Assembly: GCA_003116975.1 (NCBI GenBank)
Contig: BGKB01000030.1
Location: forward strand, 3,399-67,398
Reading direction: 5' to 3'
DNA length: 64,000 bases
Source: Aurantiochytrium sp. KH105
Lineage: Eukaryota > Sar > Bigyra > Thraustochytrida > Thraustochytriidae
Position 1 is the first letter of the stretch. Each line of letters begins with the position of its first letter. Made by a program: the position numbers and the translations under genes. Under the pieces are notes generated by a model. The model was not told where the DNA came from. It saw nothing but the letters and a program-made list of their open reading frames with translations, and searched no databases. Shown here piece by piece: positions 1-64,000 of this stretch.

Positions 1-2636
1 TCGTCAGGAAAAACCATCCAGGAGCTCTGCATCCACGGACGCCCGGGCCACTTGGCATAGTAGGCGCTGCGCATAGGGCCTAGGGCCTTGTGCAGGCGTG
101 CAAACCGGGCGAAATGCGCGATCGCACATGGACTCCACGCTTGTACAGCCTGGTCGGGAAGAAGCCCTTCATGAGAGCGGAAAACGGCATCAGCAAGAGC
201 GCTGTGCTCCATCCATCGTTGAAAAATCTCCAAGGTCCGTGTAAAGGAGACGGGCCCAGCGTGCAGCATGGTGTAGCCGCCAATGTCCGAGTGTGTCTGC
301 GAGAGACCAGAAAGTCCGGCCGCGAGCTGACCAATGAGAGCGCTCTGGAGACCATCACGGCTATCCCATGTCGGTAGCTGGTCGCCCATCCACTGCAAGG
401 TGGAGAGCATGGGTGTGCGCAGACCTGCGGATCGCGTGAAGAAGACGGCCTCGTCCTGCGCGAGACGGCCATGTTTTTCGAGAACCCGTTGGTTTACCTC
501 GGCCCAACGCTCAGGAAAGGCATTGTGTGCGGCGGGACCGGCAACATCAAAGGGAAGACCTTCGCCAAAATCGGCCATCCAGCCAGAAACGGCGAGATGA
601 CTTGCGTTCTTGCCGAGCATGTTCCCGCGCAGGACCTCGGTGTACCAGTTCGCGCACGTCTCGTCGAAAATATTGACGGTTCCGAAGCGAAAGTCGGGCG
701 TGGAACTCCATTGCACGAGCGGGACGCCGTCTCGCTGAACAAGGCACCTGCGAGTTTCAGCTTTCTTGAAAAGTGGGCTGCTCTCGCAAAGGTGCGCATT
801 GGCATAGGTTAGGACGCGGATACCCTGTTCCTCCCACAGAGCGCGCGTCCACGCAAACCAGTCTGGATAGAGCTCTGTATCTACCTCCCAGTTCCAGTAG
901 AGCCTTGAACCCGTTGCTGTCTTGCGACGCCCCGCCCAGTCTTGAAGCCAGATTGCAGCAATGGGCACATCAGCCGCGATAAGACGCGCGAGCTTTTCCA
1001 TGATCGCGGTGCGGCCGCCCTGCATGCCAACAATGGCACCTTGTGTTGTCCATGCAGGCAGAGGCCGCATTCGGCCGGACACGCCAGCCGTGTAGGCGTC
1101 GACGAGCCCCAGAGGGGTTTTCGCGGAGATGATGCCTCCACGCAGCGTCGTAGCATTAACTTCGAGAGAAATGCGGTCATCAAGGCTGAGGTCCATGATG
1201 GCTACCTCATGGTTCTCGAGATAGATGCTGCGCATGAGCGAGGTGGTGAGGTGCGGGATGGCCGTATACGTGGTTTGCGAAGCGGAGCCGGCCGGATTTC
1301 CGCCAAGTCCCAAGAGACCCAAAATGCCAAGTGCAAAGCTAAGAGGCTCGAGGCCCCGGCCGACACCTTGCTCGCGGGCGAGGACAGGTAGGATACCCCC
1401 CTTGAGGTCCATCCAGGTGAAGCTCTCGCCCATGCCAAAGATGCGCTCGTTGGGTTGAGATGCCATGGTAAAAAAGACGCGGCCCACCATGGAGGGATCC
1501 GTTTGCGCGGAGAAGCGAACATGCATGGCATCCGGAGGCAAGGGCCCGTCTGCATTCACGTGTGACGCGTTGAGCACAAAGCGGAAAGGCGCGCGGGCAA
1601 TGATGTTGGCTCGCTCGCGCCTCGCGTCACGTGTGTTGCGTAGACTTGACGTTGGGCCAAAGTAGAGGGTGCCAATGAACTCGACAGCAGGGGCCTCGGG
1701 AAAGAAACGCACTCGTTCAACGACTTGTTCTGTAGACAGTCGGCTCGAGGCGTCGACAATGACAAAGGTGCCGGCATCGCCAGGGTTTGTTGCGTGAAGC
1801 GCCGCTTGGCCGTTTTCATTGAAAAGGGAGGCCACCAAAAAGGCTTGCTTGGGCCCCGTCGTTGCCAAGAGGCGGGGGGTTGTCGTCGGGATAGTTTGCG
1901 CCACAATCAGACCTGTGTCAGGTCCCCACTGTACGCGCAAGGTCTCCCCGAGATCAAAGGAGCCGCCGCCACATTCCCATTCAAGAAAAGAGACGTGATC
2001 ACCCAGGATGGCCAAAGTCTCTGTTTCTGGCTCGTGCATGTGGAAGAAGACGCCAAGACAAAGGAGCGCAACACCTGCAAGGCAAAGAAGACCACCTGCA
2101 CAGAATGCCACGGGCCGCGAAGGGCCCGAAGTCTGTTTGCGCAGCGTGTAGACTTGTTGCTTCATAGCAGGCACGTGATGGGCTGCGATGAGTGACATGC
2201 CCAGGCCAGACGCCATGAGCGCCTGCGTGTAGGCCCAGTTCGGGCCCTGCCAGCCTGCAGATTTGTAGTAGCGCGCGCCGGCAAGTCGATTTGACACGGC
2301 TGCTGCGGCTGTGAGTAAAAAGGCAATGAGGATGTGCGCCTGCGTTAGCGACTTTTGCAGCTTGTAATTGCTGGCGACAGCGATGACGGCCACGCCGGCG
2401 GAGAACACGTAGGCTGCACATAGGGCAAGCAAAAGGTACCGCACGAGTCGCTCTTCACCTGACGACTCCGCGAGCGCCTCGGCAGGGTCGCCCGTGCGCG
2501 GGAAGGCCGGGTTTGCCCATGCGTAGTCGAGGACGCCGCACGCAAGGCCGCTGAGACCCGCACCGCAAAAGGGAGCGTACAAGCGCCAGAAACTTACCGA
2601 CGCCCTCCAGGGCGCGGACTGTTTCGGGCAATCCAT
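1..2636 (-). CDS. Membrane-anchored GH31 sulfoquinovosidase, 3' end cut by window edge
   Basis: An open frame runs from ATG at 2636 off the left edge (about 878 codons), with an in-frame stop upstream near 2697 and no ATG between. Residues about 15-200 hold roughly five hydrophobic segments. The rest is a GH31 glycosidase of the YihQ type. Visible family residues, with my YihQ equivalents from memory, are Q565 (Q288), R578 (R301) and W581 (W304) in the WLQDW...SRLYWNW block; nucleophile D689 in WMADFGE (D405); acid/base D752 in WMGDQ (D472); and Y788 in HSDIGGY (Y508). The spacings match YihQ exactly. In YihQ these residues bind the sulfonate of sulfoquinovose, the head group of plant and algal sulfolipid, so release of sulfoquinovose from its glycosides is the likely reaction. 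About 80 C-terminal residues are expected beyond the window. The membrane domain is unlike the soluble bacterial enzyme. Other GH31 alpha-glucosidases are less likely because they lack the Q-R-W set. Confidence 0.85.
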   Translation of the reverse strand, partial: MDCPKQSAPWRASVSFWRLYAPFCGAGLSGLACGVLDYAWANPAFPRTGDPAEALAESSGEERLVRYLLLALCAAYVFSAGVAVIAVASNYKLQKSLTQAHILIAFLLTAAAAVSNRLAGARYYKSAGWQGPNWAYTQALMASGLGMSLIAAHHVPAMKQQVYTLRKQTSGPSRPVAFCAGGLLCLAGVALLCLGVFFHMHEPETETLAILGDHVSFLEWECGGGSFDLGETLRVQWGPDTGLIVAQTIPTTTPRLLATTGPKQAFLVASLFNENGQAALHATNPGDAGTFVIVDASSRLSTEQVVERVRFFPEAPAVEFIGTLYFGPTSSLRNTRDARRERANIIARAPFRFVLNASHVNADGPLPPDAMHVRFSAQTDPSMVGRVFFTMASQPNERIFGMGESFTWMDLKGGILPVLAREQGVGRGLEPLSFALGILGLLGLGGNPAGSASQTTYTAIPHLTTSLMRSIYLENHEVAIMDLSLDDRISLEVNATTLRGGIISAKTPLGLVDAYTAGVSGRMRPLPAWTTQGAIVGMQGGRTAIMEKLARLIAADVPIAAIWLQDWAGRRKTATGSRLYWNWEVDTELYPDWFAWTRALWEEQGIRVLTYANAHLCESSPLFKKAETRRCLVQRDGVPLVQWSSTPDFRFGTVNIFDETCANWYTEVLRGNMLGKNASHLAVSGWMADFGEGLPFDVAGPAAHNAFPERWAEVNQRVLEKHGRLAQDEAVFFTRSAGLRTPMLSTLQWMGDQLPTWDSRDGLQSALIGQLAAGLSGLSQTHSDIGGYTMLHAGPVSFTRTLEIFQRWMEHSALADAVFRSHEGLLPDQAVQAWSPCAIAHFARFARLHKALGPMRSAYYAKWPGRPWMQSSWMVFPD

Positions 2637-3414
2637 TGGCAACGTCCTCGTCCTCGTCGTCGTCGCCGCCGCCGCCGCTGACACGCTAGCGGTTGCCTAG
2701 GGCCGTACGCCCGATGACCGGCTCACTCGCGCAGGTGGGACGCTGGGCCTCGTGTCGCGCGGCCGCGTGGCTCGTTCTGAGTTTGCTGCCGCGGGACTTT
2801 CGTCTTCCTTACATAAGGCCTATTTTTCAAATCATCACGAAGGAAGAAAGGAAGGAAGGAAGGAAGAAGGGGCGTAAAGGCGAAGAATCCATTTCTTCTC
2901 TTCTTCTCTCGGTCCGCGCAGGACAACATGCAACCAATCCGTGTATACATTCATCCAGTTCCCAGTCCAGTTTCCCCTCTTCTGGTCACAAGAACAGGCT
3001 CCACGCGCGCCGCGCTTGATGCCCATCCGCATAGACGAGGCCTAGCTTGTCACAAGAGCTTGACAATTTTAGAAAAAAAACTAACTAACTGCACGTTCCT
3101 TTGCATTGCATAAACTCTACTCCAAGGCCTAGCCAAAGCGTTGAGCTACCCGTTTAGGGACGCGATGGGCTGCCATAAAGGCTCTACTTTTCGTTGCATT
3201 TATGTACAGACAGCATGAGATTGTCATTGCAGGTTCGACTCTGTTTTACGGTTTGGTCCTGCGGGAGTGCATGCAACGTAGTGAATTCTCCCTTCCTTAT
3301 GAGCAAAAGCGATGCTTCCGTCGTGCCATGCAATGCTTTTGCCCTAGTATTGTCGGCAAAAAGAAAAGAAAGGAGAGGAGAGAAGAGAAGAGGAGAAATG
3401 CACCACACCAGAGC
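2637..3414. other. Intergenic, promoter side of the GH31 gene
   Basis: No gene is supportable here. The stretch lies upstream of the leftward GH31 gene and downstream of the leftward FMN reductase gene. It holds a CTCGTC/GCC-rich run just before the GH31 start, a GGAA tract at about 2838-2868, and two AGGCCTAG palindromes at about 3038 and 3125. Confidence 0.6.
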
Positions 3415-4104
3415 CTATGCACTCTTAGGAGCATTGCGCTGAGCCGGATCCCGCGTGAGAGCAGCTCCGCTAAGATCGATTCGACCACGCTGCGACGCAG
3501 TGGCCTCTGCCCACCACTCGAGCTGGTCAAAGCCACGGCCGCAATATCCATGCCACTGATGATGATCGACGTCGGGAAGCAGAGCCCCGCTTTCGTCAAA
3601 GATCAGATGCGCCTTTGGAAAGAGAAGCTGCGCCGACACGGACAAGCATCCAAGCTCGCCAAAATAAGTTCGCATGTTGACGGCAGCCCGAGCACCGCCC
3701 CACTGGCCCATCGAGTATGCGGCAATGAGGCTCGGTTTGTAGGAGAATTTGCTGCTTCCAAAGTGATTGAGAAGATTGGCGAGCGCAGGCGACATCGAGT
3801 GATTGTACTCGGGGCTGACAGCAACGTATCCATCGGCGTTTTCGATGCGCTCCGCTAGCTCATCGAGTCGTCCGGGAGCCTTGCCCTTGGCAAAGCTAAA
3901 GTGCGGCCGAAAGCTCTCGGTCTCGCCGTCAGTCGCGGGCCACTCGAGCGGGTCGATGAGCTCGACGTTGTGGCCGCGGGCCTCGAGGCTCTGTGCACAG
4001 AACCTCGCCACACGCTCCCCTACGCGTGGCGGCTTGGGCGGCCCTACGGTCCGCGTCGACCCGAGGAAGACCAAGAAGCGCTGCGCCTGCGAGCAACCCT
4101 TCAT
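3415..4104 (-). CDS. NADPH-dependent FMN reductase family protein
   Basis: The 229-residue ORF has a complete flavodoxin-like fold signature. An N-terminal FLVFLGSTR phosphate-binding loop (about residues 11-19) is followed by R-V-G-E. The family motif SPEYNHSMSPALANLLNHF sits near residue 97, and a YSMGQWGGARAAVNMR stretch near 128 fits the FMN and dimer region. Proteins of this family (SsuE, ArsH, yeast Lot6 and bacterial azoreductase relatives) reduce flavin, quinones or azo compounds with NAD(P)H, usually in the cytosol as dimers. No targeting signal is obvious. The exact substrate cannot be read from the sequence. The ATG at 4104 is the first in frame that precedes the fold and gives the usual family length. 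Confidence 0.85.
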   Translation of the reverse strand: MKGCSQAQRFLVFLGSTRTVGPPKPPRVGERVARFCAQSLEARGHNVELIDPLEWPATDGETESFRPHFSFAKGKAPGRLDELAERIENADGYVAVSPEYNHSMSPALANLLNHFGSSKFSYKPSLIAAYSMGQWGGARAAVNMRTYFGELGCLSVSAQLLFPKAHLIFDESGALLPDVDHHQWHGYCGRGFDQLEWWAEATASQRGRIDLSGAALTRDPAQRNAPKSA

Positions 4105-5239
4105 TGTCGTCTGCGCGGGGTTGACGTTTGCGCTTGCGCTTGCGCTTGCACTTGAAGTGGAGAAGAGCCTGCCGACTTTTCCTCTCTCCTCTTCTCTCCT
4201 CTCCTCTCCTCTCCTCTTCGCGCGGGTCCCTTGACAGCTCGGGCGTACGGCCGCGTTGAACGCGCTCGACGTCTTGGGTGACTGACAGTGAAGCCTGGCT
4301 GTCTCTGCCTCTGCCTCTTGCCTCTCTGCCCTTGACTTCTTGGCCTAGGCCTAGTAGTAGTACTAGGTCTTTTGCAGCAGTGGCAGAAGAAAATTTGCGG
4401 CGGATTATCTGTATTGGTAAAATAGTGAAGATCGGTCTTGAACCACAAGGTGCCTGGGGATAGGCCTAGTCTTGGCTGGCGAAGAGCCTCTTGGTCTCTT
4501 GTTTTTTTTCCTCGCCATTGGCCAACGTAGCATGTACAAGAAAACTCGCTCCAAGCACTGACGGTGGCACCCACCAATAAGATTGTCACGACCGCGCCAG
4601 AGGTGACTATCATACCAATCGTCGCTTGCTCAAGCTCCTTATCGCCCGCGAGCTGTTCTTCGCGGCACATGCGTACTGCCTTGGCTCTTTGCGCTTATAC
4701 TGTCCGTTTTCCCAAATGACCGAATCAATTGGTTCGACGTCACCTCATCGCGTCTGCTGCTGCTAGCAGGAGTCCAGTCCCATCGTTGGGCCTGCATCAA
4801 TAAATCTTGCGCACTTCTCCGGCCTCATCCGCTCGCGGCCCACCGACCGCTTTCCCTCGCTCGCTCGCCCCCTTCCCGGCACCTCTTCTTGGCCAATGTC
4901 CGTGCCTGCCTCAACCCGCTGAGCGTGCCACAAAAGCTGCGATTTTCACGGCAGATCTCGGCACCGCGAGAAGTCTCCTGGACCGGCACAAGTTGCTTGC
5001 CACTGGCATCTCACATGTCGACCAGCAGCAATCAGTCAATCGATCGATCGATCGATCGACCACGAGCAATCAATCAGTCAGCCAATCCTCCGTGCATTCG
5101 CATTCGCTCGCTCGCTCTGCGGAGACGAGCTGGCCGCAGAGCCCGGACTCGGGACGCAGCCCCACCAAGCCATCGGCCGGCAGCGGCGTGCGGGTCCGAG
5201 GTCGTTGGCCAGGAACTCGCTTGGCCCACTGGAAAGGGA
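4105..5239. promoter_or_regulatory. Divergent intergenic region between FMN reductase and TDH
   Basis: The two flanking genes diverge from this 1.1 kb stretch, so it should hold both promoters. It contains a CTCTCCT-rich run at about 4175-4218, a GGCCTAGGCCTAG palindrome at about 4342-4354, TAGGCCTAG at about 4461, and a (CGAT)n run at about 5038-5059 close to the TDH start. A 189-codon leftward ORF (4101-4670) with one hydrophobic segment overlaps it but is not supported as a gene. Confidence 0.55.
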
Positions 5240-6367
5240 ATGCGCAACATGCAGGCTCTGGGACGCGTCTCGGGAAGACGCTTCCTCAGCGGCGGCAGCG
5301 CGGGCGGCGGCAGCGGCGCGCCGCGCGAGCCGCAGACGGTGCAGCGCGCCTTTAGCTTTGGGTACCCCGGCGAGGCGTCGCGGGCGCGGCAGGCCGAGGC
5401 CACGACGCGGGTCCTCGTGACGGGCGCCTCGGGACAGATTGGCCAGGAGCTTGTGCCCTACCTTCAAGAGGAATACGGCGTCGATAACGTCATTGCGTCC
5501 GACATTCGCACGCCGCGTCGCAGCAAAGGCGGCAACGGCGGTAATGGCAGCCCAAGCGGGCCCTTTGTGTACTGCGATGTCATGCAAAAGGATGCCCTCT
5601 CGCGCATTGCGCTGGAGAACGGCATCGACATGATTGTGCACAACGCATCGATGTTGAGCGCCATTGGCGAAAAGAATCCGCAGCTAGCGCTGCGCATCAA
5701 TACGCGCGGCATGGAGAATGTCCTCGAGGTGGCCCGCGATAACGACTTGAGGGTTTTCGCGCCGAGCACAATCGCCGTCTTTGGCCCCTCGACGCCCAAG
5801 ACCGATACCCCGGATCTGACGGTGATGCGACCCACCACCATTTATGGCATTACGAAAATCTACATGGAGCTCTTGGGGTCGTACTACCACCAACGGTATG
5901 GCGTTGATTTTCGTTCGCTTCGCTACCCGGGCGTAATTTCCTCCGAGACGCTACCGGGCGGCGGCACCACGGACTATGCCGTAGAGATTTATTACAAGGC
6001 GCTAGAGGAACGCAGGTATACAAGTTTCTTGCGCAAGGACGCGGCCTTGCCCATGATGTATATGCCGGATTGCCTCAAGGCGACGATGATGCTTTTGCAG
6101 GCCCCCTCAGAGTCGCTCTCGGATCGCGTGTACAACATCACTTCGATGAGCTTTACGCCGGAGCAGCTCGCGGCGTCGATCCGCAAGTTCATTCCTGAGT
6201 TTGAAATTGACTATGCGCCGGACTTTCGTCAGGATATCGCGGATACCTGGCCGCAATCCATCGACGACCGCCTGGCGCGCAAGGACTGGCACTGGCGTCC
6301 GGACTTTGACATTGACGCCATGACCGAGGACATGCTCCACAAGCTCAACGCGAAGATTGCCAAGTGA
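5240..6367 (+). CDS. TDH: L-threonine 3-dehydrogenase, mitochondrial, short-chain type
   Basis: This NAD-dependent epimerase/dehydratase-fold protein has the full threonine dehydrogenase layout. The NAD-binding loop VTGASGQIG lies near residue 60, catalytic Y-x-x-x-K is in [12 protein letters not shown], and the C-terminal block [20 protein letters not shown] is characteristic of TDH. The enzyme oxidises L-threonine to 2-amino-3-ketobutyrate, which 2-amino-3-ketobutyrate CoA ligase splits to glycine and acetyl-CoA in mitochondria. I chose ATG 5240 (375 residues) over the longer open frame from 4889. It starts an Arg-rich, acid-free leader typical of mitochondrial presequences, and the upstream part is made of GATC repeats and looks like 5' UTR. 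ATG 5249 is an alternative. Confidence 0.9.
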
Positions 6368-7433
6368 GAATGTGTACCAGGTTTTCCCAATGTATGCCAC
6401 GACGCCAAAGGTTATGATAGTCAAGCGCGCTACGTCAAGGGGGCAAGTAGTTCAACGCAAGGTCGATGGGCCGAGCAAGCCGCAGCCGACGTTGTTGCGT
6501 CATACATCATTTTGCATTTCTCTGCTTGAATTTCGCGATCGACAGCCAGACAACCAGTGCAGACCAAGTATAGCATGAAAATAAAAACTCCAACCAAACC
6601 AAACCGAGTCAGTCAGTCTTTGTTGTGAACAACCCAAGGCGTGAGTGAGTGTGGCCTTCGGACTCTTGCGCGCAATAGATTCATCTTTTGGATCCTTGTT
6701 GGTTCCTTTCCGGTCTCTCTCTCCTCAAAAATGCTGCCATAATCACTGGCACTGCAAAACCATCTCTTGATGATCCGTATTCTGTGTCCTACGAGGGCGG
6801 ACAGAGCCAGCATGGCAAAGAAAGGGGAGGGCCTCTTGAGAGGCTGAAAAAATAAGAATTGAAACTGTTTCCCAGGAGAGCGTCTCTTCCAACGAAAAAT
6901 GGTGGAAGAGAACCTTGGTTCTCCGGGATCGTGGTGGACGCGAGGTCCCGTCGAGCATACACCCCCGCGGCACTCGAGCTGCCGTGGGCCAGACCCTGTG
7001 TTCTGTTCTCCTGGCTATTTTTGTGTGTTCTTTGCAACCGAGCAAACAGCCAACAGAGCGGCAAAGCGCAGCAGCGCGCGTTGTTGCCGTGTCGATACGC
7101 CTTGCCGTGCGCATCGTTGCTGGGGGCGTTGGACGCGAGGAGCCGCGGGAACGTGGGTTTGTGCGACGGACTGCCGAGCGGCTCGATCCCTGCGCGTGAC
7201 CAGTCGTTGCGCAGCAAGGGTTCACCTTGATCGGTCGGCGAGGGCGAGACCGAGGAGGACGCCGACGACGGTTTCCTCCTTGACACGGCGCAGCGCGTGC
7301 GCTTGTTCGGGCGCAGCGCGTGCATTAAGCTTGCGTCGTCACCTTGCTGTGCCGTGCCGTGGGGTGACGATACGTGGCGAGGCCATTCACGACGCGGTGG
7401 CGAGGCCATTCACGACTCGGTGGCTTGGCAAAG
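6368..7433. other. Intergenic between TDH and LIS1
   Basis: No supportable gene. A possible AATAAA poly(A) signal for TDH lies near 6580. The region just upstream of LIS1 contains a short direct repeat (GGCGAGGCCATTCACGAC-like) at about 7377-7415. Confidence 0.5.
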
Positions 7434-8834
7434 ATGGTCTTGACGGAGAAGCAACGCAATGAGCTGCACAAGGCCATGGTGGACTACTTGGCATCGGATG
7501 ATCAGTTCAGGGACGCAGCCAAGGCCCTGAGCGCTGCGTTTGGGCTTGACGACGAGAACGCAGAAGCACCTGCAGCGGCCAAGGGTACACCGCTGTTGGA
7601 GCGAAAGTGGACCTCGGTCGTAAGACTGCAGCGCAAAGTCTTGGACCTGGAGCAAAAGGTCAAGGACCTCGAGGCCGAGCGCAAGGCCGGGGGATTCGGC
7701 TACGCGGGCGGAAGCAATGGCGGAGCTGGCGGCGGCGGTCCGGATGGTCTCCGGGCCGGCGAGACGTATGTGCTCAAGACGACGAGCCGTGCGCGTCTGC
7801 AGGGGCACCGCGCGCCCGTGACATGCGTCTGTTTCCACCCACGTTTCAACATGCTCGTGTCGGCGTCCGAGGACGCTTCGCTCAAACTTTGGGACTTTGA
7901 GACGGGCGAATTTGAGCGCACGCTCAAGGGACACACAAATGTCGTCCAGGATGTCGCTTTCAATGGGGATGGGAGTCTGCTGGCGAGCTGCAGCGCGGAC
8001 ATGAGCATCAAATTGTGGGATTTTGCCCCCGGTGGCTCGCAAGAGTGCGTGCGCACGCTCATGGGCCACGACCACAACGTGACGGGCATAAGCTTCTTGC
8101 CGGAGAATCCGCAGCAGCTCGTTTCGTGCTCGCGCGACAAGACCATCAAGGTTTGGGACTCGACTAGCGGGTATTGTCTGCGCACGCTCACGGGCCACGA
8201 CGACTGGGTTCGCAAGCTGGCGGTGCACCGAGGTTCGAGTCTGCTGGCCACGTGCTCGAGCGATCAGTCGGTGATTCTTTGGAACTTGGCGGCCGCCGCA
8301 GGCGGCGAGCTCCTGGAGAGGCTTCGGGGTCACGAGCACGTGGTGGAGGCCGTGGCTTTTTCGTCGGCGACCGCGGACAAGGCGTTGACCAAGGGGCTTG
8401 GTCCGCTGCAAGCCAATGGCACTGGCCACGACGCTGCGCAGCCACCTCGCGCGCCGCAGCATCTGAGCAACAACCACGCGGACCAGGCACAGGCGGGCGG
8501 CGCTGCATACGTGGTGTCGGGCTCGCGTGACCGCACTGTCAAGCTGTGGCAGGTCGCGACTGGTGTCTGTCTCATGACCTTGACGGGTCACGACAACTGG
8601 GTTCGCGCCGTGGCCTTTCAGCCGCATGGCAAGTACCTGCTCACGGCCTCGGAGGACAAGTCTGTGCGCATTTGGGATCTTGAGCAGCAGCGTTGCGTGC
8701 GCACGGTCGCGAATGCACACTCGCACTTTATTACGTCCATGGCGCCCCATCCTAAACTTGCGCTTGTGGCCACGGGTAGCGTTGACACCGAGGTGGCGCT
8801 CTGGGCTGCGGCTCCGGCCTCTGCGAGCGTGTAG
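7434..8834 (+). CDS. LIS1: LIS1 homologue (LisH plus seven WD40 repeats), dynein regulator
   Basis: The 466-residue protein has the LIS1/PAFAH1B1/NudF order. A LisH dimerisation motif lies at about residues 8-37 and a short coiled coil at about 57-85. Seven WD40 repeats start near 115, with repeated GH...WD spacing and LKLWDF, IKLWDF, IKVWDS and VKLWQV ends. LIS1 binds the dynein motor ring and keeps it in a high-affinity microtubule state, so a role in nuclear positioning and retrograde transport is expected. An insert of about 45 residues (about 311-359, Ala/Gln-rich) separates two blades, making the protein longer than the usual 410 residues. ATG 7434 begins the conserved MVLTEKQRNEL start; the open frame extends upstream only into repeat sequence. 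Confidence 0.93.
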   Translation: MVLTEKQRNELHKAMVDYLASDDQFRDAAKALSAAFGLDDENAEAPAAAKGTPLLERKWTSVVRLQRKVLDLEQKVKDLEAERKAGGFGYAGGSNGGAGGGGPDGLRAGETYVLKTTSRARLQGHRAPVTCVCFHPRFNMLVSASEDASLKLWDFETGEFERTLKGHTNVVQDVAFNGDGSLLASCSADMSIKLWDFAPGGSQECVRTLMGHDHNVTGISFLPENPQQLVSCSRDKTIKVWDSTSGYCLRTLTGHDDWVRKLAVHRGSSLLATCSSDQSVILWNLAAAAGGELLERLRGHEHVVEAVAFSSATADKALTKGLGPLQANGTGHDAAQPPRAPQHLSNNHADQAQAGGAAYVVSGSRDRTVKLWQVATGVCLMTLTGHDNWVRAVAFQPHGKYLLTASEDKSVRIWDLEQQRCVRTVANAHSHFITSMAPHPKLALVATGSVDTEVALWAAAPASASV

Positions 8835-9429
8835 AACAATCGTGAATTGTGGCCCTTTGGGTCAGTCGAGGGGAGAAAAAAGATAATGTAAAAGTGAAAT
8901 TGATTCTTGTCAGCTCTCAGCCCTGCCACCGCCTTTTGGATCGACGGGATGGACGGATCTCGTGGTTGATGACGACTTTCATTCTTTGATCAAAGGGGTT
9001 GGGATGAGAATGACATTGTTTTTGGTTTCTTTTGGCGTGCTCGCTTTTCGCCTGGTTCGCGCTGCCATTGCGGTTCGGTCAGTCACAGTCAGCTGGCAGG
9101 CAGACAAGCAAGCAAGCAAGTGTAAATCAACAACAACAAAAAAGAAAAAGACAAAGTGTGAGAATGTGAACAGAAATTTACAGATTGATCTGGGAAAGGG
9201 TATAATGGACGCGATCGTTTGACGAGTTGGAGTGGAGCGTATAGGAATGGTTTACACAATAGTCAGAGGGAGTCGTTGGCGCACAAGTGCAAGACCCTTG
9301 GCCCGTCATCATTTCGGAAAAAAGAAAAGAAAAGAGAATCAGACTGTGCCGTTTGTTTGCGGCGCAGTTCTTTTCTCTTTTCTTTTCTTTTCCTTTGTTG
9401 GATGTGGACATAAGGGGTCTGCTGCTCGT
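8835..9429. other. Convergent 3' region of LIS1 and PP2C
   Basis: Two genes end towards each other here. The sequence is AT-richer than its flanks and has A-rich and TTTTCTTTTC-type tracts at about 9318-9395. No gene is supportable. Confidence 0.5.
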
Positions 9430-10921
9430 TTACTTGAAAGCCGACAAGAGGCGCGAAGCCTTGCTGAGATTTCCCGGCTTAAAGTTGCGGCGCATCATAG
9501 GGTTAATGTCAACCACAACTGCGGTGATATCGTCGGGTGCCATGCCGCCATAAAGACGCTTCTGCTTGGCGTGGGCGGCGAGCTTGGCGGCCGCCTTTGC
9601 GGGGGAGCCAATCTTGGCGACGAAGCGCGCGACATCCTGGGTGTCGAGCACCTCAAAGATACCATCGGAAGCGAGGACGAAGCGCGCGTATTCGCCGCGG
9701 GGAATGGAAAAGGAAACAATGTCTGGCTCGGCAATAACGCTGCGAGCGGCATAGGTATCGCCGATGCTGCGTGTCACCTGAAGAGAGACGCCGCCCGAGT
9801 GGCTAAAGACGACGGCGGGGCCGACCGGCATACCATTGAGGTGGCGGCGGCCAATAAACGAGTGTGGGCGAAGAACCTCGCCCGAACGGGATGCGCGCTC
9901 CGTCTCGCGGCGCCAGAGCTCGCTCTCGAGGAGGCCACTGCGGGGTGCGTGGTCAGCCTCTTCGATGCGGACGCGCTCGGGGTCGTTGACCTCGATGCGG
10001 TGGTCGAGCGTGAGCTGATCGACGGACCCGTCCTGGGTAATCATGATGGCGCGGCAGTCGCCGCACCACGCGGCCTTGCACTGCGTCTCGTCGCTTGCGG
10101 CGTCGTCGTCGAGGAGGTTTGCTGCGGGCTCCGACTCGACAAAGACGGTAACGGCGCAGGTACCGGAGCGGGGCTCGGCGTGCCTCGATGCGCGGACGTA
10201 CTCGTCCATGCGGTTGTATGCGTATGCGATGGCCTCGTCGCTGGGCATTGTCATGGGCGCGTGCTGGCGCGTCATTGATGATGCGAGCGAGGCGAGGTCC
10301 TGCTCCTCGAGGGGTCCCACAGAGTCCTCCTCGTCGCCGTCGAGGCTGCTGTCGAGGCCTGCCGAGGAGCCGCGCGCGCGCTTGTCGTAGGATGCGACGG
10401 CGTCGTAGAGTTTGCCGACGCAGATATCGGCGGCGAGAGCAGATGTGCCGTGGCCGTCAAAGACGCCAAAGTAGTGGACATCCTCGCCGTCTTCGTTGCC
10501 GAGACGGACGTCGTAGCGGTCCTGGTCTTTCTTGCCCATGGCCTGGGCGACGCCGTACTGAAGCGAGGATGCGTCGTACTGGTGGGAGACCATCTTGCCG
10601 AGCTCGCCGCGTCCCTCGGGCCTGCTGAAGGACCTGTGCGGGCCGAAGCCGGTCGCCTGTTCGGGCATGAGTTCCTCGGACACGAGGCTTGCGCCGCTGG
10701 ACTTGCTCATGGACCGCATGCTCTGTGCGCTCATGCCGCCGAGTCCGCGAGGGAGCGACCTGCGCAGGGACCCGAGCGAGCCCTTGAGCTTGCCGCCGAG
10801 GTTCTCCGCCTTGCGCAGGCCGGCCACGGTGCTGTGCACGCTGTCGTCTTGGACCTCCATTGTGCTTGCTTGGTTGCTACCCTGGCCTTGACTTCCGCCT
10901 TGCTTTTGTTGCTGTTGCTTT

Positions 10922-10978
<57 letters not shown>

Positions 10979-11145
10979 GTGCTCGACTTGCGCTCCGCGG
11001 TGCCGCGCTCCTCCGCCGGCTTGCCGCTTCGCTCTTGTCGCTGCTGCTGCTGCTGCTGCTGGCTGTTCGGGCTCTGCCGCACGCGCGCCGCCCGCCTGCG
11101 CGCTGCTCCTGCCTCTGCGTGCTTTTCTTTCTTTCTTTTTTTCAT
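9430..11145 (-). CDS. PP2C-type Ser/Thr protein phosphatase with N-terminal polyglutamine
   Basis: The C-terminal two thirds form a PPM/PP2C metal-dependent phosphatase. The motifs are KKDQDRYDV, the metal-binding VFDGHG near residue 228, AWCGDCRA, the SIGD block near 450, ASDGIFEVL near 494 and DDITAVVVDI at the end. It removes phosphate from Ser/Thr residues using two metal ions. The N-terminus is basic and carries a run of about 18 Gln encoded by pure CTG/CAG (10924-10978), plus a shorter Gln run. Two starts are possible: ATG 11145, which includes the polyQ (571 residues), and ATG 10860 (476 residues), which begins just after it. The catalytic domain is complete either way. The substrate is unknown. 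Confidence 0.88.
10924..10978. repeat. (CTG/CAG)n tract encoding polyQ in the PP2C N-terminus
   Basis: This is an uninterrupted CTG run on the + strand, read as CAG on the minus strand as polyglutamine if the upstream ATG is used. A second shorter CTG run lies at about 11040-11061. Confidence 0.9.
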
Positions 11146-12205
11146 TCATTCTTTCATTCTTTCATTCTTTCTCTCTCTCTGCTTCCTCTGCTTGCGCGTC
11201 AAGGCCGCTCGCTCGCCCGAGCGTGCGCCTGCGTCGGCGCCCCGGGCGTCTCCTTGTCGCGCCTTCCTGCCCTTCTTCCTCTTTCCTCTTTCCTCCTTCC
11301 TCCCTCCCCCTCCCCCTCCCCCTCTGCCCCTCTCTGCCCACTTCTTTTTCCTTTTTTTTTCTTTCTTTCTCGCCCCTCGATCGATCGATCCTGCTTCGCG
11401 GCGGCTTCTCCGCCACCTCGAGCCGAGCCTGTCTATCCGTCTCTCGTGTCGAGCCAAGCCGGCGACCTGCGGCCGGGGGTCGAGCGAGTGGTTGGTCGGT
11501 CGGTCGGTCGGTCGAGCGAGCGAGTGGTGGAGCGCAGGATGAAATTCGCGCGGTGCAGCCACCTCGCGCAGTGCGTGCGGGAGGCGGCCACGAGCGCAGG
11601 CTGCTGCTGCTCTTCTTTCTTTACCACTCCTTGCGGCCACTTGCCACTTTCGATGGCCATGGTGGATCGATCGCTCGATCGACCACTTGCTTGACGATTT
11701 TCCACTTCTTTTTTCCTCTTTCGAATTCAAATGCCTTTGCTGCCTGCGGCCACTGGCAGCAGCAGCTTCTTTGTGGCCGAGTTTCCCCTCCCTTGGCTTC
11801 GCTTTCTCGCCCTGGCCGCCGTCTCTTGCTCTTGGCTGCGGCCGGCTGCGAGCCCACTCCCGCCCCGGCCTTCTTGCTCGCTTGCTTTCTTTCTGCTCCC
11901 CGAGCGACACGAGGTCCAGAGGTCGGTGGACAGGAGCCAGAGCGCTACGCTGAGCGAGGCGCCGCGCGAACAGCAGCCAGCTAGCTAGACTAGCGAGCTA
12001 GCGCCACCTGCGGAGCACGCTTTTTCCTTTCTTTTTGACGATAGTGGAACTCCAGACGCCGCAAGTGCCGCGCGCGGAAACTCCGCACTTGCGACGCTCC
12101 GAATGCCCATTTGCCGCAGCCGGCAAGCGCCGGAGAAGAGGGGCGAAACAAAGAAACAGCCAAGTGGAAAATAAAATAAAAAGAATTGAAAAAGAATGAA
12201 AAAAA

Positions 12206-12480
12206 GCGTGCACAACCACCCATAAGATACCCTAGTCTCCCGCTACTGTCCGCGGACACGCGTTCACACCAGGAACGCATAAGCATAACCTAGGAACCCC
12301 TACGCCAGCACCCGGGAGGAGCCTGCTCGTCACCAGCCTCGCTCCTTCCAAATCAGACTGTGGGGTAGGCCGTCCGAGCAGGCCCTGCTGGCCAGTCTTA
12401 AAGAACAAGGGCGGCCCCACATCCCCCGCAGCGTGGCCCTGCAATGCACGAGCGTCGGTGCCCGGCCAGCGACGGGGACA
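12206..12480 (-). ncRNA. Weak candidate structured small RNA
   Basis: On the minus strand, a GC-rich block with several possible stems ends at a seven-T run (positions 12205 down to 12199), which resembles a Pol III terminator. Stems seen include GCAC/GTGC, GGCCAC/GTGGGGCC, CAGTC/GGCTG closing a GGAA loop, GCGTTC/GAACGC and the palindrome TGTCCGCGGACA. The 5' part resembles an Alu-domain/A-box start by eye, but the SRP54-binding motif is not exact and the 3' part folds on itself. I cannot assign a family. Confidence 0.15.
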
Positions 12481-13908
12481 AAGATAGTAAAAAAGGAGCG
12501 CAGAATGCGCAGTGGTTGCCTGAGGAAGCTGCGGGGTCTCCGCAAGAAATGAGGGGCGACGCCCAGGATACGAGGTGACGTGCGCAATGCGTCCCTATGC
12601 CGAACGCGCGGCGACCGCCAGCGAGGCAGCACAGTGGCGCCAGGTGGGAACCTTAGGGAAAGCGTCCCCCGCATCCTTTCACTTCCCCTTACATGCTATC
12701 CAGTGGACGTTCAGAGGAAGTCTGGAATTCCTCGTGTGCGTTCTGGCGGAGGCGCCTTGCCCACAGCCCAATGAATCGTCGCATACTCGAGGAGACGCAT
12801 GGTGGTTGTCGCAGGAGCCCGCGCGACAGAGGGCCGTTGTTCGGAGACCGCGAAGATCGCAATGGCCGCAACGACGGCAGCCGCACCGCAATGACGGACC
12901 GGAGACAGATCTGCGGGGCGCCAACTCGGGGGGGATTTTTCTTCCCCTCGGCTTGCGCCTGCGATGCGATGGCTTCCACGATGCGATGGCTTCCACGATG
13001 CGATGCGATGCAATGCGCTACCACGACTACCTGCCTGTGAGTCCTGCTCGCCCGTGCCGACTGCCATGCAGCCAGCCGCCTTCCCCCCGGGGCGGGCGGA
13101 CGGACACGCGCCTCTTTCTGTCCTGCCCCCTCGAGGCTCGTGTCGTCCCGAAATGCGCTTACCGCTACCATCCTCGCTGAGGCCCATCATGGAATGCGAT
13201 GGGACGGGCCCTGGGAGGTCGACTCACAGACGCACGCTCCACACCATCGACCACGACGACGACGATTCTTGATGGCAGTGGCTCTCTCTCCTTTTCTCTC
13301 TCGCTCATCGTGATCGCTACTTGCATTGGTTGTTGGTCATCTGCCAACCCAGCGTGGCCGCCGTTGGCCAGGCGCACCTCCAACGAACCGTTAGCATAAT
13401 CAGCTGCAGCATCGAGCTGCTCTCCCTCCGCCTCGAGCCCCCTCTTCTCCCCGCATGCGCGTACCATCCAACCAACCATCGTCCCTCCACGGTCGATCTA
13501 GCGCACACGGGGCTTCGCAACTTGAATGCAAGACGCCACGGCAAGAGGCCGCGCAGCTCGTTTCATTCATGTTCGGGCAGCCGAGCAAACCAGCCCCCGT
13601 GCTCGCATACGCCGCCCCGCGCCACCCCAGGCTGGTCTTGCTCGCTGCGCAGCCGGGCCGGCCAGCCCCGCCGCCGCAGCTGGCCGCTCGCCGCCACCGC
13701 TGGTCGCTGGCCAGAGCCTGCCCGGCCCGTGCCGCAGTGCAGCTGGCCGGCCGCTCCCGCCTGGGCTTCGTGCTGGCGGTGCGGCCGGCCAGAGCAGCCG
13801 CCCTCCCGCCGGGGGACAGAATCGAGCCGCCGCGCCGCGCCGAGCAGAGCAGAGCAGAGCAGAGCAGAACTGGGCTCTACGATCTGTGCTCGTCACAGTT
13901 CAAGAACC

Positions 13909-13910
<2 letters not shown>

Positions 13911-13955
<45 letters not shown>
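13911..13955. repeat. (CAG)n microsatellite
   Basis: A run of CAG triplets with no supportable reading frame around it. It is followed by GCAGCTGCAGCTGC-type palindromes. Confidence 0.85.
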
Positions 13956-14654
13956 TGCAGCTGCTGCAGCAGCCGGACCGGACCGGGCGCTTCTCTAGAG
14001 CCCTTGCAGCAGCAGCCATGGCAGCAGCAGCAGCAGCACTGCAGCTGCAGCAGCCAGAGCGTCGCCCGGCGCTCCCAGGAACGAAGAAATCCTCTACTCT
14101 CTCTCTCTCTCTGTCTGTCTGGACTTGACTCGCTGTCTGTCTGTCTCTCTGTCTGGGAGTCTGTCTGTCTGTCTGTGTCCCCTGTGTGTCCTCGCAGCCA
14201 GCCAGAGCCAAGAAAAAACCCGAGCAAGGGCTGGACGGAGGCGGCTGCGGCCCCTGGCTGGCTGGCTGCTGCCGGGACCGCGCGCGCGTGCGAGCGCAGC
14301 GTGCGTCGCGGCGTGGCTCGCACTGCCGGCGAGGCGAGGCGAGTCGCAAGCTAGCACTAACTGTGAGCCATCCCATCGACGCATGTATCCACGCATCACA
14401 AATGAAGCAGCGCCAGCCAGCCACCTGGCCAGCTGCAGCACGGAAGAGCTTACCTAAACTAACCCACCAACTCACTCGCGCGCACCGCCGAGGTGTGCGC
14501 TCGCCGCCCAAGCCGAGCCGAGCCGAGCCGCCGCTCCTTCCGTGCTGCGCCGCGCCACTCCACCCTGGCCTCGCCTCGCACGACACTGTCACTTTCGCAT
14601 GATTTTGTTTGTTTGTCGCCGCGGCGGCAGGCTGCTGCGCTGCCTCTTCCCCTT

Positions 14655-14664
14655 TGCTTGCTTA

Positions 14665-14713
<49 letters not shown>
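14655..14713. repeat. (GCTT)n tetranucleotide microsatellite
   Basis: About 14 copies of GCTT, with one TACT interruption near the start, inside the gene-poor region. Confidence 0.9.
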
Positions 14714-16815
14714 TGAGCTGCTGCGCTGCTGCTGGGACCGGCCAACCAACTGGCATCGCATGAATCGGCGGGTGACGCGGCTGCGGCGCGCACACGGTCG
14801 CTCTGCGCTGCAGCTGCTCGCCCTCTCTACCCTCGGTTGGAATGCGCATCCGGTCGTCGTCGCGCGCTCGCGGGGTGGGCGTGCACTCGACGCACGCCCT
14901 CCCTCCCTGGCTCGAGGGTGGCAGTGGATCGAGCGAGCAAGCGAGAGATCGATCGACCCGCGATCTGAACAGCCAGCGTGATCGCCAACTGCAGCTGCAG
15001 CTGCCACTGCTGTTCGCAGTCGCGGCGCGTGCCGACGGGCGGGCACGTGGCGCGGACCTCGCTCGCCTCGCTGTCGCTGTCGCGTGGTTTGAAACTTGTT
15101 TCCTTCCGTCGCTCCATCGACCGTTCAAAAGGCAAGATCGATCGTGGTCGATGGCCGATGGCCGAGCTGCGACTGCCAGGCTGCAGCTGCAGACAGAGAG
15201 ACAGACGCTCGATCGTCGGCCCGAGCCAAGGAGCCCGCGTCACGATCGCAGGTCGCCTCGCAAGTGGCCTCGGCAGGCCCGACCCTCGCTTCCCTCCCCT
15301 CGCCTCGCCTCGGCCGCCACACGCCAGCCAGGATCCCCTGCCCCGTCTCCCTGCGACTGCGAGCCGCCGCTTCCGGCTCGCACCTCCCGCCCGCGCGTCG
15401 ATGCGATGCGGCGCGACGCGGCGCGACGCGACGCATGCGATGCGATGCGATGCGATGCAAAGCGGAGCCCGAGCAACCGAGCGCGTCTCGCGCACGGGAA
15501 TGAAATAAAATGAGCGGTGGCGGCAGCAAGCCAACCACCATGGCCAGCCACCGCGCGCAGACGGAGATTGATAGATACGATTGGTGAGGGCACCGGAGGA
15601 GACGAGGGACTTCGTTGCTAATAATAAACAGGGCCGAGGGTGGAGCCTGCAGTGCTGAGCAGCGGCGCTCGGTCGCTGGTGCGGGGCCCCCGCCCCGCTG
15701 CGCCCGCAGCTGGCTGGCCGCACCGTCTACGCTGCGGGAACATTGCCCCGGAGGACCAAATGTTTGGGCAGGGAGACGCCCGGAGAAGAAGTGGCAAGGA
15801 GAGCGGGGTGCACACGTGGCCGAGGGAGTGCGCGGACAAGGGGGGAGGGCGCGAACGCAAGGTGTGCGAGAACGTTGATCTGGCTGGGTTTTTTGGGGAA
15901 ATCGACAGCGACAGCGACTGCGTTGCGGGGTTTGAACGCAAACTCCCCACGTTATCGACGAGGAGCCAGACAATCGATGCGTTAGCGTACATTGGTCGTT
16001 CTCCTTTCTTCTTCTTCTTGCATTCATGATCAAGGCAGCGTCCATGAGAAGCTTGACAACGCTGGACTTTCTTTTTTTCTCTCGTTTGTGTACAATTGTC
16101 AACATGTTGGCGCAGAAGTGACATTTTTATCTTCAAAGCGAGACATTTTAATTTAAAATTCCGGCAGCGGCCATGGCAAATAATGTTCCCCTTGCGCATA
16201 TCCCTAAAATGCAAGTCGAAACAAAGAAGCCGATGGAGTGTAAAGGCTGTCCCTCCGTTGCTTTGGCGAACAAAATGTGTCCATTGCTCTAGCGATCACA
16301 ATGAAATATTGCTCCGGCGAATGATAATATGAATCCATTGCTCCGACGATCACAATGGGTCCATCGCTCCATCGACAGCTGCCTGCCTCAGCGATGAATT
16401 GTTCGCACAAACTTCCTCCTTCGCGTCTACTTGGTCTTCAAAGTCAGTCTTACTGCCAACATTCGAAATCAATCTTGCTGCATTGGCCAACATTCGTCAC
16501 ACTTTTGCAATTCCTTTGCCCTCTCCACCCTTGCAGGGTTCCTCTTTTCTGCCTCGGCCCCCGTCCTGCCCTGGCTAATAATAATAATTATAGCTGAGTG
16601 GTTCGTTTTTACGAGGGGCCGTTGCCGCAACTGTCAGTGTTTTCCCTCCCTCCCATCCATGGTCTAGCACTAGCAGACCGGCGTGCTCCTGCGGCGTGCG
16701 CAGGGCAAACCACCGCCAAACGCAGAGAAAGTCACGCGACCCAGAGAGCTGCCGTCGCGCACTGCGCGGCGGGCAGACGGGCTAGCAGGCGGGCTGGCTA
16801 GCTGACTCGCTGACC

Positions 16816-19128
16816 ATGGGCAACGAGGACAGCAAGCTGGTCGACGAAGGCGGCGGGCACTTCGATCCGCGCAAGAACTATGACAAGCGCACCTCGCGCA
16901 AGCACCATAGACAGGACTTTATGAACGCCATCCGCGCCTGGCGCACGCGTAAAGAAGCGGAACTAGGACCACACGAAACACTCCTCCCCAACACCAACAA
17001 CAGCAGCCACGGCGCCGCGAGCCCACCCGCTCCAGACAAAAATCGACCCTCGCGCCTCGTTCGCACCCTTTCCATTGACTCGCAACCACCACCACCACCC
17101 CCGGCGACATCGCCGCCCTCTTCCCCCATCGTCCTCAGAGACGAAGACCTCCGCATACTCGACTGGTTCGAGCTCGTATGCACCCGCGACGCGCCTCGAG
17201 GCGCCGCCCTGCTCGAGCATTTGCAAAAGATCCATCGTGCCGTCGCGCGTCAACATGCTGCCACGCCCAAAGCCACGCGAACGCAGCGCACAGATCCGCC
17301 CGCAACGTCTGCCAGCGACACCTCGCCCTCCGCGCGGACCAAACCCGCCGCACTCAGACCTCGCAAGCACTCAGACATTGTCACCCTCGCGGCATCGCGC
17401 TCGCTCTCGCCGCGTTCCGCCGCAAACGCGTCCAAAGCAAAGCGTCTTCAGGTCTTTGTGCGAAAACGACCCATGTTCGACAAAGAAATCGACGACGACT
17501 TTGACGTTGTCGACGCCACCGGCGCCCTCCAGCCCAATGGCGTTCTCGTCTTTGACACGCGCATGAAGGCCGACATGCGTGGCATGAAAATGACACCTCA
17601 TGTCTTCACCTTTGACCGCGTCTTTGACGAGTTCGCCTCCAATGCACAAGTCTACCGCGAAACCACCATTGGCCTCGTCCAGCACGCACTCGCTGGCAAG
17701 TCGGCCTCTGCATTCGTATTCGGCCAGACAGGATCCGGAAAAACATACACAATGTCTGCCGTCCTCTCACTCGCAGGACAAACCATCTTTCACGTCCTCT
17801 CGGCCGCAAGCCGCGCCACTGTCTCCCTCACAATGTATGAACTCTATGGCACGCAGTGCCGGGACCTGCTCGGGACGCAGGACCTGGCATCGCGTGGCGG
17901 TCACGACGACGAGCACGACGTACCCTTTGAAAACGACGAACCTGATCTCACCGCCTCAGAAGCCCCCTCCCCCGCGGCGATCCGCATGCTCGAAGATGGT
18001 GACGGCTCGCTCCGCTTTCCTGGCCTCACGACCCAGACCGTGCACTCGCAAGAAGAACTCATTGACAGCATCGAACGAGGCCAGCGAGCGCGCGCCACCT
18101 GCGAGACGGGCGTTCACGACCGCTCGTCGCGTTCGCATGCCTTTTGTCAAATATCCATTCACTACGATGACAGACAAGGCCAACTCATGCTCGTCGATCT
18201 CGCCGGCTCCGAGCGCAACAAGGACTCCCTCATGCACGATGCCAGGCTCGCAAAGGAAGGCGCCGAAATAAACAAGTCCCTCATGGCTCTCAAGGACTGC
18301 TTTCGCGCCCAAGCAGAGGGACGCGACTTTGTGCCTTTCCGTGCAAGCATGCTCACCCGCATCCTCAAACCTGCACTCACGGACCCGCTTGGCAAAACTT
18401 CCATCATTGCCACACTCAGTCCAAGTTCCGGGGACACAGAACACACGCTCAGCACCCTTTCCAATGTATCCGTCATGCTTGCCGACGTCACGCAAAAGAC
18501 CCACATCAAATTATCCACAGAAACGGTCGCTAGTCAGTCCCTCATAAAGGCCACAAAGGCCTACAACGAGGCCAAAGCAGCCGATCCCCGCAAGTGGTCC
18601 GCTACAAAACTTCGCGCTTGGTGGCTTTCCATTGCGCCCAAACACATTCCGCCTCCCGCAAACATTGATGGCGCCATGTTGTTCAAATGGTCCAAGAATC
18701 GATTCTACCAATACTGTAGACAGGCTTCGTCATCCTCCTCCTCATCGACCTCCTCTGCTGCATCGACGACTTCGACAGATGCAGTCCCATCGTCTGCTAC
18801 GAATGCCCACGGGCACCCTACGACGCCTCGACGAAAACTTTCGTCAGCTGCGTCGTCGCGTGCAACTGATGCAGTGTCGCCCTCTACGCGAGCCACAACG
18901 CCTCAGCGCTCGCCTGTTCGCCAGCGTCGCCCGTCGCATTCAACTTCTCCGTCGAGGACAGCAACTTCGCAGGGAGGAGTCTCCGCGCCAAGCCCTTCGG
19001 CTGCCTCACGACAAGATGCCCAAGCCGTTGCTGCTGCCGATGCCCTTTACAGCGATTTCCGCGACATGATTGCAACCTTGCGCAAACGACACGAGCTTCG
19101 CGTGCAGGCCAAGGTTGGCAAACGCTAA
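16816..19128 (+). CDS. Kinesin-13-like motor with putative N-myristoylation and SAM-like tail
   Basis: The 770-residue protein carries a kinesin motor at about residues 210-565. P-loop GQTGSGKTYT lies near 303, switch I RSSRSH near 437, switch II DLAGSERN near 463, and the helix-4 stretch EINKSLMALKDC follows. The loop-2 position holds MKAD near 250, close to the KVD tip of microtubule-depolymerising kinesin-13s. The motor is internal, as in that class, so depolymerisation at microtubule ends is the likely job. The start MGNEDS fits an N-myristoylation site (Gly2, Ser6). A Trp-rich block at about 593-635 (RAWWLSIAP...IDGAMLFKWS) looks like a SAM domain, followed by a Ser/Thr-rich tail. ATG 16816 has a good context (GACCATGG). 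Confidence 0.85.
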   Translation: MGNEDSKLVDEGGGHFDPRKNYDKRTSRKHHRQDFMNAIRAWRTRKEAELGPHETLLPNTNNSSHGAASPPAPDKNRPSRLVRTLSIDSQPPPPPPATSPPSSPIVLRDEDLRILDWFELVCTRDAPRGAALLEHLQKIHRAVARQHAATPKATRTQRTDPPATSASDTSPSARTKPAALRPRKHSDIVTLAASRSLSPRSAANASKAKRLQVFVRKRPMFDKEIDDDFDVVDATGALQPNGVLVFDTRMKADMRGMKMTPHVFTFDRVFDEFASNAQVYRETTIGLVQHALAGKSASAFVFGQTGSGKTYTMSAVLSLAGQTIFHVLSAASRATVSLTMYELYGTQCRDLLGTQDLASRGGHDDEHDVPFENDEPDLTASEAPSPAAIRMLEDGDGSLRFPGLTTQTVHSQEELIDSIERGQRARATCETGVHDRSSRSHAFCQISIHYDDRQGQLMLVDLAGSERNKDSLMHDARLAKEGAEINKSLMALKDCFRAQAEGRDFVPFRASMLTRILKPALTDPLGKTSIIATLSPSSGDTEHTLSTLSNVSVMLADVTQKTHIKLSTETVASQSLIKATKAYNEAKAADPRKWSATKLRAWWLSIAPKHIPPPANIDGAMLFKWSKNRFYQYCRQASSSSSSSTSSAASTTSTDAVPSSATNAHGHPTTPRRKLSSAASSRATDAVSPSTRATTPQRSPVRQRRPSHSTSPSRTATSQGGVSAPSPSAASRQDAQAVAAADALYSDFRDMIATLRKRHELRVQAKVGKR

Positions 19129-19438
19129 TGACCGAGCTCAGCGAGTCGCTGCTCCAACACTCTCACCTTGAGCCTTGCAAGGAAAGAAGACACCATACTC
19201 CGTTTTCATGGTCCACAAACGATATTAAAAGGGAAGAACGGCTTGTGCAAGCGAGCAATTCTTTCCTCAAGGCGTATACTTCGTAGGCCTAGGCCTATCT
19301 GTTTCTTGTTGTTTTTGGAAAAAATAATAATAATAGTATAGCACATTTTACTTTATATCTTCAAGCCTCCTCTTCTTCTTCTTCGCCGTCGTCTAGTTCG
19401 CCAACAGGAACCAAACCACACTTCAACACCTCGACTTC
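19129..19438. other. Short convergent 3' region
   Basis: Between the ends of the kinesin and BORCS8-like genes. AT-rich, with a GTAGGCCTAGGCCTATC double palindrome at about 19281-19296 and a CTTCTT run at about 19370-19385. Confidence 0.5.
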
Positions 19439-20035
19439 TCACTCGCGCCCTGATCTACCCTCGCGAGCTTCTTTGCGTTTGCTTGCCCCCTCGAGCTCCG
19501 CAAAGGTTCGTGCGAGTCGGGAAATTTGCAGAGCATATTCGTCAACGTCAACCTCACCGGAAATGAGTTCATTGTCCAGACCTTGGCCTACGCCCAAGGG
19601 CAGTGTGTCGGGCGAAGACGGACTCGTTTGCCCACGCCCCGTGGCGCTTTGCAGCACACGACGCAGGCGACCCGAGCTCCCGGTACGTTTGCGTCCAGGT
19701 GGCGTCTGCACGTCGCGGTGAATACCTGAAACAATCTCCAGTCGCTCCTGCAGCACGCGGATGCGGTTCGAGAGCTCGCCCACGCGGTTCGCAGCATCCT
19801 GGACGCGCCGTGGGCCCGTTTCTGTGCCCGACGTCCCGGCAGCGCCCTCGCGCAGCGACGTTAGCGACTGCAAGAGTACATCGCGGACCGTCAGCTGATC
19901 CACGAGGCCCTTTTCACGCACGTGCCGTTGCACCTGCACGAGAGCCGTCAGAGGGTCGCTAGCGAGCCGCTTCACGTGCTCCGACACGTCCTCTGCCAGT
20001 TCGCGCGTCAGTCGCGCTCCCTCCGCGTTTGCCAT
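19439..20035 (-). CDS. BORC subunit 8-like small helical protein
   Basis: The 198-residue protein is mostly helical. Residues about 12-45 read V-x-x-L-A-x-(D/E)-P-x-x-A-L-x-x-x-Q-x-H-V-R, which follows the conserved core of BORCS8 (MEF2BNB), including the spacing between LASDP and QRHVRE. A second helix near 85-110 (ANRVGELSNRIRVLQERL) is coiled-coil-like, and the C-terminus is basic. BORC is an eight-subunit complex on lysosomes that recruits Arl8 and couples lysosomes to kinesin. Human BORCS8 is about 120 residues; this protein has extra Ser/Arg-rich sequence. The assignment rests on one block, so a generic coiled-coil protein is the alternative. The gene is on the same strand as the large upstream LRR gene, 251 bases from its stop. 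Confidence 0.45.
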   Translation of the reverse strand: MANAEGARLTRELAEDVSEHVKRLASDPLTALVQVQRHVREKGLVDQLTVRDVLLQSLTSLREGAAGTSGTETGPRRVQDAANRVGELSNRIRVLQERLEIVSGIHRDVQTPPGRKRTGSSGRLRRVLQSATGRGQTSPSSPDTLPLGVGQGLDNELISGEVDVDEYALQISRLARTFAELEGASKRKEAREGRSGRE

Positions 20036-20286
20036 GCTTGTTTACGTTTCTGCTCAGCTCGTTCCTGCTCTGCTTGTTTCGACTTGTTCACTACATAAAG
20101 TAAAACCATCATCCTTCGTCACAGCATTTTCTTTTCTGATACTACAGTGACCAGTGACAGCTTCAAGTCGGTCTCACTTCTTTGCGTGCAAGCCGAGTGT
20201 ATGGCTATCGCTCGGCGACAAGCTGCAATCAAGGAGCAACCAGCAAAAAACAAAATGTAAGAAGAAATGTTCAGTGAAAAAAAAGA

Positions 20287-23200
20287 TTATGTATCTCGTG
20301 CATCGAGCTCGGGTGCCGCAATCATGACCGGCTCGTTCTGACTACGCCGCGGAAGGGAGCGACACCGTGTCAAATGCTGGATTTCTTCGATGGAACGCGG
20401 CGTATTGTTCAAGTCCATCCCTGTACGAACCCAGTGCTTCAAAAGATCCTGAAGACCCCAAATCGAAGAATTTGCGCCAATGCGAACAGGATCCGCCATA
20501 CGATTGCCAAAGAGATCAGTCCACGACAAACTAAAGCGACGCGAGTTTCGCTTCAGTCGCTCAAAAGACAGCTCTTTGGCCGCTTCAAGACGCATCTGGC
20601 GCTGCCATTCTGACCAATGCGACAGCCACGTCTCGAAAGCCTCGCCATGACCAGTAATTTGCAGCGCCTCGTCACGTGCCGCATTCAACTCCTCATCCGT
20701 CACAAGCACAAAGTGCGGAAACAGCTGGTCTGCGGCTGGCACAGGTAAATTGAGTTCACCTGCGAGGACCACCTCAAAGCGCAAAAAGATGACCACTTCA
20801 TCCACAGGACGCTGGAAAGAGTCCACCTTCATTTGAGCATGTCGCTGCACAACCTGCAGTCGCGCAATGCCCACCGCGAGCTCGCGCAGAGCCTCGCGAT
20901 TACCGCGTGCATTTACCGTTCGCACAATCACGGCCATTTGGTTCAATGCCTGAATCGGTTTGTCGCCACACGCATCGACACTGTCGCCCATGCGTGTGAG
21001 GAGCTCGTCGCGAGCATCCTCCTCATCCACGAGGAGCCTCAATACATCTACGACTCGCCTTGCCAGCGACTCACGCAGATCCTCGCGCTTGTACTCCTTG
21101 GCCACCGTCAGCTTGCTCAAAAAGAGGAGCACGCCCCGAAGGCTGATTTTTGGCACCACGTTCTCGACTTCGGAAGCCAGCTGCTGAGACTGGGCGAGAA
21201 TCTGAGCCTCCTCCTCCTCCTCCTCCTCCTTCCCATGCCCGTTGTCGGCGACTTCCTCGTTCTCTACATGGCCCGCATTTTCCTCGGCCATTTCCCTGTT
21301 CTCCTCGTCAGCGATTTCAGCAGCGAGAGCGGCGTCGGCGTCAATGTCGACCATCGTGGTGGCAGCTTCCTCTTCTTCTTCTTCTTCTTCTTCTTCTTCT
21401 TCTTCGACGACAACAGCTTCTTCGGGCTCAGGCTCGGCGAGATGCACATCCTCCGACACAGACTCTTCATCCTCGGAAGATTCGACACCGGCGCTCTGCA
21501 GCGCCGACGCTCCAGCCTTTGCAAACCAAAACATCACAGCAGTGCGTAAATTCGTAAAGTTACGCTCTGGCGACGCGTTCGGGCGCGTTACGAGCAAATT
21601 CACCGACGACGCCGCCTCTTGCCGCAGCTCGACGATGCGGTCTTCGAAGATGGACGTTCCCGTTAGATCAATCGTGTGCCGCCCTCCCGAAGGCGTCGGC
21701 CCCCACCGCAAAATTGAGGAAGGCAAGCTTGAGATGCCAATGCATTCCGTGAGAAACAGCGAGACACCAACATACATTTCTGCGGGGAGCACTTCAATGG
21801 AAGCACAGCCAAAGCAATCGAGGTCCCCGCCAACATAGAGTTCATCTGGGAGGGCAGATAACGACACGCACATTGCAAACGAGCAGTTCTGGTACACGGT
21901 CAGTTGCGATCCTGCAGTCCAAAGCGCCGAGCAACCGCTGCAGTCCAAATGTCCAGCCACCTCGAGCTCCTCGGGTAGCGCCGCGAGAGAGGTGGCGTTA
22001 ACGAGCGAGAGGTCGCTCTGCACGCGCAGCTTCGAGGGCAACGAAGCCAACAACACGCAGCCATTGGCGAGGATCGACTTGCCGACCGCGAGGTCGTCTG
22101 GAATCATGCGCAGTTTGCGACATCCTGTAATGTTCAAGAGACCTTCCACGCGCAAGCCAGAAGGCAGACTTTCCAGGTCGTTGTGGCAAAGAATGAGATC
22201 CCCCTTGATGCGCAAATTGTCCGGCAAACTCGTTACTTTGGTGTTCGAAAGATCGATCGAGTACACCGAGCTCCAGGGCAGCTGAATTCTCTCCAGCAAC
22301 GTGCAGCCCCGAAGCGAAATGTGGCCATCGATCGCCAAGTTCGCCGGAAGCTCGACAATCTTGAGATTTTCTGCCAAGAGGTCCCCGCGCACGCGACCGC
22401 GCGACGGAAGCCGGGAGATAGCTGTCCCGCGCAGGTCAAGGTCCCATCCGATATCGAGTTCCACGTCAAGCGTCTCCAGCGACGAGCACCCGTGCAGCGT
22501 AAAAACGCCCGCCGTTTTGACAACCCGCGGGAGTTGCGTGAGGGCAGTGCACCAACTCAGACTCAAGTCAAGGCCCGTTTGCACATTGTTTCCCAGGCGT
22601 TCCAATGCCGTGCATCGAGACAATGAGAGAGACCGCCCCACATATACATCGTCCAGGGCCTTGAGCGAAACTGCTTCGTGTAGATTCAGATCGCCCTCCA
22701 CTTGCAGATGAGAGCCCACGCGCTCGAGCTTTGGGCATCCGACCGCCGATACTGTGCCCAATGCATGGAAATTGTCCGGAAGAAGCGTCGCCAACTCAAC
22801 GCAGCGATCCGCGAGAATGTCCTTACCCACGCGCAAGTCTCCGTCGAGGCGCTCAAGCTTTGGACACTGCGAGACGCGCAAAGACTGCGTCACACGAAGC
22901 GGCGACGGCAGGGCCTCAATCACGCTCGAAACAATCTCAAGGTCTCCGTTCACTGTGCACAATGACGCCGGCAAATACTCGATATCGCACAAAATCTCGA
23001 CGTTGCCATCCACCTGAATGTCGTCTGGGAGCCGAGTCAATGGGCAGCTCGACACGCGCAGCAAGCCGTCCACGTGTAGACCGCTCGGCAAATCCGACAG
23101 CGAAGTCCCCACGATGTGCAGTGAGCTCACCTTCCAGTTCTCTGGAAGCTCGCGAAATTTGTAACAGTTTCGAATCAACACACCGCCATTTACCTTGACG

Positions 23201-24759
23201 TTGCTACCGAATCGCTCGAACGAGTGGCAATACTCAATGTTGAGCGAGCCCTTGAGGTCAATGTCATCAATATCCTTGATGCGCGAGCACGACTGCAAGA
23301 CGAGGGCCGACCCCACTTGGAGACCGCGGAGCTCGCGTCGCCCGTGGCATCGAACCAGCTCGACCTTTCCATCCACGATTGTGCCGCGCGGGAGACTGGC
23401 CGAACAGGACATTAACAGCAGGTGCGTTCCCACGTGCAAGGGGCCTTCGATCTCCCGCAACGACGACCCCAAGCGCAGCGTTCCATCCACACGCAAGGGC
23501 GGCAAGCACTCGAGCGAAAAGATCTCGAGATCCAGGCTCCCGCCCACGTGCAAGTGCCGCGGAAAGTCGTCGCCAAAGGTCCATTCATCGACCAACAGAG
23601 TGCCTCCCAGCGAGAAGCCTTCGCAAAGGTTAAAACCGTCACAGTCCGCGATGTCCAGGTCCCCATTGAGGACAACATCCTCGGGCAGCTCGCGCACCTT
23701 GGAATATCGCAGCGTGAGGCGGCCATCAACCTGGAGCCCGCCGGGAAGCGCTTCGAGCGACTCGCAGCGCTTGAGGTCTAGATTGCCGCGAATGTGCATG
23801 TTGTCGGGAAGCGCCGTCAACGACTTACAGGAAGCAAGAACGAGGTTCGTCAACACCTCCATTCGCAGTGGGAGGCGCTCCAACGCCTCGCAGCGTTTTA
23901 AAACGAGCGAGCCGCTTACGTGCAGCTCCTCGCAGATCTCGCGCAAACGTACACAACGCTCAGCAGCAAGATCCCCGTCAACATGGAGCCTTGCAGGCAA
24001 CTTGCGAAGTCTGCTCGAGAAAGCAATGTTCAATTTGCCGTGCACGCAGAGATCCTCGGGAAGCTTTGTCAGCTTGGATGAGCTCAAATTAACATTGGCA
24101 AAGAGCTCAAGCGGGCCGTCCGGTAGACTTGTCAGCGCTTCTAGCGACAGGTTTAGGTCTTCGCCGCGAGACCACTTTCTCGCGGCTGCGGCAATTGAGC
24201 GTCGCGCTTTCCAGTCATCCACGCCGTAATCTTCCAGGTCCCATTCGCGAACGCTTTTGAATTTGGCAAAGGTGTCGAGCTGATGCTTGTTCACCAAGTC
24301 TGAAATGAACGGCAAGGCCTCGGAGATCAGCCGTAACTGTTCGATAATATAGACTTTCTCATCAAACTCTTCGGGTTCACGTGTGCACCGGACCAGATCT
24401 GCAGCAAGCCATGAGCGCCGTTCTTGTTCTTCGAGGTTTACGCCCTCTTCCTCATTCGCCCAGGCTTCGATATTTGCCTCCATTTGCGCGCGCGCATCTT
24501 CTTGCCGCGCTGCCTCCTCCTCTAATTCCTTGGCGGCGACGGCGGCGGCAGCGTCTGCGTCGTCAGTCTGATTTCCTTGTAGTTCTTCTTCTTCTTCTTC
24601 CTCTACATCTTCGAGCGGCAAGAGCTCGAGAACTTGGCTCTCTTCCCCGTCGTCGCCCTCGTCCCCGTCCTCGTCTTCGGCGCGACGGCTGTTGCTGCTA
24701 CCTACGCTGCGCGCGAGGCTCTCTCGTACGTGCGCCACGCGTTGCGACAGTCGCTTCAT
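20287..24759 (-). CDS. SAM-like/LRR/NEL-domain E3 ubiquitin ligase (IpaH/SspH-type) in a eukaryote
   Basis: The 1490-residue protein has four parts: an acidic N-terminus; a SAM-like segment at about residues 150-195 (WDLEDYGVDDWKARRSI); about 40 leucine-rich repeats of 20-22 residues (about 200-1080), each near L-P-x-x-L-x-V-x-G-x-L-x-L-x-x-C; and an acidic linker with a long Glu run near 1120. The C-terminus matches the NEL domain of bacterial IpaH/SspH/SlrP ligases: CGD with Cys1264 and Asp1266, then VDEVVIFLRFEVVLAGEL, a VTDEEL block and FETWLSHWSEW, in the NEL order. NEL enzymes load ubiquitin on the Cys of CxD and modify targets chosen by their LRR. The ORF also opens from a GTG at 24942, but the first ATG is at 24759. 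There are no introns. A DPVR...LLKHWV tail recalls part of a U-box. No signal peptide or TM is seen, so a cytosolic role is likely. Target unknown. Confidence 0.85.
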   Translation of the reverse strand: MKRLSQRVAHVRESLARSVGSSNSRRAEDEDGDEGDDGEESQVLELLPLEDVEEEEEEELQGNQTDDADAAAAVAAKELEEEAARQEDARAQMEANIEAWANEEEGVNLEEQERRSWLAADLVRCTREPEEFDEKVYIIEQLRLISEALPFISDLVNKHQLDTFAKFKSVREWDLEDYGVDDWKARRSIAAAARKWSRGEDLNLSLEALTSLPDGPLELFANVNLSSSKLTKLPEDLCVHGKLNIAFSSRLRKLPARLHVDGDLAAERCVRLREICEELHVSGSLVLKRCEALERLPLRMEVLTNLVLASCKSLTALPDNMHIRGNLDLKRCESLEALPGGLQVDGRLTLRYSKVRELPEDVVLNGDLDIADCDGFNLCEGFSLGGTLLVDEWTFGDDFPRHLHVGGSLDLEIFSLECLPPLRVDGTLRLGSSLREIEGPLHVGTHLLLMSCSASLPRGTIVDGKVELVRCHGRRELRGLQVGSALVLQSCSRIKDIDDIDLKGSLNIEYCHSFERFGSNVKVNGGVLIRNCYKFRELPENWKVSSLHIVGTSLSDLPSGLHVDGLLRVSSCPLTRLPDDIQVDGNVEILCDIEYLPASLCTVNGDLEIVSSVIEALPSPLRVTQSLRVSQCPKLERLDGDLRVGKDILADRCVELATLLPDNFHALGTVSAVGCPKLERVGSHLQVEGDLNLHEAVSLKALDDVYVGRSLSLSRCTALERLGNNVQTGLDLSLSWCTALTQLPRVVKTAGVFTLHGCSSLETLDVELDIGWDLDLRGTAISRLPSRGRVRGDLLAENLKIVELPANLAIDGHISLRGCTLLERIQLPWSSVYSIDLSNTKVTSLPDNLRIKGDLILCHNDLESLPSGLRVEGLLNITGCRKLRMIPDDLAVGKSILANGCVLLASLPSKLRVQSDLSLVNATSLAALPEELEVAGHLDCSGCSALWTAGSQLTVYQNCSFAMCVSLSALPDELYVGGDLDCFGCASIEVLPAEMYVGVSLFLTECIGISSLPSSILRWGPTPSGGRHTIDLTGTSIFEDRIVELRQEAASSVNLLVTRPNASPERNFTNLRTAVMFWFAKAGASALQSAGVESSEDEESVSEDVHLAEPEPEEAVVVEEEEEEEEEEEEEAATTMVDIDADAALAAEIADEENREMAEENAGHVENEEVADNGHGKEEEEEEEAQILAQSQQLASEVENVVPKISLRGVLLFLSKLTVAKEYKREDLRESLARRVVDVLRLLVDEEDARDELLTRMGDSVDACGDKPIQALNQMAVIVRTVNARGNREALRELAVGIARLQVVQRHAQMKVDSFQRPVDEVVIFLRFEVVLAGELNLPVPAADQLFPHFVLVTDEELNAARDEALQITGHGEAFETWLSHWSEWQRQMRLEAAKELSFERLKRNSRRFSLSWTDLFGNRMADPVRIGANSSIWGLQDLLKHWVRTGMDLNNTPRSIEEIQHLTRCRSLPRRSQNEPVMIAAPELDARDT

Positions 24760-25874
24760 CCTCGAAATCTGCGTCGTCCGCACAATCCGCACGCTTCGCT
24801 CGCTCTGTGTCGGCCGCGGGCAGGCGTCGGCGTTTCTCTCCACGCGCCCCTCGCGACGCGTCGCCGCCGGGCCCCTCCGCCACCCGCCGCGACGAGTATG
24901 TACGCTCCCGGCCGCGCCTCGTTCGCGCCGCCTGACTTGCACTCGCTCGTCGGCCCAAGATAAGTATCGCCTCCACGGCTGGCCGCGCCTGCTGGACCGC
25001 CGCTCTCCGCGCGCGGCGTTCCGCGGCCTCCTTCCTCGCCGGTTCGCAGTCTGTCTGCGCGCTGTGCTCCTCCTCGAGCTCGAGCTCGACCTCGCCCTCG
25101 TCCTTGTGCTAGTCCTCCTCCGAGTCGTCCTCCTTCCCCACTCGCTTTTTCACAGTCAATGCTTGCTTGCTTGCTTTGCTTGCTAGCTTGCTTGTTTGTG
25201 CTTGCTTGTCGCGCCCTCGCACCGCACCGATTCCGTGCACAGGCGAGCACGCACCTGCGCGGAGACGCAGCAGCAGCTGCAGACGCTGGCAGCTCAGCTC
25301 CCGGCACGCGGAGCGGAGTCGTAGCGCGCCGCAGGCGACGACAACCGCGACTGCGAGGCGTCGCGCGGCGGCACGTGCACAGGCAGGAGCCGCGGCACGT
25401 GCAGGCGCAAGCCTAGACTTTCTCGTATCCAGGCCCTAGCGAGCCTAGCAAAGGTACGCCCCCGGGCGGAGCCCGCACCTCGCCTCGCCTCGCCTCGCCG
25501 CGCCGTCGCGACGCACGCTCACCAAGCCACCCGCCCGCGCGCCCTCCAGGCCGCCCGCCCGACCTCTCCCCCCGCACCGCCACCGCCTTCCCCGCGCTTC
25601 CGCCCGCCGCCGCCCAGCCGTGCATCTCCTCGCGCCGCTGTTGACAAAGACCTCCGGCGCGCTCCTGCCGAGATGGTAATCTGCGCAACCCCCCTTGGAC
25701 GCGGCCAAGACTCAGGATAAACTTCAATACGGATCTCGGCGGCGGCCGCCACCCACTCGCCGCGGCCAAATTGCGTTGCGCAGTCGCGGCCGCTGACTCC
25801 TGCAGAAAGCAAGCGGCAGCGGCCTGCAGACCGCCAACCCGAGCGAGACCGAGCAAGACGCCGAGCGCGCACAC

Positions 25875-25930
<56 letters not shown>

Positions 25931-25975
25931 GGAAGACCGGAGGCGGCGAACGGAGAGACAGGCAGGAGAGCAAGG
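24760..25975. promoter_or_regulatory. Divergent region between the NEL-ligase gene and COX17
   Basis: The two genes diverge, so both promoters should lie here. The stretch is GC-rich and has a CTCGTCC-rich block (about 25070-25135), GCTTGCTT runs (about 25155-25205), a GCAGCTGCAG motif near 25272, and CCTCGCCTCG repeats (about 25480-25500). Confidence 0.5.
25877..25930. repeat. (CAG)n in the probable COX17 5' UTR
   Basis: About 17 CAG triplets ending 46 bases upstream of the COX17 start codon, on the sense strand. Confidence 0.85.
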
Positions 25976-26401
25976 ATGTCGGAGCAGCAGGCGGCCCCCG
26001 CGCAGGAGAAGCCCAAGCCGGTACGTTGAGCGGAGCGGAGATGATTGCATGGCTCGCGGAGCGTCCTTCGGGAAATTGCACTCTGCGGGCGAGGCGAGGC
26101 GAGGCGAGGCGAGGCCGCAACGCACGGCAGTCGGACGCCACGGAAGGATTGAAGCAGCGGGACTGACGAGAAGAATTGGGTGCGTGCGATACACTGCTTT
26201 GCGCTGCGCCGCTGGGGCGAATGCTCCTCGACGACGGATGTCGCGCAGGTTTTGGGCAAGTCCGGCAAGAAGATTTGCTGCTCGTGCCCCGAGACGCGTA
26301 AGCCTCGCGATGAGTGCGTCGTCATGAACGGCGAGGATCAGTGCAAGGATCTCATCGAGGCGCACAATGCATGCCTTCGCGCGGAGGGCTTCAAGGTGTA
26401 A
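25976..26401 (+). CDS. COX17: COX17 copper chaperone, two exons (25976-26020, 26249-26401)
   Basis: Exon 2 encodes an unmistakable COX17 core: the copper-binding CCSC followed by the two CX9C pairs of a twin coiled-coil-helix-coiled-coil-helix protein, and LIEAHNACLRAEGFKV at the C-terminus. COX17 carries Cu(I) in the mitochondrial intermembrane space to SCO1 and COX11 for cytochrome c oxidase assembly, and its CX9C pairs are oxidised by the Mia40 relay. Exon 1 supplies 15 codons starting MSEQQAAP and ends at a GTACGT donor after a complete codon. The acceptor GCGCAG at 26248 restores the frame. The product is 65 residues, the family's normal size. Splice sites are inferred from frame and consensus. 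An unspliced frame from 26180 would lack a proper start. Confidence 0.9.
26021..26248 (+). other. GT-AG intron of COX17
   Basis: 228 bases, phase 0, donor GTACGT and acceptor GCGCAG. It contains an in-frame stop right after the donor (GTACGTTGA) and a CGAGG repeat at about 26090-26112. It is the only intron I can place with confidence in the window. Confidence 0.85.
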
Positions 26402-26853
26402 AGAATTCAAACTCTTGGCCTGCACGAGTTACTCCAACATTGTTAGAATCAGCACGAGTTTAAAAGCGCTCATGGTATAAACATCAAGAACTATGGCATC
26501 TTTTGCATACAATAGAAAGTGTCTTTCCTTGTCACCTGTCCTCTGCTTTCTTTGAAAAACGTGGAGACGGTCCAACACGAGGTTGTTCTATCGTCTTCAA
26601 CCAAAAGAAATCAAGTATGGCCAAAAAGGAAATGATATATCCTCTTCCTCCTTACAGCCTTATCCTTATCATCATCATCATCATCATCGTAATCATTGCC
26701 TTTAGGTAGCTTCATCGGTTAATACTATTGCAAGATACACTGGCCGTAGCGCATGCAGATGATAAACTGTATGAAGAAAAGTAAAAAGTAGAAAAACAAA
26801 AAGAAAAATGAGGGATATTTTCTTGAGTCAAGCCGCCTTTTGGGCTTTTTTTT
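26402..26853. other. Convergent 3' region of COX17 and the HDEL protein
   Basis: AT-rich with a short (ATC)n run at about 26668-26690. No gene seen. Confidence 0.5.
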
Positions 26854-28686
26854 TCAAAGCTCGTCATGCTCGTCATGGTCTGACAGAAAGATCTCCTCTC
26901 CTCCGACCTCGTCTTCGTCGTCCTCGTCCTCATCATCCTCGTCCTCGTTCTCATCTGCGAAAGGTGAGAAATTATCCTCTTCATCATCCTCGTCATCATT
27001 ATCATCGCCAACCATGGCATCGTCATTCTCGTCTTCTCCGTCTTCGAGGCCGGAAGGCATTGCGTATGCACCTGAAGCGCGTGCTTCTTCCTCCATCTCC
27101 TGACGGCGACGACGCTCCCACTCGCGATCGCTCGCCGCACGCGCAGTGCCCGATGACTTCGGCGACGATGACGATGAGGAAGCCCTCTTGAAAGACGACG
27201 ACGACGACGATGACGACGACTTCTTCGAGCGAGATGCTGACGCTATGATCTTGGAGAGCGATGGACGGTCCTTATAAGGCGCAAATGTACCGGACTGCGG
27301 GTCTCGAACAAAACTACGTACAGCGTCCACGAGTGCCTCGCTATCTTTAAGCAGCTTGGGCGGATGCACCGCTACAAACGTACCCTTGGACTTCTTGGAG
27401 CGCTTTGGCTTGCCACGAGCCGCAGACGCAGCGGCCACAGGTCCTCCGCGTTTCGCCCTGCTCAGTGACTCAACCTGCAGAGGACCGAGCGTTGCGGCCA
27501 TGTCAGCGTCAGGCATATCCCCAAACGCGAGGCGATCCACCAAAAGCGGCCGCGCCGCCGGCCAATCCAAAATGTAGCCCTGCGCATCGTGCTCGTTGTG
27601 GAACAGAAAGGCTAGCTTGGCTTGCTTTTCATGTGGATCGAGGCCTCGAGCCGCTGTGCGGCTTTGAATGGCATGCTTGCGAAAAGCGACCATGCGTTGT
27701 GCTGCCGTTGTTGCCTTACCGATCTCACCAAGACCAAGAGAAAGAGCAACGCCACTGGGAAATCGATCCGTGTCGGCCACTTTGTGCGGCGCGCGCAGTG
27801 ACTCCATCTCCATTGCCTTTTCCTGCTCTCTTGCAGCCTCAGCGGCTTCATTCTTGGGTGGACCGAGTTCCGGTGGGCCACTGTACACAAATTCGTTGCG
27901 CCGAAGAAGCACAAGCGACTCGTCTGCAAGTCCGACGCCCGTCCCGCTTCCCAAAGCTAGCGCAAATTCCTTGGTGTCTACCGTGGCAACGCGCAGAAAG
28001 CGGTGCTTGCGCGCGACACCAAGAAGGAGGGAGAGTTTGCTGCTTGCCAAGCGCTCTGTGCCTCCGTGTTTGAGTATGACTGCGCACACCTGGTATTTGA
28101 GGTCGAGGCACTCTTTGGCAAGGGCGCTATTGCTCTTGATTGTCGTAGCCTTGCCCTTGTCAGACCGCTCGAGAAGGCGGGCAAGCTTGTTGGCGTCAAG
28201 CTGCCGCGCGCCATCTTTAGATGAAGACCCTTGCACAGCCGATGTGAATGACTTGGCAGGAATTTGCTTGGCGGGGCGTCCATGGGCGGTCCACATGAGC
28301 ACGGGAAGGCCTTGCGCCTCGCGCTTTAGCTTGGCGAGCTTTTGCAAGGTGTTCCCGCTCGAGCCAAACTTTTCGCCGCAAGGCGCTCGGAGGACCCTCA
28401 CGTGCGACTTTCTGCCCAGCGCCACACGAAGTGTCTCTGCAAAGCTTTCTGCGCGCTGTTCCGCGTCTTCCTTCTTTTCGCGGCATATCGTCACGAACGG
28501 CTCGCCGCCAAAGAGCACGCGACGAAGCAAGCTCCCGTCCCGCGCAGGAAACAGCTCGGGGCCCACCACGGTTGATGCTGCACTCGCCATCTCCGTCAGC
28601 GCCACGCTGTAAAGCGCGACGAGAAGGACGGCCACTGTAGCAGCCCGGGCTATCTCAGTCCATGGTCGCACGCGACGCCGGGGCAT
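26854..28686 (-). CDS. ER-lumen acidic protein with C-terminal HDEL
   Basis: The 610-residue protein begins with a basic stretch and a hydrophobic segment (about residues 14-38), a signal peptide or anchor, and ends exactly in HDEL, the ER retrieval signal. Residues about 60-290 have alternating strand and helix character that could be a degenerate thioredoxin fold, but I see no CxxC pair. A Ser/Lys-rich segment (about 480-510) leads to a very acidic Asp/Glu tail (about 545-605) like the low-affinity calcium-binding tails of calreticulin-type lumenal proteins. A lumenal chaperone or calcium-buffer role is an inference from the signals and composition. I do not recognise the family. Confidence 0.75.
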   Translation of the reverse strand: MPRRRVRPWTEIARAATVAVLLVALYSVALTEMASAASTVVGPELFPARDGSLLRRVLFGGEPFVTICREKKEDAEQRAESFAETLRVALGRKSHVRVLRAPCGEKFGSSGNTLQKLAKLKREAQGLPVLMWTAHGRPAKQIPAKSFTSAVQGSSSKDGARQLDANKLARLLERSDKGKATTIKSNSALAKECLDLKYQVCAVILKHGGTERLASSKLSLLLGVARKHRFLRVATVDTKEFALALGSGTGVGLADESLVLLRRNEFVYSGPPELGPPKNEAAEAAREQEKAMEMESLRAPHKVADTDRFPSGVALSLGLGEIGKATTAAQRMVAFRKHAIQSRTAARGLDPHEKQAKLAFLFHNEHDAQGYILDWPAARPLLVDRLAFGDMPDADMAATLGPLQVESLSRAKRGGPVAAASAARGKPKRSKKSKGTFVAVHPPKLLKDSEALVDAVRSFVRDPQSGTFAPYKDRPSLSKIIASASRSKKSSSSSSSSSFKRASSSSSSPKSSGTARAASDREWERRRRQEMEEEARASGAYAMPSGLEDGEDENDDAMVGDDNDDEDDEEDNFSPFADENEDEDDEDEDDEDEVGGEEIFLSDHDEHDEL

Positions 28687-29257
28687 GCTCGCGCACGGCT
28701 ATCTGCTCCTCCGTCGTCTCTCGTCTTCTATTTCTGCAAAGCGTTTTGCGTTTTGCTCAGCTCTTGCCGATGGCGCCAGTCTTTGCCAATCCAAGTTCGC
28801 ATCCAGAATCTCAGCCTTTTGTTCGAAACTCAAGCCTGCGCACAAGATCCTTGCACGCAGACCATGAAGGCATTCTACAATTTGCTTCAAGGTTAGGATT
28901 GGCGCGTCTCGATAAAAAATTGTTAGAAATGTTCACTCTGAGAAAATGAGCAAACGACATTCGCATGCGGGTATACTAGGCCAGTCTGTACACGCGCACA
29001 CCTCGTTGTCGTTGAACAGCACGCCCACATCATCATGGGGACGTCTCGTTCGACAAACCATTCATCATCACCAAGAGCGTTTCCCAAGAAGTGAAGTGAA
29101 GTGAAGTGAAGTGAAGTGCGTTGCATTGGGGTAGCAGGGCTAGGCGTTTTCGTCGCGGTGTGCAAAGAAAAAGGAAAGTCTGTAAGAACACCAAGTCACG
29201 TATTCTTCCTCCGAAGACTGATGAGCTTATGAAATTGAGCGTTTCGGGACAATGTCT
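28687..29257. other. Intergenic between HDEL protein and cobalamin adenosyltransferase
   Basis: Upstream side of the HDEL gene. Holds a (GTGAA)n run at about 29091-29118. Short ORFs only; none supportable. Confidence 0.5.
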
Positions 29258-30007
29258 CTATTCGCTCTTGGCTGCCGCCTCGGGTTCGACGAACTTCTCC
29301 CACGCGCGCTCCTGATGGCCTTGCTTCATGGCCATGTAGCGCGCCGCCATGAAGAGATAATCGCTGAGCCGGTTGACAAACTTGCCAACGTTGGCGTCCA
29401 CGTGCCCTTCCCGAACGAGTGGCACAATATGACGCTCCGCGCGGCGCGCAAGCGTACGTGCAACGTGCAAGTGCGCGGCGCACTTGCCGCCCGAGGGAAG
29501 GATGAATGTCTTCAAAGGCGGCAACTCGGCGTCCATGGCGTCAATGGCCTTTTCGAGCGTCTCAACGTGAACTACGTTGAAGCTGGACCGCTTTAGCTTG
29601 GCAGCCGACGAGCTCTCCTGCGGCGTCGCCACGCTCGCCCCAACGTCGAACATGCGCGACATGATGTTGCCAAGCTGCTCGGCGACGTCGGCATTCTTTT
29701 CGTCCACAAACTCGCAAGCTAGCCCAATAAAAGCGTTGCACTCGTCCACGGCGCCCAGGGCCTGGAACACGGCATCGTCCTTGCTGCGCCGCTCGCCGTT
29801 GAAGAGCTGCGAGGTGCCCTTGTCGCCCGTCTTCGTGTACACCTTCATGCTCAGCGCCCTCGCGCCAACTTTATGCTCTAGAGTCTCCCACTTGGGGCTC
29901 GCGCCCACTGCCGCCGCCCGCGCTGCTCCTTGCCAAGCCCTCGCCGGTCTGTCGCAGGCCGCACAGAGGCTTCCCCGCGCGAGTCTGCGGGCGAGTCTTG
30001 CAGCCAT
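29258..30007 (-). CDS. MMAB: Cob(I)alamin adenosyltransferase, PduO/MMAB type, mitochondrial
   Basis: The 249-residue protein has an Arg/Ala-rich presequence of about 50 residues without acidic residues until near the end, then the PduO-type domain. KVYTKTGDKGTSQLF near residue 54 is the ATP-binding N-terminal motif. It is followed by RRSKDD, ALGAVDECNAFIG, RRAERHIV and NRLSDYLF, all diagnostic for this family. The enzyme transfers adenosyl from ATP to cob(I)alamin, supplying coenzyme B12 to methylmalonyl-CoA mutase in mitochondria. Its presence implies use of imported B12, for example for propionate breakdown. ATG 30007 gives the presequence; an internal Met at the KVYTK motif would remove it. 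Confidence 0.92.
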   Translation of the reverse strand: MAARLARRLARGSLCAACDRPARAWQGAARAAAVGASPKWETLEHKVGARALSMKVYTKTGDKGTSQLFNGERRSKDDAVFQALGAVDECNAFIGLACEFVDEKNADVAEQLGNIMSRMFDVGASVATPQESSSAAKLKRSSFNVVHVETLEKAIDAMDAELPPLKTFILPSGGKCAAHLHVARTLARRAERHIVPLVREGHVDANVGKFVNRLSDYLFMAARYMAMKQGHQERAWEKFVEPEAAAKSE

Positions 30008-30717
30008 GAAACGAGCTCTGCTCCAGCGACTGACAGAGCCCTTTCGGAGTCCCTTGGCGATTCCTGTTCTCTCGCGCGACGGCGAGTCGCCTCAGAATCT
30101 CTCTTCTCGCTCTCTCTCTCTTGCGCGCTCTTGCTCTTCTGTACGCCGCGCGGCGCGAGAGACCACGTCCCCAGGAGTGTCTAGCGTCTGTCACGCCGTG
30201 ATCTCGGCTCTGCGCCGCACTCTCTCGGGACTGCATAGTAGGCGTAGGACAATAGATACGAAGCTCTGGCGCCGCAACCTAGGCTGACTGTGGCAGCGAG
30301 GCCACAGAGAGCTACTTGCGGCTGGCTGTCAACAGCGGCGGATGTCAAAGGTGGTCAGCGCCCTTCGCATACGACGCAACAGAAGTAGAGACAAGAAGAA
30401 TCGCAATGGTAGAGGGTAGAAGTCATTCACCAAAGTTCACTGTAATCTACTTCGCCTCTTTTGCATAGTCATGAATCCACACTGGCGTGGAGAGCCCTAC
30501 ACGGGAGGCTCTGCCGTAAATGCTGCGCACGCGCGAGCTCTTCGTTCATTTTTGACTTAGAAAAAAGCAAACCAGGGACGCAAATGTTGCTGAAAATATA
30601 AGACACGCAAGTTCGCGCCATCAAAAGACATGATTGCAGAGATTTAGGTTACTGGCACGGGAAAAAAGTGCCTATTGAAACGAAAAACTAGTTTGCGATT
30701 GTGTGTGAGCTCGCGAC
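30008..30717. other. Intergenic, 710 bases
   Basis: Promoter side of the MMAB gene and 3' side of the next leftward gene. Short ORFs continue antisense from MMAB but lack support. Nothing else seen. Confidence 0.5.
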
Positions 30718-32331
30718 TCATGAGATCGGCCACTTCCGGCCATACCACTCCAGGGTTTCGAGCACATCGTCGGGAACCTGGTCCTTCTCCATAATGTGAA
30801 GCGGCAGGTAAGCCTGAAGAGCAGGCGTCCGAGAATGAAGCCAAAAATCAGGCTGGATCCACGCACACTGCTTTGGGTTGCTTGGCCAATGATGCCACTT
30901 TTTGGGACACCTGAAACGCCAAACATGGCTAATCTCAAATTCACGAAACTCCATCCGCCACTGTCCATTGCCGAGATCAGCGTACAGGATAGGGAAAAAG
31001 GGCCATGAACAGTCCGGAATGCGCATGATCTTGCGTGGCTTCACGTAGTTGATAATTCGAAACAGGTAATTCTCCACAAAAAGGTACATTTCAGTGATGC
31101 GAAAGTAAAAGTCCTCAGCGAAGCCGCGGAGAACCTTGCTTGCGATGTTACGGCCCAGAATAAAGTTGTGATCCGAGTAGCCGTTGGGGTATGAGGAAAG
31201 CCCACACTGGGTCGTCCCAAAGGAGTCACGGTCAAAGTCCGGAGGAATTAAGAACGGGCCAAACGCAAAGGTGTCATCGCGCATGCGGAAAACAACATCA
31301 AAGTATTTCCCTCTCTGGAGCTCCATATCCTCAATGAACATCATCGCTTTGCGAAAATTTCGAAAGGTGTCCTGCTGAGCGTCCATCCAGGCGTTCCAGT
31401 CCGAGCTGTCTGAGAGCTCGGGGGGGTACACCACCAATCCGTCATTCTCCTTGTTGATGAGCACAATCTGCCAGGACATGGTCCCAGACGAGCTGCGCGA
31501 GCGCACCTCCATGTGAATAATCTTGCGAAAAGTATACGGCTCGCCATTACGTTGTTCTGAAACGTGCTCGATACGAAGCGACTCTGGGATCATGCCAGGA
31601 ACCGAGTCTCTTGCCCACGACTTGAGATATGCGTCGTCCCAGTCGGTGATCTCGTACGGACTGGGCCACCGCGGCAGGCTCATGGACTCGAGCTTGACAA
31701 ATACCTTGAGGAAGAGGAGGACATCGACGTCGTAGCGCTCCATTTGTGGCTCAAAGACGTTGACAATTTTGCTTTCCAGCTCCAGGCGTGAAAGTTGGCC
31801 CGTAATGAGAAAGACGAGGCTTTCCTTCTCGCTGCGTTCGGGCTGTTTTTTCTTCTTGCCGCGAAGAGACTGCACAAGGCTGCCACCGAGAGTAGGCTGG
31901 TAGTTGATCAAATTGTCGCCGTCAAAGGGTTCGCGTCCTTGGTCTCCGTCTTCAAAAATGACGGCCTTGATGCGCGTGTCAGGGAACTGACCAATACCAG
32001 GCGGGCCCATGCGATTGCCGTTTTTGTCAACTGGAGGGGGGCGAAGAAAGTCTCGGTCCATCCGGTACTTTGGCTGCGTTGAGAGAACCTCCTCGTCGGG
32101 TCGGAAAGGGGGCTCCCCGTTGCGTCGCTTGCCAGACAGAACGTAGCCCTTATCTGAGTTCGTCCAGCCTTGCGGATGAGGATTCCATTCTTTTAAGTCG
32201 TATCGCTGGTTTAACACGTTCCACAGCAGGACAATCGCGCAGACAATGCCAAGAAGCGCAAAGCGGTGGTTTTTAGCATATCTCAGTGATCCCTTGAGTG
32301 AGTTCTTGCTTGGAAGTCGTGGCGCAAGCAT
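30718..32331 (-). CDS. Type II membrane protein, probable Golgi glycosyltransferase
   Basis: The 537-residue protein has a short basic cytosolic end and a single transmembrane segment at about residues 22-41 (RFALLGIVCAIVLLWNVL), then a long lumenal part: the topology of Golgi glycosyltransferases. The lumenal domain begins with a strand (SLVFLITGQLSRLE) and holds FRMRDDTFAFGPF near residue 360 and SDHNFILGR near 390, which resemble the DxD-like and acceptor regions of protist GT-A-fold enzymes. The C-terminus is rich in Trp, Pro and His. I do not recognise a named family. A glycosyltransferase is inferred from topology and these motifs; donor and acceptor are unknown. Confidence 0.55.
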   Translation of the reverse strand: MLAPRLPSKNSLKGSLRYAKNHRFALLGIVCAIVLLWNVLNQRYDLKEWNPHPQGWTNSDKGYVLSGKRRNGEPPFRPDEEVLSTQPKYRMDRDFLRPPPVDKNGNRMGPPGIGQFPDTRIKAVIFEDGDQGREPFDGDNLINYQPTLGGSLVQSLRGKKKKQPERSEKESLVFLITGQLSRLELESKIVNVFEPQMERYDVDVLLFLKVFVKLESMSLPRWPSPYEITDWDDAYLKSWARDSVPGMIPESLRIEHVSEQRNGEPYTFRKIIHMEVRSRSSSGTMSWQIVLINKENDGLVVYPPELSDSSDWNAWMDAQQDTFRNFRKAMMFIEDMELQRGKYFDVVFRMRDDTFAFGPFLIPPDFDRDSFGTTQCGLSSYPNGYSDHNFILGRNIASKVLRGFAEDFYFRITEMYLFVENYLFRIINYVKPRKIMRIPDCSWPFFPILYADLGNGQWRMEFREFEISHVWRFRCPKKWHHWPSNPKQCAWIQPDFWLHSRTPALQAYLPLHIMEKDQVPDDVLETLEWYGRKWPIS

Positions 32332-32886
32332 CTTTGGCTTTGCTGCAGCAGCACCGCGTGGACGGCCTCACGCGAGTAGCTGCTACTTTCTGGGCTATTC
32401 AATATGTATGTTTTGTCTCTCGCTGCGCTACGGGCCTCTCCGGGCGGTAGTGTTGTGGAGACACTCGTGGCCCGAGCGTGCGGCAAACGCGAGATATTGC
32501 GCCAGCGTGCCTTGTGGTCTCGACCGCCGGCGGTCGGCAGCCGGCCGTCGAGGGTCCGTGTCGCTGCTCGCGCGCGCTGCCGCAGCCGCAGCCGCAGCGT
32601 CTCGTCTGCCGCAGTCGCGACGTCCACGCTGCAGCCCTTTGGCTTGGACTTGCTTCAAATAGCAGTTGCCAGTCTGGAGAAGCGTCGATCGACACCAACT
32701 AGAGAGTAAGCCAATTGCAGTCATCAGGGGCACGCCAGCATAAGAGAGAACTGGTTTGCACAAATTTCCGATAAAACATTTTCCATTTTATTTATCTCGT
32801 TTCGCAATTCCTAGTTTACCCCCGACTGCGCTCCTCTCTAGTTGCCTATTGAATAGTCTAGTCTTTCCCCCCTCCTCGACCACCCT

Positions 32887-32924
<38 letters not shown>

Positions 32925-34116
32925 GTCATTCGCTCCCTTTCTCTGTCCCCTTCTCTCTCTCTCTCTCTCTCCCTCTTCCTTTATTCCCCTCTTGCTCACC
33001 CACTTTCTTAATCGCTGCGACTACTACCTCGGCAGGCGCACCACCGCCTCGGCTCACACTCCTTCTTATCGCGCCATCCGAAGCGTTCCGCTAAAATAAT
33101 GGACTTGGCCAACCTTGCATTAGTGAGGGTATTTGACTAGCGCTTTGAATGTGACTCCAGGTCGTCCTGTCGGGTCATCGCCAATGTGCATCCCAGCAAG
33201 TCCATGATTAGAGAGCGGAAACTGTAGCTAGCAGTGGAAGTTGTTCTGCATGAGACCTGGCCGAGCGCTTCAAACTGCGCAAGGACGTCAGCTGCAGCAA
33301 GCTGCACGCGCAATGCACAAATGCAATTCCATGACTGGCAGGTATTTCATCAGCAGCGGCGAAACAGAAAGCGTTGAAAGAAATGGAAACACCGACAAAG
33401 TATCTCACGTTACCCCCCTTCTTCCTTTTTCTTCCTATTCCCGCTTTTTTTCCCTCATGCACACGCGCCGCGCCGATCATCAGAAGAATTTTGCAATTCT
33501 TTTCCCCTCGAGAAAACCTGTTGCCAGTATCGTCCTTCACCGTCCTGCTCATGGCGACAACGAGGCAGCAAGGCCAACCCGTTATCAAGTCTGCCTGAGT
33601 TCTCTCGAAAGCTGGCGCCCTGTCTGAAGTTCTTGTCTTGCGATCATCCTCGATTCAGGTTGATTGGCAAAAGTTTTTATTGGCCTATAACAAAATTCTT
33701 GGACCTGGCTTGCTACATGAGGCCTATAGACTACACCCAGGCCCGTTTACCCTGCCAACTGCAGGCTTGTGCTGCTGCACACCATTGAAAAGGGCTATTC
33801 AAGTGTTTTTTTTTCTATTAACCACAAATACAGACACGCAACTGTCGAGACGTCAACGTCCGGTATTGGGCGCCCACGCTCACTTGACGCGGGTCAAGGT
33901 GAGGCGGCGCGGGGCGCAGCGCTGGACGGCCTCGTGCAAGCGTGAGCGCGAGGGCGAGGGCGTAGCCTGGGATAGAGTTGGGCGATGCTTGAGACGACAC
34001 CCGTGCGTGACCGGCTAACGTGCGAGAGTGAAAGCAAGGCCGAACGTCGTCATCTTCCCTCTTTCGGCGCGTTGCTTTCGTTACGATCCTTACCGTCCTC
34101 GCCCTTGTTGGGGAAT
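32332..34116. other. Divergent intergenic region with CT microsatellite
   Basis: About 1.8 kb between a leftward and a rightward gene. It holds (CT)n runs at about 32892-32922 and 32951-32972 and TGGCCTATA/AGGCCTATAG at about 33681 and 33719. ORFs of about 125 codons on both strands near 33200-33630 overlap each other and match nothing known to me. Confidence 0.5.
32892..32972. repeat. (CT)n dinucleotide runs
   Basis: Two CT runs separated by about 28 bases. Confidence 0.85.
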
Positions 34117-35883
34117 ATGCTTGGCGTGGTTCGCAGCTGGACTGCAAAAGCAGCGAAAATGAACCACGCCACTGCATTGAAAGTCATCTTTGCTTTGACA
34201 ATGCTCTTGAGCGTGATGAGTGTCTTCAGAGGAACGAGCTTTCTGCAACATCAAGACATCTCTATCTTTGAAGCCTTGCAGCCAAGCAAGAGCTGGACGT
34301 CCAATCTCTCGATGCCAGTCCCGGGGCGAGCACGACCAGGTCACGAAATTTGGGCCACCTTTTTGGATGCCTCGCGAAACTGGAACCGCGACGCTATCTT
34401 AGCATTCAAGCGCCACATGCTCAGTAAGCATGATGTTGGTATGATTTCCTGGAGCGACATGGTCGTCCTGAGCTCAGGGAACGGACCATCAGAGCTTCGT
34501 GCTTGGCTTGCAGAGCTCGGTGTGCCCATACTGGTCCTTCCAGAGGTATATTGCAAGGTGAAAAGGAAACGGCTCTCCTTTGGATCGACATCACATGCGT
34601 TGTCAAAGTTTCATGCCTGGTGCATGTTACAGTACCCCCAGGTTGTTGTCATGGATCCCAATTCGCTGGTGCTCGGAGACCTGAGGGGGATCACCTCACA
34701 ATGCGTGCAAAATGTTGACGCCTGTGGAGGTCAAGTTGAAAATCTCCTTCCCACCCAGGTCATGGATGATGCTGTGCTAGTTTTAACACCTTCGCAGGAA
34801 ATGTGCAGCTCGTTCACACAAACGATCGAGCGCTTCATTCCTCCCGTCGAGAATATTGGCGAGTGCGGGCGGGTCTTTCTCCATAAGCTCGTTCCTGCTC
34901 ACCGAAAGAGCTACTTCGATTCAAGATTCAGCGGCCGCGTCCATGACACCTTTCGTGCCCGCAGCATCGCTCAAACCAAAGTTGCGGTCGGCCTTGAGAG
35001 CTTCGAGCGGCTTGGAAACGAAGACGATCGCGCATTCCTCCAAGATGCGATCAACGACGTTGACAATCGATTGGCGAACTTCATGTCCGCCGCACGGCAA
35101 GAGGTCGCAAAGCGGGCACTCTACGCAACTCTTTTGACGCCTACCCCTCCCCATGCTGACGGCTTGCATTCTCTCGATCTGGGGGTCGTCGAACGTCATT
35201 TTCTCAGCATGCACATAAATGGGAGAATTCCATGGTCGCAGATGGGAATCATCTACACCGGTGACGACCCACATCCTGCTATCCGAAAGTGGCTCCGCGA
35301 GCGAGGCGGGGTTGAAATAAAGGTGGACCCCCTTCTCTGCGACGTGGAAAAGGCTCGGGACAGGAGATACATGTACCAATTCACCAAGCTGCAAATGTGG
35401 AACTTGACGGACTACGACGCCATTATTTACACAGATCTTGACACCTTTATTGTGGGCGACATCAGTGATATGTGGAGAAAGTGCGACGCAGGACTCATCG
35501 CTTGTGGCGTCGATGAGGTAGTTAGGCTTCCTCAGCGAAGGTATTTCAACGGCGGTGTCTTCATCGCAAAGCCAAGCCACGAGGCTTATCGAAAGCTCAT
35601 GCAAGGTCGCAAGCGCTTCCCTGACGCAGCACTTTGCGAGCAGGATTTTCTCAACGACTTTCTCACCGCCCAAGGTTTTGGCTCCCTCGACTCCCGCTAC
35701 AACAATATGGCCTTTTTAGAAAACCAGCCACTTCCTCACCGACAGGGACTGATTGTACATTACGTCCCAGAGTTCATCGACAAGCTCATCTTGGGCAACA
35801 CACAGGCCGACAAAGACTTTCTTTTCGGCGAGTTTGATCGATTCGACAAAATCGCCGATAAGGTTGGCCATATTCGCCAATGA
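34117..35883 (+). CDS. Type II membrane protein with two GT8-like domains
   Basis: The 588-residue protein has a transmembrane segment at about residues 17-40 and two glycogenin/GT8-like units. The second carries the metal-binding D440-L-D442 in IIYTDLDTFIVGD, RYFNGGVFIAKPS, an EQDFLNDF block and LIVHYVPEF near the end, which is the usual GT8 order. The first, near residues 60-300, keeps the shape (SKFHAWCMLQYPQVVVMDPNSLVLGDL), but its D-x-D is D180-P-N182, so it is probably non-catalytic. GT8 enzymes transfer glucose, galactose, xylose or galacturonic acid from nucleotide sugars. A Golgi role is inferred from topology. ATG 34117 is chosen because it directly precedes the TM; the frame also opens upstream. 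Confidence 0.8.
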   Translation: MLGVVRSWTAKAAKMNHATALKVIFALTMLLSVMSVFRGTSFLQHQDISIFEALQPSKSWTSNLSMPVPGRARPGHEIWATFLDASRNWNRDAILAFKRHMLSKHDVGMISWSDMVVLSSGNGPSELRAWLAELGVPILVLPEVYCKVKRKRLSFGSTSHALSKFHAWCMLQYPQVVVMDPNSLVLGDLRGITSQCVQNVDACGGQVENLLPTQVMDDAVLVLTPSQEMCSSFTQTIERFIPPVENIGECGRVFLHKLVPAHRKSYFDSRFSGRVHDTFRARSIAQTKVAVGLESFERLGNEDDRAFLQDAINDVDNRLANFMSAARQEVAKRALYATLLTPTPPHADGLHSLDLGVVERHFLSMHINGRIPWSQMGIIYTGDDPHPAIRKWLRERGGVEIKVDPLLCDVEKARDRRYMYQFTKLQMWNLTDYDAIIYTDLDTFIVGDISDMWRKCDAGLIACGVDEVVRLPQRRYFNGGVFIAKPSHEAYRKLMQGRKRFPDAALCEQDFLNDFLTAQGFGSLDSRYNNMAFLENQPLPHRQGLIVHYVPEFIDKLILGNTQADKDFLFGEFDRFDKIADKVGHIRQ

Positions 35884-36342
35884 TGACAACAATACAGGAG
35901 AATTGCCGCTCGTCTTTGTCCGCGATTCGATTCTTTTTCTTCTTACGCTTAGTTTCCGCCCGCATGTCGAGAGGTTTGGCTCCTCTGGCATGGCTACTTC
36001 CTTCATCTACCACCTCCAAAACGTTTCAGGTTCTTCGTTTTTTGTTTCTCTGACTCGATTGTACCTTACGTTCTGATATAAACAAGAGATTTCTCACTCA
36101 TGATCGGACTTCGTCTATCCTCTTCCCACGCGATCCACGATACGGTGGAGCACGCGATGGCTGAAAGAGGTCATCACGGTGCTTCTCAATGGCAGCATCG
36201 ACTGGTCAAACCTTGCTCTCGAGCCTGTTCTTGTCAAGTAGCGTTGCGTCGCAATAACAATTGTGAGATTTGGAGGTCAGTCGGCCTTTGTTTGTCATGG
36301 CAAACCAAAGATCTTGCTGGAGCAGCAGCAACCGCAGCAACG
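35884..36342. other. Intergenic, 459 bases
   Basis: Between two rightward genes. The frame of the following EF-hand gene is open from ATG 36100, but that part looks non-coding. No separate feature seen. Confidence 0.4.
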
Positions 36343-37101
36343 ATGAGGCCCGACGAGGCGGCTGGCGAGGTGGACGATGGAGAGACCACGCCCTTCATCG
36401 GGGAGGCGCGCGGGCACTCGGTGAACGACCCCCTGGGCGCCAGGACAGGCCACGGCGACCGCGACGGGCGATATGATGAAAATCAGGCAGGCGTAAAAGA
36501 AGAGAACCCTCTCGTCGCCGTTCTTTGCTGCCCCGTGCGACTTGCGGTAGCCCTGACAGCGTGCCTGCTGACGTGCGTGTGCTGCCCCCTCATGTTTTGC
36601 TGCGAGCTGGGCATGATTGCTCTCTTTCGCTGCTGCTGCAACCCCTCACTCGCGACAATGGAGGCAATCTTCGGCCGTCCTCTGTGGGAGCTTGTCCTCG
36701 TCCGTGCCGATAAGATGGACAGGGCAGTGCACGAAATATGCACAACAATATTTTCGCGCTACGACTTTGAGCCAGCCGCAATACGGCTCTTTGAAGAGGT
36801 AGATCAGGACCAGAGTGGGCTCGTTGACGCCACCGAACTCGAAAAGCTCATCTCGCGCATTCCTGCCAACGTCGCGCTCACGGATACCGACATTGAGGAC
36901 ATCTCATCGCTCTATCGAGACTATACAGGTTCCAAAACCAGTCTTTCTCGTCAAGACTGGCCCATTTTTATTCGGGCTGTCATGGCTCTCATTATAGCAA
37001 ACGCTGTTCTCATCCATCGTATGGAGCGCGCCGAGATTATCATCATCGGGTTCACTGGCGATGGTCGCACTACAAAAGAGGCCAGCGCTGACAAGGTATA
37101 G
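36343..37101 (+). CDS. EF-hand protein with Cys-rich membrane segment
   Basis: The 252-residue protein starts with an acidic stretch. A hydrophobic, Cys-rich segment follows (about residues 60-100, VLCCPVRLAVALTACLL...CCCN) that could be a hairpin or transmembrane segment and a palmitoylation zone. A canonical EF-hand loop (DQDQSGLVDATE, about residues 155-166) has acidic or polar ligands at positions 1, 3, 5, 9 and 12. A second, degenerate EF-like region (residues about 185-205) contains YRDYTGSKTSLSRQDW. A hydrophobic stretch (VMALIIANAVLI) near 217 may pack as a helix. A membrane-tethered calcium sensor is the likely role. An upstream in-frame ATG at 36100 would add 81 residues of unconvincing sequence. 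Confidence 0.65.
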   Translation: MRPDEAAGEVDDGETTPFIGEARGHSVNDPLGARTGHGDRDGRYDENQAGVKEENPLVAVLCCPVRLAVALTACLLTCVCCPLMFCCELGMIALFRCCCNPSLATMEAIFGRPLWELVLVRADKMDRAVHEICTTIFSRYDFEPAAIRLFEEVDQDQSGLVDATELEKLISRIPANVALTDTDIEDISSLYRDYTGSKTSLSRQDWPIFIRAVMALIIANAVLIHRMERAEIIIIGFTGDGRTTKEASADKV

Positions 37102-37918
37102 TTCGCTTTGAACTCAGCTAGCCGACCTACATTCTACGCTGGATTGTATTCTTATTGGGTCTTTCCACACCATATCGAGGTCAGACGCACCTGCCTGTAT
37201 GGAGAAGGGCGCTCTTCTCGCTTTGCTGTTCTCCTTTTCTTCTTCATTTTCTTTTTCCACAATGCTCAAGACCTAATCTCCTCGAAAAAGTTCGGACTCT
37301 CTTCCGTTTTGCTCGCAAGGACTGTCTCGATCTTCTTCACAGTCAGTCCGTGGCCGTTTGCGAGGCAAGTCCTGCTCAACACCTGCCCTGGACGTCGACC
37401 GAGATGATGGTCGTGCCACTCTTTTGAGGGGCTTGCGCTAGCTTCTGCAGTCCTTTCTACATGCGCGGAAAGTCGAAATATGTGCCCTAGAGTTAATGAT
37501 GTCGTATGTAAAGTTGCCATGTGCTGGCTCGACGTAGCCCAGGAAAATGAGTAAAAAAGGAAAGAAGCAAGAAGTTATTCCCCCCCCCTGTAAAGTTGCA
37601 CAGAGCTGGTCGTCACCCTTGTCTGCCTGCCTCTGCTTCACCCCCTGTCAAAACCATCACGAGTTGGAAGACAAGCGCGTACTGTGCTCCACAATTCGCC
37701 TTCGCTGTGAGCGTGCAAATTGACCAGACCAAAAAAAAAGTTTGCGTTCTGGCACCTCGTTGCTGCCCATGTGTCATCGACGAGGACAATTGAAGCTCGG
37801 GTGGAAAGGCTGCGCTACGCTCTCTTTGCTTGCCATCGCTGCTGTGTGAGGATGTGCATTGAGCCCATGGTGGCGCCGAGGCCATTCCTGGAGAGAAACC
37901 TTATCAATCCACAAACCG
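37102..37918. other. Intergenic, 817 bases
   Basis: Holds CT/TTC-rich runs and a homopolymer C run near 37581. No supportable gene. Confidence 0.45.
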
Positions 37919-39265
37919 ATGGTCATTAGCCCTGCATTCACCGGTCAAGAAGAGGGAGTTCTTGCTGCAATGCAGACCTGCGCCATTGACATGGCGGGGG
38001 AGGCCTCCGCGCCCCATGCGCTCTGGCCAGGCTCGGTGAAGAGACACCGGCAACTCTTGCTTGCGCGAGTACCGCCCGTTGTGCAGAGCGAGATGGACAA
38101 GGAGACGGACATGCAGCAGCAGCAGCTCGGGCACAGGAGCAACCCGACCAAGAGAAGCGAGACGACGGGCGAGCCGAGCTCACTTGCGCGAAGAAGTGTG
38201 CGGACGGGGTGCCCACATGCAAGGGCATGCGTTCGGCGCCGCCTGCAGTCTGTGGAAGCTGCTTTGAACAAGGCCCATGCAGAGATGAATAACCAAAGTT
38301 TAGTCCAAAGCCTCGGCCTTTGTCGAGATTGCCATCTCGAAGACTCTTTGCAGCGCTGCAAGCACGAGGAGGGCGTTGTACGCCATCGTAAAAATGACCT
38401 TCGATTTTCTCATAGCACCTTTGACGAGAGATGGAGGCGGCACCGGCAGGTTAATGACGCAAATTTAAAATTTCGAGACGATGGAAATGAGGCTGCTTGT
38501 CTTCATGGGCTGGTGTCTGTGCTCCCTCTTTTCCAGTCGCAAAGAGCTGATGCTCACAGAAATAGAAACGCTGTTGCACGAGACGATACATTCTCTGCAC
38601 ATGGGGTTCGTCTTCACTCAGGTACAAGCTGGGCATCACAGTTGCGATGTACACGGCCTTTTCTCTCCTCCTATTCCTGCTCCTCCTCGGAATCAGCTTA
38701 CGCGGCGGTATCTAGGCGCAGCTTCACCGCCGATACATGGATCATGCGTTGTGCTCCAGCTCTGTGGACACCTGCGGTTGAACGGCTTTCTCTCGTACAT
38801 GCAGATTGGCAAAGTCTTGCAACGTGTTGCATTATGGGCGAGCTTTTGCTCTGCAGTACCAGGGCCTTGATGCAAGTCTTGCCGGGAGCAATTCTTTCAG
38901 TCGAGAGATTACGGCAAGAATCTTCGTCCGAGATAGCGCGGCTCAAGTGGAATGCGAGGCGGCGAGAACTTGAGCAAGATGTCCATGATTGCGCTGCTCA
39001 TATCCAGACGATGGACGCTGTTCTTCTTATTGCCCGGCTCCGCGAATCATTTCTCTGCAGCCTGGGCTGGCAAGGTTGTTGCATTCGCTCCGGCGCTATC
39101 AACGCCACACTGCTACTGTTTTTGGCTTGGGTCCAGACCCGGACGTCGCGGAGAGACTTGCTCGTCCTCAATGCTCGGCTTGGAGGCGATCACACGCAAC
39201 GCGGTGCACTTCTGGAAGCCTTGTTGGCCGTATACTCTGCGGACGAAGGGCCCAGTCGACTCTGA
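37919..39265 (+). CDS. Orphan ORF, 448 codons, unknown function
   Basis: The frame is open for about 1.4 kb, from before 37859 to the stop at 39265, far longer than chance would allow at this base composition. The only real ATG near its 5' end is 37919. The product is rich in Arg, Ser, Leu and Cys. Residues about 310-365 look like a coiled coil (ERLRQESSSEIARLKWNARR), with hydrophobic patches elsewhere. I recognise no domain. On the opposite strand, short pieces such as one with FTMAYNALLVLAALQRVF look like membrane-protein exons. A leftward intron-rich gene is therefore a competing explanation, with this ORF as its shadow. Confidence 0.3.
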   Translation: MVISPAFTGQEEGVLAAMQTCAIDMAGEASAPHALWPGSVKRHRQLLLARVPPVVQSEMDKETDMQQQQLGHRSNPTKRSETTGEPSSLARRSVRTGCPHARACVRRRLQSVEAALNKAHAEMNNQSLVQSLGLCRDCHLEDSLQRCKHEEGVVRHRKNDLRFSHSTFDERWRRHRQVNDANLKFRDDGNEAACLHGLVSVLPLFQSQRADAHRNRNAVARDDTFSAHGVRLHSGTSWASQLRCTRPFLSSYSCSSSESAYAAVSRRSFTADTWIMRCAPALWTPAVERLSLVHADWQSLATCCIMGELLLCSTRALMQVLPGAILSVERLRQESSSEIARLKWNARRRELEQDVHDCAAHIQTMDAVLLIARLRESFLCSLGWQGCCIRSGAINATLLLFLAWVQTRTSRRDLLVLNARLGGDHTQRGALLEALLAVYSADEGPSRL

Positions 39266-40494
39266 GACCTGCAACTTTCTCCGATATGCCCCTGCGTTGT
39301 TCACACTCCCTCCCCCCACGACCGGTTCTTCGCACACGCTCAATGGCAGCAAGGTGCCTCACAAGAAGACCTCGCGTGATGAGCATTGCCAAGCACGAAA
39401 TAACTACACCAACTCACCGAGAATGGGCTTGCCAAGGGACGCGAAACAGAGTGATTTTGGTCGCTCCACTGCACTCGGGAATTGCCGAACTTTTCCCCCT
39501 GACCGTGAGTTACGAATTGAAACAAAATGGAGAACGACTCGGAGCTGCCATGTCTGTTAGGATCCTCGTCTGCTTCCGAGCAGTATCACGATCACGAGCA
39601 GTATCACGATCACGAGCACGATCACAATCTAGGCATAGGTTAATCACTCGTCGAGCCACTGAAGCTGCTACTTTGCAGGACATACTCTCCACGTAGGCCT
39701 GTACTACCACGATCGGGAAACACACGGACGATCTCAAGTTCTCCCGCCCGTGGAGCGAGTGATTCTCACTGTTAAGCCAACGAATGCATCAGCGCAGTGT
39801 TTGCAGCTGCAGCTGCAGCTACCTCGGCACTTGTTTCGATCTCCATTCTCCCCGCGGTTGCAGCTGCAGCTGCAGCTGCGCGGACGCCCTGTCGGCCGAA
39901 GCCAGCCAGCCGGCTCGCCACCTTGCCAACGCCCACTGGCCAGTGTCGTGGAGGCCGGCCGGTCTGCACACACACCTTCCTTCTTTGTTTTTCGGGGGTC
40001 TTTCGTAACAGCGCACGCACTGGCTTTCTTCTGCCCCTGCTCCTCGCAGCGGCGTCGCGCCGCCCCCACTTCGCTGGCCGCTCCCGGCCGCGGGGAGAGA
40101 TTGAGGGGGCGAGAGCTGCTGCTGCTGCTGCTGCTGTGGCGGCGGCCGGCAGGTTGCGTCAAGTCGCGTCGAGTCAAGTCAAGTTGGAGAACGAGCTCGA
40201 GTGTCGAGGTTCCGTTCCCGCCCGTCCAGAGTCCAGGATTTTGCGGCAGGTTCCAGGCAGTCCCGTCTGTAGCACCAGTGCCTACTTGGGACGCGCAACG
40301 CTGCGGCAACTACGGCTCTGCCGCGCCGCGCACGTCGGACGCACCGGCGAGGCGCAAAACTACGCTCCAGGCAAAACCAGAATCAGCAGCAGCTCGAAGC
40401 GCCGGAACGACACAAGGGGCAGAGAGCGCACAGGTTACAGCCGCTCGCTCGTTCGCTCGCTCGCTCGCGCGCTTGCTCGCTGGTGGAAAGCAAG
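39266..40494. promoter_or_regulatory. Intergenic upstream of SNF7, with GCAGCTGCAG palindromes
   Basis: Contains GCAGCTGCAGCTGCAGCT runs at about 39802-39820 and 39858-39880, an ATCACGATCACGAGC tandem at about 39585-39630, and a CGCTCGCTCG run just before the SNF7 start. No supportable gene. Confidence 0.5.
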
Positions 40495-41202
40495 ATGCGG
40501 TCTTTTATGAGCGCTGTACGACCCGGCAGGAGCAAGGCCAAGCGTGAGCAACGCCAGGCGCAAAAGACCAAGGCCGAGCAGGCGCAAGCCGTGCAAAACA
40601 AGGGCCAGGTGGAACACACCGCGAAACGCCTGCAAGCACGGGTCGAGCATCTCGAGCGGCAGCAAAACGTTCTTGCAAAGGAGGCCAAGGTCCTCGCGGC
40701 CAAGGGGAACAAGCAGGCGGCGATTAGCAGGTTGCGCAAGAAAAAGATGATCAACAAAGAGGTGGAGAAACTTTACGGGGCCATCTCTAACCTTGAGCAG
40801 CAGGCCTTTGCCGTGGAGAGCGCCATTGGCACCCAGGAGGTCATCAAAGGTCTGCGCGTGGGCAAGGACGCTCTCAAGACCGCCTACGATAAAATTGATG
40901 TTGACGAGCTTCATGACTTGCAGGATGACGTCGCAGAGACCATGCAGACCATGGAGGAGGTAGATAACCTTCTTGCCGAGCCTCTCTCTGGCTACGACTT
41001 TGACGAGGATGACCTTGCAGCCGAACTCGCTGAGCTCGACCAAGAATGCGCAGTGGACGATGTTATCAACGCGCTCCCTTCAGCGCCTCTCGCACCTGTT
41101 CCCAAGCCTGTATCTGCGGCCCAAGCTGTGACGATGGCCAAGCCCTCGCCGGTAGCGCCTCCTAGGCCAGCGGTACCTCCGAGACCGGTCGCTCTTGTCT
41201 GA
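40495..41202 (+). CDS. SNF7: ESCRT-III subunit Snf7/CHMP4
   Basis: The 235-residue protein has the ESCRT-III plan: a basic helical N-terminal half (about residues 10-110, Lys/Arg/Gln-rich) and an acidic C-terminal half. The block GYDFDEDDLAAELAELDQE at about 162-180 is the acidic helix typical of Snf7/CHMP4. The C-terminus ends in repeated PPRPxxPPRP, a proline-rich stretch that could bind SH3- or Bro1-type partners. Snf7 polymerises on membranes to drive multivesicular-body budding, abscission and membrane repair. The ORF also opens from a GTG at 40483; ATG 40495 (MRSFMSAVRPG) is the proper start. CHMP5/Vps60 is the main alternative. Confidence 0.8.
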   Translation: MRSFMSAVRPGRSKAKREQRQAQKTKAEQAQAVQNKGQVEHTAKRLQARVEHLERQQNVLAKEAKVLAAKGNKQAAISRLRKKKMINKEVEKLYGAISNLEQQAFAVESAIGTQEVIKGLRVGKDALKTAYDKIDVDELHDLQDDVAETMQTMEEVDNLLAEPLSGYDFDEDDLAAELAELDQECAVDDVINALPSAPLAPVPKPVSAAQAVTMAKPSPVAPPRPAVPPRPVALV

Positions 41203-42310
41203 GAGAAGAAGCACGACGTCAATCTCGCAAGCAAACAAATGCCCGCAAACAATGCAAGAAAGCAAACAAACAGACAAGCTTTAGCTTGCAAGCTTGCAAC
41301 CAAAGCGACTTATAGCCTATGAAAATGGTCTTGGCGCCTCATAAGCGACAGTTAGACCTTACTGATCAAGCAAGCAGTGTACTCTACAAGGTCGGCCAAA
41401 ACCCAAGTCCATGATGAACCTATTTTCTATTCCTCTCGTGATGTTCCATTTTCTGTACAAGGCAAAACGATGTCAATCGTTTGTGTACCAGGGAAAGCAA
41501 GATCCTCTAGACAGAATCAAGGAGGAATTCGCATTTCCTAGTGTTCCATTAACAAACTCCTCTTTACTTTTCAGGGCAATTCGCATGCATGTGTCTTGCG
41601 CGCGACGGTCAAAACCTTTAGCGTTTTCTCAAGCATGTAAGATCAAAAAACTTTTGAGACCATGGTCTCAAGTGAAGCCTCTAACAGGTGAACAGCGACC
41701 TCTACTCATCGTCTGACGGGCGCCAGCAAAGATACGATGGGCCTGTTCTCGACACTCGCGATGGTCGAGAAGCCAGAATTTGACAAGTATCGCCGAGGTC
41801 GGTTGGCTCAGGCAATAATTAGGTCAAACCTATGAGTAGTTGCTTGCCGATCATCAACGTCTTGCCCATTGCCGTCGGCCGCTCTTGCCCCCCTTTGGCG
41901 TCGGTCGCTGCCTCAGCTCCGCAAAATTGCGCCAAATCCACGCGGTGTTATTCGGGTAGGGTGAGAGACGATCTGACAGTTACGAAAATTAGGCCTAAGC
42001 CTAGGCCTATCAGGCCTACTAGGCCTAGGTTAGTACTAGTAGTCTGCTAGTGCGTCTCACCATTCATTCATTGGTTCATCCAGGCGGATGGATTGTGAAT
42101 GTGCGGCAGGGACTAAACTCCTTTTTAGCCCCCCCTCCGGGTTGGCAGAACATCATTACGGAGCCTGCAGAAGGGGTCCGGAAGGGAGTCTGAGCAGGAT
42201 TCGATCTCGGTGGTCTTGCGAGCGAGGGCGCGCAAATCGACATCGAGAGCGACGCCGTCCGCTAGCGTAGAAACAACAGCAGCTGACGAACAGGAGCAAA
42301 CAACCGGAAA
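41203..42310. promoter_or_regulatory. Intergenic upstream of ATP sulfurylase, cluster of AGGCCTA motifs
   Basis: AT-rich first half and GC-richer second half. Between about 41990 and 42032 the motif (A/T)AGGCCTA or CTAGGCCTA occurs about four times in a row. A 101-codon ORF near 41411 is not supported. Confidence 0.5.
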
Positions 42311-43576
42311 ATGCAGGCTATCCGCGCCCTCGGCGGCGCCGCGACGCGCGTCGCCCTCGGACGCGCGGCGGTGGCGCAGCCGCTGACCCTTCGTCTGGCG
42401 ACCCGCGCCATGTCGACCGGCATTCCCGCGCACGGCGGCGAGCTCGTTGACCTTATGGTCAAGGACGAGGCCGAGAAGCAGAAGCTCAAGAGCAGCGTCG
42501 ACACCACCATGGAGCTCTCTGACCGCAACGCCTGCGACGTCGAGCTTCTGGTCAACGGTGGCTTCAGCCCCCTCACCTCCTTCATGAACCAGGCCGACTA
42601 CGAGAGCGTCGTGGAGCGTAACCGCCTCACCAACGACGTCCTCTTCGGCCTCCCTGTCGTTCTCGACACCGACCGCGAGGACCTCACCGTCGGCAAGAAG
42701 GTTCTCCTCCAGTACAAGGGTGAGGACCTTGCTGTCATGGACATTGAGGAGCGCTACACCCCGGACAAGGTCAAGGAGACCAACAACTGCTACAAGACCA
42801 CCGAGCTCGCCCACCCCGGTACCATGATGGTCGCCCTCGAGCGCGGCAACACCTACCTCTCTGGCGCCCTCAAGGGCCTCCAGCTGCCCACCCGCGAGAT
42901 CCCCTGCCAGACCCCGCGCGAGGTCCGCGAGATGCTTCCCAAGGACAAGAACGTCGTCGTCTTCCAGTGCCGTAACCCCCTCCACCGCGCCCACGTCGAG
43001 CTCTTCCTCCGCTCTGCTGCCGTCGTTGAGAACAACGTTGTCCTCGTCCACCCCACCGTTGGCCCCACCCAGCAGGATGACATCAGCGGTGCCGTGCGCT
43101 ACAAGACCTACCTCACCCTCCAGGACAACGAGCTCAAGGGCAACGACCAGATCGTCTTCGCCTACCTTCCCTACAGCATGCAGATGGCCGGCCCCCGCGA
43201 GGCTCTCCAGCACATGATCATCCGCAAGAACTACTGCCAGATGGACAACGGCATGGGCGTGCACTTCATCGTCGGCCGCGATATGGCCGGCTCCAAGAGC
43301 TCCATCACTGGCGAGGACTACTACGGCGCCTACGACGCCCAGGAGTTCGCCGGCGAGGTCGCCAGCGAGCTCGGTATGGGCACTGTCCCTTCGCTCAACC
43401 TTGTCTACTGCGGCGAGGAGCACGGCTACATGACTGCTGACAAGGCCGAGGAGACTGGCGCCAAGCCGCTCAAGCTTTCCGGTACCGAGTTCCGCAAGCG
43501 CCTCCGCGCCGGCGAGGACATCCCGGAGTGGTTCGCTTACCCGAGCGTCGTCAAGGTTCTCCGCGAGAACCTCTAA
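42311..43576 (+). CDS. ATP sulfurylase (sulfate adenylyltransferase)
   Basis: The 421-residue enzyme makes adenosine 5'-phosphosulfate and pyrophosphate from ATP and sulfate, the first step of sulfate assimilation. A leader of about 35 residues, rich in Arg and Ala and free of acids, suggests import into mitochondria. The PUA-like N-terminal domain carries GGFSPL..FM. The nucleotidyl-transferase core holds QCRNPLHRAH from Gln219 (the HxxH element), a PTVGPTQQDD stretch and VGRDMAG near 325, where many bacterial and fungal enzymes have GRDHAG. No APS kinase domain follows, so it is monofunctional. Codon use is extremely biased to C- and G-ending codons (CTC, GCC, AAG, GAC), unlike its neighbours, suggesting high expression. 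Confidence 0.92.
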   Translation: MQAIRALGGAATRVALGRAAVAQPLTLRLATRAMSTGIPAHGGELVDLMVKDEAEKQKLKSSVDTTMELSDRNACDVELLVNGGFSPLTSFMNQADYESVVERNRLTNDVLFGLPVVLDTDREDLTVGKKVLLQYKGEDLAVMDIEERYTPDKVKETNNCYKTTELAHPGTMMVALERGNTYLSGALKGLQLPTREIPCQTPREVREMLPKDKNVVVFQCRNPLHRAHVELFLRSAAVVENNVVLVHPTVGPTQQDDISGAVRYKTYLTLQDNELKGNDQIVFAYLPYSMQMAGPREALQHMIIRKNYCQMDNGMGVHFIVGRDMAGSKSSITGEDYYGAYDAQEFAGEVASELGMGTVPSLNLVYCGEEHGYMTADKAEETGAKPLKLSGTEFRKRLRAGEDIPEWFAYPSVVKVLRENL

Positions 43577-44299
43577 ATGGGCACCTTTCCTTTTTCGTCG
43601 CACCTGCCACGCTTTCCCTCCCCCTCTTCGTATTTTCTTTAATGTGGCTTCGTCCCAATGCTTGCTAGGCTAGCTAGTGGCTACCTGGCTGATCGACTGA
43701 CCGATCGGTTAGCCGGTCTCCAGTTGTGTGCGGGCATGTGATTGAGCGAGAGCGAGATCTGCCATGCGAAAGGAGGAATGAGCATCCATTATCCTACGCA
43801 GTTCAAGTCAAGCCAAGCCGAGTCGACCGACCGACCAACCGATCTACGGTTCTTCTCTTTGCTTTCCTTGCCTCTATGATATCTTTCTCTCCTCTTTCTT
43901 TTCTTTTGTTTAGATCTCTCACTTTCCCGGCACAATACAACCATGCACGCGTGTGCCCTTCTCATTATTCTTATTCTACTGTCCTTCTTGTGAGATTTCA
44001 CCATCCCAAAATCCTCTCTCAAGACTAGGCTGGACGCTCTTTTGATGATAGGCCTACCAGGAGACCAACACAGAAAGCGAAAAACACATTCTTGTAAAAC
44101 ACATTTTTCATCTTGATGCTATTATTACATGATGGACGCCTTCAGTCATCGCACCATGTGACTGCATGATCGATGGAGTGATTGCTTGCTTGATGCGATC
44201 TCTCTTGACTATGATATACGTTATCGCTTCTCTCGCACCATAATACATTGCCCAGACAAGTCGCAAAGCAGAGCAAAACATCGTAGAGCTCATGAGTGC
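43577..44299. other. Convergent 3' region of ATP sulfurylase and cyclase
   Basis: Contains a GATCGACTGACCGATCGG-like stretch near 43691, CTCTTTCTTTTC tracts near 43890 and an AGGCCTA motif near 44050. No gene supported. Confidence 0.5.
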
Positions 44300-47200
44300 T
44301 CAAAATTCTTTGGCGTGCAGTCGCAGCACACCATCCCAATCGTGATTGGAAGGTGAAATTGACGTGCCATGTTTGACCAAGGCTCCATCAATCCGCGCTT
44401 GCAAGAGTTGCGCGGCGCGGTCAGTGGTACATTTGGCTGTGAGCCGATGCAGTGCTTCATCCGCTTCGGCAAACTGGCCCCGCTGAAATGCATCGAGCGC
44501 ACGCTCGTAAGCTTCGATGTCGCTTAGCTTGCCCTTGCGCACATCGCTCACCGGACCGTACTCGTACGTGACGGCATCTTCGCATTCCTCCTCGTCATTG
44601 CTGCTCGAGGCGTTCCATGTTCGCGAGGATCGCGGCATCCGAAAGGACCCGCGAATTTTGGCCGCAGAAACCAATGGCAAACGGGCGGACATGAACTTTG
44701 TCTCGCGCATCCTTTGCTTGCGTGTGCTGGATCCAAAAATGCGATCGCTCATCGACGGTGCTCTTGAAGCTTGAGCCTCCGACACGCCAGGCGCGTCGGC
44801 TGTGCTGCGACCCAGAAGTTTGCGTTTCATGGACACAAGCTCATACACCGTCACAGTCTTGGCCTTGCCTTTGACTGCCACACAGTCGAGCTTGCGCGTC
44901 ACAAACACGTTGCCAGGGAGCGCAGAAAAGGTGCTGTGCGAGATGATGATGCCCGTTCCAAAAAGCTTGTTCACCCCCTCGAGTCGAGACGCGAGATTTA
45001 CCGCGTCTCCCAAGGATCCCCATTTGTAACGCGAAACGCTTCCAATGTTGCCCGTCAGCACGTCGCCAGTATGCACCCCAATCCTGATCTTTAACTTTCC
45101 ACATCCAGCGGCCCCGAGCATTTCCGCAAAGTATTCGTTGAGAAACCGCATGGACTCTTGCTGGGCCAAGGCCGAGGCGCACGCTTTGGCTTCGTGGTCT
45201 TCGACAGGATCAGGCGTATTCCAGAATGCCAACACACCATCTCCCAATATTTCGCTCACCACACCACCGTACGCTTCCACAACGGCGGTCATGACGGTCA
45301 GGTAGCGGACCAAGAAGAGGAGAAGATCGCGCTCGCTGAGACGCTCACTAATGGATGTGAAGCCCGCAATGTCCGAAAACAAAATGGTCACATTGCGACG
45401 GCGCACGTGAAGGCGACGGCCCTTGCCCTCTGAGTTTGTGATCACCGCACGCACCACTGCAGAAGGCACAAACTTGGCCATCACTTCGATGGTGCTACAC
45501 AAGTCATTGAACGAGGACTGCATTTGCGAAATCTCGTGAACACGTGAGAGCTCCGTCTTCTTTACACGGCTGAACTTGAGCGTCTCAAGGTCGCGCATGA
45601 AGCCGCTCAGCTGGATGATGGAGGCTCCAAAGCGCCACGCGAGGCACGCCGAAAGGATGCAAACAAGGATGGTAATGGCCAGAATGATCCCCGTGACCAA
45701 GGCGGCCGCCTGGGCCCAGCGTTCTCGCTGCTGTTCGTCGAGCGAACGCACAATGCCCTTGTACTCGCCCTTGAGGTACTCGAGGTTTTGCAGGTAGAGA
45801 AGGTGTGGGACAACGGCAACAGCAAGAAGCTCTACCTGATTGCCCATGTCGACCAAATCATAAGGGTCTGCACTGGGGCCCTGCACCGGGACCATGGAGA
45901 CAAAGAAGCACTGGCTCGAGTTCGCACCAGTCTGGGTCAGGTCGCATGGCTCGAGCGTATCGAGATTGACGAGTGCCGCACGTCGCGTGCCAGGCGTGCC
46001 AAAGGCCCCGCCCAACCAGGCGTCGCGCACGTAGGTAGCCGACCGCGCCACAGTGCCGGTGCCACCCTCGACATCGACCGCAAGGGTGGAGTTGAGCATC
46101 GCGTGGTCGACCTGTGCCGGCCTGCACGCGTTCGAAGTTGCCAACAAAGTGCCGACGCGGTCCACATCGTCAAGTTCCGAGTCAATCGAGTTGGCGCCAT
46201 TAAAGATCAGGTACGAGAGACCAGCGTCCTCATCGGTTCCGTTGGCGAGACTTGAGCTGCTCGCGGAACTGCCATGTGGACTGGAATTTGCGTCATGACT
46301 GCCGTCAGCTGCAGAAAAGTTGAAGCTGAGGTGCTCGTGCAGAAAGCAGCTCAGGCCCTGAAGATCAATCTGGGCACCGATGAGAGCATTGAAACACGTT
46401 CGATTGGAATTGAGACAAAGGTCGTACGGACGGAGAAAGGTCATGAGCATGGAAGGGTCGCCCTGAAAGTCGTTGAGCGCCCACCAGAAAAGCACAGGGT
46501 TATTATCGTTGTCGGCCATGAGACGCAGCTCTTTGAGACGGAGCGGGTGTTGGTCATAGTCGAAGTTGTCATTGACGCAATGGGAATGCGCTTGATGGGG
46601 TCGCGTAAAGTCAGGCACCCCTGCTGTCATTGGATATGCGGTGCAGTTTGGCGACGGCGTGCACAGCTCGATGCAAGAGAAATTAAGGAATCTGTCCTCG
46701 ACAGCAACAATAACTTCGGAGGTTTCTTCAAAGCCGATAAAGACGCTTCGGACGCTTCGCGATTGTTCCGTGGCGAGCGGTATCGACAGCAGAATGCCAG
46801 CGCTGGCATTGTAGGCCGCCTGCACGGCTTCGAAGGTGGCTGTGGATTGGTCGAGAGCGCCGACGTGGCCCGAGAAACCTGGCTGGAAATGGCGAATGGC
46901 GGCCAGGGAGCCTGCGACCTCGCCGGTGATACCCACGGCCTGATCGAGGTAGGAGCGCTGGATGCGTTCGCTTAGCACGTCGAGCGCGCTGATGGTGTCC
47001 TGGCGCGCAAAATCCTCAAGGGTGATGCGCGAGGTCTCCATGAGATCCGCCACGTTTTCTGTGCACTGCGTCTGGACCTCGTTGGTGACATCGACGGAAA
47101 GCGAGAGGCTGACAATTGCAATGAGCATGCACGCGAGCGCGACGATTAGCATGGACATGAGCACCAGCGCCGCGCGGAAATGGATGGTTGGCGCGCACCG

Positions 47201-48139
47201 TGGCAGCTCGGGCGGCCCACTGAGGAGACTCCGAGGGGAAGCCGGGCCGACGTCTTGCCCAGTGCCGGCCGCGCCCGTTTTCTCTCGATTTGATGCCTCG
47301 GCCGCGCCGTGCGTGTCGTCCGCGAACGAGGTCGACACGGTGACGCCTTCGTGTCCGGGGACCATGAAGGCATTTTCGTCGCGCACGAGGGTTTCTTGTA
47401 CGTAGCCCATGAGTGATTTGGAGCGCATAAGGAGCTGTAGAGCGTTGGCAGAGTCTTTCGGAGGGTATGTTGGTGTGTGGGGCGGCGCGGGTGCGCTCAT
47501 GGGTGGAAGCATGGAGTCCAAGGGAGGAAACTTGGAGTCCAAGGGAGGAAACTTGGAGTCCAAGGGTGGAAGCTTGGAGTCCAAGGGTGGAAGCTTGGAG
47601 TCCAAGGGTGGAAGCTTGGACTCCAAGGGTGGAAGCATGGATCCAAGGGTGTCGCTTTCGTGTTCGGGTTCTTCTTTGTCATTGTCCATATTTTCGACTT
47701 TGTGGGCGTTGGAGGAGCATGTTTCGTCGGCGTCAATTTCGTTGTCAGTGTCGAAATCGAGGCCAAAAATGTCGTCGCGCATATTTTTCAAACCGGAGGA
47801 GACAGAGGTTCTTCTCGTTGTTTCTGAATCCGGGTCGCTTACGTTGCCGTCTCGTACTACGATCGTCTGCGTTGCGGTTGCATAGTCGTCATATGGTGAG
47901 ACGGAGAGACTGTCATCATCGTCCAGACCGCCCGCAGAAGTACGACTGCTGCTCGCAGAGGCATCAGGGCTCGCCGGGAGAATGTGGCGCACTGCCACAA
48001 GTGGAGGAGGAGGAGGAGGAGGAGGTGGCGGTAGTATTGATGTTGCTCCGAGCGGCGACGATGTGGATTGGGTTCCAAATTCGGGCTCGGAATTGTTCAT
48101 TTTGAGATGGTCTTGTTGGTGTTCATCTCCGACTCCTAT

Positions 48140-48197
<58 letters not shown>

Positions 48198-48448
48198 ACT
48201 CCTGCTCCTGCTCCTTGATGAGTGTCATTCCACGTTCGCGCGCTTCTTTCCGGCTTGCAGCAATTGTCCAAGGGCGCTGTGCGCGCTCGTTTGCGCCCTG
48301 TCCTGCTGGCATTGCTTGCGCTGCTGGAGCTGCTTGCGCTGCTAGAGCTGCTGGTGCTGCTAGAGCTGCTGGCTTCCTCGTCTACGAGGGTCCCGTCGAC
48401 CATGCGCCGGAGCCGCGTTGCCGCAGCATCGCCGTCGTCCTCGTCCAT
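44300..48448 (-). CDS. Receptor-type class III nucleotidyl cyclase
   Basis: This 1382-residue protein has a long low-complexity cytosolic N-terminus, including a Gly-Ala run (about residues 78-104), prolines and PPLDSK repeats near 270-315. TM1 lies near 420-445, an outer domain of about 450 residues with many Cys and N-glycosylation sites follows, and TM2 lies near 915-940. A HAMP-like linker ending KFVPSAVVRAV leads to a class III catalytic domain from about 1020. Metal-binding Asp residues sit in LFSDIAGFT and LGDGVLAFW, and GSLGDAVNLASRLEG follows. It makes cAMP or cGMP on receiving an outer signal. At the base-specificity positions I read Glu (EILGD) where adenylyl cyclases have Lys, and Gly at the Asp/Cys position, so the product is uncertain. 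Confidence 0.88.
47505..47650. repeat. 21-base tandem repeat in the cyclase gene (PPLDSKx units)
   Basis: About seven copies of a 21-base unit near GGAGTCCAAGGGTGGAAGCT on the + strand, coding on the minus strand for a seven-residue unit P-P-L-D-S-K/M-L/F. Copies differ by a few bases. Confidence 0.85.
48142..48213. repeat. (CTCCTG)n hexanucleotide repeat encoding Gly-Ala in the cyclase
   Basis: About 12 hexamers, reading GAGAGA on the minus strand in frame with the cyclase N-terminus. Confidence 0.85.
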
Positions 48449-48595
48449 GCCTTCCTTCCGTGGCGTGTGCCGCTACGGCTGTAGTCTCGCAGCGTGCGAG
48501 GCCGGTCTCCGAGCTGCTTCGGGCTTTGGTCGCTCTGGTTCCAGGCAAGGCAAGGCAACAAGGCAACGCAAGGCAACGCAGGGCAAGGCACGCTC

Positions 48596-48683
48596 GCACA
48601 CGCACACGCACACGCACACGCACACGCACACGCACACGCACACGCACACGCACACGCACACGCACACGCACACGCACACGCAC
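48596..48683. repeat. (CGCACA)n hexanucleotide array
   Basis: About 14 near-perfect copies, 150 bases upstream of the cyclase start. Confidence 0.92.
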
Positions 48684-48751
48684 GAGTTGTCTTTGCTGCT
48701 TTTGGCTGCTACTGCTGCTGCTGTAGTACTGCTGCTGCTGCTGATCGGTGA

Positions 48752-49435
<684 letters not shown>

Positions 49436-50442
49436 TAGGCAGCCCAGGACGGGAGGATCCCTAGTCAAGTCTCGCGCGGCAGGCAGGCAGACAGGCTGAC
49501 AGGCAGACAGGACTGCCGCGCTGCACTGCACTGCGCTGCTCTGCGCCCTCTCGTTCGCTCGCGAGCCGAGCCTTCGCTCCACACGCACTGCCTGCCAGGC
49601 GCGGCTCGCTTCTGCGCCGCCATCGTCGCAGGCGCGCACTCACGCACTCCCTCGTCTTGGACGCGCGGAGGCTCGATCTCGATCTCGTCACGCCGGGCCT
49701 CGCCTCGCCTTGCCTCGCCTATGCGCCGCCTTCCCGCGGGCGCGAGCCTCGCCCTCGCGCCCTCGCGGTCGCTTGTCGCGCACGGCAGCGGTCTCTTATA
49801 TCTTACTTACTCTTCCTTCGTCAACCGCGGTGGCGGCGCGGCGCGTGCCGCTGCCGCGCACTTCTCGCGTCTCCTCGCGGGCCCGGCCAGGTGGTCCCAG
49901 ACGCTTCCGCGCGCGCCTCCTGCACTGCAGCTGCAGCTGGCGCCGCGACCGCCTGCCGGCGCCGCGTCTGCTGGCGCCGGCGCCGCGTGACGAGGGTGCC
50001 GCGACGCACCCTGGGCCCGAACGCTCGCCGGGACCGGGCTGAGGCAGGCTTGGCGCGGCACGTGCAGAGAGAAGGAAGAGAGAGGCTCTGCTCTTCACTC
50101 ACGCACAGTCAGTCTGTCGAGGCGGACAGACAAACGAACCGACGCGTGGCGAGAGAGGAGGAGAAGAACTTGGAAAGCAGCTGGAACTCGGAAAGCAACG
50201 CGAAGAACGAAGCAGAGCAAGGCAAGCAGCTGCCTCTGCCAGCAGCTGCAGCCTGCAGCAGGCAGTGCGGAAAGATTCTCACGCAACACGCACGAGCAGC
50301 AAGCAGCGAAGAATCTTTTGTCGGGCTGGTCTGGCTGGCAGAAAAAAACTGGTGTGGCTGCTAGCTGTTGGCGGTAGCGGCTGCAGCTGCCAGCTGGTTG
50401 CGGCAGCGGCACTGCTGCGATGACGCCATCGTCGAGATCGAC

Positions 50443-50586
50443 GCGATCAATCGATCAACGGCGATCAATCGATCAACGGCGATCAAGCGATCAACGGCGA
50501 TCAATCGATCAACGGCGATCAATCGATCAACGGCGATCAATCGATCAACGGCGATCAAGCGATCAACGGCGATCAAGCGATCAAAG
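50443..50586. repeat. 18-base tandem repeat, eight units, nested GATCAA/CGATC
   Basis: Eight contiguous units of GCGATCAATCGATCAACG, with AAGC replacing AATC in units 3, 7 and 8. Each unit carries the ATCGAT palindrome in most copies. There is no gene around it. Confidence 0.93.
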
Positions 50587-50804
50587 GTGTTGGTCTCGGC
50601 GCGCGCCACATCGCAATGGTGGCGCAGGAAGGTATCAGTATCAGAGGTAATAGAGCAAACTTGAACAAAAGCCTTGGTAGCGTTCGTTCGGCGCAAGGCC
50701 TGGCGGGCTTGAACTGCAGGGGAGGTAGGCCTAGTGGGCGGCACTGGAAAACGAGAGAACATTACTTACTATACTGGTCAGACAAAAGATTAAGCGACCG
50801 CGGG

Positions 50805-51974
50805 TCACTTCTTAGAGGAAGGCGGGCGCGAAGGTGGCTGCAGGTCCTCCGAAGTCGCCGTGTCAGAAATTGGGTTGCTCGAAGCAATACCCGTGGAGTC
50901 TTGGACGCGGTAGTTCGCGACGATGCTGCCCCGCTGGATGCCACCCGTCGAGGCCGAGGACCGGGCGCTGTTCAGATTTACCTGGTCCTTCTCAGAGAAC
51001 GCGGTTCTCGCGACGCGCATGCCAACAATCGGCATCACAAGCCAGCTCAACGGCAAGTAATAGTCGTGCTTGGTCCAGAGAAAAGGCCAGACGAGCTGGA
51101 TCAAAAACAGAATAGCAAGCAAGGCGCCCTGCCGAATCGCCGAGTTCTGCATGGCGACGAGCTTGTCCTTGAGAACGAGCATCTTTGGCATGGCGGCGAC
51201 GCGGTGCGAGCGATCAAGCGTGTGGATGACGCGCGCCTTGATGAAGAACGCCTGGCCCGAGATCCACCCAGCCACGTAGAGCATGACGACGAGATAGATG
51301 ATGTAAATCGTTTGCTGCGCATCAGGCTTGAGAACTGCCGCCACGGCCAGGAGTCCGGAAAGGAGCTGGCCCGCATACATGACCACGGTCATTCTGTCGT
51401 TAATGCGAACATAGTGGGATCCCTTTTGCAGATCTTGCAGGACGGCGCGGAGTAGCGTTGGCTGTGTGAGCAGAACGCACAAGTAAAAGAGAAGCTTTAC
51501 CACAACAAAGAGAATCGTCAGCCCCCAAGTGACGCCAACGCGCTCCTCGTTGGCCGTCCACTTGACCAAGCAATAAAGGAAAAGCATTGGTGCGCCCACA
51601 AGGTACCAGATGGCCATGGCCAAGACGGTCTTGTTGTGACGCATCGAGTAGCTCTCGCCACGCCTGCGATGCAGGTCCTTGAGGCTGAGATAAGCCGCGT
51701 AGCGCGATTTCAGGTACGGGATAGCCATGATATAGCCCACCACTTGAGCCAGCGCCAAGATGCCGTAAAGGGCTTTGACCGTGGGCATGTGGATCTGGCA
51801 GTCGATGCCTTCGGCGTTCATCCAATCGCTGCGACCTGTCCATCCGGCATCGCAGATACAGGTGCCATTTACGCAGGTGCCGTGGCCTGAACACGGGCCG
51901 AAAGGGTTGCTTCCAAAGGACCACGCAAGGTCGGGATAGATCAGCTCGCAGCTCAAGGCAGTTTTGTCCGTCAT
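50805..51974 (-). CDS. Seven-TM protein with N-terminal EGF-like domain
   Basis: From ATG 51974 the protein is 389 residues. The first about 60 residues include a cysteine cluster reading CSGHGTCVNGTCICDAGWTG, a classical EGF-like hairpin. Seven hydrophobic segments follow at about residues 70-92, 122-145, 155-178, 195-215, 222-245, 285-303 and 310-328, then a Ser/Gln-rich cytosolic tail. An outer EGF head with seven membrane passes gives the topology of adhesion-type receptors, but I see no GPCR proteolysis site and no known seven-TM family motif. The frame is open further upstream to 52322 through KQTNKQ-type repeats, which look like 5' UTR. Confidence 0.7.
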   Translation of the reverse strand: MTDKTALSCELIYPDLAWSFGSNPFGPCSGHGTCVNGTCICDAGWTGRSDWMNAEGIDCQIHMPTVKALYGILALAQVVGYIMAIPYLKSRYAAYLSLKDLHRRRGESYSMRHNKTVLAMAIWYLVGAPMLFLYCLVKWTANEERVGVTWGLTILFVVVKLLFYLCVLLTQPTLLRAVLQDLQKGSHYVRINDRMTVVMYAGQLLSGLLAVAAVLKPDAQQTIYIIYLVVMLYVAGWISGQAFFIKARVIHTLDRSHRVAAMPKMLVLKDKLVAMQNSAIRQGALLAILFLIQLVWPFLWTKHDYYLPLSWLVMPIVGMRVARTAFSEKDQVNLNSARSSASTGGIQRGSIVANYRVQDSTGIASSNPISDTATSEDLQPPSRPPSSKK

Positions 51975-54969
51975 GATGCCAGTGGCCCCGGCCTTTTGCT
52001 TTTGGCTTTTTTGCCCTTGTTGTTGCGCCCTTTGATTGGAAAGCTCTTTAGCTTTTGTCCTTTTTCTGCTGCAAGTCTCTGCGCTACCTTCTTCACCGTT
52101 GGCCTGCAGCGCCCTCGCGCTCTTGCGGCGTCGCGGCGCCCTCGCGTCGCGCGATGCGCTCGCGCAGGCAAGTCGGCGTGCGCAAGTGCGTGCGCGGCAC
52201 GAGCTGGCTTCCTTGCTTGTTTGTTTGTTTGTTTGTTTGTTTGTCTGCTCAATCGATCGAACCACGATCGATTGTTTGGTTGTGCGAAATCGGCCAACCA
52301 TAGCAACTGCCGTCATGATCAATCATATCGCGCTTGCGCATGCCGCACACCTTGCCTTTTTTTGCCTCCTTCCGTTTACCGCTTTCACACCATCCGCCAG
52401 CAGCCTGCCTGCCTGCCTGCAGCTGCCTCGCTGATCAGCGCGCAACGAGCAGCAGCGTGCCCACCGGCTTCTCAGGCCTGTCCGTAAATCCATCCACCCA
52501 TCGATGCATCCCGCTCGATCGCCTCGGCCCGGCGAGGCTCCGGGACCCTCCGGACCCTGGCCGGCGCTCGCTATCTTGTCTCCTTGTCTTCGGCGTCGCC
52601 GCACGTGCCGCATGCCACCAAGGCCAGTGCCCAGCTTCGTCGTCAGCCTCGGCCGGCGCGGCACGTCCGTCCAGCGAGCGCGTCGCGGCTGCGCCTGGCG
52701 GGGCCTCGCGTGGGTCCGGCGCGAGGTCGCTGCGCGGGCGTGTCACCGAACGCGAGAGCAGCCCGGCCTCGCTCGCTTCGCCGGGCTGGGCTGGGCTGGT
52801 CTGGGCTAAGCTCCGTTCATCATTCGCAGACGCACGCTTGCAGGGAGGAGCTCCACTTGGCCGACCGCACGCTCGCCGTGCGGAGCGGAGAGCTGTCAGC
52901 GCTCGCAGCAGAGGGCATGGCCGCGGCGGCCTGCCTGGCCGCGACGGAGTGTCCAGCCGCCCCGTCGAGGACGCGCATCACGACGAGGACCTGCAGCTGC
53001 TCCAGGACAACCAGCAGCGCAGGAGCGGGAGCGGGGCGCACACCCTGTGTGCGCCTTTCCGCTCCACACTTTCTATCCTTTCCTTCTTCCTGGTTGGCTC
53101 GGGGACGGGCAAAGTGCGCGGCGCGGTGATCAACGGCGACGCAGAGGGCGTGGGTAAGACGCACGAGGTGGACGCCTTGTACCCGGTCGGTCTTGCGGGC
53201 GTCCACTGGGCTCTCCGTCACTTGAAAATGTAAACTAAGACAGTACTTCAGAAATGACAAGTGAACCAACCAGGCACCAGCGAGCGAGCCAGCGGCAGCG
53301 ACACGGCAAGGTGCGGACGCTGGCCATGGCTGTGCTGTCACTGTCAGTCAATCACACAGGTGGCGGACAAGAACTCCAAGGTCGAGTGCCAATCGCAGCC
53401 CGACCTCGAGCTCGCGGCCATCACAAGCATCCGCGCGGGTCTCCATCTTGCGCCTGCCCTGGCCTCTGCTCGCAGCCGTCCTCGCAGTCGCAGTCGCAAT
53501 CGCTACGGGCGCCATCGAAACCACGCTCGCCGTCCCGACCTCGGCTCATCATCTGCAGCTGCTCTTCCTGCCTGCACCCACACAAAGAAAGTGTCCCGGC
53601 CCGGCTCGCCGCGGACATCCCGTGCGACGTCTCGAGCGAGCTCCTGGAGCCCGGCATCGCGCGCTCTCGCGAGTCGTGGCAGGCAGGCAGTGGCCACGCA
53701 TGTGAGCGCTCGCACGACACGACGCTCGCGGGCGGTCATGATCATGGGACGCCGCACGCATGCAGCATGCACGCATGCATTCGTTCATCCATCCGCATTC
53801 GAAGTCCGCACCTCCTTGACTGGCCTGGCCAAGGCCTGGGCAACCCAAACAAAGTCGCGGGCGTCCGTCGATTCGATCACGGGCTCGCTCAGGCCCTACG
53901 TGACCGACGCACGCGCGACCGACAGGCCGGTCGGCCGGTGGGACCGTGCATTGTGCGCGCGTCCAAGTCCAGCCCGGGGCCGGCGCCCTGCCCGCGATCA
54001 TAAATGTCGCGTGATTATGCTTTGATGTTTGTCTGTTTGTTGGTTGGTTGGTCGGTTGGTTGTTTGTTTTGTTTGCTTGGTTTGTTTGCTTGTTTTGTTT
54101 GCTTTGCGGGTGTATACGTTACAGTTAGTAAAGCGGGAGTCGCGCTTTAAGCTCTCCACTGCCGTACTTCGCGCTCTTCCGCGCTCCGCCAGCACGCTGC
54201 GCCACGCGCCGAGACCCTCGCCGCAGCCGCCGCCCTCGCGCGCAGGCCCAACCGGAGCTCGGTCTCGAGGCGTTCGGTCTCGAGGAGCTCCGTCTCGGGG
54301 AGCTCGGTGTCCAGGTTTCGGGAGCGAGGAGCGAAAAGGGCGGGCGCGTGCAGCGCTGGACTGCGGAAACGAGTGCTGGAAGATACGAGCTCGTACTAAC
54401 GCAAGGGGCAGCAAGCAAGCAAGCAAGCAAGACAGTGAGACACTCAAAGGAGAAGCAGCTGCAGCTGCAGCTGCCACTGCACCAGCACGAGCCTCCGCCA
54501 GGACGTGATCACTCGCAGCGACGATGACAGTGGCGGAGGCTGCTTTGCGCGGAAAGACCTTTCGCGACCGCACGCGTGCGGGCCACGCCGCTGCGCCTCG
54601 CCCGAGTACTGCACCGAGCTCTTCGCTCCAAGATCGCCATGGCCAAGATGGAGGACTTGCCAGGACGTGTGCACGATGAAAAAGGGTAGCCATGATGGAT
54701 GTTTTACATTCTTTTATAAGGATGGCGGATCTGCTGGAAAGGCACTTCTGCAGGGGGCGTCGCGTGACGAAGCAAGTCACCGGAGATCAGAGAACCGGAG
54801 AGCCCGAAAAGCCAAGCCAAGCAAGCAAAGCAAAACCAGAACGGCCGAAAGAGCTAGGAGCGGAAGAAAAGGGTCACGAGTTGTGGATCCTTTCTAGTAG
54901 TGAGGAGTGAGTGATCCAGGCCCCCGCTCATCTTCCCCCCGCCCCCCCTTATAGTAGTTTGCGCAAAGG
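51975..54969. other. 3 kb intergenic region, possibly with unmodelled exons
   Basis: No complete gene is supported. It holds a (TTTG)n run at about 52217-52243, TTGGTTGG/TTTG runs at about 54040-54105 and GCAGCTGCAGCTGCAGCTGC at about 54458-54478. Several short + strand stretches read like protein and lie next to splice-like sites (see findings). A CCCCCCGCCCCCCC run lies just before the next gene. Confidence 0.45.
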
Positions 54970-57858
54970 ATGCGCGTGACCGCTGGCGCGGTGCTCGCCG
55001 TCGGGGCGCTACTTGCCCATTGGCAGCGCGCAGAAAGCGTCGTCGCGCGCCTCGACTCATGCAGCGTCTCGGAAGATGAGCTCGTCATGCCAGAGCGGGC
55101 GTTCTGTGATGACGTTTCCTTCGGAGGAGACGATGAGGACACCGCCATCTCCGCCACGCTTCTTCTCGACCCGTGCTGCGGCGACCTGTCTTCGGACGTC
55201 GAGCAGTGCCGCTCCATTGACTTCACGGAAGCCTACTGTCCAGCCGACAGCGACTGCCTCGTCGAGGAAACCCAGCTCGATCTCACCCTCTCCTTCATCA
55301 CAGACGACTCTGGAAGCACATGCTGCTCGCAGTGCCAGTGCTGGGGTGATCCGTACTGCGTAGACTTCAACGGCGATCGCGATGAGTGGGTCATCTGCGA
55401 TTCGCGCAACAGGGAAACCTGTAACCAGCAACGCAGTCGCTGCAACAAGCGAACATTTGATCACAACGGCGAGGCATGCGAGTTTGTGCGCACCAGCGAC
55501 CGGCCCAACGCCGAAGGCCAAGTCTGGCGCTCGTGGGAGCTCGATGGCAGCCCCTGTCAGTCGGTCTCACTCTGGACCGGCGACACCTCAAAGCCAGCCC
55601 CCGAGATGCTCATGTACTCCCGCGATGGCTTCAGCATCAGCCTCGTGCTCGGCGAGCGCGGCATCATCACGAAAACGAAAGTTGAGACGGAGTCTGGCGC
55701 CACCTACGAGATCGAGGCTGACGCGTGCCTCTCGAACCCCGCCCCCTCGGCGTGGACAACCTCCGAACCGGCGCTGCCCTCTGCTTGGACCGTCGCCGCT
55801 CTTTCGGAGAATGAAGTCAAGTGGAGCATCTCGTCCGAAGATGAGCGCGTCTTTGCCACCATCAGTTGCCTTGCACTCGCTGAGCGGGCTCGTCAAGATG
55901 TCACCATCATCGATGCCCAGGACACGCAAGGTGCCAGTGGGCTTGATGGCTACTGCCCTCTGGGAACGATTCAGGAGCGCGCCGCGGCCGAGGCCAAGGG
56001 CCAAAAGAACACGCTCTCCATCTCTCACAGCTCCATATGTATGCGCATGGAAGTTGGCGAGTGTGGCACGGCCTGCAAGTCCTTTGTGACGCAAGATTGC
56101 CAGGTCGACTACAACCTTGCGCGCAATGTTGAATTTTGGTGTTCCACCACCGACTTCAGCCTGCTCGACAACCCGCTCACACCCCAGGAGTGCATCGACG
56201 CCATCTTTCCAAGCGTTGTCGGCCCAGTCGAAACGGATGAACCCTGCGACGCTGCTGCGTGGGCGGACATTATCTGTCAAATTGACGAGGCCCTTCTCAG
56301 CTCGAGCACCCAGTACGATAAGTGCATGTCTACAATTTCGGAATTCGGCTTTTCGCAATACTATCAGGAACGTCTCGATCTCGACCTCGCGCCCAAGCTG
56401 CCACTGGCCAAGGCCGACACCTCTTCCTGCGCAAACTCTGCAAGCGAATACACCACTGCCTCCTCGGAGTGCGCCCGCGGCGTTTCCGTTCAGTACAACG
56501 ACGAAACATCTGGGGAGTGGGTCGAGGCATTCTTTATTCCCGAAACCTTGCCTCCTTGCAATGACATTCTCACAATCACGGGAACAGAGTACCCTGAGCT
56601 TTTGCAGAACCGTATTCGACTCTCTCAGTGCGATGCGCTCACTGCCAGGTGCCAGGTCGAGACCCTTTGCCAACCCACTCTTGGCTTCCAGGCCGAGTTT
56701 AACTTTGTCGCAACAGAAGCGGCTTGCCCAACGCCTGAGCCCACACCCGAACCAACAACACCTGAGCCAACCCCGGAACCAACAACACCAGAGCCGACGC
56801 CAGAACCGACACGAGAACCTACAACACCAGAGCCAACGCCAGAGCCAACAACACCTGAGCCAACGCCGGAACCAACAACACCAGAGCCGACGCCAGAACC
56901 AACACGAGAACCTACAACACCAGAGCCAACGCCAGAGCCAACAACACCAGAGCCAACGCCGGAACCAACAACACCAGAGCCGACGCCAGAGCCGACAACA
57001 CGAGAGCCGACACCAGCACCAATTGCAGTATGCCCTGACAAAAAGCTCGACATTATATGGGTTGTTGACAACAGTGGCTCCATCGATCAAGGCGCGCAGG
57101 GATCAACTGAACTCAGAACCCTGCTCACTCGTGTCGTCGATGCGTACACATTGGATCAGGATGCTACCCGCTTCGCTGCCTTGCGGTATGCGGAAGGAAT
57201 CTTGGACGTAAGCGGAACGATTTCCTCATCTGCTCCCTTTGGAAGTGGTGCGATTACGTCACGCGCGGGTCATCCATTCTTTTTCAACGCAGATGGCTCG
57301 ACAAATGTTAATGGTGCCTTCCTTACATTCGCATCATCTATGGATGCTGAGACATACACGGATACCCCGCAGGCTTTGCAGGGTGCGAACACCATTCTCA
57401 GCACCTCCGAGGCGAACGGAGGTCCGCGCACCGGAAGCGATGTGACCAGAATTGTTATTCTACTTACTGACGGTAATCCGAATCAGTATTGGGGCACGGC
57501 CTGCGGCGACATTCCGGAGAAGTCATCCAAGGATCGGAGAAACGTCCGTGATGCAGTCGATGTGGCTTGTACGGAGTATCAGGCGGCCCAAGTTGTCAAC
57601 CAAGGAGGCGCTTACCTCATTAATGTGCGAATCGGCAATGCAATCGACAACAATTTTCTGCGATACTGCCTCACGCAGAATACGCCGCAGCCAGGCCAGC
57701 CCGAGTCAATTCAACAGATTCAGTCATCCTTTAACCAGCTCCAGCAAACTGTAGACGAGATTGTTGCTGCGAGTTGCGTCGACGGCTTCGCTGTTCCTCC
57801 TGGCGTCGTCTATCCCGACTCCGCAGCTGCTTGCAGAGACAGCATTTCCTTCTCCTAA
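54970..57858 (+). CDS. Secreted Cys-rich protein with PTPEPT repeat and VWA domain
   Basis: The 962-residue protein begins with a signal peptide (MRVTAGAVLAVGALLAHW). A Cys-rich region (about residues 30-570) includes CCSQCQCWGDPYCVDFNG near 118, which recalls the start of a von Willebrand type D domain. A Pro-Thr-Glu repeat follows (about 588-683), then a VWA domain from about 693. Its MIDAS motif D-N-S-G-S starts near residue 700, with LLTDGNPNQ near 833. No transmembrane segment or GPI signal is seen, so secretion or a wall/matrix role is likely. VWA domains bind protein ligands through a metal ion, and the Pro-rich repeat is a probable stiff, O-glycosylated spacer. Exact role unknown. Confidence 0.85.
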   Translation: MRVTAGAVLAVGALLAHWQRAESVVARLDSCSVSEDELVMPERAFCDDVSFGGDDEDTAISATLLLDPCCGDLSSDVEQCRSIDFTEAYCPADSDCLVEETQLDLTLSFITDDSGSTCCSQCQCWGDPYCVDFNGDRDEWVICDSRNRETCNQQRSRCNKRTFDHNGEACEFVRTSDRPNAEGQVWRSWELDGSPCQSVSLWTGDTSKPAPEMLMYSRDGFSISLVLGERGIITKTKVETESGATYEIEADACLSNPAPSAWTTSEPALPSAWTVAALSENEVKWSISSEDERVFATISCLALAERARQDVTIIDAQDTQGASGLDGYCPLGTIQERAAAEAKGQKNTLSISHSSICMRMEVGECGTACKSFVTQDCQVDYNLARNVEFWCSTTDFSLLDNPLTPQECIDAIFPSVVGPVETDEPCDAAAWADIICQIDEALLSSSTQYDKCMSTISEFGFSQYYQERLDLDLAPKLPLAKADTSSCANSASEYTTASSECARGVSVQYNDETSGEWVEAFFIPETLPPCNDILTITGTEYPELLQNRIRLSQCDALTARCQVETLCQPTLGFQAEFNFVATEAACPTPEPTPEPTTPEPTPEPTTPEPTPEPTREPTTPEPTPEPTTPEPTPEPTTPEPTPEPTREPTTPEPTPEPTTPEPTPEPTTPEPTPEPTTREPTPAPIAVCPDKKLDIIWVVDNSGSIDQGAQGSTELRTLLTRVVDAYTLDQDATRFAALRYAEGILDVSGTISSSAPFGSGAITSRAGHPFFFNADGSTNVNGAFLTFASSMDAETYTDTPQALQGANTILSTSEANGGPRTGSDVTRIVILLTDGNPNQYWGTACGDIPEKSSKDRRNVRDAVDVACTEYQAAQVVNQGGAYLINVRIGNAIDNNFLRYCLTQNTPQPGQPESIQQIQSSFNQLQQTVDEIVAASCVDGFAVPPGVVYPDSAAACRDSISFS
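56733..57015. repeat. 27-base minisatellite encoding TPEPTPEPT units
   Basis: About ten imperfect copies of a 27-base unit (ACACCAGAGCCAACGCCAGA plus seven bases) in frame in the VWA protein gene. Some copies have CGAGAA, giving Arg in the unit. Confidence 0.88.
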
Positions 57859-57976
57859 ACAACAATTTAATTGACTGTTCGTTCTCTTCGTTTCTCGAAA
57901 TTCTTCACGACCTATTGCTGTCAGACAAATCATTACAAGACGACGAATGATCTTGCAATTGTAGACTCAACAACAC

Positions 57977-59428
57977 TCATTTACAGTCAAACGCGTAGAC
58001 TTGATGACCTGCCCTTCTCGCAGCTGATGCGGAACGCTGTTTTGACACCGGGGGCGCAATTATGGTATCTAGCTTTGCGTCGAGGTTTCGAATGAGCGAG
58101 GCTTGGGACCGAATGGTAGCGTCACGTCGCTGTACTTTTCTTTCCAAGGAGCGCACTCGGCCTCGCAGCTCCGTGATCACTGCATCTCGGCTGGACCGCT
58201 CTTCGACCTCCCCGCGTTGAAATGCCTCGGCGTCGGATCGCATGGTTGCAGTTTCACGTTCCGCTTTAGCCAGTTTCGCCTCGAGGCGTGCACATCGCTC
58301 TTCGGCAGCGCGCAATAGTTGGGCATAGCCTGTGCCTTGGCGCTCAGACGGACGCGGTATCTCCCTTCCTAACAGAGTACTGTGACTCATTTCGCGTTGA
58401 TGAGCACGAGGCTTTGTTCGTCTCGGCGGCTCGTCTTCTTGCTTACGATGAGACTTTGGGGTTCCATGACGACCCAGGTTGGGCTCGAGACTTGCATCAA
58501 TTTCAAAGTTTGGAGAAGCTTCTGGGTCCGTAGTATCGCTGTCTTTGACTTCGTCACAGCGCTCAAAAGCCTCTTGTTGCCTTGGCGCCTCGGAATTCGG
58601 CGCTAGAGAATTATTGATCCGCCCATGACGACGAGACTGACGATGTTCATGTGACGTCGCGTCGAGAGCAGAGCCAGGGGACACCTCGGCATGGAACGTG
58701 GAGGCGTCAGAGTCTCTGGCCTCGGGCGCATTGCGCGACTTTTGTTTTAGGGCCTTCACCTCGCTCTCGAATTGCTCGAGCTTGGCGCGAAGGCGTGCTT
58801 CTGCAGCGCGATAGTCCTGTGCAGCTCGAACATGACCTGAATCGTGAGCCTCCGCCCTCGCGGCTCGAGCCGATTGGTCTTTGAGTCGTGCGAGAGCTAG
58901 GGAAAGTGCCGCAGCGCTTGATTTGCGTTCAGCCGCAGCACGGCGACGCTCGTCCCGGAGAGCGCGCTGCAGTGTCGACAATTTGCTTTCTGCTTCACCT
59001 TGTCCGGTGCGTAGCGCTTCTTCGCCATCGAGACGCGCGTGTTCGAGTGCAGAGAGAAGTTCCTCGCTGCGGTCTTGTTCCTGTTGAAGCGCCTGACCCA
59101 ATTTTTCCTGGGCACGTTCGAGTTCAAGAACAAGCTCCTGGCGTTCCGAGAGATCCTGGGCGAGAATGGCTTGCTCACTTTGCGATTCCGCGAGGCCCTG
59201 AAGCGTTTCCTGCAAACGTCGCGTCAGCTGGCTCACCTGGACGCGCAAGTCGTCGACCTCGGCCTCGAGCTCGCTTCGCGTGGCGCGCTCGCGTTCCCGT
59301 ACTTCGTCAAGCTCTCGAGCCAAGAGCTCTCGTGCCTCGCTCAGCGCCTCCCGGCTTCCGAGACGCGCCTTGCGAGCTGCGCTGCCGCTCAGGGCAGTTT
59401 GCCCTGAGCTGTCGTCGCCGCGCGTCAT
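57977..59428 (-). CDS. Coiled-coil protein of unknown function
   Basis: The 483-residue protein is coiled coil at about residues 25-240, with clear heptads in Leu, Ala, Glu and Arg (ELEAEVDDLRVQVSQLTRRL and similar). A charged, low-complexity middle follows (about 240-365), then a second coiled coil at about 370-450 (RCARLEAKLAKAERETATM). A short basic C-terminal end reads KQRSASAARRAGHQVYAF. No motor or known domain is seen. Structural or scaffold roles, for example at basal bodies or microtubules, are possible but only guesses. Its stop is 118 bases from the convergent VWA gene. ATG 59428 is the first in frame. Confidence 0.7.
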   Translation of the reverse strand: MTRGDDSSGQTALSGSAARKARLGSREALSEARELLARELDEVRERERATRSELEAEVDDLRVQVSQLTRRLQETLQGLAESQSEQAILAQDLSERQELVLELERAQEKLGQALQQEQDRSEELLSALEHARLDGEEALRTGQGEAESKLSTLQRALRDERRRAAAERKSSAAALSLALARLKDQSARAARAEAHDSGHVRAAQDYRAAEARLRAKLEQFESEVKALKQKSRNAPEARDSDASTFHAEVSPGSALDATSHEHRQSRRHGRINNSLAPNSEAPRQQEAFERCDEVKDSDTTDPEASPNFEIDASLEPNLGRHGTPKSHRKQEDEPPRRTKPRAHQREMSHSTLLGREIPRPSERQGTGYAQLLRAAEERCARLEAKLAKAERETATMRSDAEAFQRGEVEERSSRDAVITELRGRVRSLERKVQRRDATIRSQASLIRNLDAKLDTIIAPPVSKQRSASAARRAGHQVYAFDCK

Positions 59429-60880
59429 GCTTTCGTTTTCGACCCCAGAAGGTCGGCTTGACTCGGACAGCGGTGGAGGAGATTCTTGTTCACCTGCACA
59501 GACTCTGCTTTCTGCGCAGGCTCGCAGACTCGTCTGCGAGCTCGCGAGGTGAACCCAGTCTCGGGACTGTAATGGAGCAGCCTAATTTGCCTTGCTCGAC
59601 CTTTTTTTTCCCCTTTCCAAAGTTCAAGGCTTTTACTACAAAAGAGCAACGGCTAAAAACGATGGCAAGACAAAGACGAAGTCGACGCTACGACTCCTTG
59701 TAGCTAGCTAGCTGCCGAGAGAGAGTGGGCGGCGGGAAGAGAAGTGTTTGTGGCTGGAAACCGTCCGAGCGACCATATCCCAAGTCCAAAAGATATTCCG
59801 AGTTTGTGAGACGTCCGAAGTTGCTGGGAATGAATGGAATTCGGGCCCCTGTCAGGAGACACGTCCTCCGGTATCACTTTGTCGACACAAGTAAAAGTTG
59901 CAGCAGACAAAGGTGGAACTGACTTTTGCAATCTCTGCCTTTGTCGAATTGAGTTCTGTGGCGCCGGGATGAAGAACCAGAAGAACCTCCATCTTCAATG
60001 CAAAGTAAAGAAAAGAAAACAAAATCAAACTCGGCTGCTTTGTCAAAACGGAGTCCACCCAACTATAGTCCAACTGGCACAAGCGGAGTCATCCGAACCC
60101 GAACCAAGTCGTACCGAAAGACATTATACCACCACCTTTCTTTGAGACTCACAATTAGCGCGCTCATCGTCTGCGTCTGCTCAAGGCTTGCGAAAAATTG
60201 CCCTCCCCCGCGAGGCACTACAAGACTCACATGGACTCATGTCTTTTATCGATAAATGTTTCCGGGTCTTGTAAATGTTAAAACAAATATAATGTCAGAC
60301 CACAAAAATTAGGTCGGTATGAAATATGTTTAATGCTACGTAGTCTGGTGCGCGTCGCACGGCTGCACACGAAGATAGCAAGATCTCCCTCTCTCGCGCT
60401 CAGAATCACAATCCTGCCCGCCCTCGCCCGCCGCACGCGCGTCCGAGACCGGCGCCGACCCCGCTCGCTTACCGCTCGCCTCCGCGCCCGCTCGCGCGCC
60501 CTCTCGCCGCCCCGTGCACGCCCCGGCCCGACCGAGGAGGAGAGAAGAGCCGAGGCGGGAAGTGGCTCGATCGGGTTCATCTGACCGCCTTGAGCGCGCG
60601 CTCGCCCGCTCGCTCACTCGCTCGCTCGCTGGCCTGCCGCGCCCCGCGCTCCGTACAGACCCACGCGCCTGCGTCATTCGCACGTCGCTCGTGCTGCGGA
60701 CGTGATCGCCTCCAGCGCGGTCCTCGTTGTTGTTCCGTAGTGGTGGTGGTGGTGGTCGTCGTCGTCGTCGTCGTCGTCCCTGGAGTCAATAGCGTCGTCG
60801 CCGCTGCTACCTGAGCAAGCAGTCCATCTTGAAAGGGTGAGAAGCACGCAAGCAAGCTCCCAAGTAGACACTTGAGCAAG
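59429..60880. promoter_or_regulatory. Divergent intergenic region between coiled-coil gene and ARP2
   Basis: AT-richer first half (about 59600-60330) and CpG-rich second half (about 60400-60720), with a GTGGTGGTGG/TCGTCGTCG run at about 60738-60778 close to the ARP2 start. No supportable gene. Confidence 0.5.
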
Positions 60881-62044
60881 ATGTCGGACGTCGTCGTTTG
60901 TGATAATGGTACTGGCTTCGTCAAGGTCGGCTACGCCGGCACGAATTTCCCGGAAGGCGTCTTCCCAAGCATGGTTGGACGGCCTCAGCTTCGCGCCGAG
61001 ATGGAGTCGATCGAAGGCACGGAACTGAAGGACGTCATGTGCGGAGATGAAGCCGCTGCCGTGCGGTTCGCCCTCCGCATCGGGTACCCCGTTGAGAACG
61101 GTATCGTCCAGAACTGGGAGGACATGCAGCATCTGTGGGACTACACGTTTCACGATAAGCTCAAGATCGACCCTTCGGGCAAAAAGATCATGCTCACAGA
61201 GGCGCCGCTGAACCCGACGGCCAACCGCAAGATTACCATCGAGACCATGTTTGAGAAGTACGGCTTTGAGGCCGCCCACATGGCCATCCAAGCCATGCTC
61301 GTGCTGTACGCACAGGGTCTGCTCACCGGTGTGGTGGTGGACAGTGGCGATGGTGTGACGCACGTGGTGCCTGTTTACGAGGGCTTCGTCCCGGGCCACC
61401 TCATTCGGAGGCTGAACGTGGCCGGTCGACACATTACACGCTATATGATTAAGCTGCTGCTGCTGCGCGGCTATTCGTTCAACCGCACGGCTGATTTCGA
61501 GACGGTTCGCGAGATCAAGGAGAAGCTGGCGTACGTCGCGCTCGACATCAAAAAGGAGCGCGCACTAGCGCAGGAAACAACTGTGCTGGTGGAGACGTAT
61601 CAGCTTCCTGACGGCACGGTCATCAAGGCGGGTCGCGAGCGTTTCGAGGCCCCCGAGGCGCTCTTTCAGCCCAGCCTTGTTGACTGCGACGGTGAGGGCA
61701 TCCCAGAGATGGTCTTCAACATGATCCAGGCAGCCGACATGGATTGCCGAGCAGACTACTACAAGCACATTGTCCTCTCTGGCGGCTCGTCCATGTATCC
61801 GGGTCTCCCCTCGCGTCTGGAGAAAGACATTCGCGAGCTGTACCTCAAGAATGTGCTCAAGGGCGATGTGAGCCGCCTGAACCGCCTCAAGCTGCGTATT
61901 GAGGATCCGCCCCGCCGCAAGCACATGGTGTATCTGGGCGCCTCGGTGCTTGGTGACCTGATGCGTGACCGCGACGAGTTCTGGATTACGCGTAGCGAGT
62001 ACGACGAGAAGGGCATCAACCGATGCCTTGAGAAGCTCAAGTGA
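60881..62044 (+). CDS. ARP2: Actin-related protein 2
   Basis: The 387-residue protein follows Arp2 throughout. [18 protein letters not shown] near residue 7 is the phosphate-1 loop with the Arp2-type FVK, and [19 protein letters not shown] is the subdomain-1 block. The second phosphate loop reads [18 protein letters not shown], and [18 protein letters not shown] and [19 protein letters not shown] are in their usual places. Arp2 forms, with Arp3 and five ARPC subunits, the complex that nucleates branched actin. It gives the organism actin-driven motility or endocytosis. The open frame also starts at TTG 60872, but ATG 60881 ([10 protein letters not shown]) fits the family. ATP-binding residues appear intact. 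Confidence 0.95.
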
Positions 62045-62138
62045 GAGTCTTTTATGAAAACACTTCACCTCCTTCATGCCAATACCTTTCTCTTTTTCTT
62101 TTTCTTTTTTCCCCTTCAGTCTCTATCCTCTCTCTCTT

Positions 62139-62176
<38 letters not shown>

Positions 62177-62776
62177 GCATGCGTACGTAATAGCCCCCTT
62201 TCCATAAAACGATCTCATGCTTTGTTTGTCTATTTTCATTTGGGTGAAATGTGTCGCTGTCTCGAAGCAGCCAAGGTGACGGACGCGTGGTGTAAGTTTA
62301 CACTGGTGGACGCATAGGATTGGGTCCGTTCCGTCCTCACAGTGAGGTAATGTGATGAGCTACGACGAGATGTCGCCACCTCGGTCACATTCGCCACGCC
62401 TGGACTGGCCAGTGAACCGGGCTTGTGCGTCATCATCATCAATAACTCAAGGTTTACATGGTATATATTCTTATTTGGTAAAACCCTCTAAAAAACGAGG
62501 AAATATGTAGTACTGCGCATCCCGCTCGCGCTCGCGCTCGCCCCAGTCTTCCCCCTCCTCCCTCTGTTTCTCTCTCTTACGCGCGCGCGCGCGCGCACGA
62601 TCCATCGCAGCACGCGGCGCCGTCGAAACGAAAAGAAAAAAGAAAAAGAAAAAGAAGGGAAGTACGCCTGGCGGTGGTGATGCCAGCGCGGCGTGAGGCC
62701 TCTGCCGAAGGCGAGCTCGAGTTGGCGATGGGCTAGTGGTCGAAAGACTGTAAAAGGGTGGGGTTGAAATACTGAT
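62045..62776. other. Convergent 3' region of ARP2 and pyrophosphatase
   Basis: Contains a (CT)n run at about 62128-62175, a GCGCGC run near 62581 and an AAAAAG-rich stretch near 62635. No gene. Confidence 0.5.
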
Positions 62777-63565
62777 CTAGAGAGACTCCTCGATGGCCTG
62801 GGACTTTTCGAGAAAGGCGACGTTGGAGCGGCGGATGAGCTCGTAGGTCTCCTCGGTGCCGTGCCACTCACCAACCTTGGCCCACTTGTTGCGCTCGAGG
62901 GCCTTGTAGGTCTCAAAGAAGTGGCTGATCTCGCGGAGCTTGTGGCTGGGGAGGTCCTCAAGCGTGCGGATGTCCTGGAACATGGCGTCGTTGGCCAGCA
63001 CGGCCAAGACCTTCTCGTCCATGCCCTTTTCGTCCTCCATGACCATGTAGGCGATGGGGCGCGCCTTGCAGATGCAGCCGGGCACGAGCGGCTGGGTGCC
63101 CATTACGAGGATGTCGAGCGGGTCGCCGTCGTCGCAGAGCGTGCTGGGAATGAAGCCGTAGTCGTTGGGGTAGTGCATGCTCGAGTGGATCACGCGGTCG
63201 AGCATGAGCACGCCGGCGTCCTGGTCCCACTCGAACTTGTTGCGGCTGCCCATGGCCACCTCGATGAACACGGGCAGCTCCTCGGGGAAGTTCTGCCCCA
63301 GCTCGAACGTGTACGGGTCGAAGGGCGTCAGCCTCTTGAGCGCGAGGCCCTCGATGCTCACCTTGCGCGCCACGCTCTTCTCCAGCCACGTCTCCTCATC
63401 CTCCTCGGCGGCGGCCGCCGCCGCCTTCTTCCGGTCGCCGCGCTTCTTGAACATCTCGTCCAGCGCCTCCTCGCCGCCCTCCTGCCGCGTCCGCCTCGGC
63501 GCCTGCTGCTGCTGCTCCTGCTGCTGCTGCTGCTGCTCCTGCTGCGCGCGATCCGGGTCTGCCAT
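62777..63565 (-). CDS. Soluble inorganic pyrophosphatase, family I
   Basis: From ATG 63565 the protein is 262 residues: a Gln-rich N-terminus (about residues 5-25), a Lys/Ala-rich stretch, then a family I pyrophosphatase from about 60. Visible active-site parts are FIEVAMGSRNKFEWD (Glu and Lys of the pyrophosphate pocket), HYPNDYGFIPST and the diagnostic DDGDPLDILV near 145, whose three Asp residues bind Mg2+. GMDEKVLAV and the HFFETYKALE block follow. It hydrolyses PPi to phosphate, pulling PPi-releasing reactions such as ATP sulfurylase forward. The frame opens from a GTG at 63721 across a TTTC repeat, but the first ATG is 63565. The protein is longer than the 170-220 residues of bacterial and plant forms because of its N-terminus. 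Confidence 0.92.
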   Translation of the reverse strand: MADPDRAQQEQQQQQQEQQQQAPRRTRQEGGEEALDEMFKKRGDRKKAAAAAAEEDEETWLEKSVARKVSIEGLALKRLTPFDPYTFELGQNFPEELPVFIEVAMGSRNKFEWDQDAGVLMLDRVIHSSMHYPNDYGFIPSTLCDDGDPLDILVMGTQPLVPGCICKARPIAYMVMEDEKGMDEKVLAVLANDAMFQDIRTLEDLPSHKLREISHFFETYKALERNKWAKVGEWHGTEETYELIRRSNVAFLEKSQAIEESL

Positions 63566-63613
63566 CCTTCTCTGCCCTTCCTTCTCTGCCCTTCCTTCCT
63601 TCCTTCCTTCGTT

Positions 63614-63661
<48 letters not shown>

Positions 63662-64000
63662 TCCCGCCTGGATTCCGCTTCTACTTCCCCGCGATTTCCG
63701 CCGCGGCGACCCGGTTTTCACGCTCGCTCTCCCTCTCTACGGCCAGCCGCAGCGAGCGAGCGAGCTGCCCAGCGCGTGCACGCCGCGGCCTCGAGGGCGC
63801 CGACGCGGAGTGCGCTGCGCAGTGCGGCTGCGACGGGGGCGCGGCCTCGGGCTGCGCTGCGATGGAGGACTGGATGGACGGACGATGGATGGATGGATGG
63901 ATGAAGAGGGCGAGCAGCGAGGCGGTGAGCACGAGGCGCGAACGCGAGCGAGGCACCTGCCTGCGCGCGGCGAGGCGCGCGGCGAGGCGGGCGAAGGGGC
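63566..64000. promoter_or_regulatory. 5' region of the pyrophosphatase gene
   Basis: Holds a (TTTC)n microsatellite at about 63611-63663 and a TGGA/GGAT run at about 63870-63902. No further gene is seen before the window end. Confidence 0.5.
63611..63663. repeat. (TTTC)n tetranucleotide microsatellite
   Basis: About 13 copies, 50 bases upstream of the pyrophosphatase ATG, preceded by CTTCC repeats. Confidence 0.92.

What the first reader, a model, noticed from the sequence alone, without database searches (positions are those of the whole stretch)
20287..24759. Eukaryotic LRR-NEL ubiquitin ligase with the IpaH/SspH catalytic layout
The sequence shows a CGD motif (Cys1264, Asp1266) followed at NEL-like spacing by VDEVVIFLRFEVVLAGEL, a VTDEEL block and FETWLSHWSEW. 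Family knowledge: NEL domains are a bacterial E3 class unrelated to HECT, RING and U-box, known mainly from effectors that act inside eukaryotic cells. Here one is in a 1490-residue gene flanked by eukaryotic genes, with about 40 LRRs and a SAM-like N-terminus. Inference: either an old transfer from bacteria that was domesticated, or evidence that NEL has a wider eukaryotic distribution.
Basis: partly seen in the sequence, partly recalled or inferred. Interest (0 to 1): 0.9.

Follow-up and report, generated by a model that had tools for sequence, protein, structure and literature searches.

The report
Protist LRR-NEL ubiquitin ligase family
A marine protist appears to carry in its own chromosomes genes for a type of ubiquitin-attaching enzyme that reviews describe as exclusive to bacteria that inject it into other cells, with the key catalytic residues kept, so the origin and native use of this enzyme class become testable.

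Summary
The minus-strand ORF 20287-24759 (1490 aa) carries a Pfam NEL domain (E 8.4e-21, 74.8 bits, cut-off 24). Cys1264, Asp1266 and the equivalent of IpaH9.8 Asp397 (Asp1320) are present. About 39 repeats of 20-21 residues precede it.

It is not alone. The genome (76.0 Mb, apparently diploid) has 32 NEL matches forming 16 allelic pairs. All 32 keep C-x-D. A profile of 16 finds solved IpaH, SspH and SlrP at E 6e-26 to 7e-23. Three of 11 scanned paralogues carry SPRY or SAM domains. Between the window's alleles NEL has 10 silent and 0 replacement changes. PUFA-synthase and carotene-synthase signatures point to a thraustochytrid.

The protist NELs form one side of a branch (100/98), at most 28% identical to sampled bacterial NELs over the domain. 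This is an old, diversified, native family, not contamination. One review calls NEL exclusive to bacteria (PMC9320238); another suggested eukaryotic NEL-like enzymes (PMC4133400).

The parts
20287..24759 (-). LRR-NEL gene, single open frame, 1490 aa plus stop, ATG at 24759
   Evidence: the frame around the allelic NEL on contig C87 is also open (1708 codons)
20575..21132 (-). NEL domain, residues 1210-1395
   Evidence: Pfam PF14496 E 8.4e-21; same place (C30:23973-24530)
20968..20970 (-). Cys1264, predicted ubiquitin-accepting cysteine of the C-x-D motif
   Evidence: conserved 32 of 32 in the genome
20962..20964 (-). Asp1266 of C-x-D
   Evidence: conserved 32 of 32
20800..20802 (-). Asp1320, equivalent of IpaH9.8 Asp397
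   Evidence: D in 15 and E in 1 of 16 loci; the equivalence is my count of 60 residues from the catalytic Cys in the alignment printed; role of Asp397 from PMC9320238, section 3.3
21715..24147 (-). leucine-rich repeats, residues about 205-1015, period 20-21, about 39 repeats
   Evidence: the window's repeat type is detected in 14 of 16 NEL loci, the window included
21160..21654 (-). acidic linker between repeats and NEL, residues 1036-1200, 32% D+E with 13-Glu and 7-Glu runs
   Evidence: CTT array 21366-21405
24154..24384 (-). possible SAM-like segment, residues 126-202 (not established)
   Evidence: SAM_TNK E 0.063, below cut-off; PDB search negative; comparison with the paralogue's SAM negative
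20290..20574 (-). C-terminal tail, residues 1396-1490, with the family motif DPV...W.L.DLL.HWV.TG.D
   Evidence: no convincing Pfam family (best E 0.03, in 1 of 16 tails, a phage repressor), no U-box match
16816..19128 (+). kinesin neighbour, used as synteny marker
   Evidence: Pfam Kinesin E 1.3e-65; 97% identical copy at C87:282911-285011 beside the allelic NEL

Best explanation
The gene encodes a native, nuclear, cysteine-type E3 ubiquitin ligase of the NEL superfamily, one of 16 such loci in a diploid thraustochytrid-like protist. Inferred mechanism: the long LRR solenoid binds the substrate. The NEL domain takes ubiquitin from a charged E2 onto Cys1264, with Asp1266 and Asp1320 shaping the site, and passes it to a lysine of the bound protein. 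The LRRs probably also hold the NEL domain inactive until substrate binds, as in the bacterial enzymes. The long acidic linker gives a much looser tether than the roughly 10-residue hinge of IpaH-type proteins, so the autoinhibition contact may differ. Across the family one catalytic module is combined with different upstream modules (LRR alone, SPRY+LRR, SAM+LRR), like F-box or RING adaptor families in other eukaryotes. Shown: domain homology, catalytic residues, allelic constraint, synteny, multigene family, domain combinations. Inferred: activity, substrate binding by the LRR, autoinhibition, cellular role.
For: NEL profile E 8.4e-21; 32 of 32 genome matches over the Pfam cut-off, 0 of 14 control genomes ring; family profile against 12 solved chains of IpaH proteins, SspH1, SspH2 and SlrP at E 6.3e-26 to 7e-23; C-x-D in 32 of 32; Asp397 equivalent D in 15 and E in 1 of 16 loci, against 34 D of 38 bacterial rows; 16 allelic pairs at 97-100% identity against at most 67% between loci; window alleles 10 silent, 0 replacement in 212 NEL codons, all 16 pairs together 171.5 silent and 43.5 replacement (sums mine); pN/pS 0.06 in NEL against 0.155 in the 420 residues upstream, summed over the 9 pairs where longer frames of both alleles were held; SPRY E 8.9e-16 and 1.7e-12, SAM_2 E 5e-17 in paralogues; kinesin synteny on both haplotypes; GC3 like the neighbours; one paralogue aligns co-linearly over LRR and NEL with a compact bacterial NEL protein, 419-791 against 155-526.
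Against: The window copy departs from the family consensus at 13 of 66 conserved columns, including W>Q six residues after the catalytic Cys, and C>V and H>Q further on, so it may differ in E2 use. In the held 378 codons of the window pair, changes outside NEL are 12.5 silent and 14.5 replacement (by subtraction), so linker and tail are far less constrained. In 2 of the 9 pairs NEL is not the more constrained part. Of 11 paralogue frames scanned, three show a clear domain besides LRR and NEL; four loci were not scanned upstream. The window's repeat type was not detected in 2 of 16 loci. Codon-use correlation of the NEL segment with five neighbouring genes is lower (0.46-0.66) than that of the whole gene (0.71-0.83), though the segment is short.
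Confidence: 0.82

Rival explanations
1. The NEL fold is kept but the window copy is a pseudoenzyme: an LRR scaffold that binds E2 or substrate without transferring ubiquitin.
For: 13 of 66 family-conserved columns changed in the window copy, including a Trp near the active site.
Against: Cys, Asp and the second Asp are all kept; 0 replacement changes against 10 silent between alleles in NEL; two other members diverge more (24 of 70 and 15 of 68 departures) and also keep C-x-D.
Confidence: 0.12
2. Direction reversed: NEL arose in eukaryotes, where ubiquitin exists, and bacteria captured it later as effectors.
For: The protist set is one side of a branch with a long stem (100/98, length 1.52) and is not nested inside a sampled bacterial group; NEL is rare in Pseudomonadota (9 of 398 genomes, one of them the centre chosen because it has NEL, so 8 of 397); bacteria lack the ubiquitin on which it acts (general knowledge); LRR and NEL are co-linear in one protist paralogue and compact bacterial proteins.
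Against: The tree is unrooted, so non-nesting does not show origin; bacterial NELs are more diverse (mean identity 0.32 against 0.45); spread in other eukaryotes is unknown, and the reviews consulted (PMC9320238, PMC4133400; passages and sections) describe only bacterial ones.
Confidence: 0.2
3. Bacterial contamination or a chimeric contig.
For: NEL is otherwise described from bacteria.
Against: 16 loci, each on two haplotypes; same kinesin neighbour on both for the window locus (the neighbours of the other 15 loci were not examined); SPRY and SAM fusions; at most 28% identity to a sampled bacterial NEL over the domain; a motif scan of one genome for each of 84,980 prokaryote species found 14 loci, at 28-31% in the best segments.
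Confidence: 0.01
4. The protist exports these proteins as effectors or toxins against other cells rather than using them internally.
For: Bacterial relatives are injected; the Pseudomonas relatives scanned carry a dermonecrotic-toxin N-domain (2 of 2 scanned, 14 found).
Against: Acidic N-terminus in the window protein and SAM/SPRY domains in paralogues look intracellular; no export signal was looked for, so this is weak.
Confidence: 0.06

Closest known systems
IpaH / SspH / SlrP / NopM NEL effectors (Pfam PF14496)
   Same: LRR followed by NEL; C-x-D cysteine, second Asp, VDE..V.L block, W..W block; family profile matches solved IpaH, SspH and SlrP chains at E 6e-26 to 7e-23; one paralogue co-linear over LRR+NEL with a compact bacterial protein
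   Different: Nuclear genes of a eukaryote; 16 loci; the first 18-28 positions of the Pfam model are unmatched in all 32, whereas 21 of 31 bacterial matches begin at position 1; family-specific tail; window copy has about 39 LRRs and a long acidic linker; SPRY and SAM fusions; at most 28% identity over the domain to sampled bacterial rows
Large Pseudomonas NEL proteins with ToxA_N (L038, L039)
   Same: NEL at the C-terminal side of a frame of about 1600 codons with LRRs
   Different: Dermonecrotic-toxin N-domain and matches to other Pfam LRR models; 28-31% identity in the best NEL segments
XopL / XopAE LRR effectors
   Same: Weak LRR match (XopAE E 1.2e-5 on the window protein; XopL E 2.2e-4 on paralogue L009; both far below the NCBIfam cut-offs)
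   Different: No NEL; XopL has an unrelated, cysteine-free XL-box ligase (PMC4133400, section read)
Green-algal KfNLR genes said to contain a NEL (PMC7145615, passages read; Klebsormidium is my reading of 'Kf')
   Same: An earlier claim of a NEL-like domain in a eukaryote
   Different: Rests on similarity of an LRR-type ODAL superfamily to NEL; the passages read show no catalytic domain or cysteine

Membership tests
NEL E3 ligase domain (PF14496) | Profile score above the curated cut-off | tested here: met
   74.8 bits against 24; 32 of 32 in the genome, 0 of 14 control genomes
NEL E3 ligase domain (PF14496) | Catalytic Cys in C-x-D | tested here: met
   32 of 32; Cys1264, Asp1266; bacterial rows for comparison: Cys 37 of 38, Asp 38 of 38
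NEL E3 ligase domain (PF14496) | Second active-site Asp (IpaH9.8 Asp397) | tested here: met
   Asp1320; 15 D and 1 E of 16 loci
NEL E3 ligase domain (PF14496) | All-helical NEL fold | not tested
   Structure prediction switched off; indirect: sequence-profile match to solved NELs
NEL E3 ligase domain (PF14496) | Ubiquitin thioester and chain formation | not testable with these tools
   needs a biochemical assay
IpaH/SspH effector family | LRR upstream of NEL | tested here: met
   the linker is longer than the roughly 10-aa hinge (and PMC9320238)
IpaH/SspH effector family | Bacterial gene secreted by a type III system | tested here: not met
   Diploid eukaryotic genome, 16 allelic pairs
IpaH/SspH effector family | NCBIfam equivalog cut-off (SlrP, IpaH, SspH2) | tested here: not met
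   Window protein: SlrP 33.8 bits against 1113; paralogue L009: SlrP 54.7 against 1113, IpaH 37.1 against 550, SspH2 25.4 against 1243 (3 proteins scanned)
SAM domain | Profile above cut-off in the window protein | tested here: not met
   SAM_TNK 13.8 bits against 25
U-box (considered for the tail) | Profile match | tested here: not met
   0 of 16 tails in Pfam; none of 24 genome U-box matches at E up to 10 lies in a NEL gene (checked by eye); PRP19 U-box in PDB only at E 1.7 and 1.9

The most novel reading that the evidence does not exclude
NEL is a eukaryotic invention: an adaptor-diversified E3 class (LRR, SPRY+LRR, SAM+LRR) that arose in protists, from which bacteria captured an LRR-NEL gene and turned it into injected effectors.
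Probability: 0.2. Interest if true: 0.95.

Novelty: new variant of a known kind. Interest (0 to 1): 0.82.

Why it matters
[quoted passage not shown] A 2014 review inferred from their lack of eukaryotic counterparts that related NEL enzymes might be encoded by eukaryotes (PMC4133400, passage). A protist with 16 constrained NEL loci gives that idea a concrete object. It allows tests of where the class came from, what NEL does in a cell that owns it, and whether eukaryotes have a further mechanistic class of E3 beside RING, U-box, HECT and RBR (that list is recalled).

Tried and rejected
Contamination: rejected. Recent transfer from a known bacterium: not supported; the genome contigs motif scan found 14 loci, all Pseudomonas at 28-31%, viral contigs gave none confirmed (6 pattern stretches), and phage records gave one weak 30% match on a 1.9-kb record, not followed. 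U-box in the tail: by eye DPV...W...TG resembles a U-box as I recall it, but the searches were negative or not significant. SAM in the window protein: below cut-off, and a single-sequence comparison with the paralogue's SAM was negative. Armadillo repeats in L015: E 0.0021, 18.5 bits against 20.6. Root of the tree: not determinable; the nearest bacterial group changes with the rows used, and warns of long branches meeting. 18S identification: the Rfam SSU search failed four times; Rfam on the window gave no match. Other phyla of bacteria, plasmids, metagenomes and other eukaryotes were not sampled.

Full report
What is there. The minus-strand frame 20287-24759 encodes 1490 residues without a break. 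Pfam finds one domain above cut-off, NEL, at residues 1210-1395 (E 8.4e-21, 74.8 bits, cut-off 24); an LRR model (LRR_EndoS, 25.2 bits) falls just below its cut-off of 27.9. phmmer of the single protein against the PDB finds IpaH chains at E 1.0e-4 to 5.3e-4 over residues 1243-1396; its two best hits, an LRR protein (E 1.8e-11) and SlrP (E 1.9e-6), match the repeats. A profile with bacterial rows only scores the domain 108.5 bits; the best of 1000 shuffles of the same segment scores 16.2 (the rows had been picked out by the protist profile). The repeat part has a 21-residue period; twelve units of exactly 21 residues give L.V.G.L.(I/L)..C..L..LP... An acidic stretch (residues 1036-1200, 32% D+E) lies between repeats and NEL. 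The 'SAM-like' N-terminus is not established: SAM_TNK E 0.063, below cut-off, PDB search negative.

It is a gene family. The genome holding the window (76.0 Mb, 367 contigs) has 32 NEL matches, all over the cut-off, none with internal stops; none of the 14 control genomes rings. They sort into exactly 16 pairs of 97-100% identity, with at most 67% between pairs, as expected of a diploid assembly with both haplotypes. C-x-D is present in 32 of 32. In one representative per locus, the Asp397 column is D in 15 and E in 1. A profile of the 16 finds twelve solved NEL chains at E 6.3e-26 to 7e-23. In all 32 matches the first 18-28 positions of the Pfam model are not covered; of the 31 bacterial matches, 21 begin at position 1 (two fragments of the end part aside, the rest begin at 5-15), so the missing start is a consistent difference.

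It is native. The kinesin neighbour has a 97% copy at C87:282911-285011, beside the allelic NEL at C87:280794; neighbours of the other 15 loci were not examined. Base composition and third-position GC of the gene match five neighbouring genes. Of 11 paralogue frames scanned with Pfam (11 of the 15 other loci, one of them cut short by the stretch fetched), two carry SPRY (E 8.9e-16, 1.7e-12) and one SAM_2 (E 5e-17) upstream of NEL; four loci were not scanned upstream for lack of letters. The window's LRR part matches 52 places; counted by eye, 48 lie in NEL frames (14 of 16 loci, the window included) and 4 in one NEL-free frame on C26, so repeats and NEL mostly travel together. One paralogue aligns co-linearly over LRR and NEL with a compact bacterial NEL protein (residues 419-791 against 155-526); of the four other proteins tried, the window's included, one (L018) gave a single alignment running slightly into the stretch before NEL, and the other three matched NEL alone or LRR and NEL as separate pieces.

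It is under selection. Between the window's two alleles the NEL domain has 10 silent and 0 replacement changes in 212 codons; in the rest of the 378 codons held the numbers are 12.5 and 14.5, so linker and tail are much freer. Summed over 16 pairs the NEL numbers are 171.5 and 43.5 (sum mine). In the 9 pairs where longer frames of both alleles were held, summed pN/pS is 0.06 in NEL and 0.155 in the 420 residues upstream: catalytic part constrained, recognition part freer. Against this, in 2 of these 9 pairs NEL is not the more constrained part (L012/L011 and L009-/L010+). The window copy departs from 13 of 66 family-conserved columns, more than most members but fewer than L018 (15 of 68) and L027 (24 of 70).

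Which organism. The genome has a PfaA-type PUFA synthase on both haplotypes (930 bits over positions 6-1035 of 2582, below the cut-off of 1010.1; the rest lies on other contigs; 11 of 14 control genomes also ring with this family, none over cut-off). It has two 1318-codon frames holding a phytoene/squalene synthase domain, as expected of the fused crtIBY of 1268 aa that PMC5924542 reports for five thraustochytrids (passages); the fusion itself was not checked here. No light-harvesting protein was found. The diploid draft of Aurantiochytrium sp. KH105 has 76.7 Mb of scaffolds in that paper's text (86.0 Mb in its Table 1), close to the 76.03 Mb here. I infer a thraustochytrid, possibly that strain. 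Against the strain: the published GC is 54.4% and the gene models average 4.7 exons, while the window is richer in GC (0.52-0.68 in 2-kb steps) and its NEL gene is one frame. The record's name was not available and 18S could not be searched.

Relation to bacteria. A scan of one genome for each of 84,980 prokaryote species with motifs of the protist family found only 14 Pseudomonas loci at 28-31% identity; this scan needs the protist motifs and would miss distant NELs. In 398 genomes of that phylum 9 have NEL, one of them the centre chosen because it has it. In a 41-row tree (16 protist; 25 bacterial left of 38 after removing rows at 80% identity or more; three fragments had been dropped before and three loci had not reached my threshold) the protist NELs are one side of a branch, support 100/98, stem 1.52 changes per column; mean protist-bacterium identity 22%, maximum 27.8%. 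Leaving out four long rows gives the same split, 100/99, with a warning that long branches meet. The tree has no root and only one bacterial phylum, so neither direction nor date can be given. The best Pfam score comes from paralogue L009(+) (first fetched as L001), not from the window copy, which ranks near the bottom of the 32.

How it probably works. By homology to the solved enzymes: a charged E2 hands ubiquitin to Cys1264, and the LRR-bound substrate receives it. LRR-mediated autoinhibition is likely but, with an acidic linker of over 100 residues instead of a roughly 10-residue hinge, its geometry may differ. With 16 loci and several upstream modules, the family looks like an adaptor-diversified E3 set. 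Whether its targets are the cell's own proteins or those of intruders is open.

What is known. Full-text searches of the open library showed, among the titles and abstract starts listed (lists capped at 12-40, some searches having thousands of hits), no paper describing NEL ligases in a thraustochytrid or another protist. The nearest is a claim of NEL-like sequence in a green-algal NLR gene (PMC7145615, passages), resting on an LRR-type superfamily. Subscription papers, preprints and protein databases were not searched, so database entries for such proteins may exist.

Noticed in passing
L009:2181-4769(-) and L009:5308-8301(+); allele L010:916-3786(-) and 4514-7156(+): Two NEL genes lie head to head on both haplotypes (538 and 727 bases between the stop-to-stop frames); one of them has the genome's best NEL score.
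   Followed up: partly
G000:C26:59229-60365 (no locus fetched): One open frame of 718 codons with the same LRR type but no NEL match: an LRR-only relative, or one that lost its NEL.
   Followed up: no
window 20290-20574 and tails in A3: Conserved tail DPV...W.L.DLL.HWV.TG.D after NEL in most paralogues, reminiscent of a U-box by eye, but no significant match; a possible unnamed module.
   Followed up: yes
L012:1437-6467(-), L025:2813-8209(+): SPRY + LRR + NEL fusions, a combination that Pfam shows in neither of the two bacterial NEL proteins scanned.
   Followed up: partly
window 56728-57022: Repeat array of 27-93 bp period inside the VWA-domain gene 54970-57858.
   Followed up: no
window 47501-47651: 21-bp repeat, 7 copies at 93%, inside the guanylate cyclase gene 44300-48448.
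   Followed up: no
window 25875-25929: Perfect GCA repeat, 18 units, upstream of the NEL gene; reads as single-residue runs in several overlapping frames.
   Followed up: no
window 29258-30007: Cobalamin adenosyltransferase gene (Pfam E 8.5e-59).
   Followed up: no
phage record OR845636.1, 852-1349: Short unannotated Escherichia phage record with a 30% match to a protist NEL (E 5e-7); listed only, not fetched.
   Followed up: no
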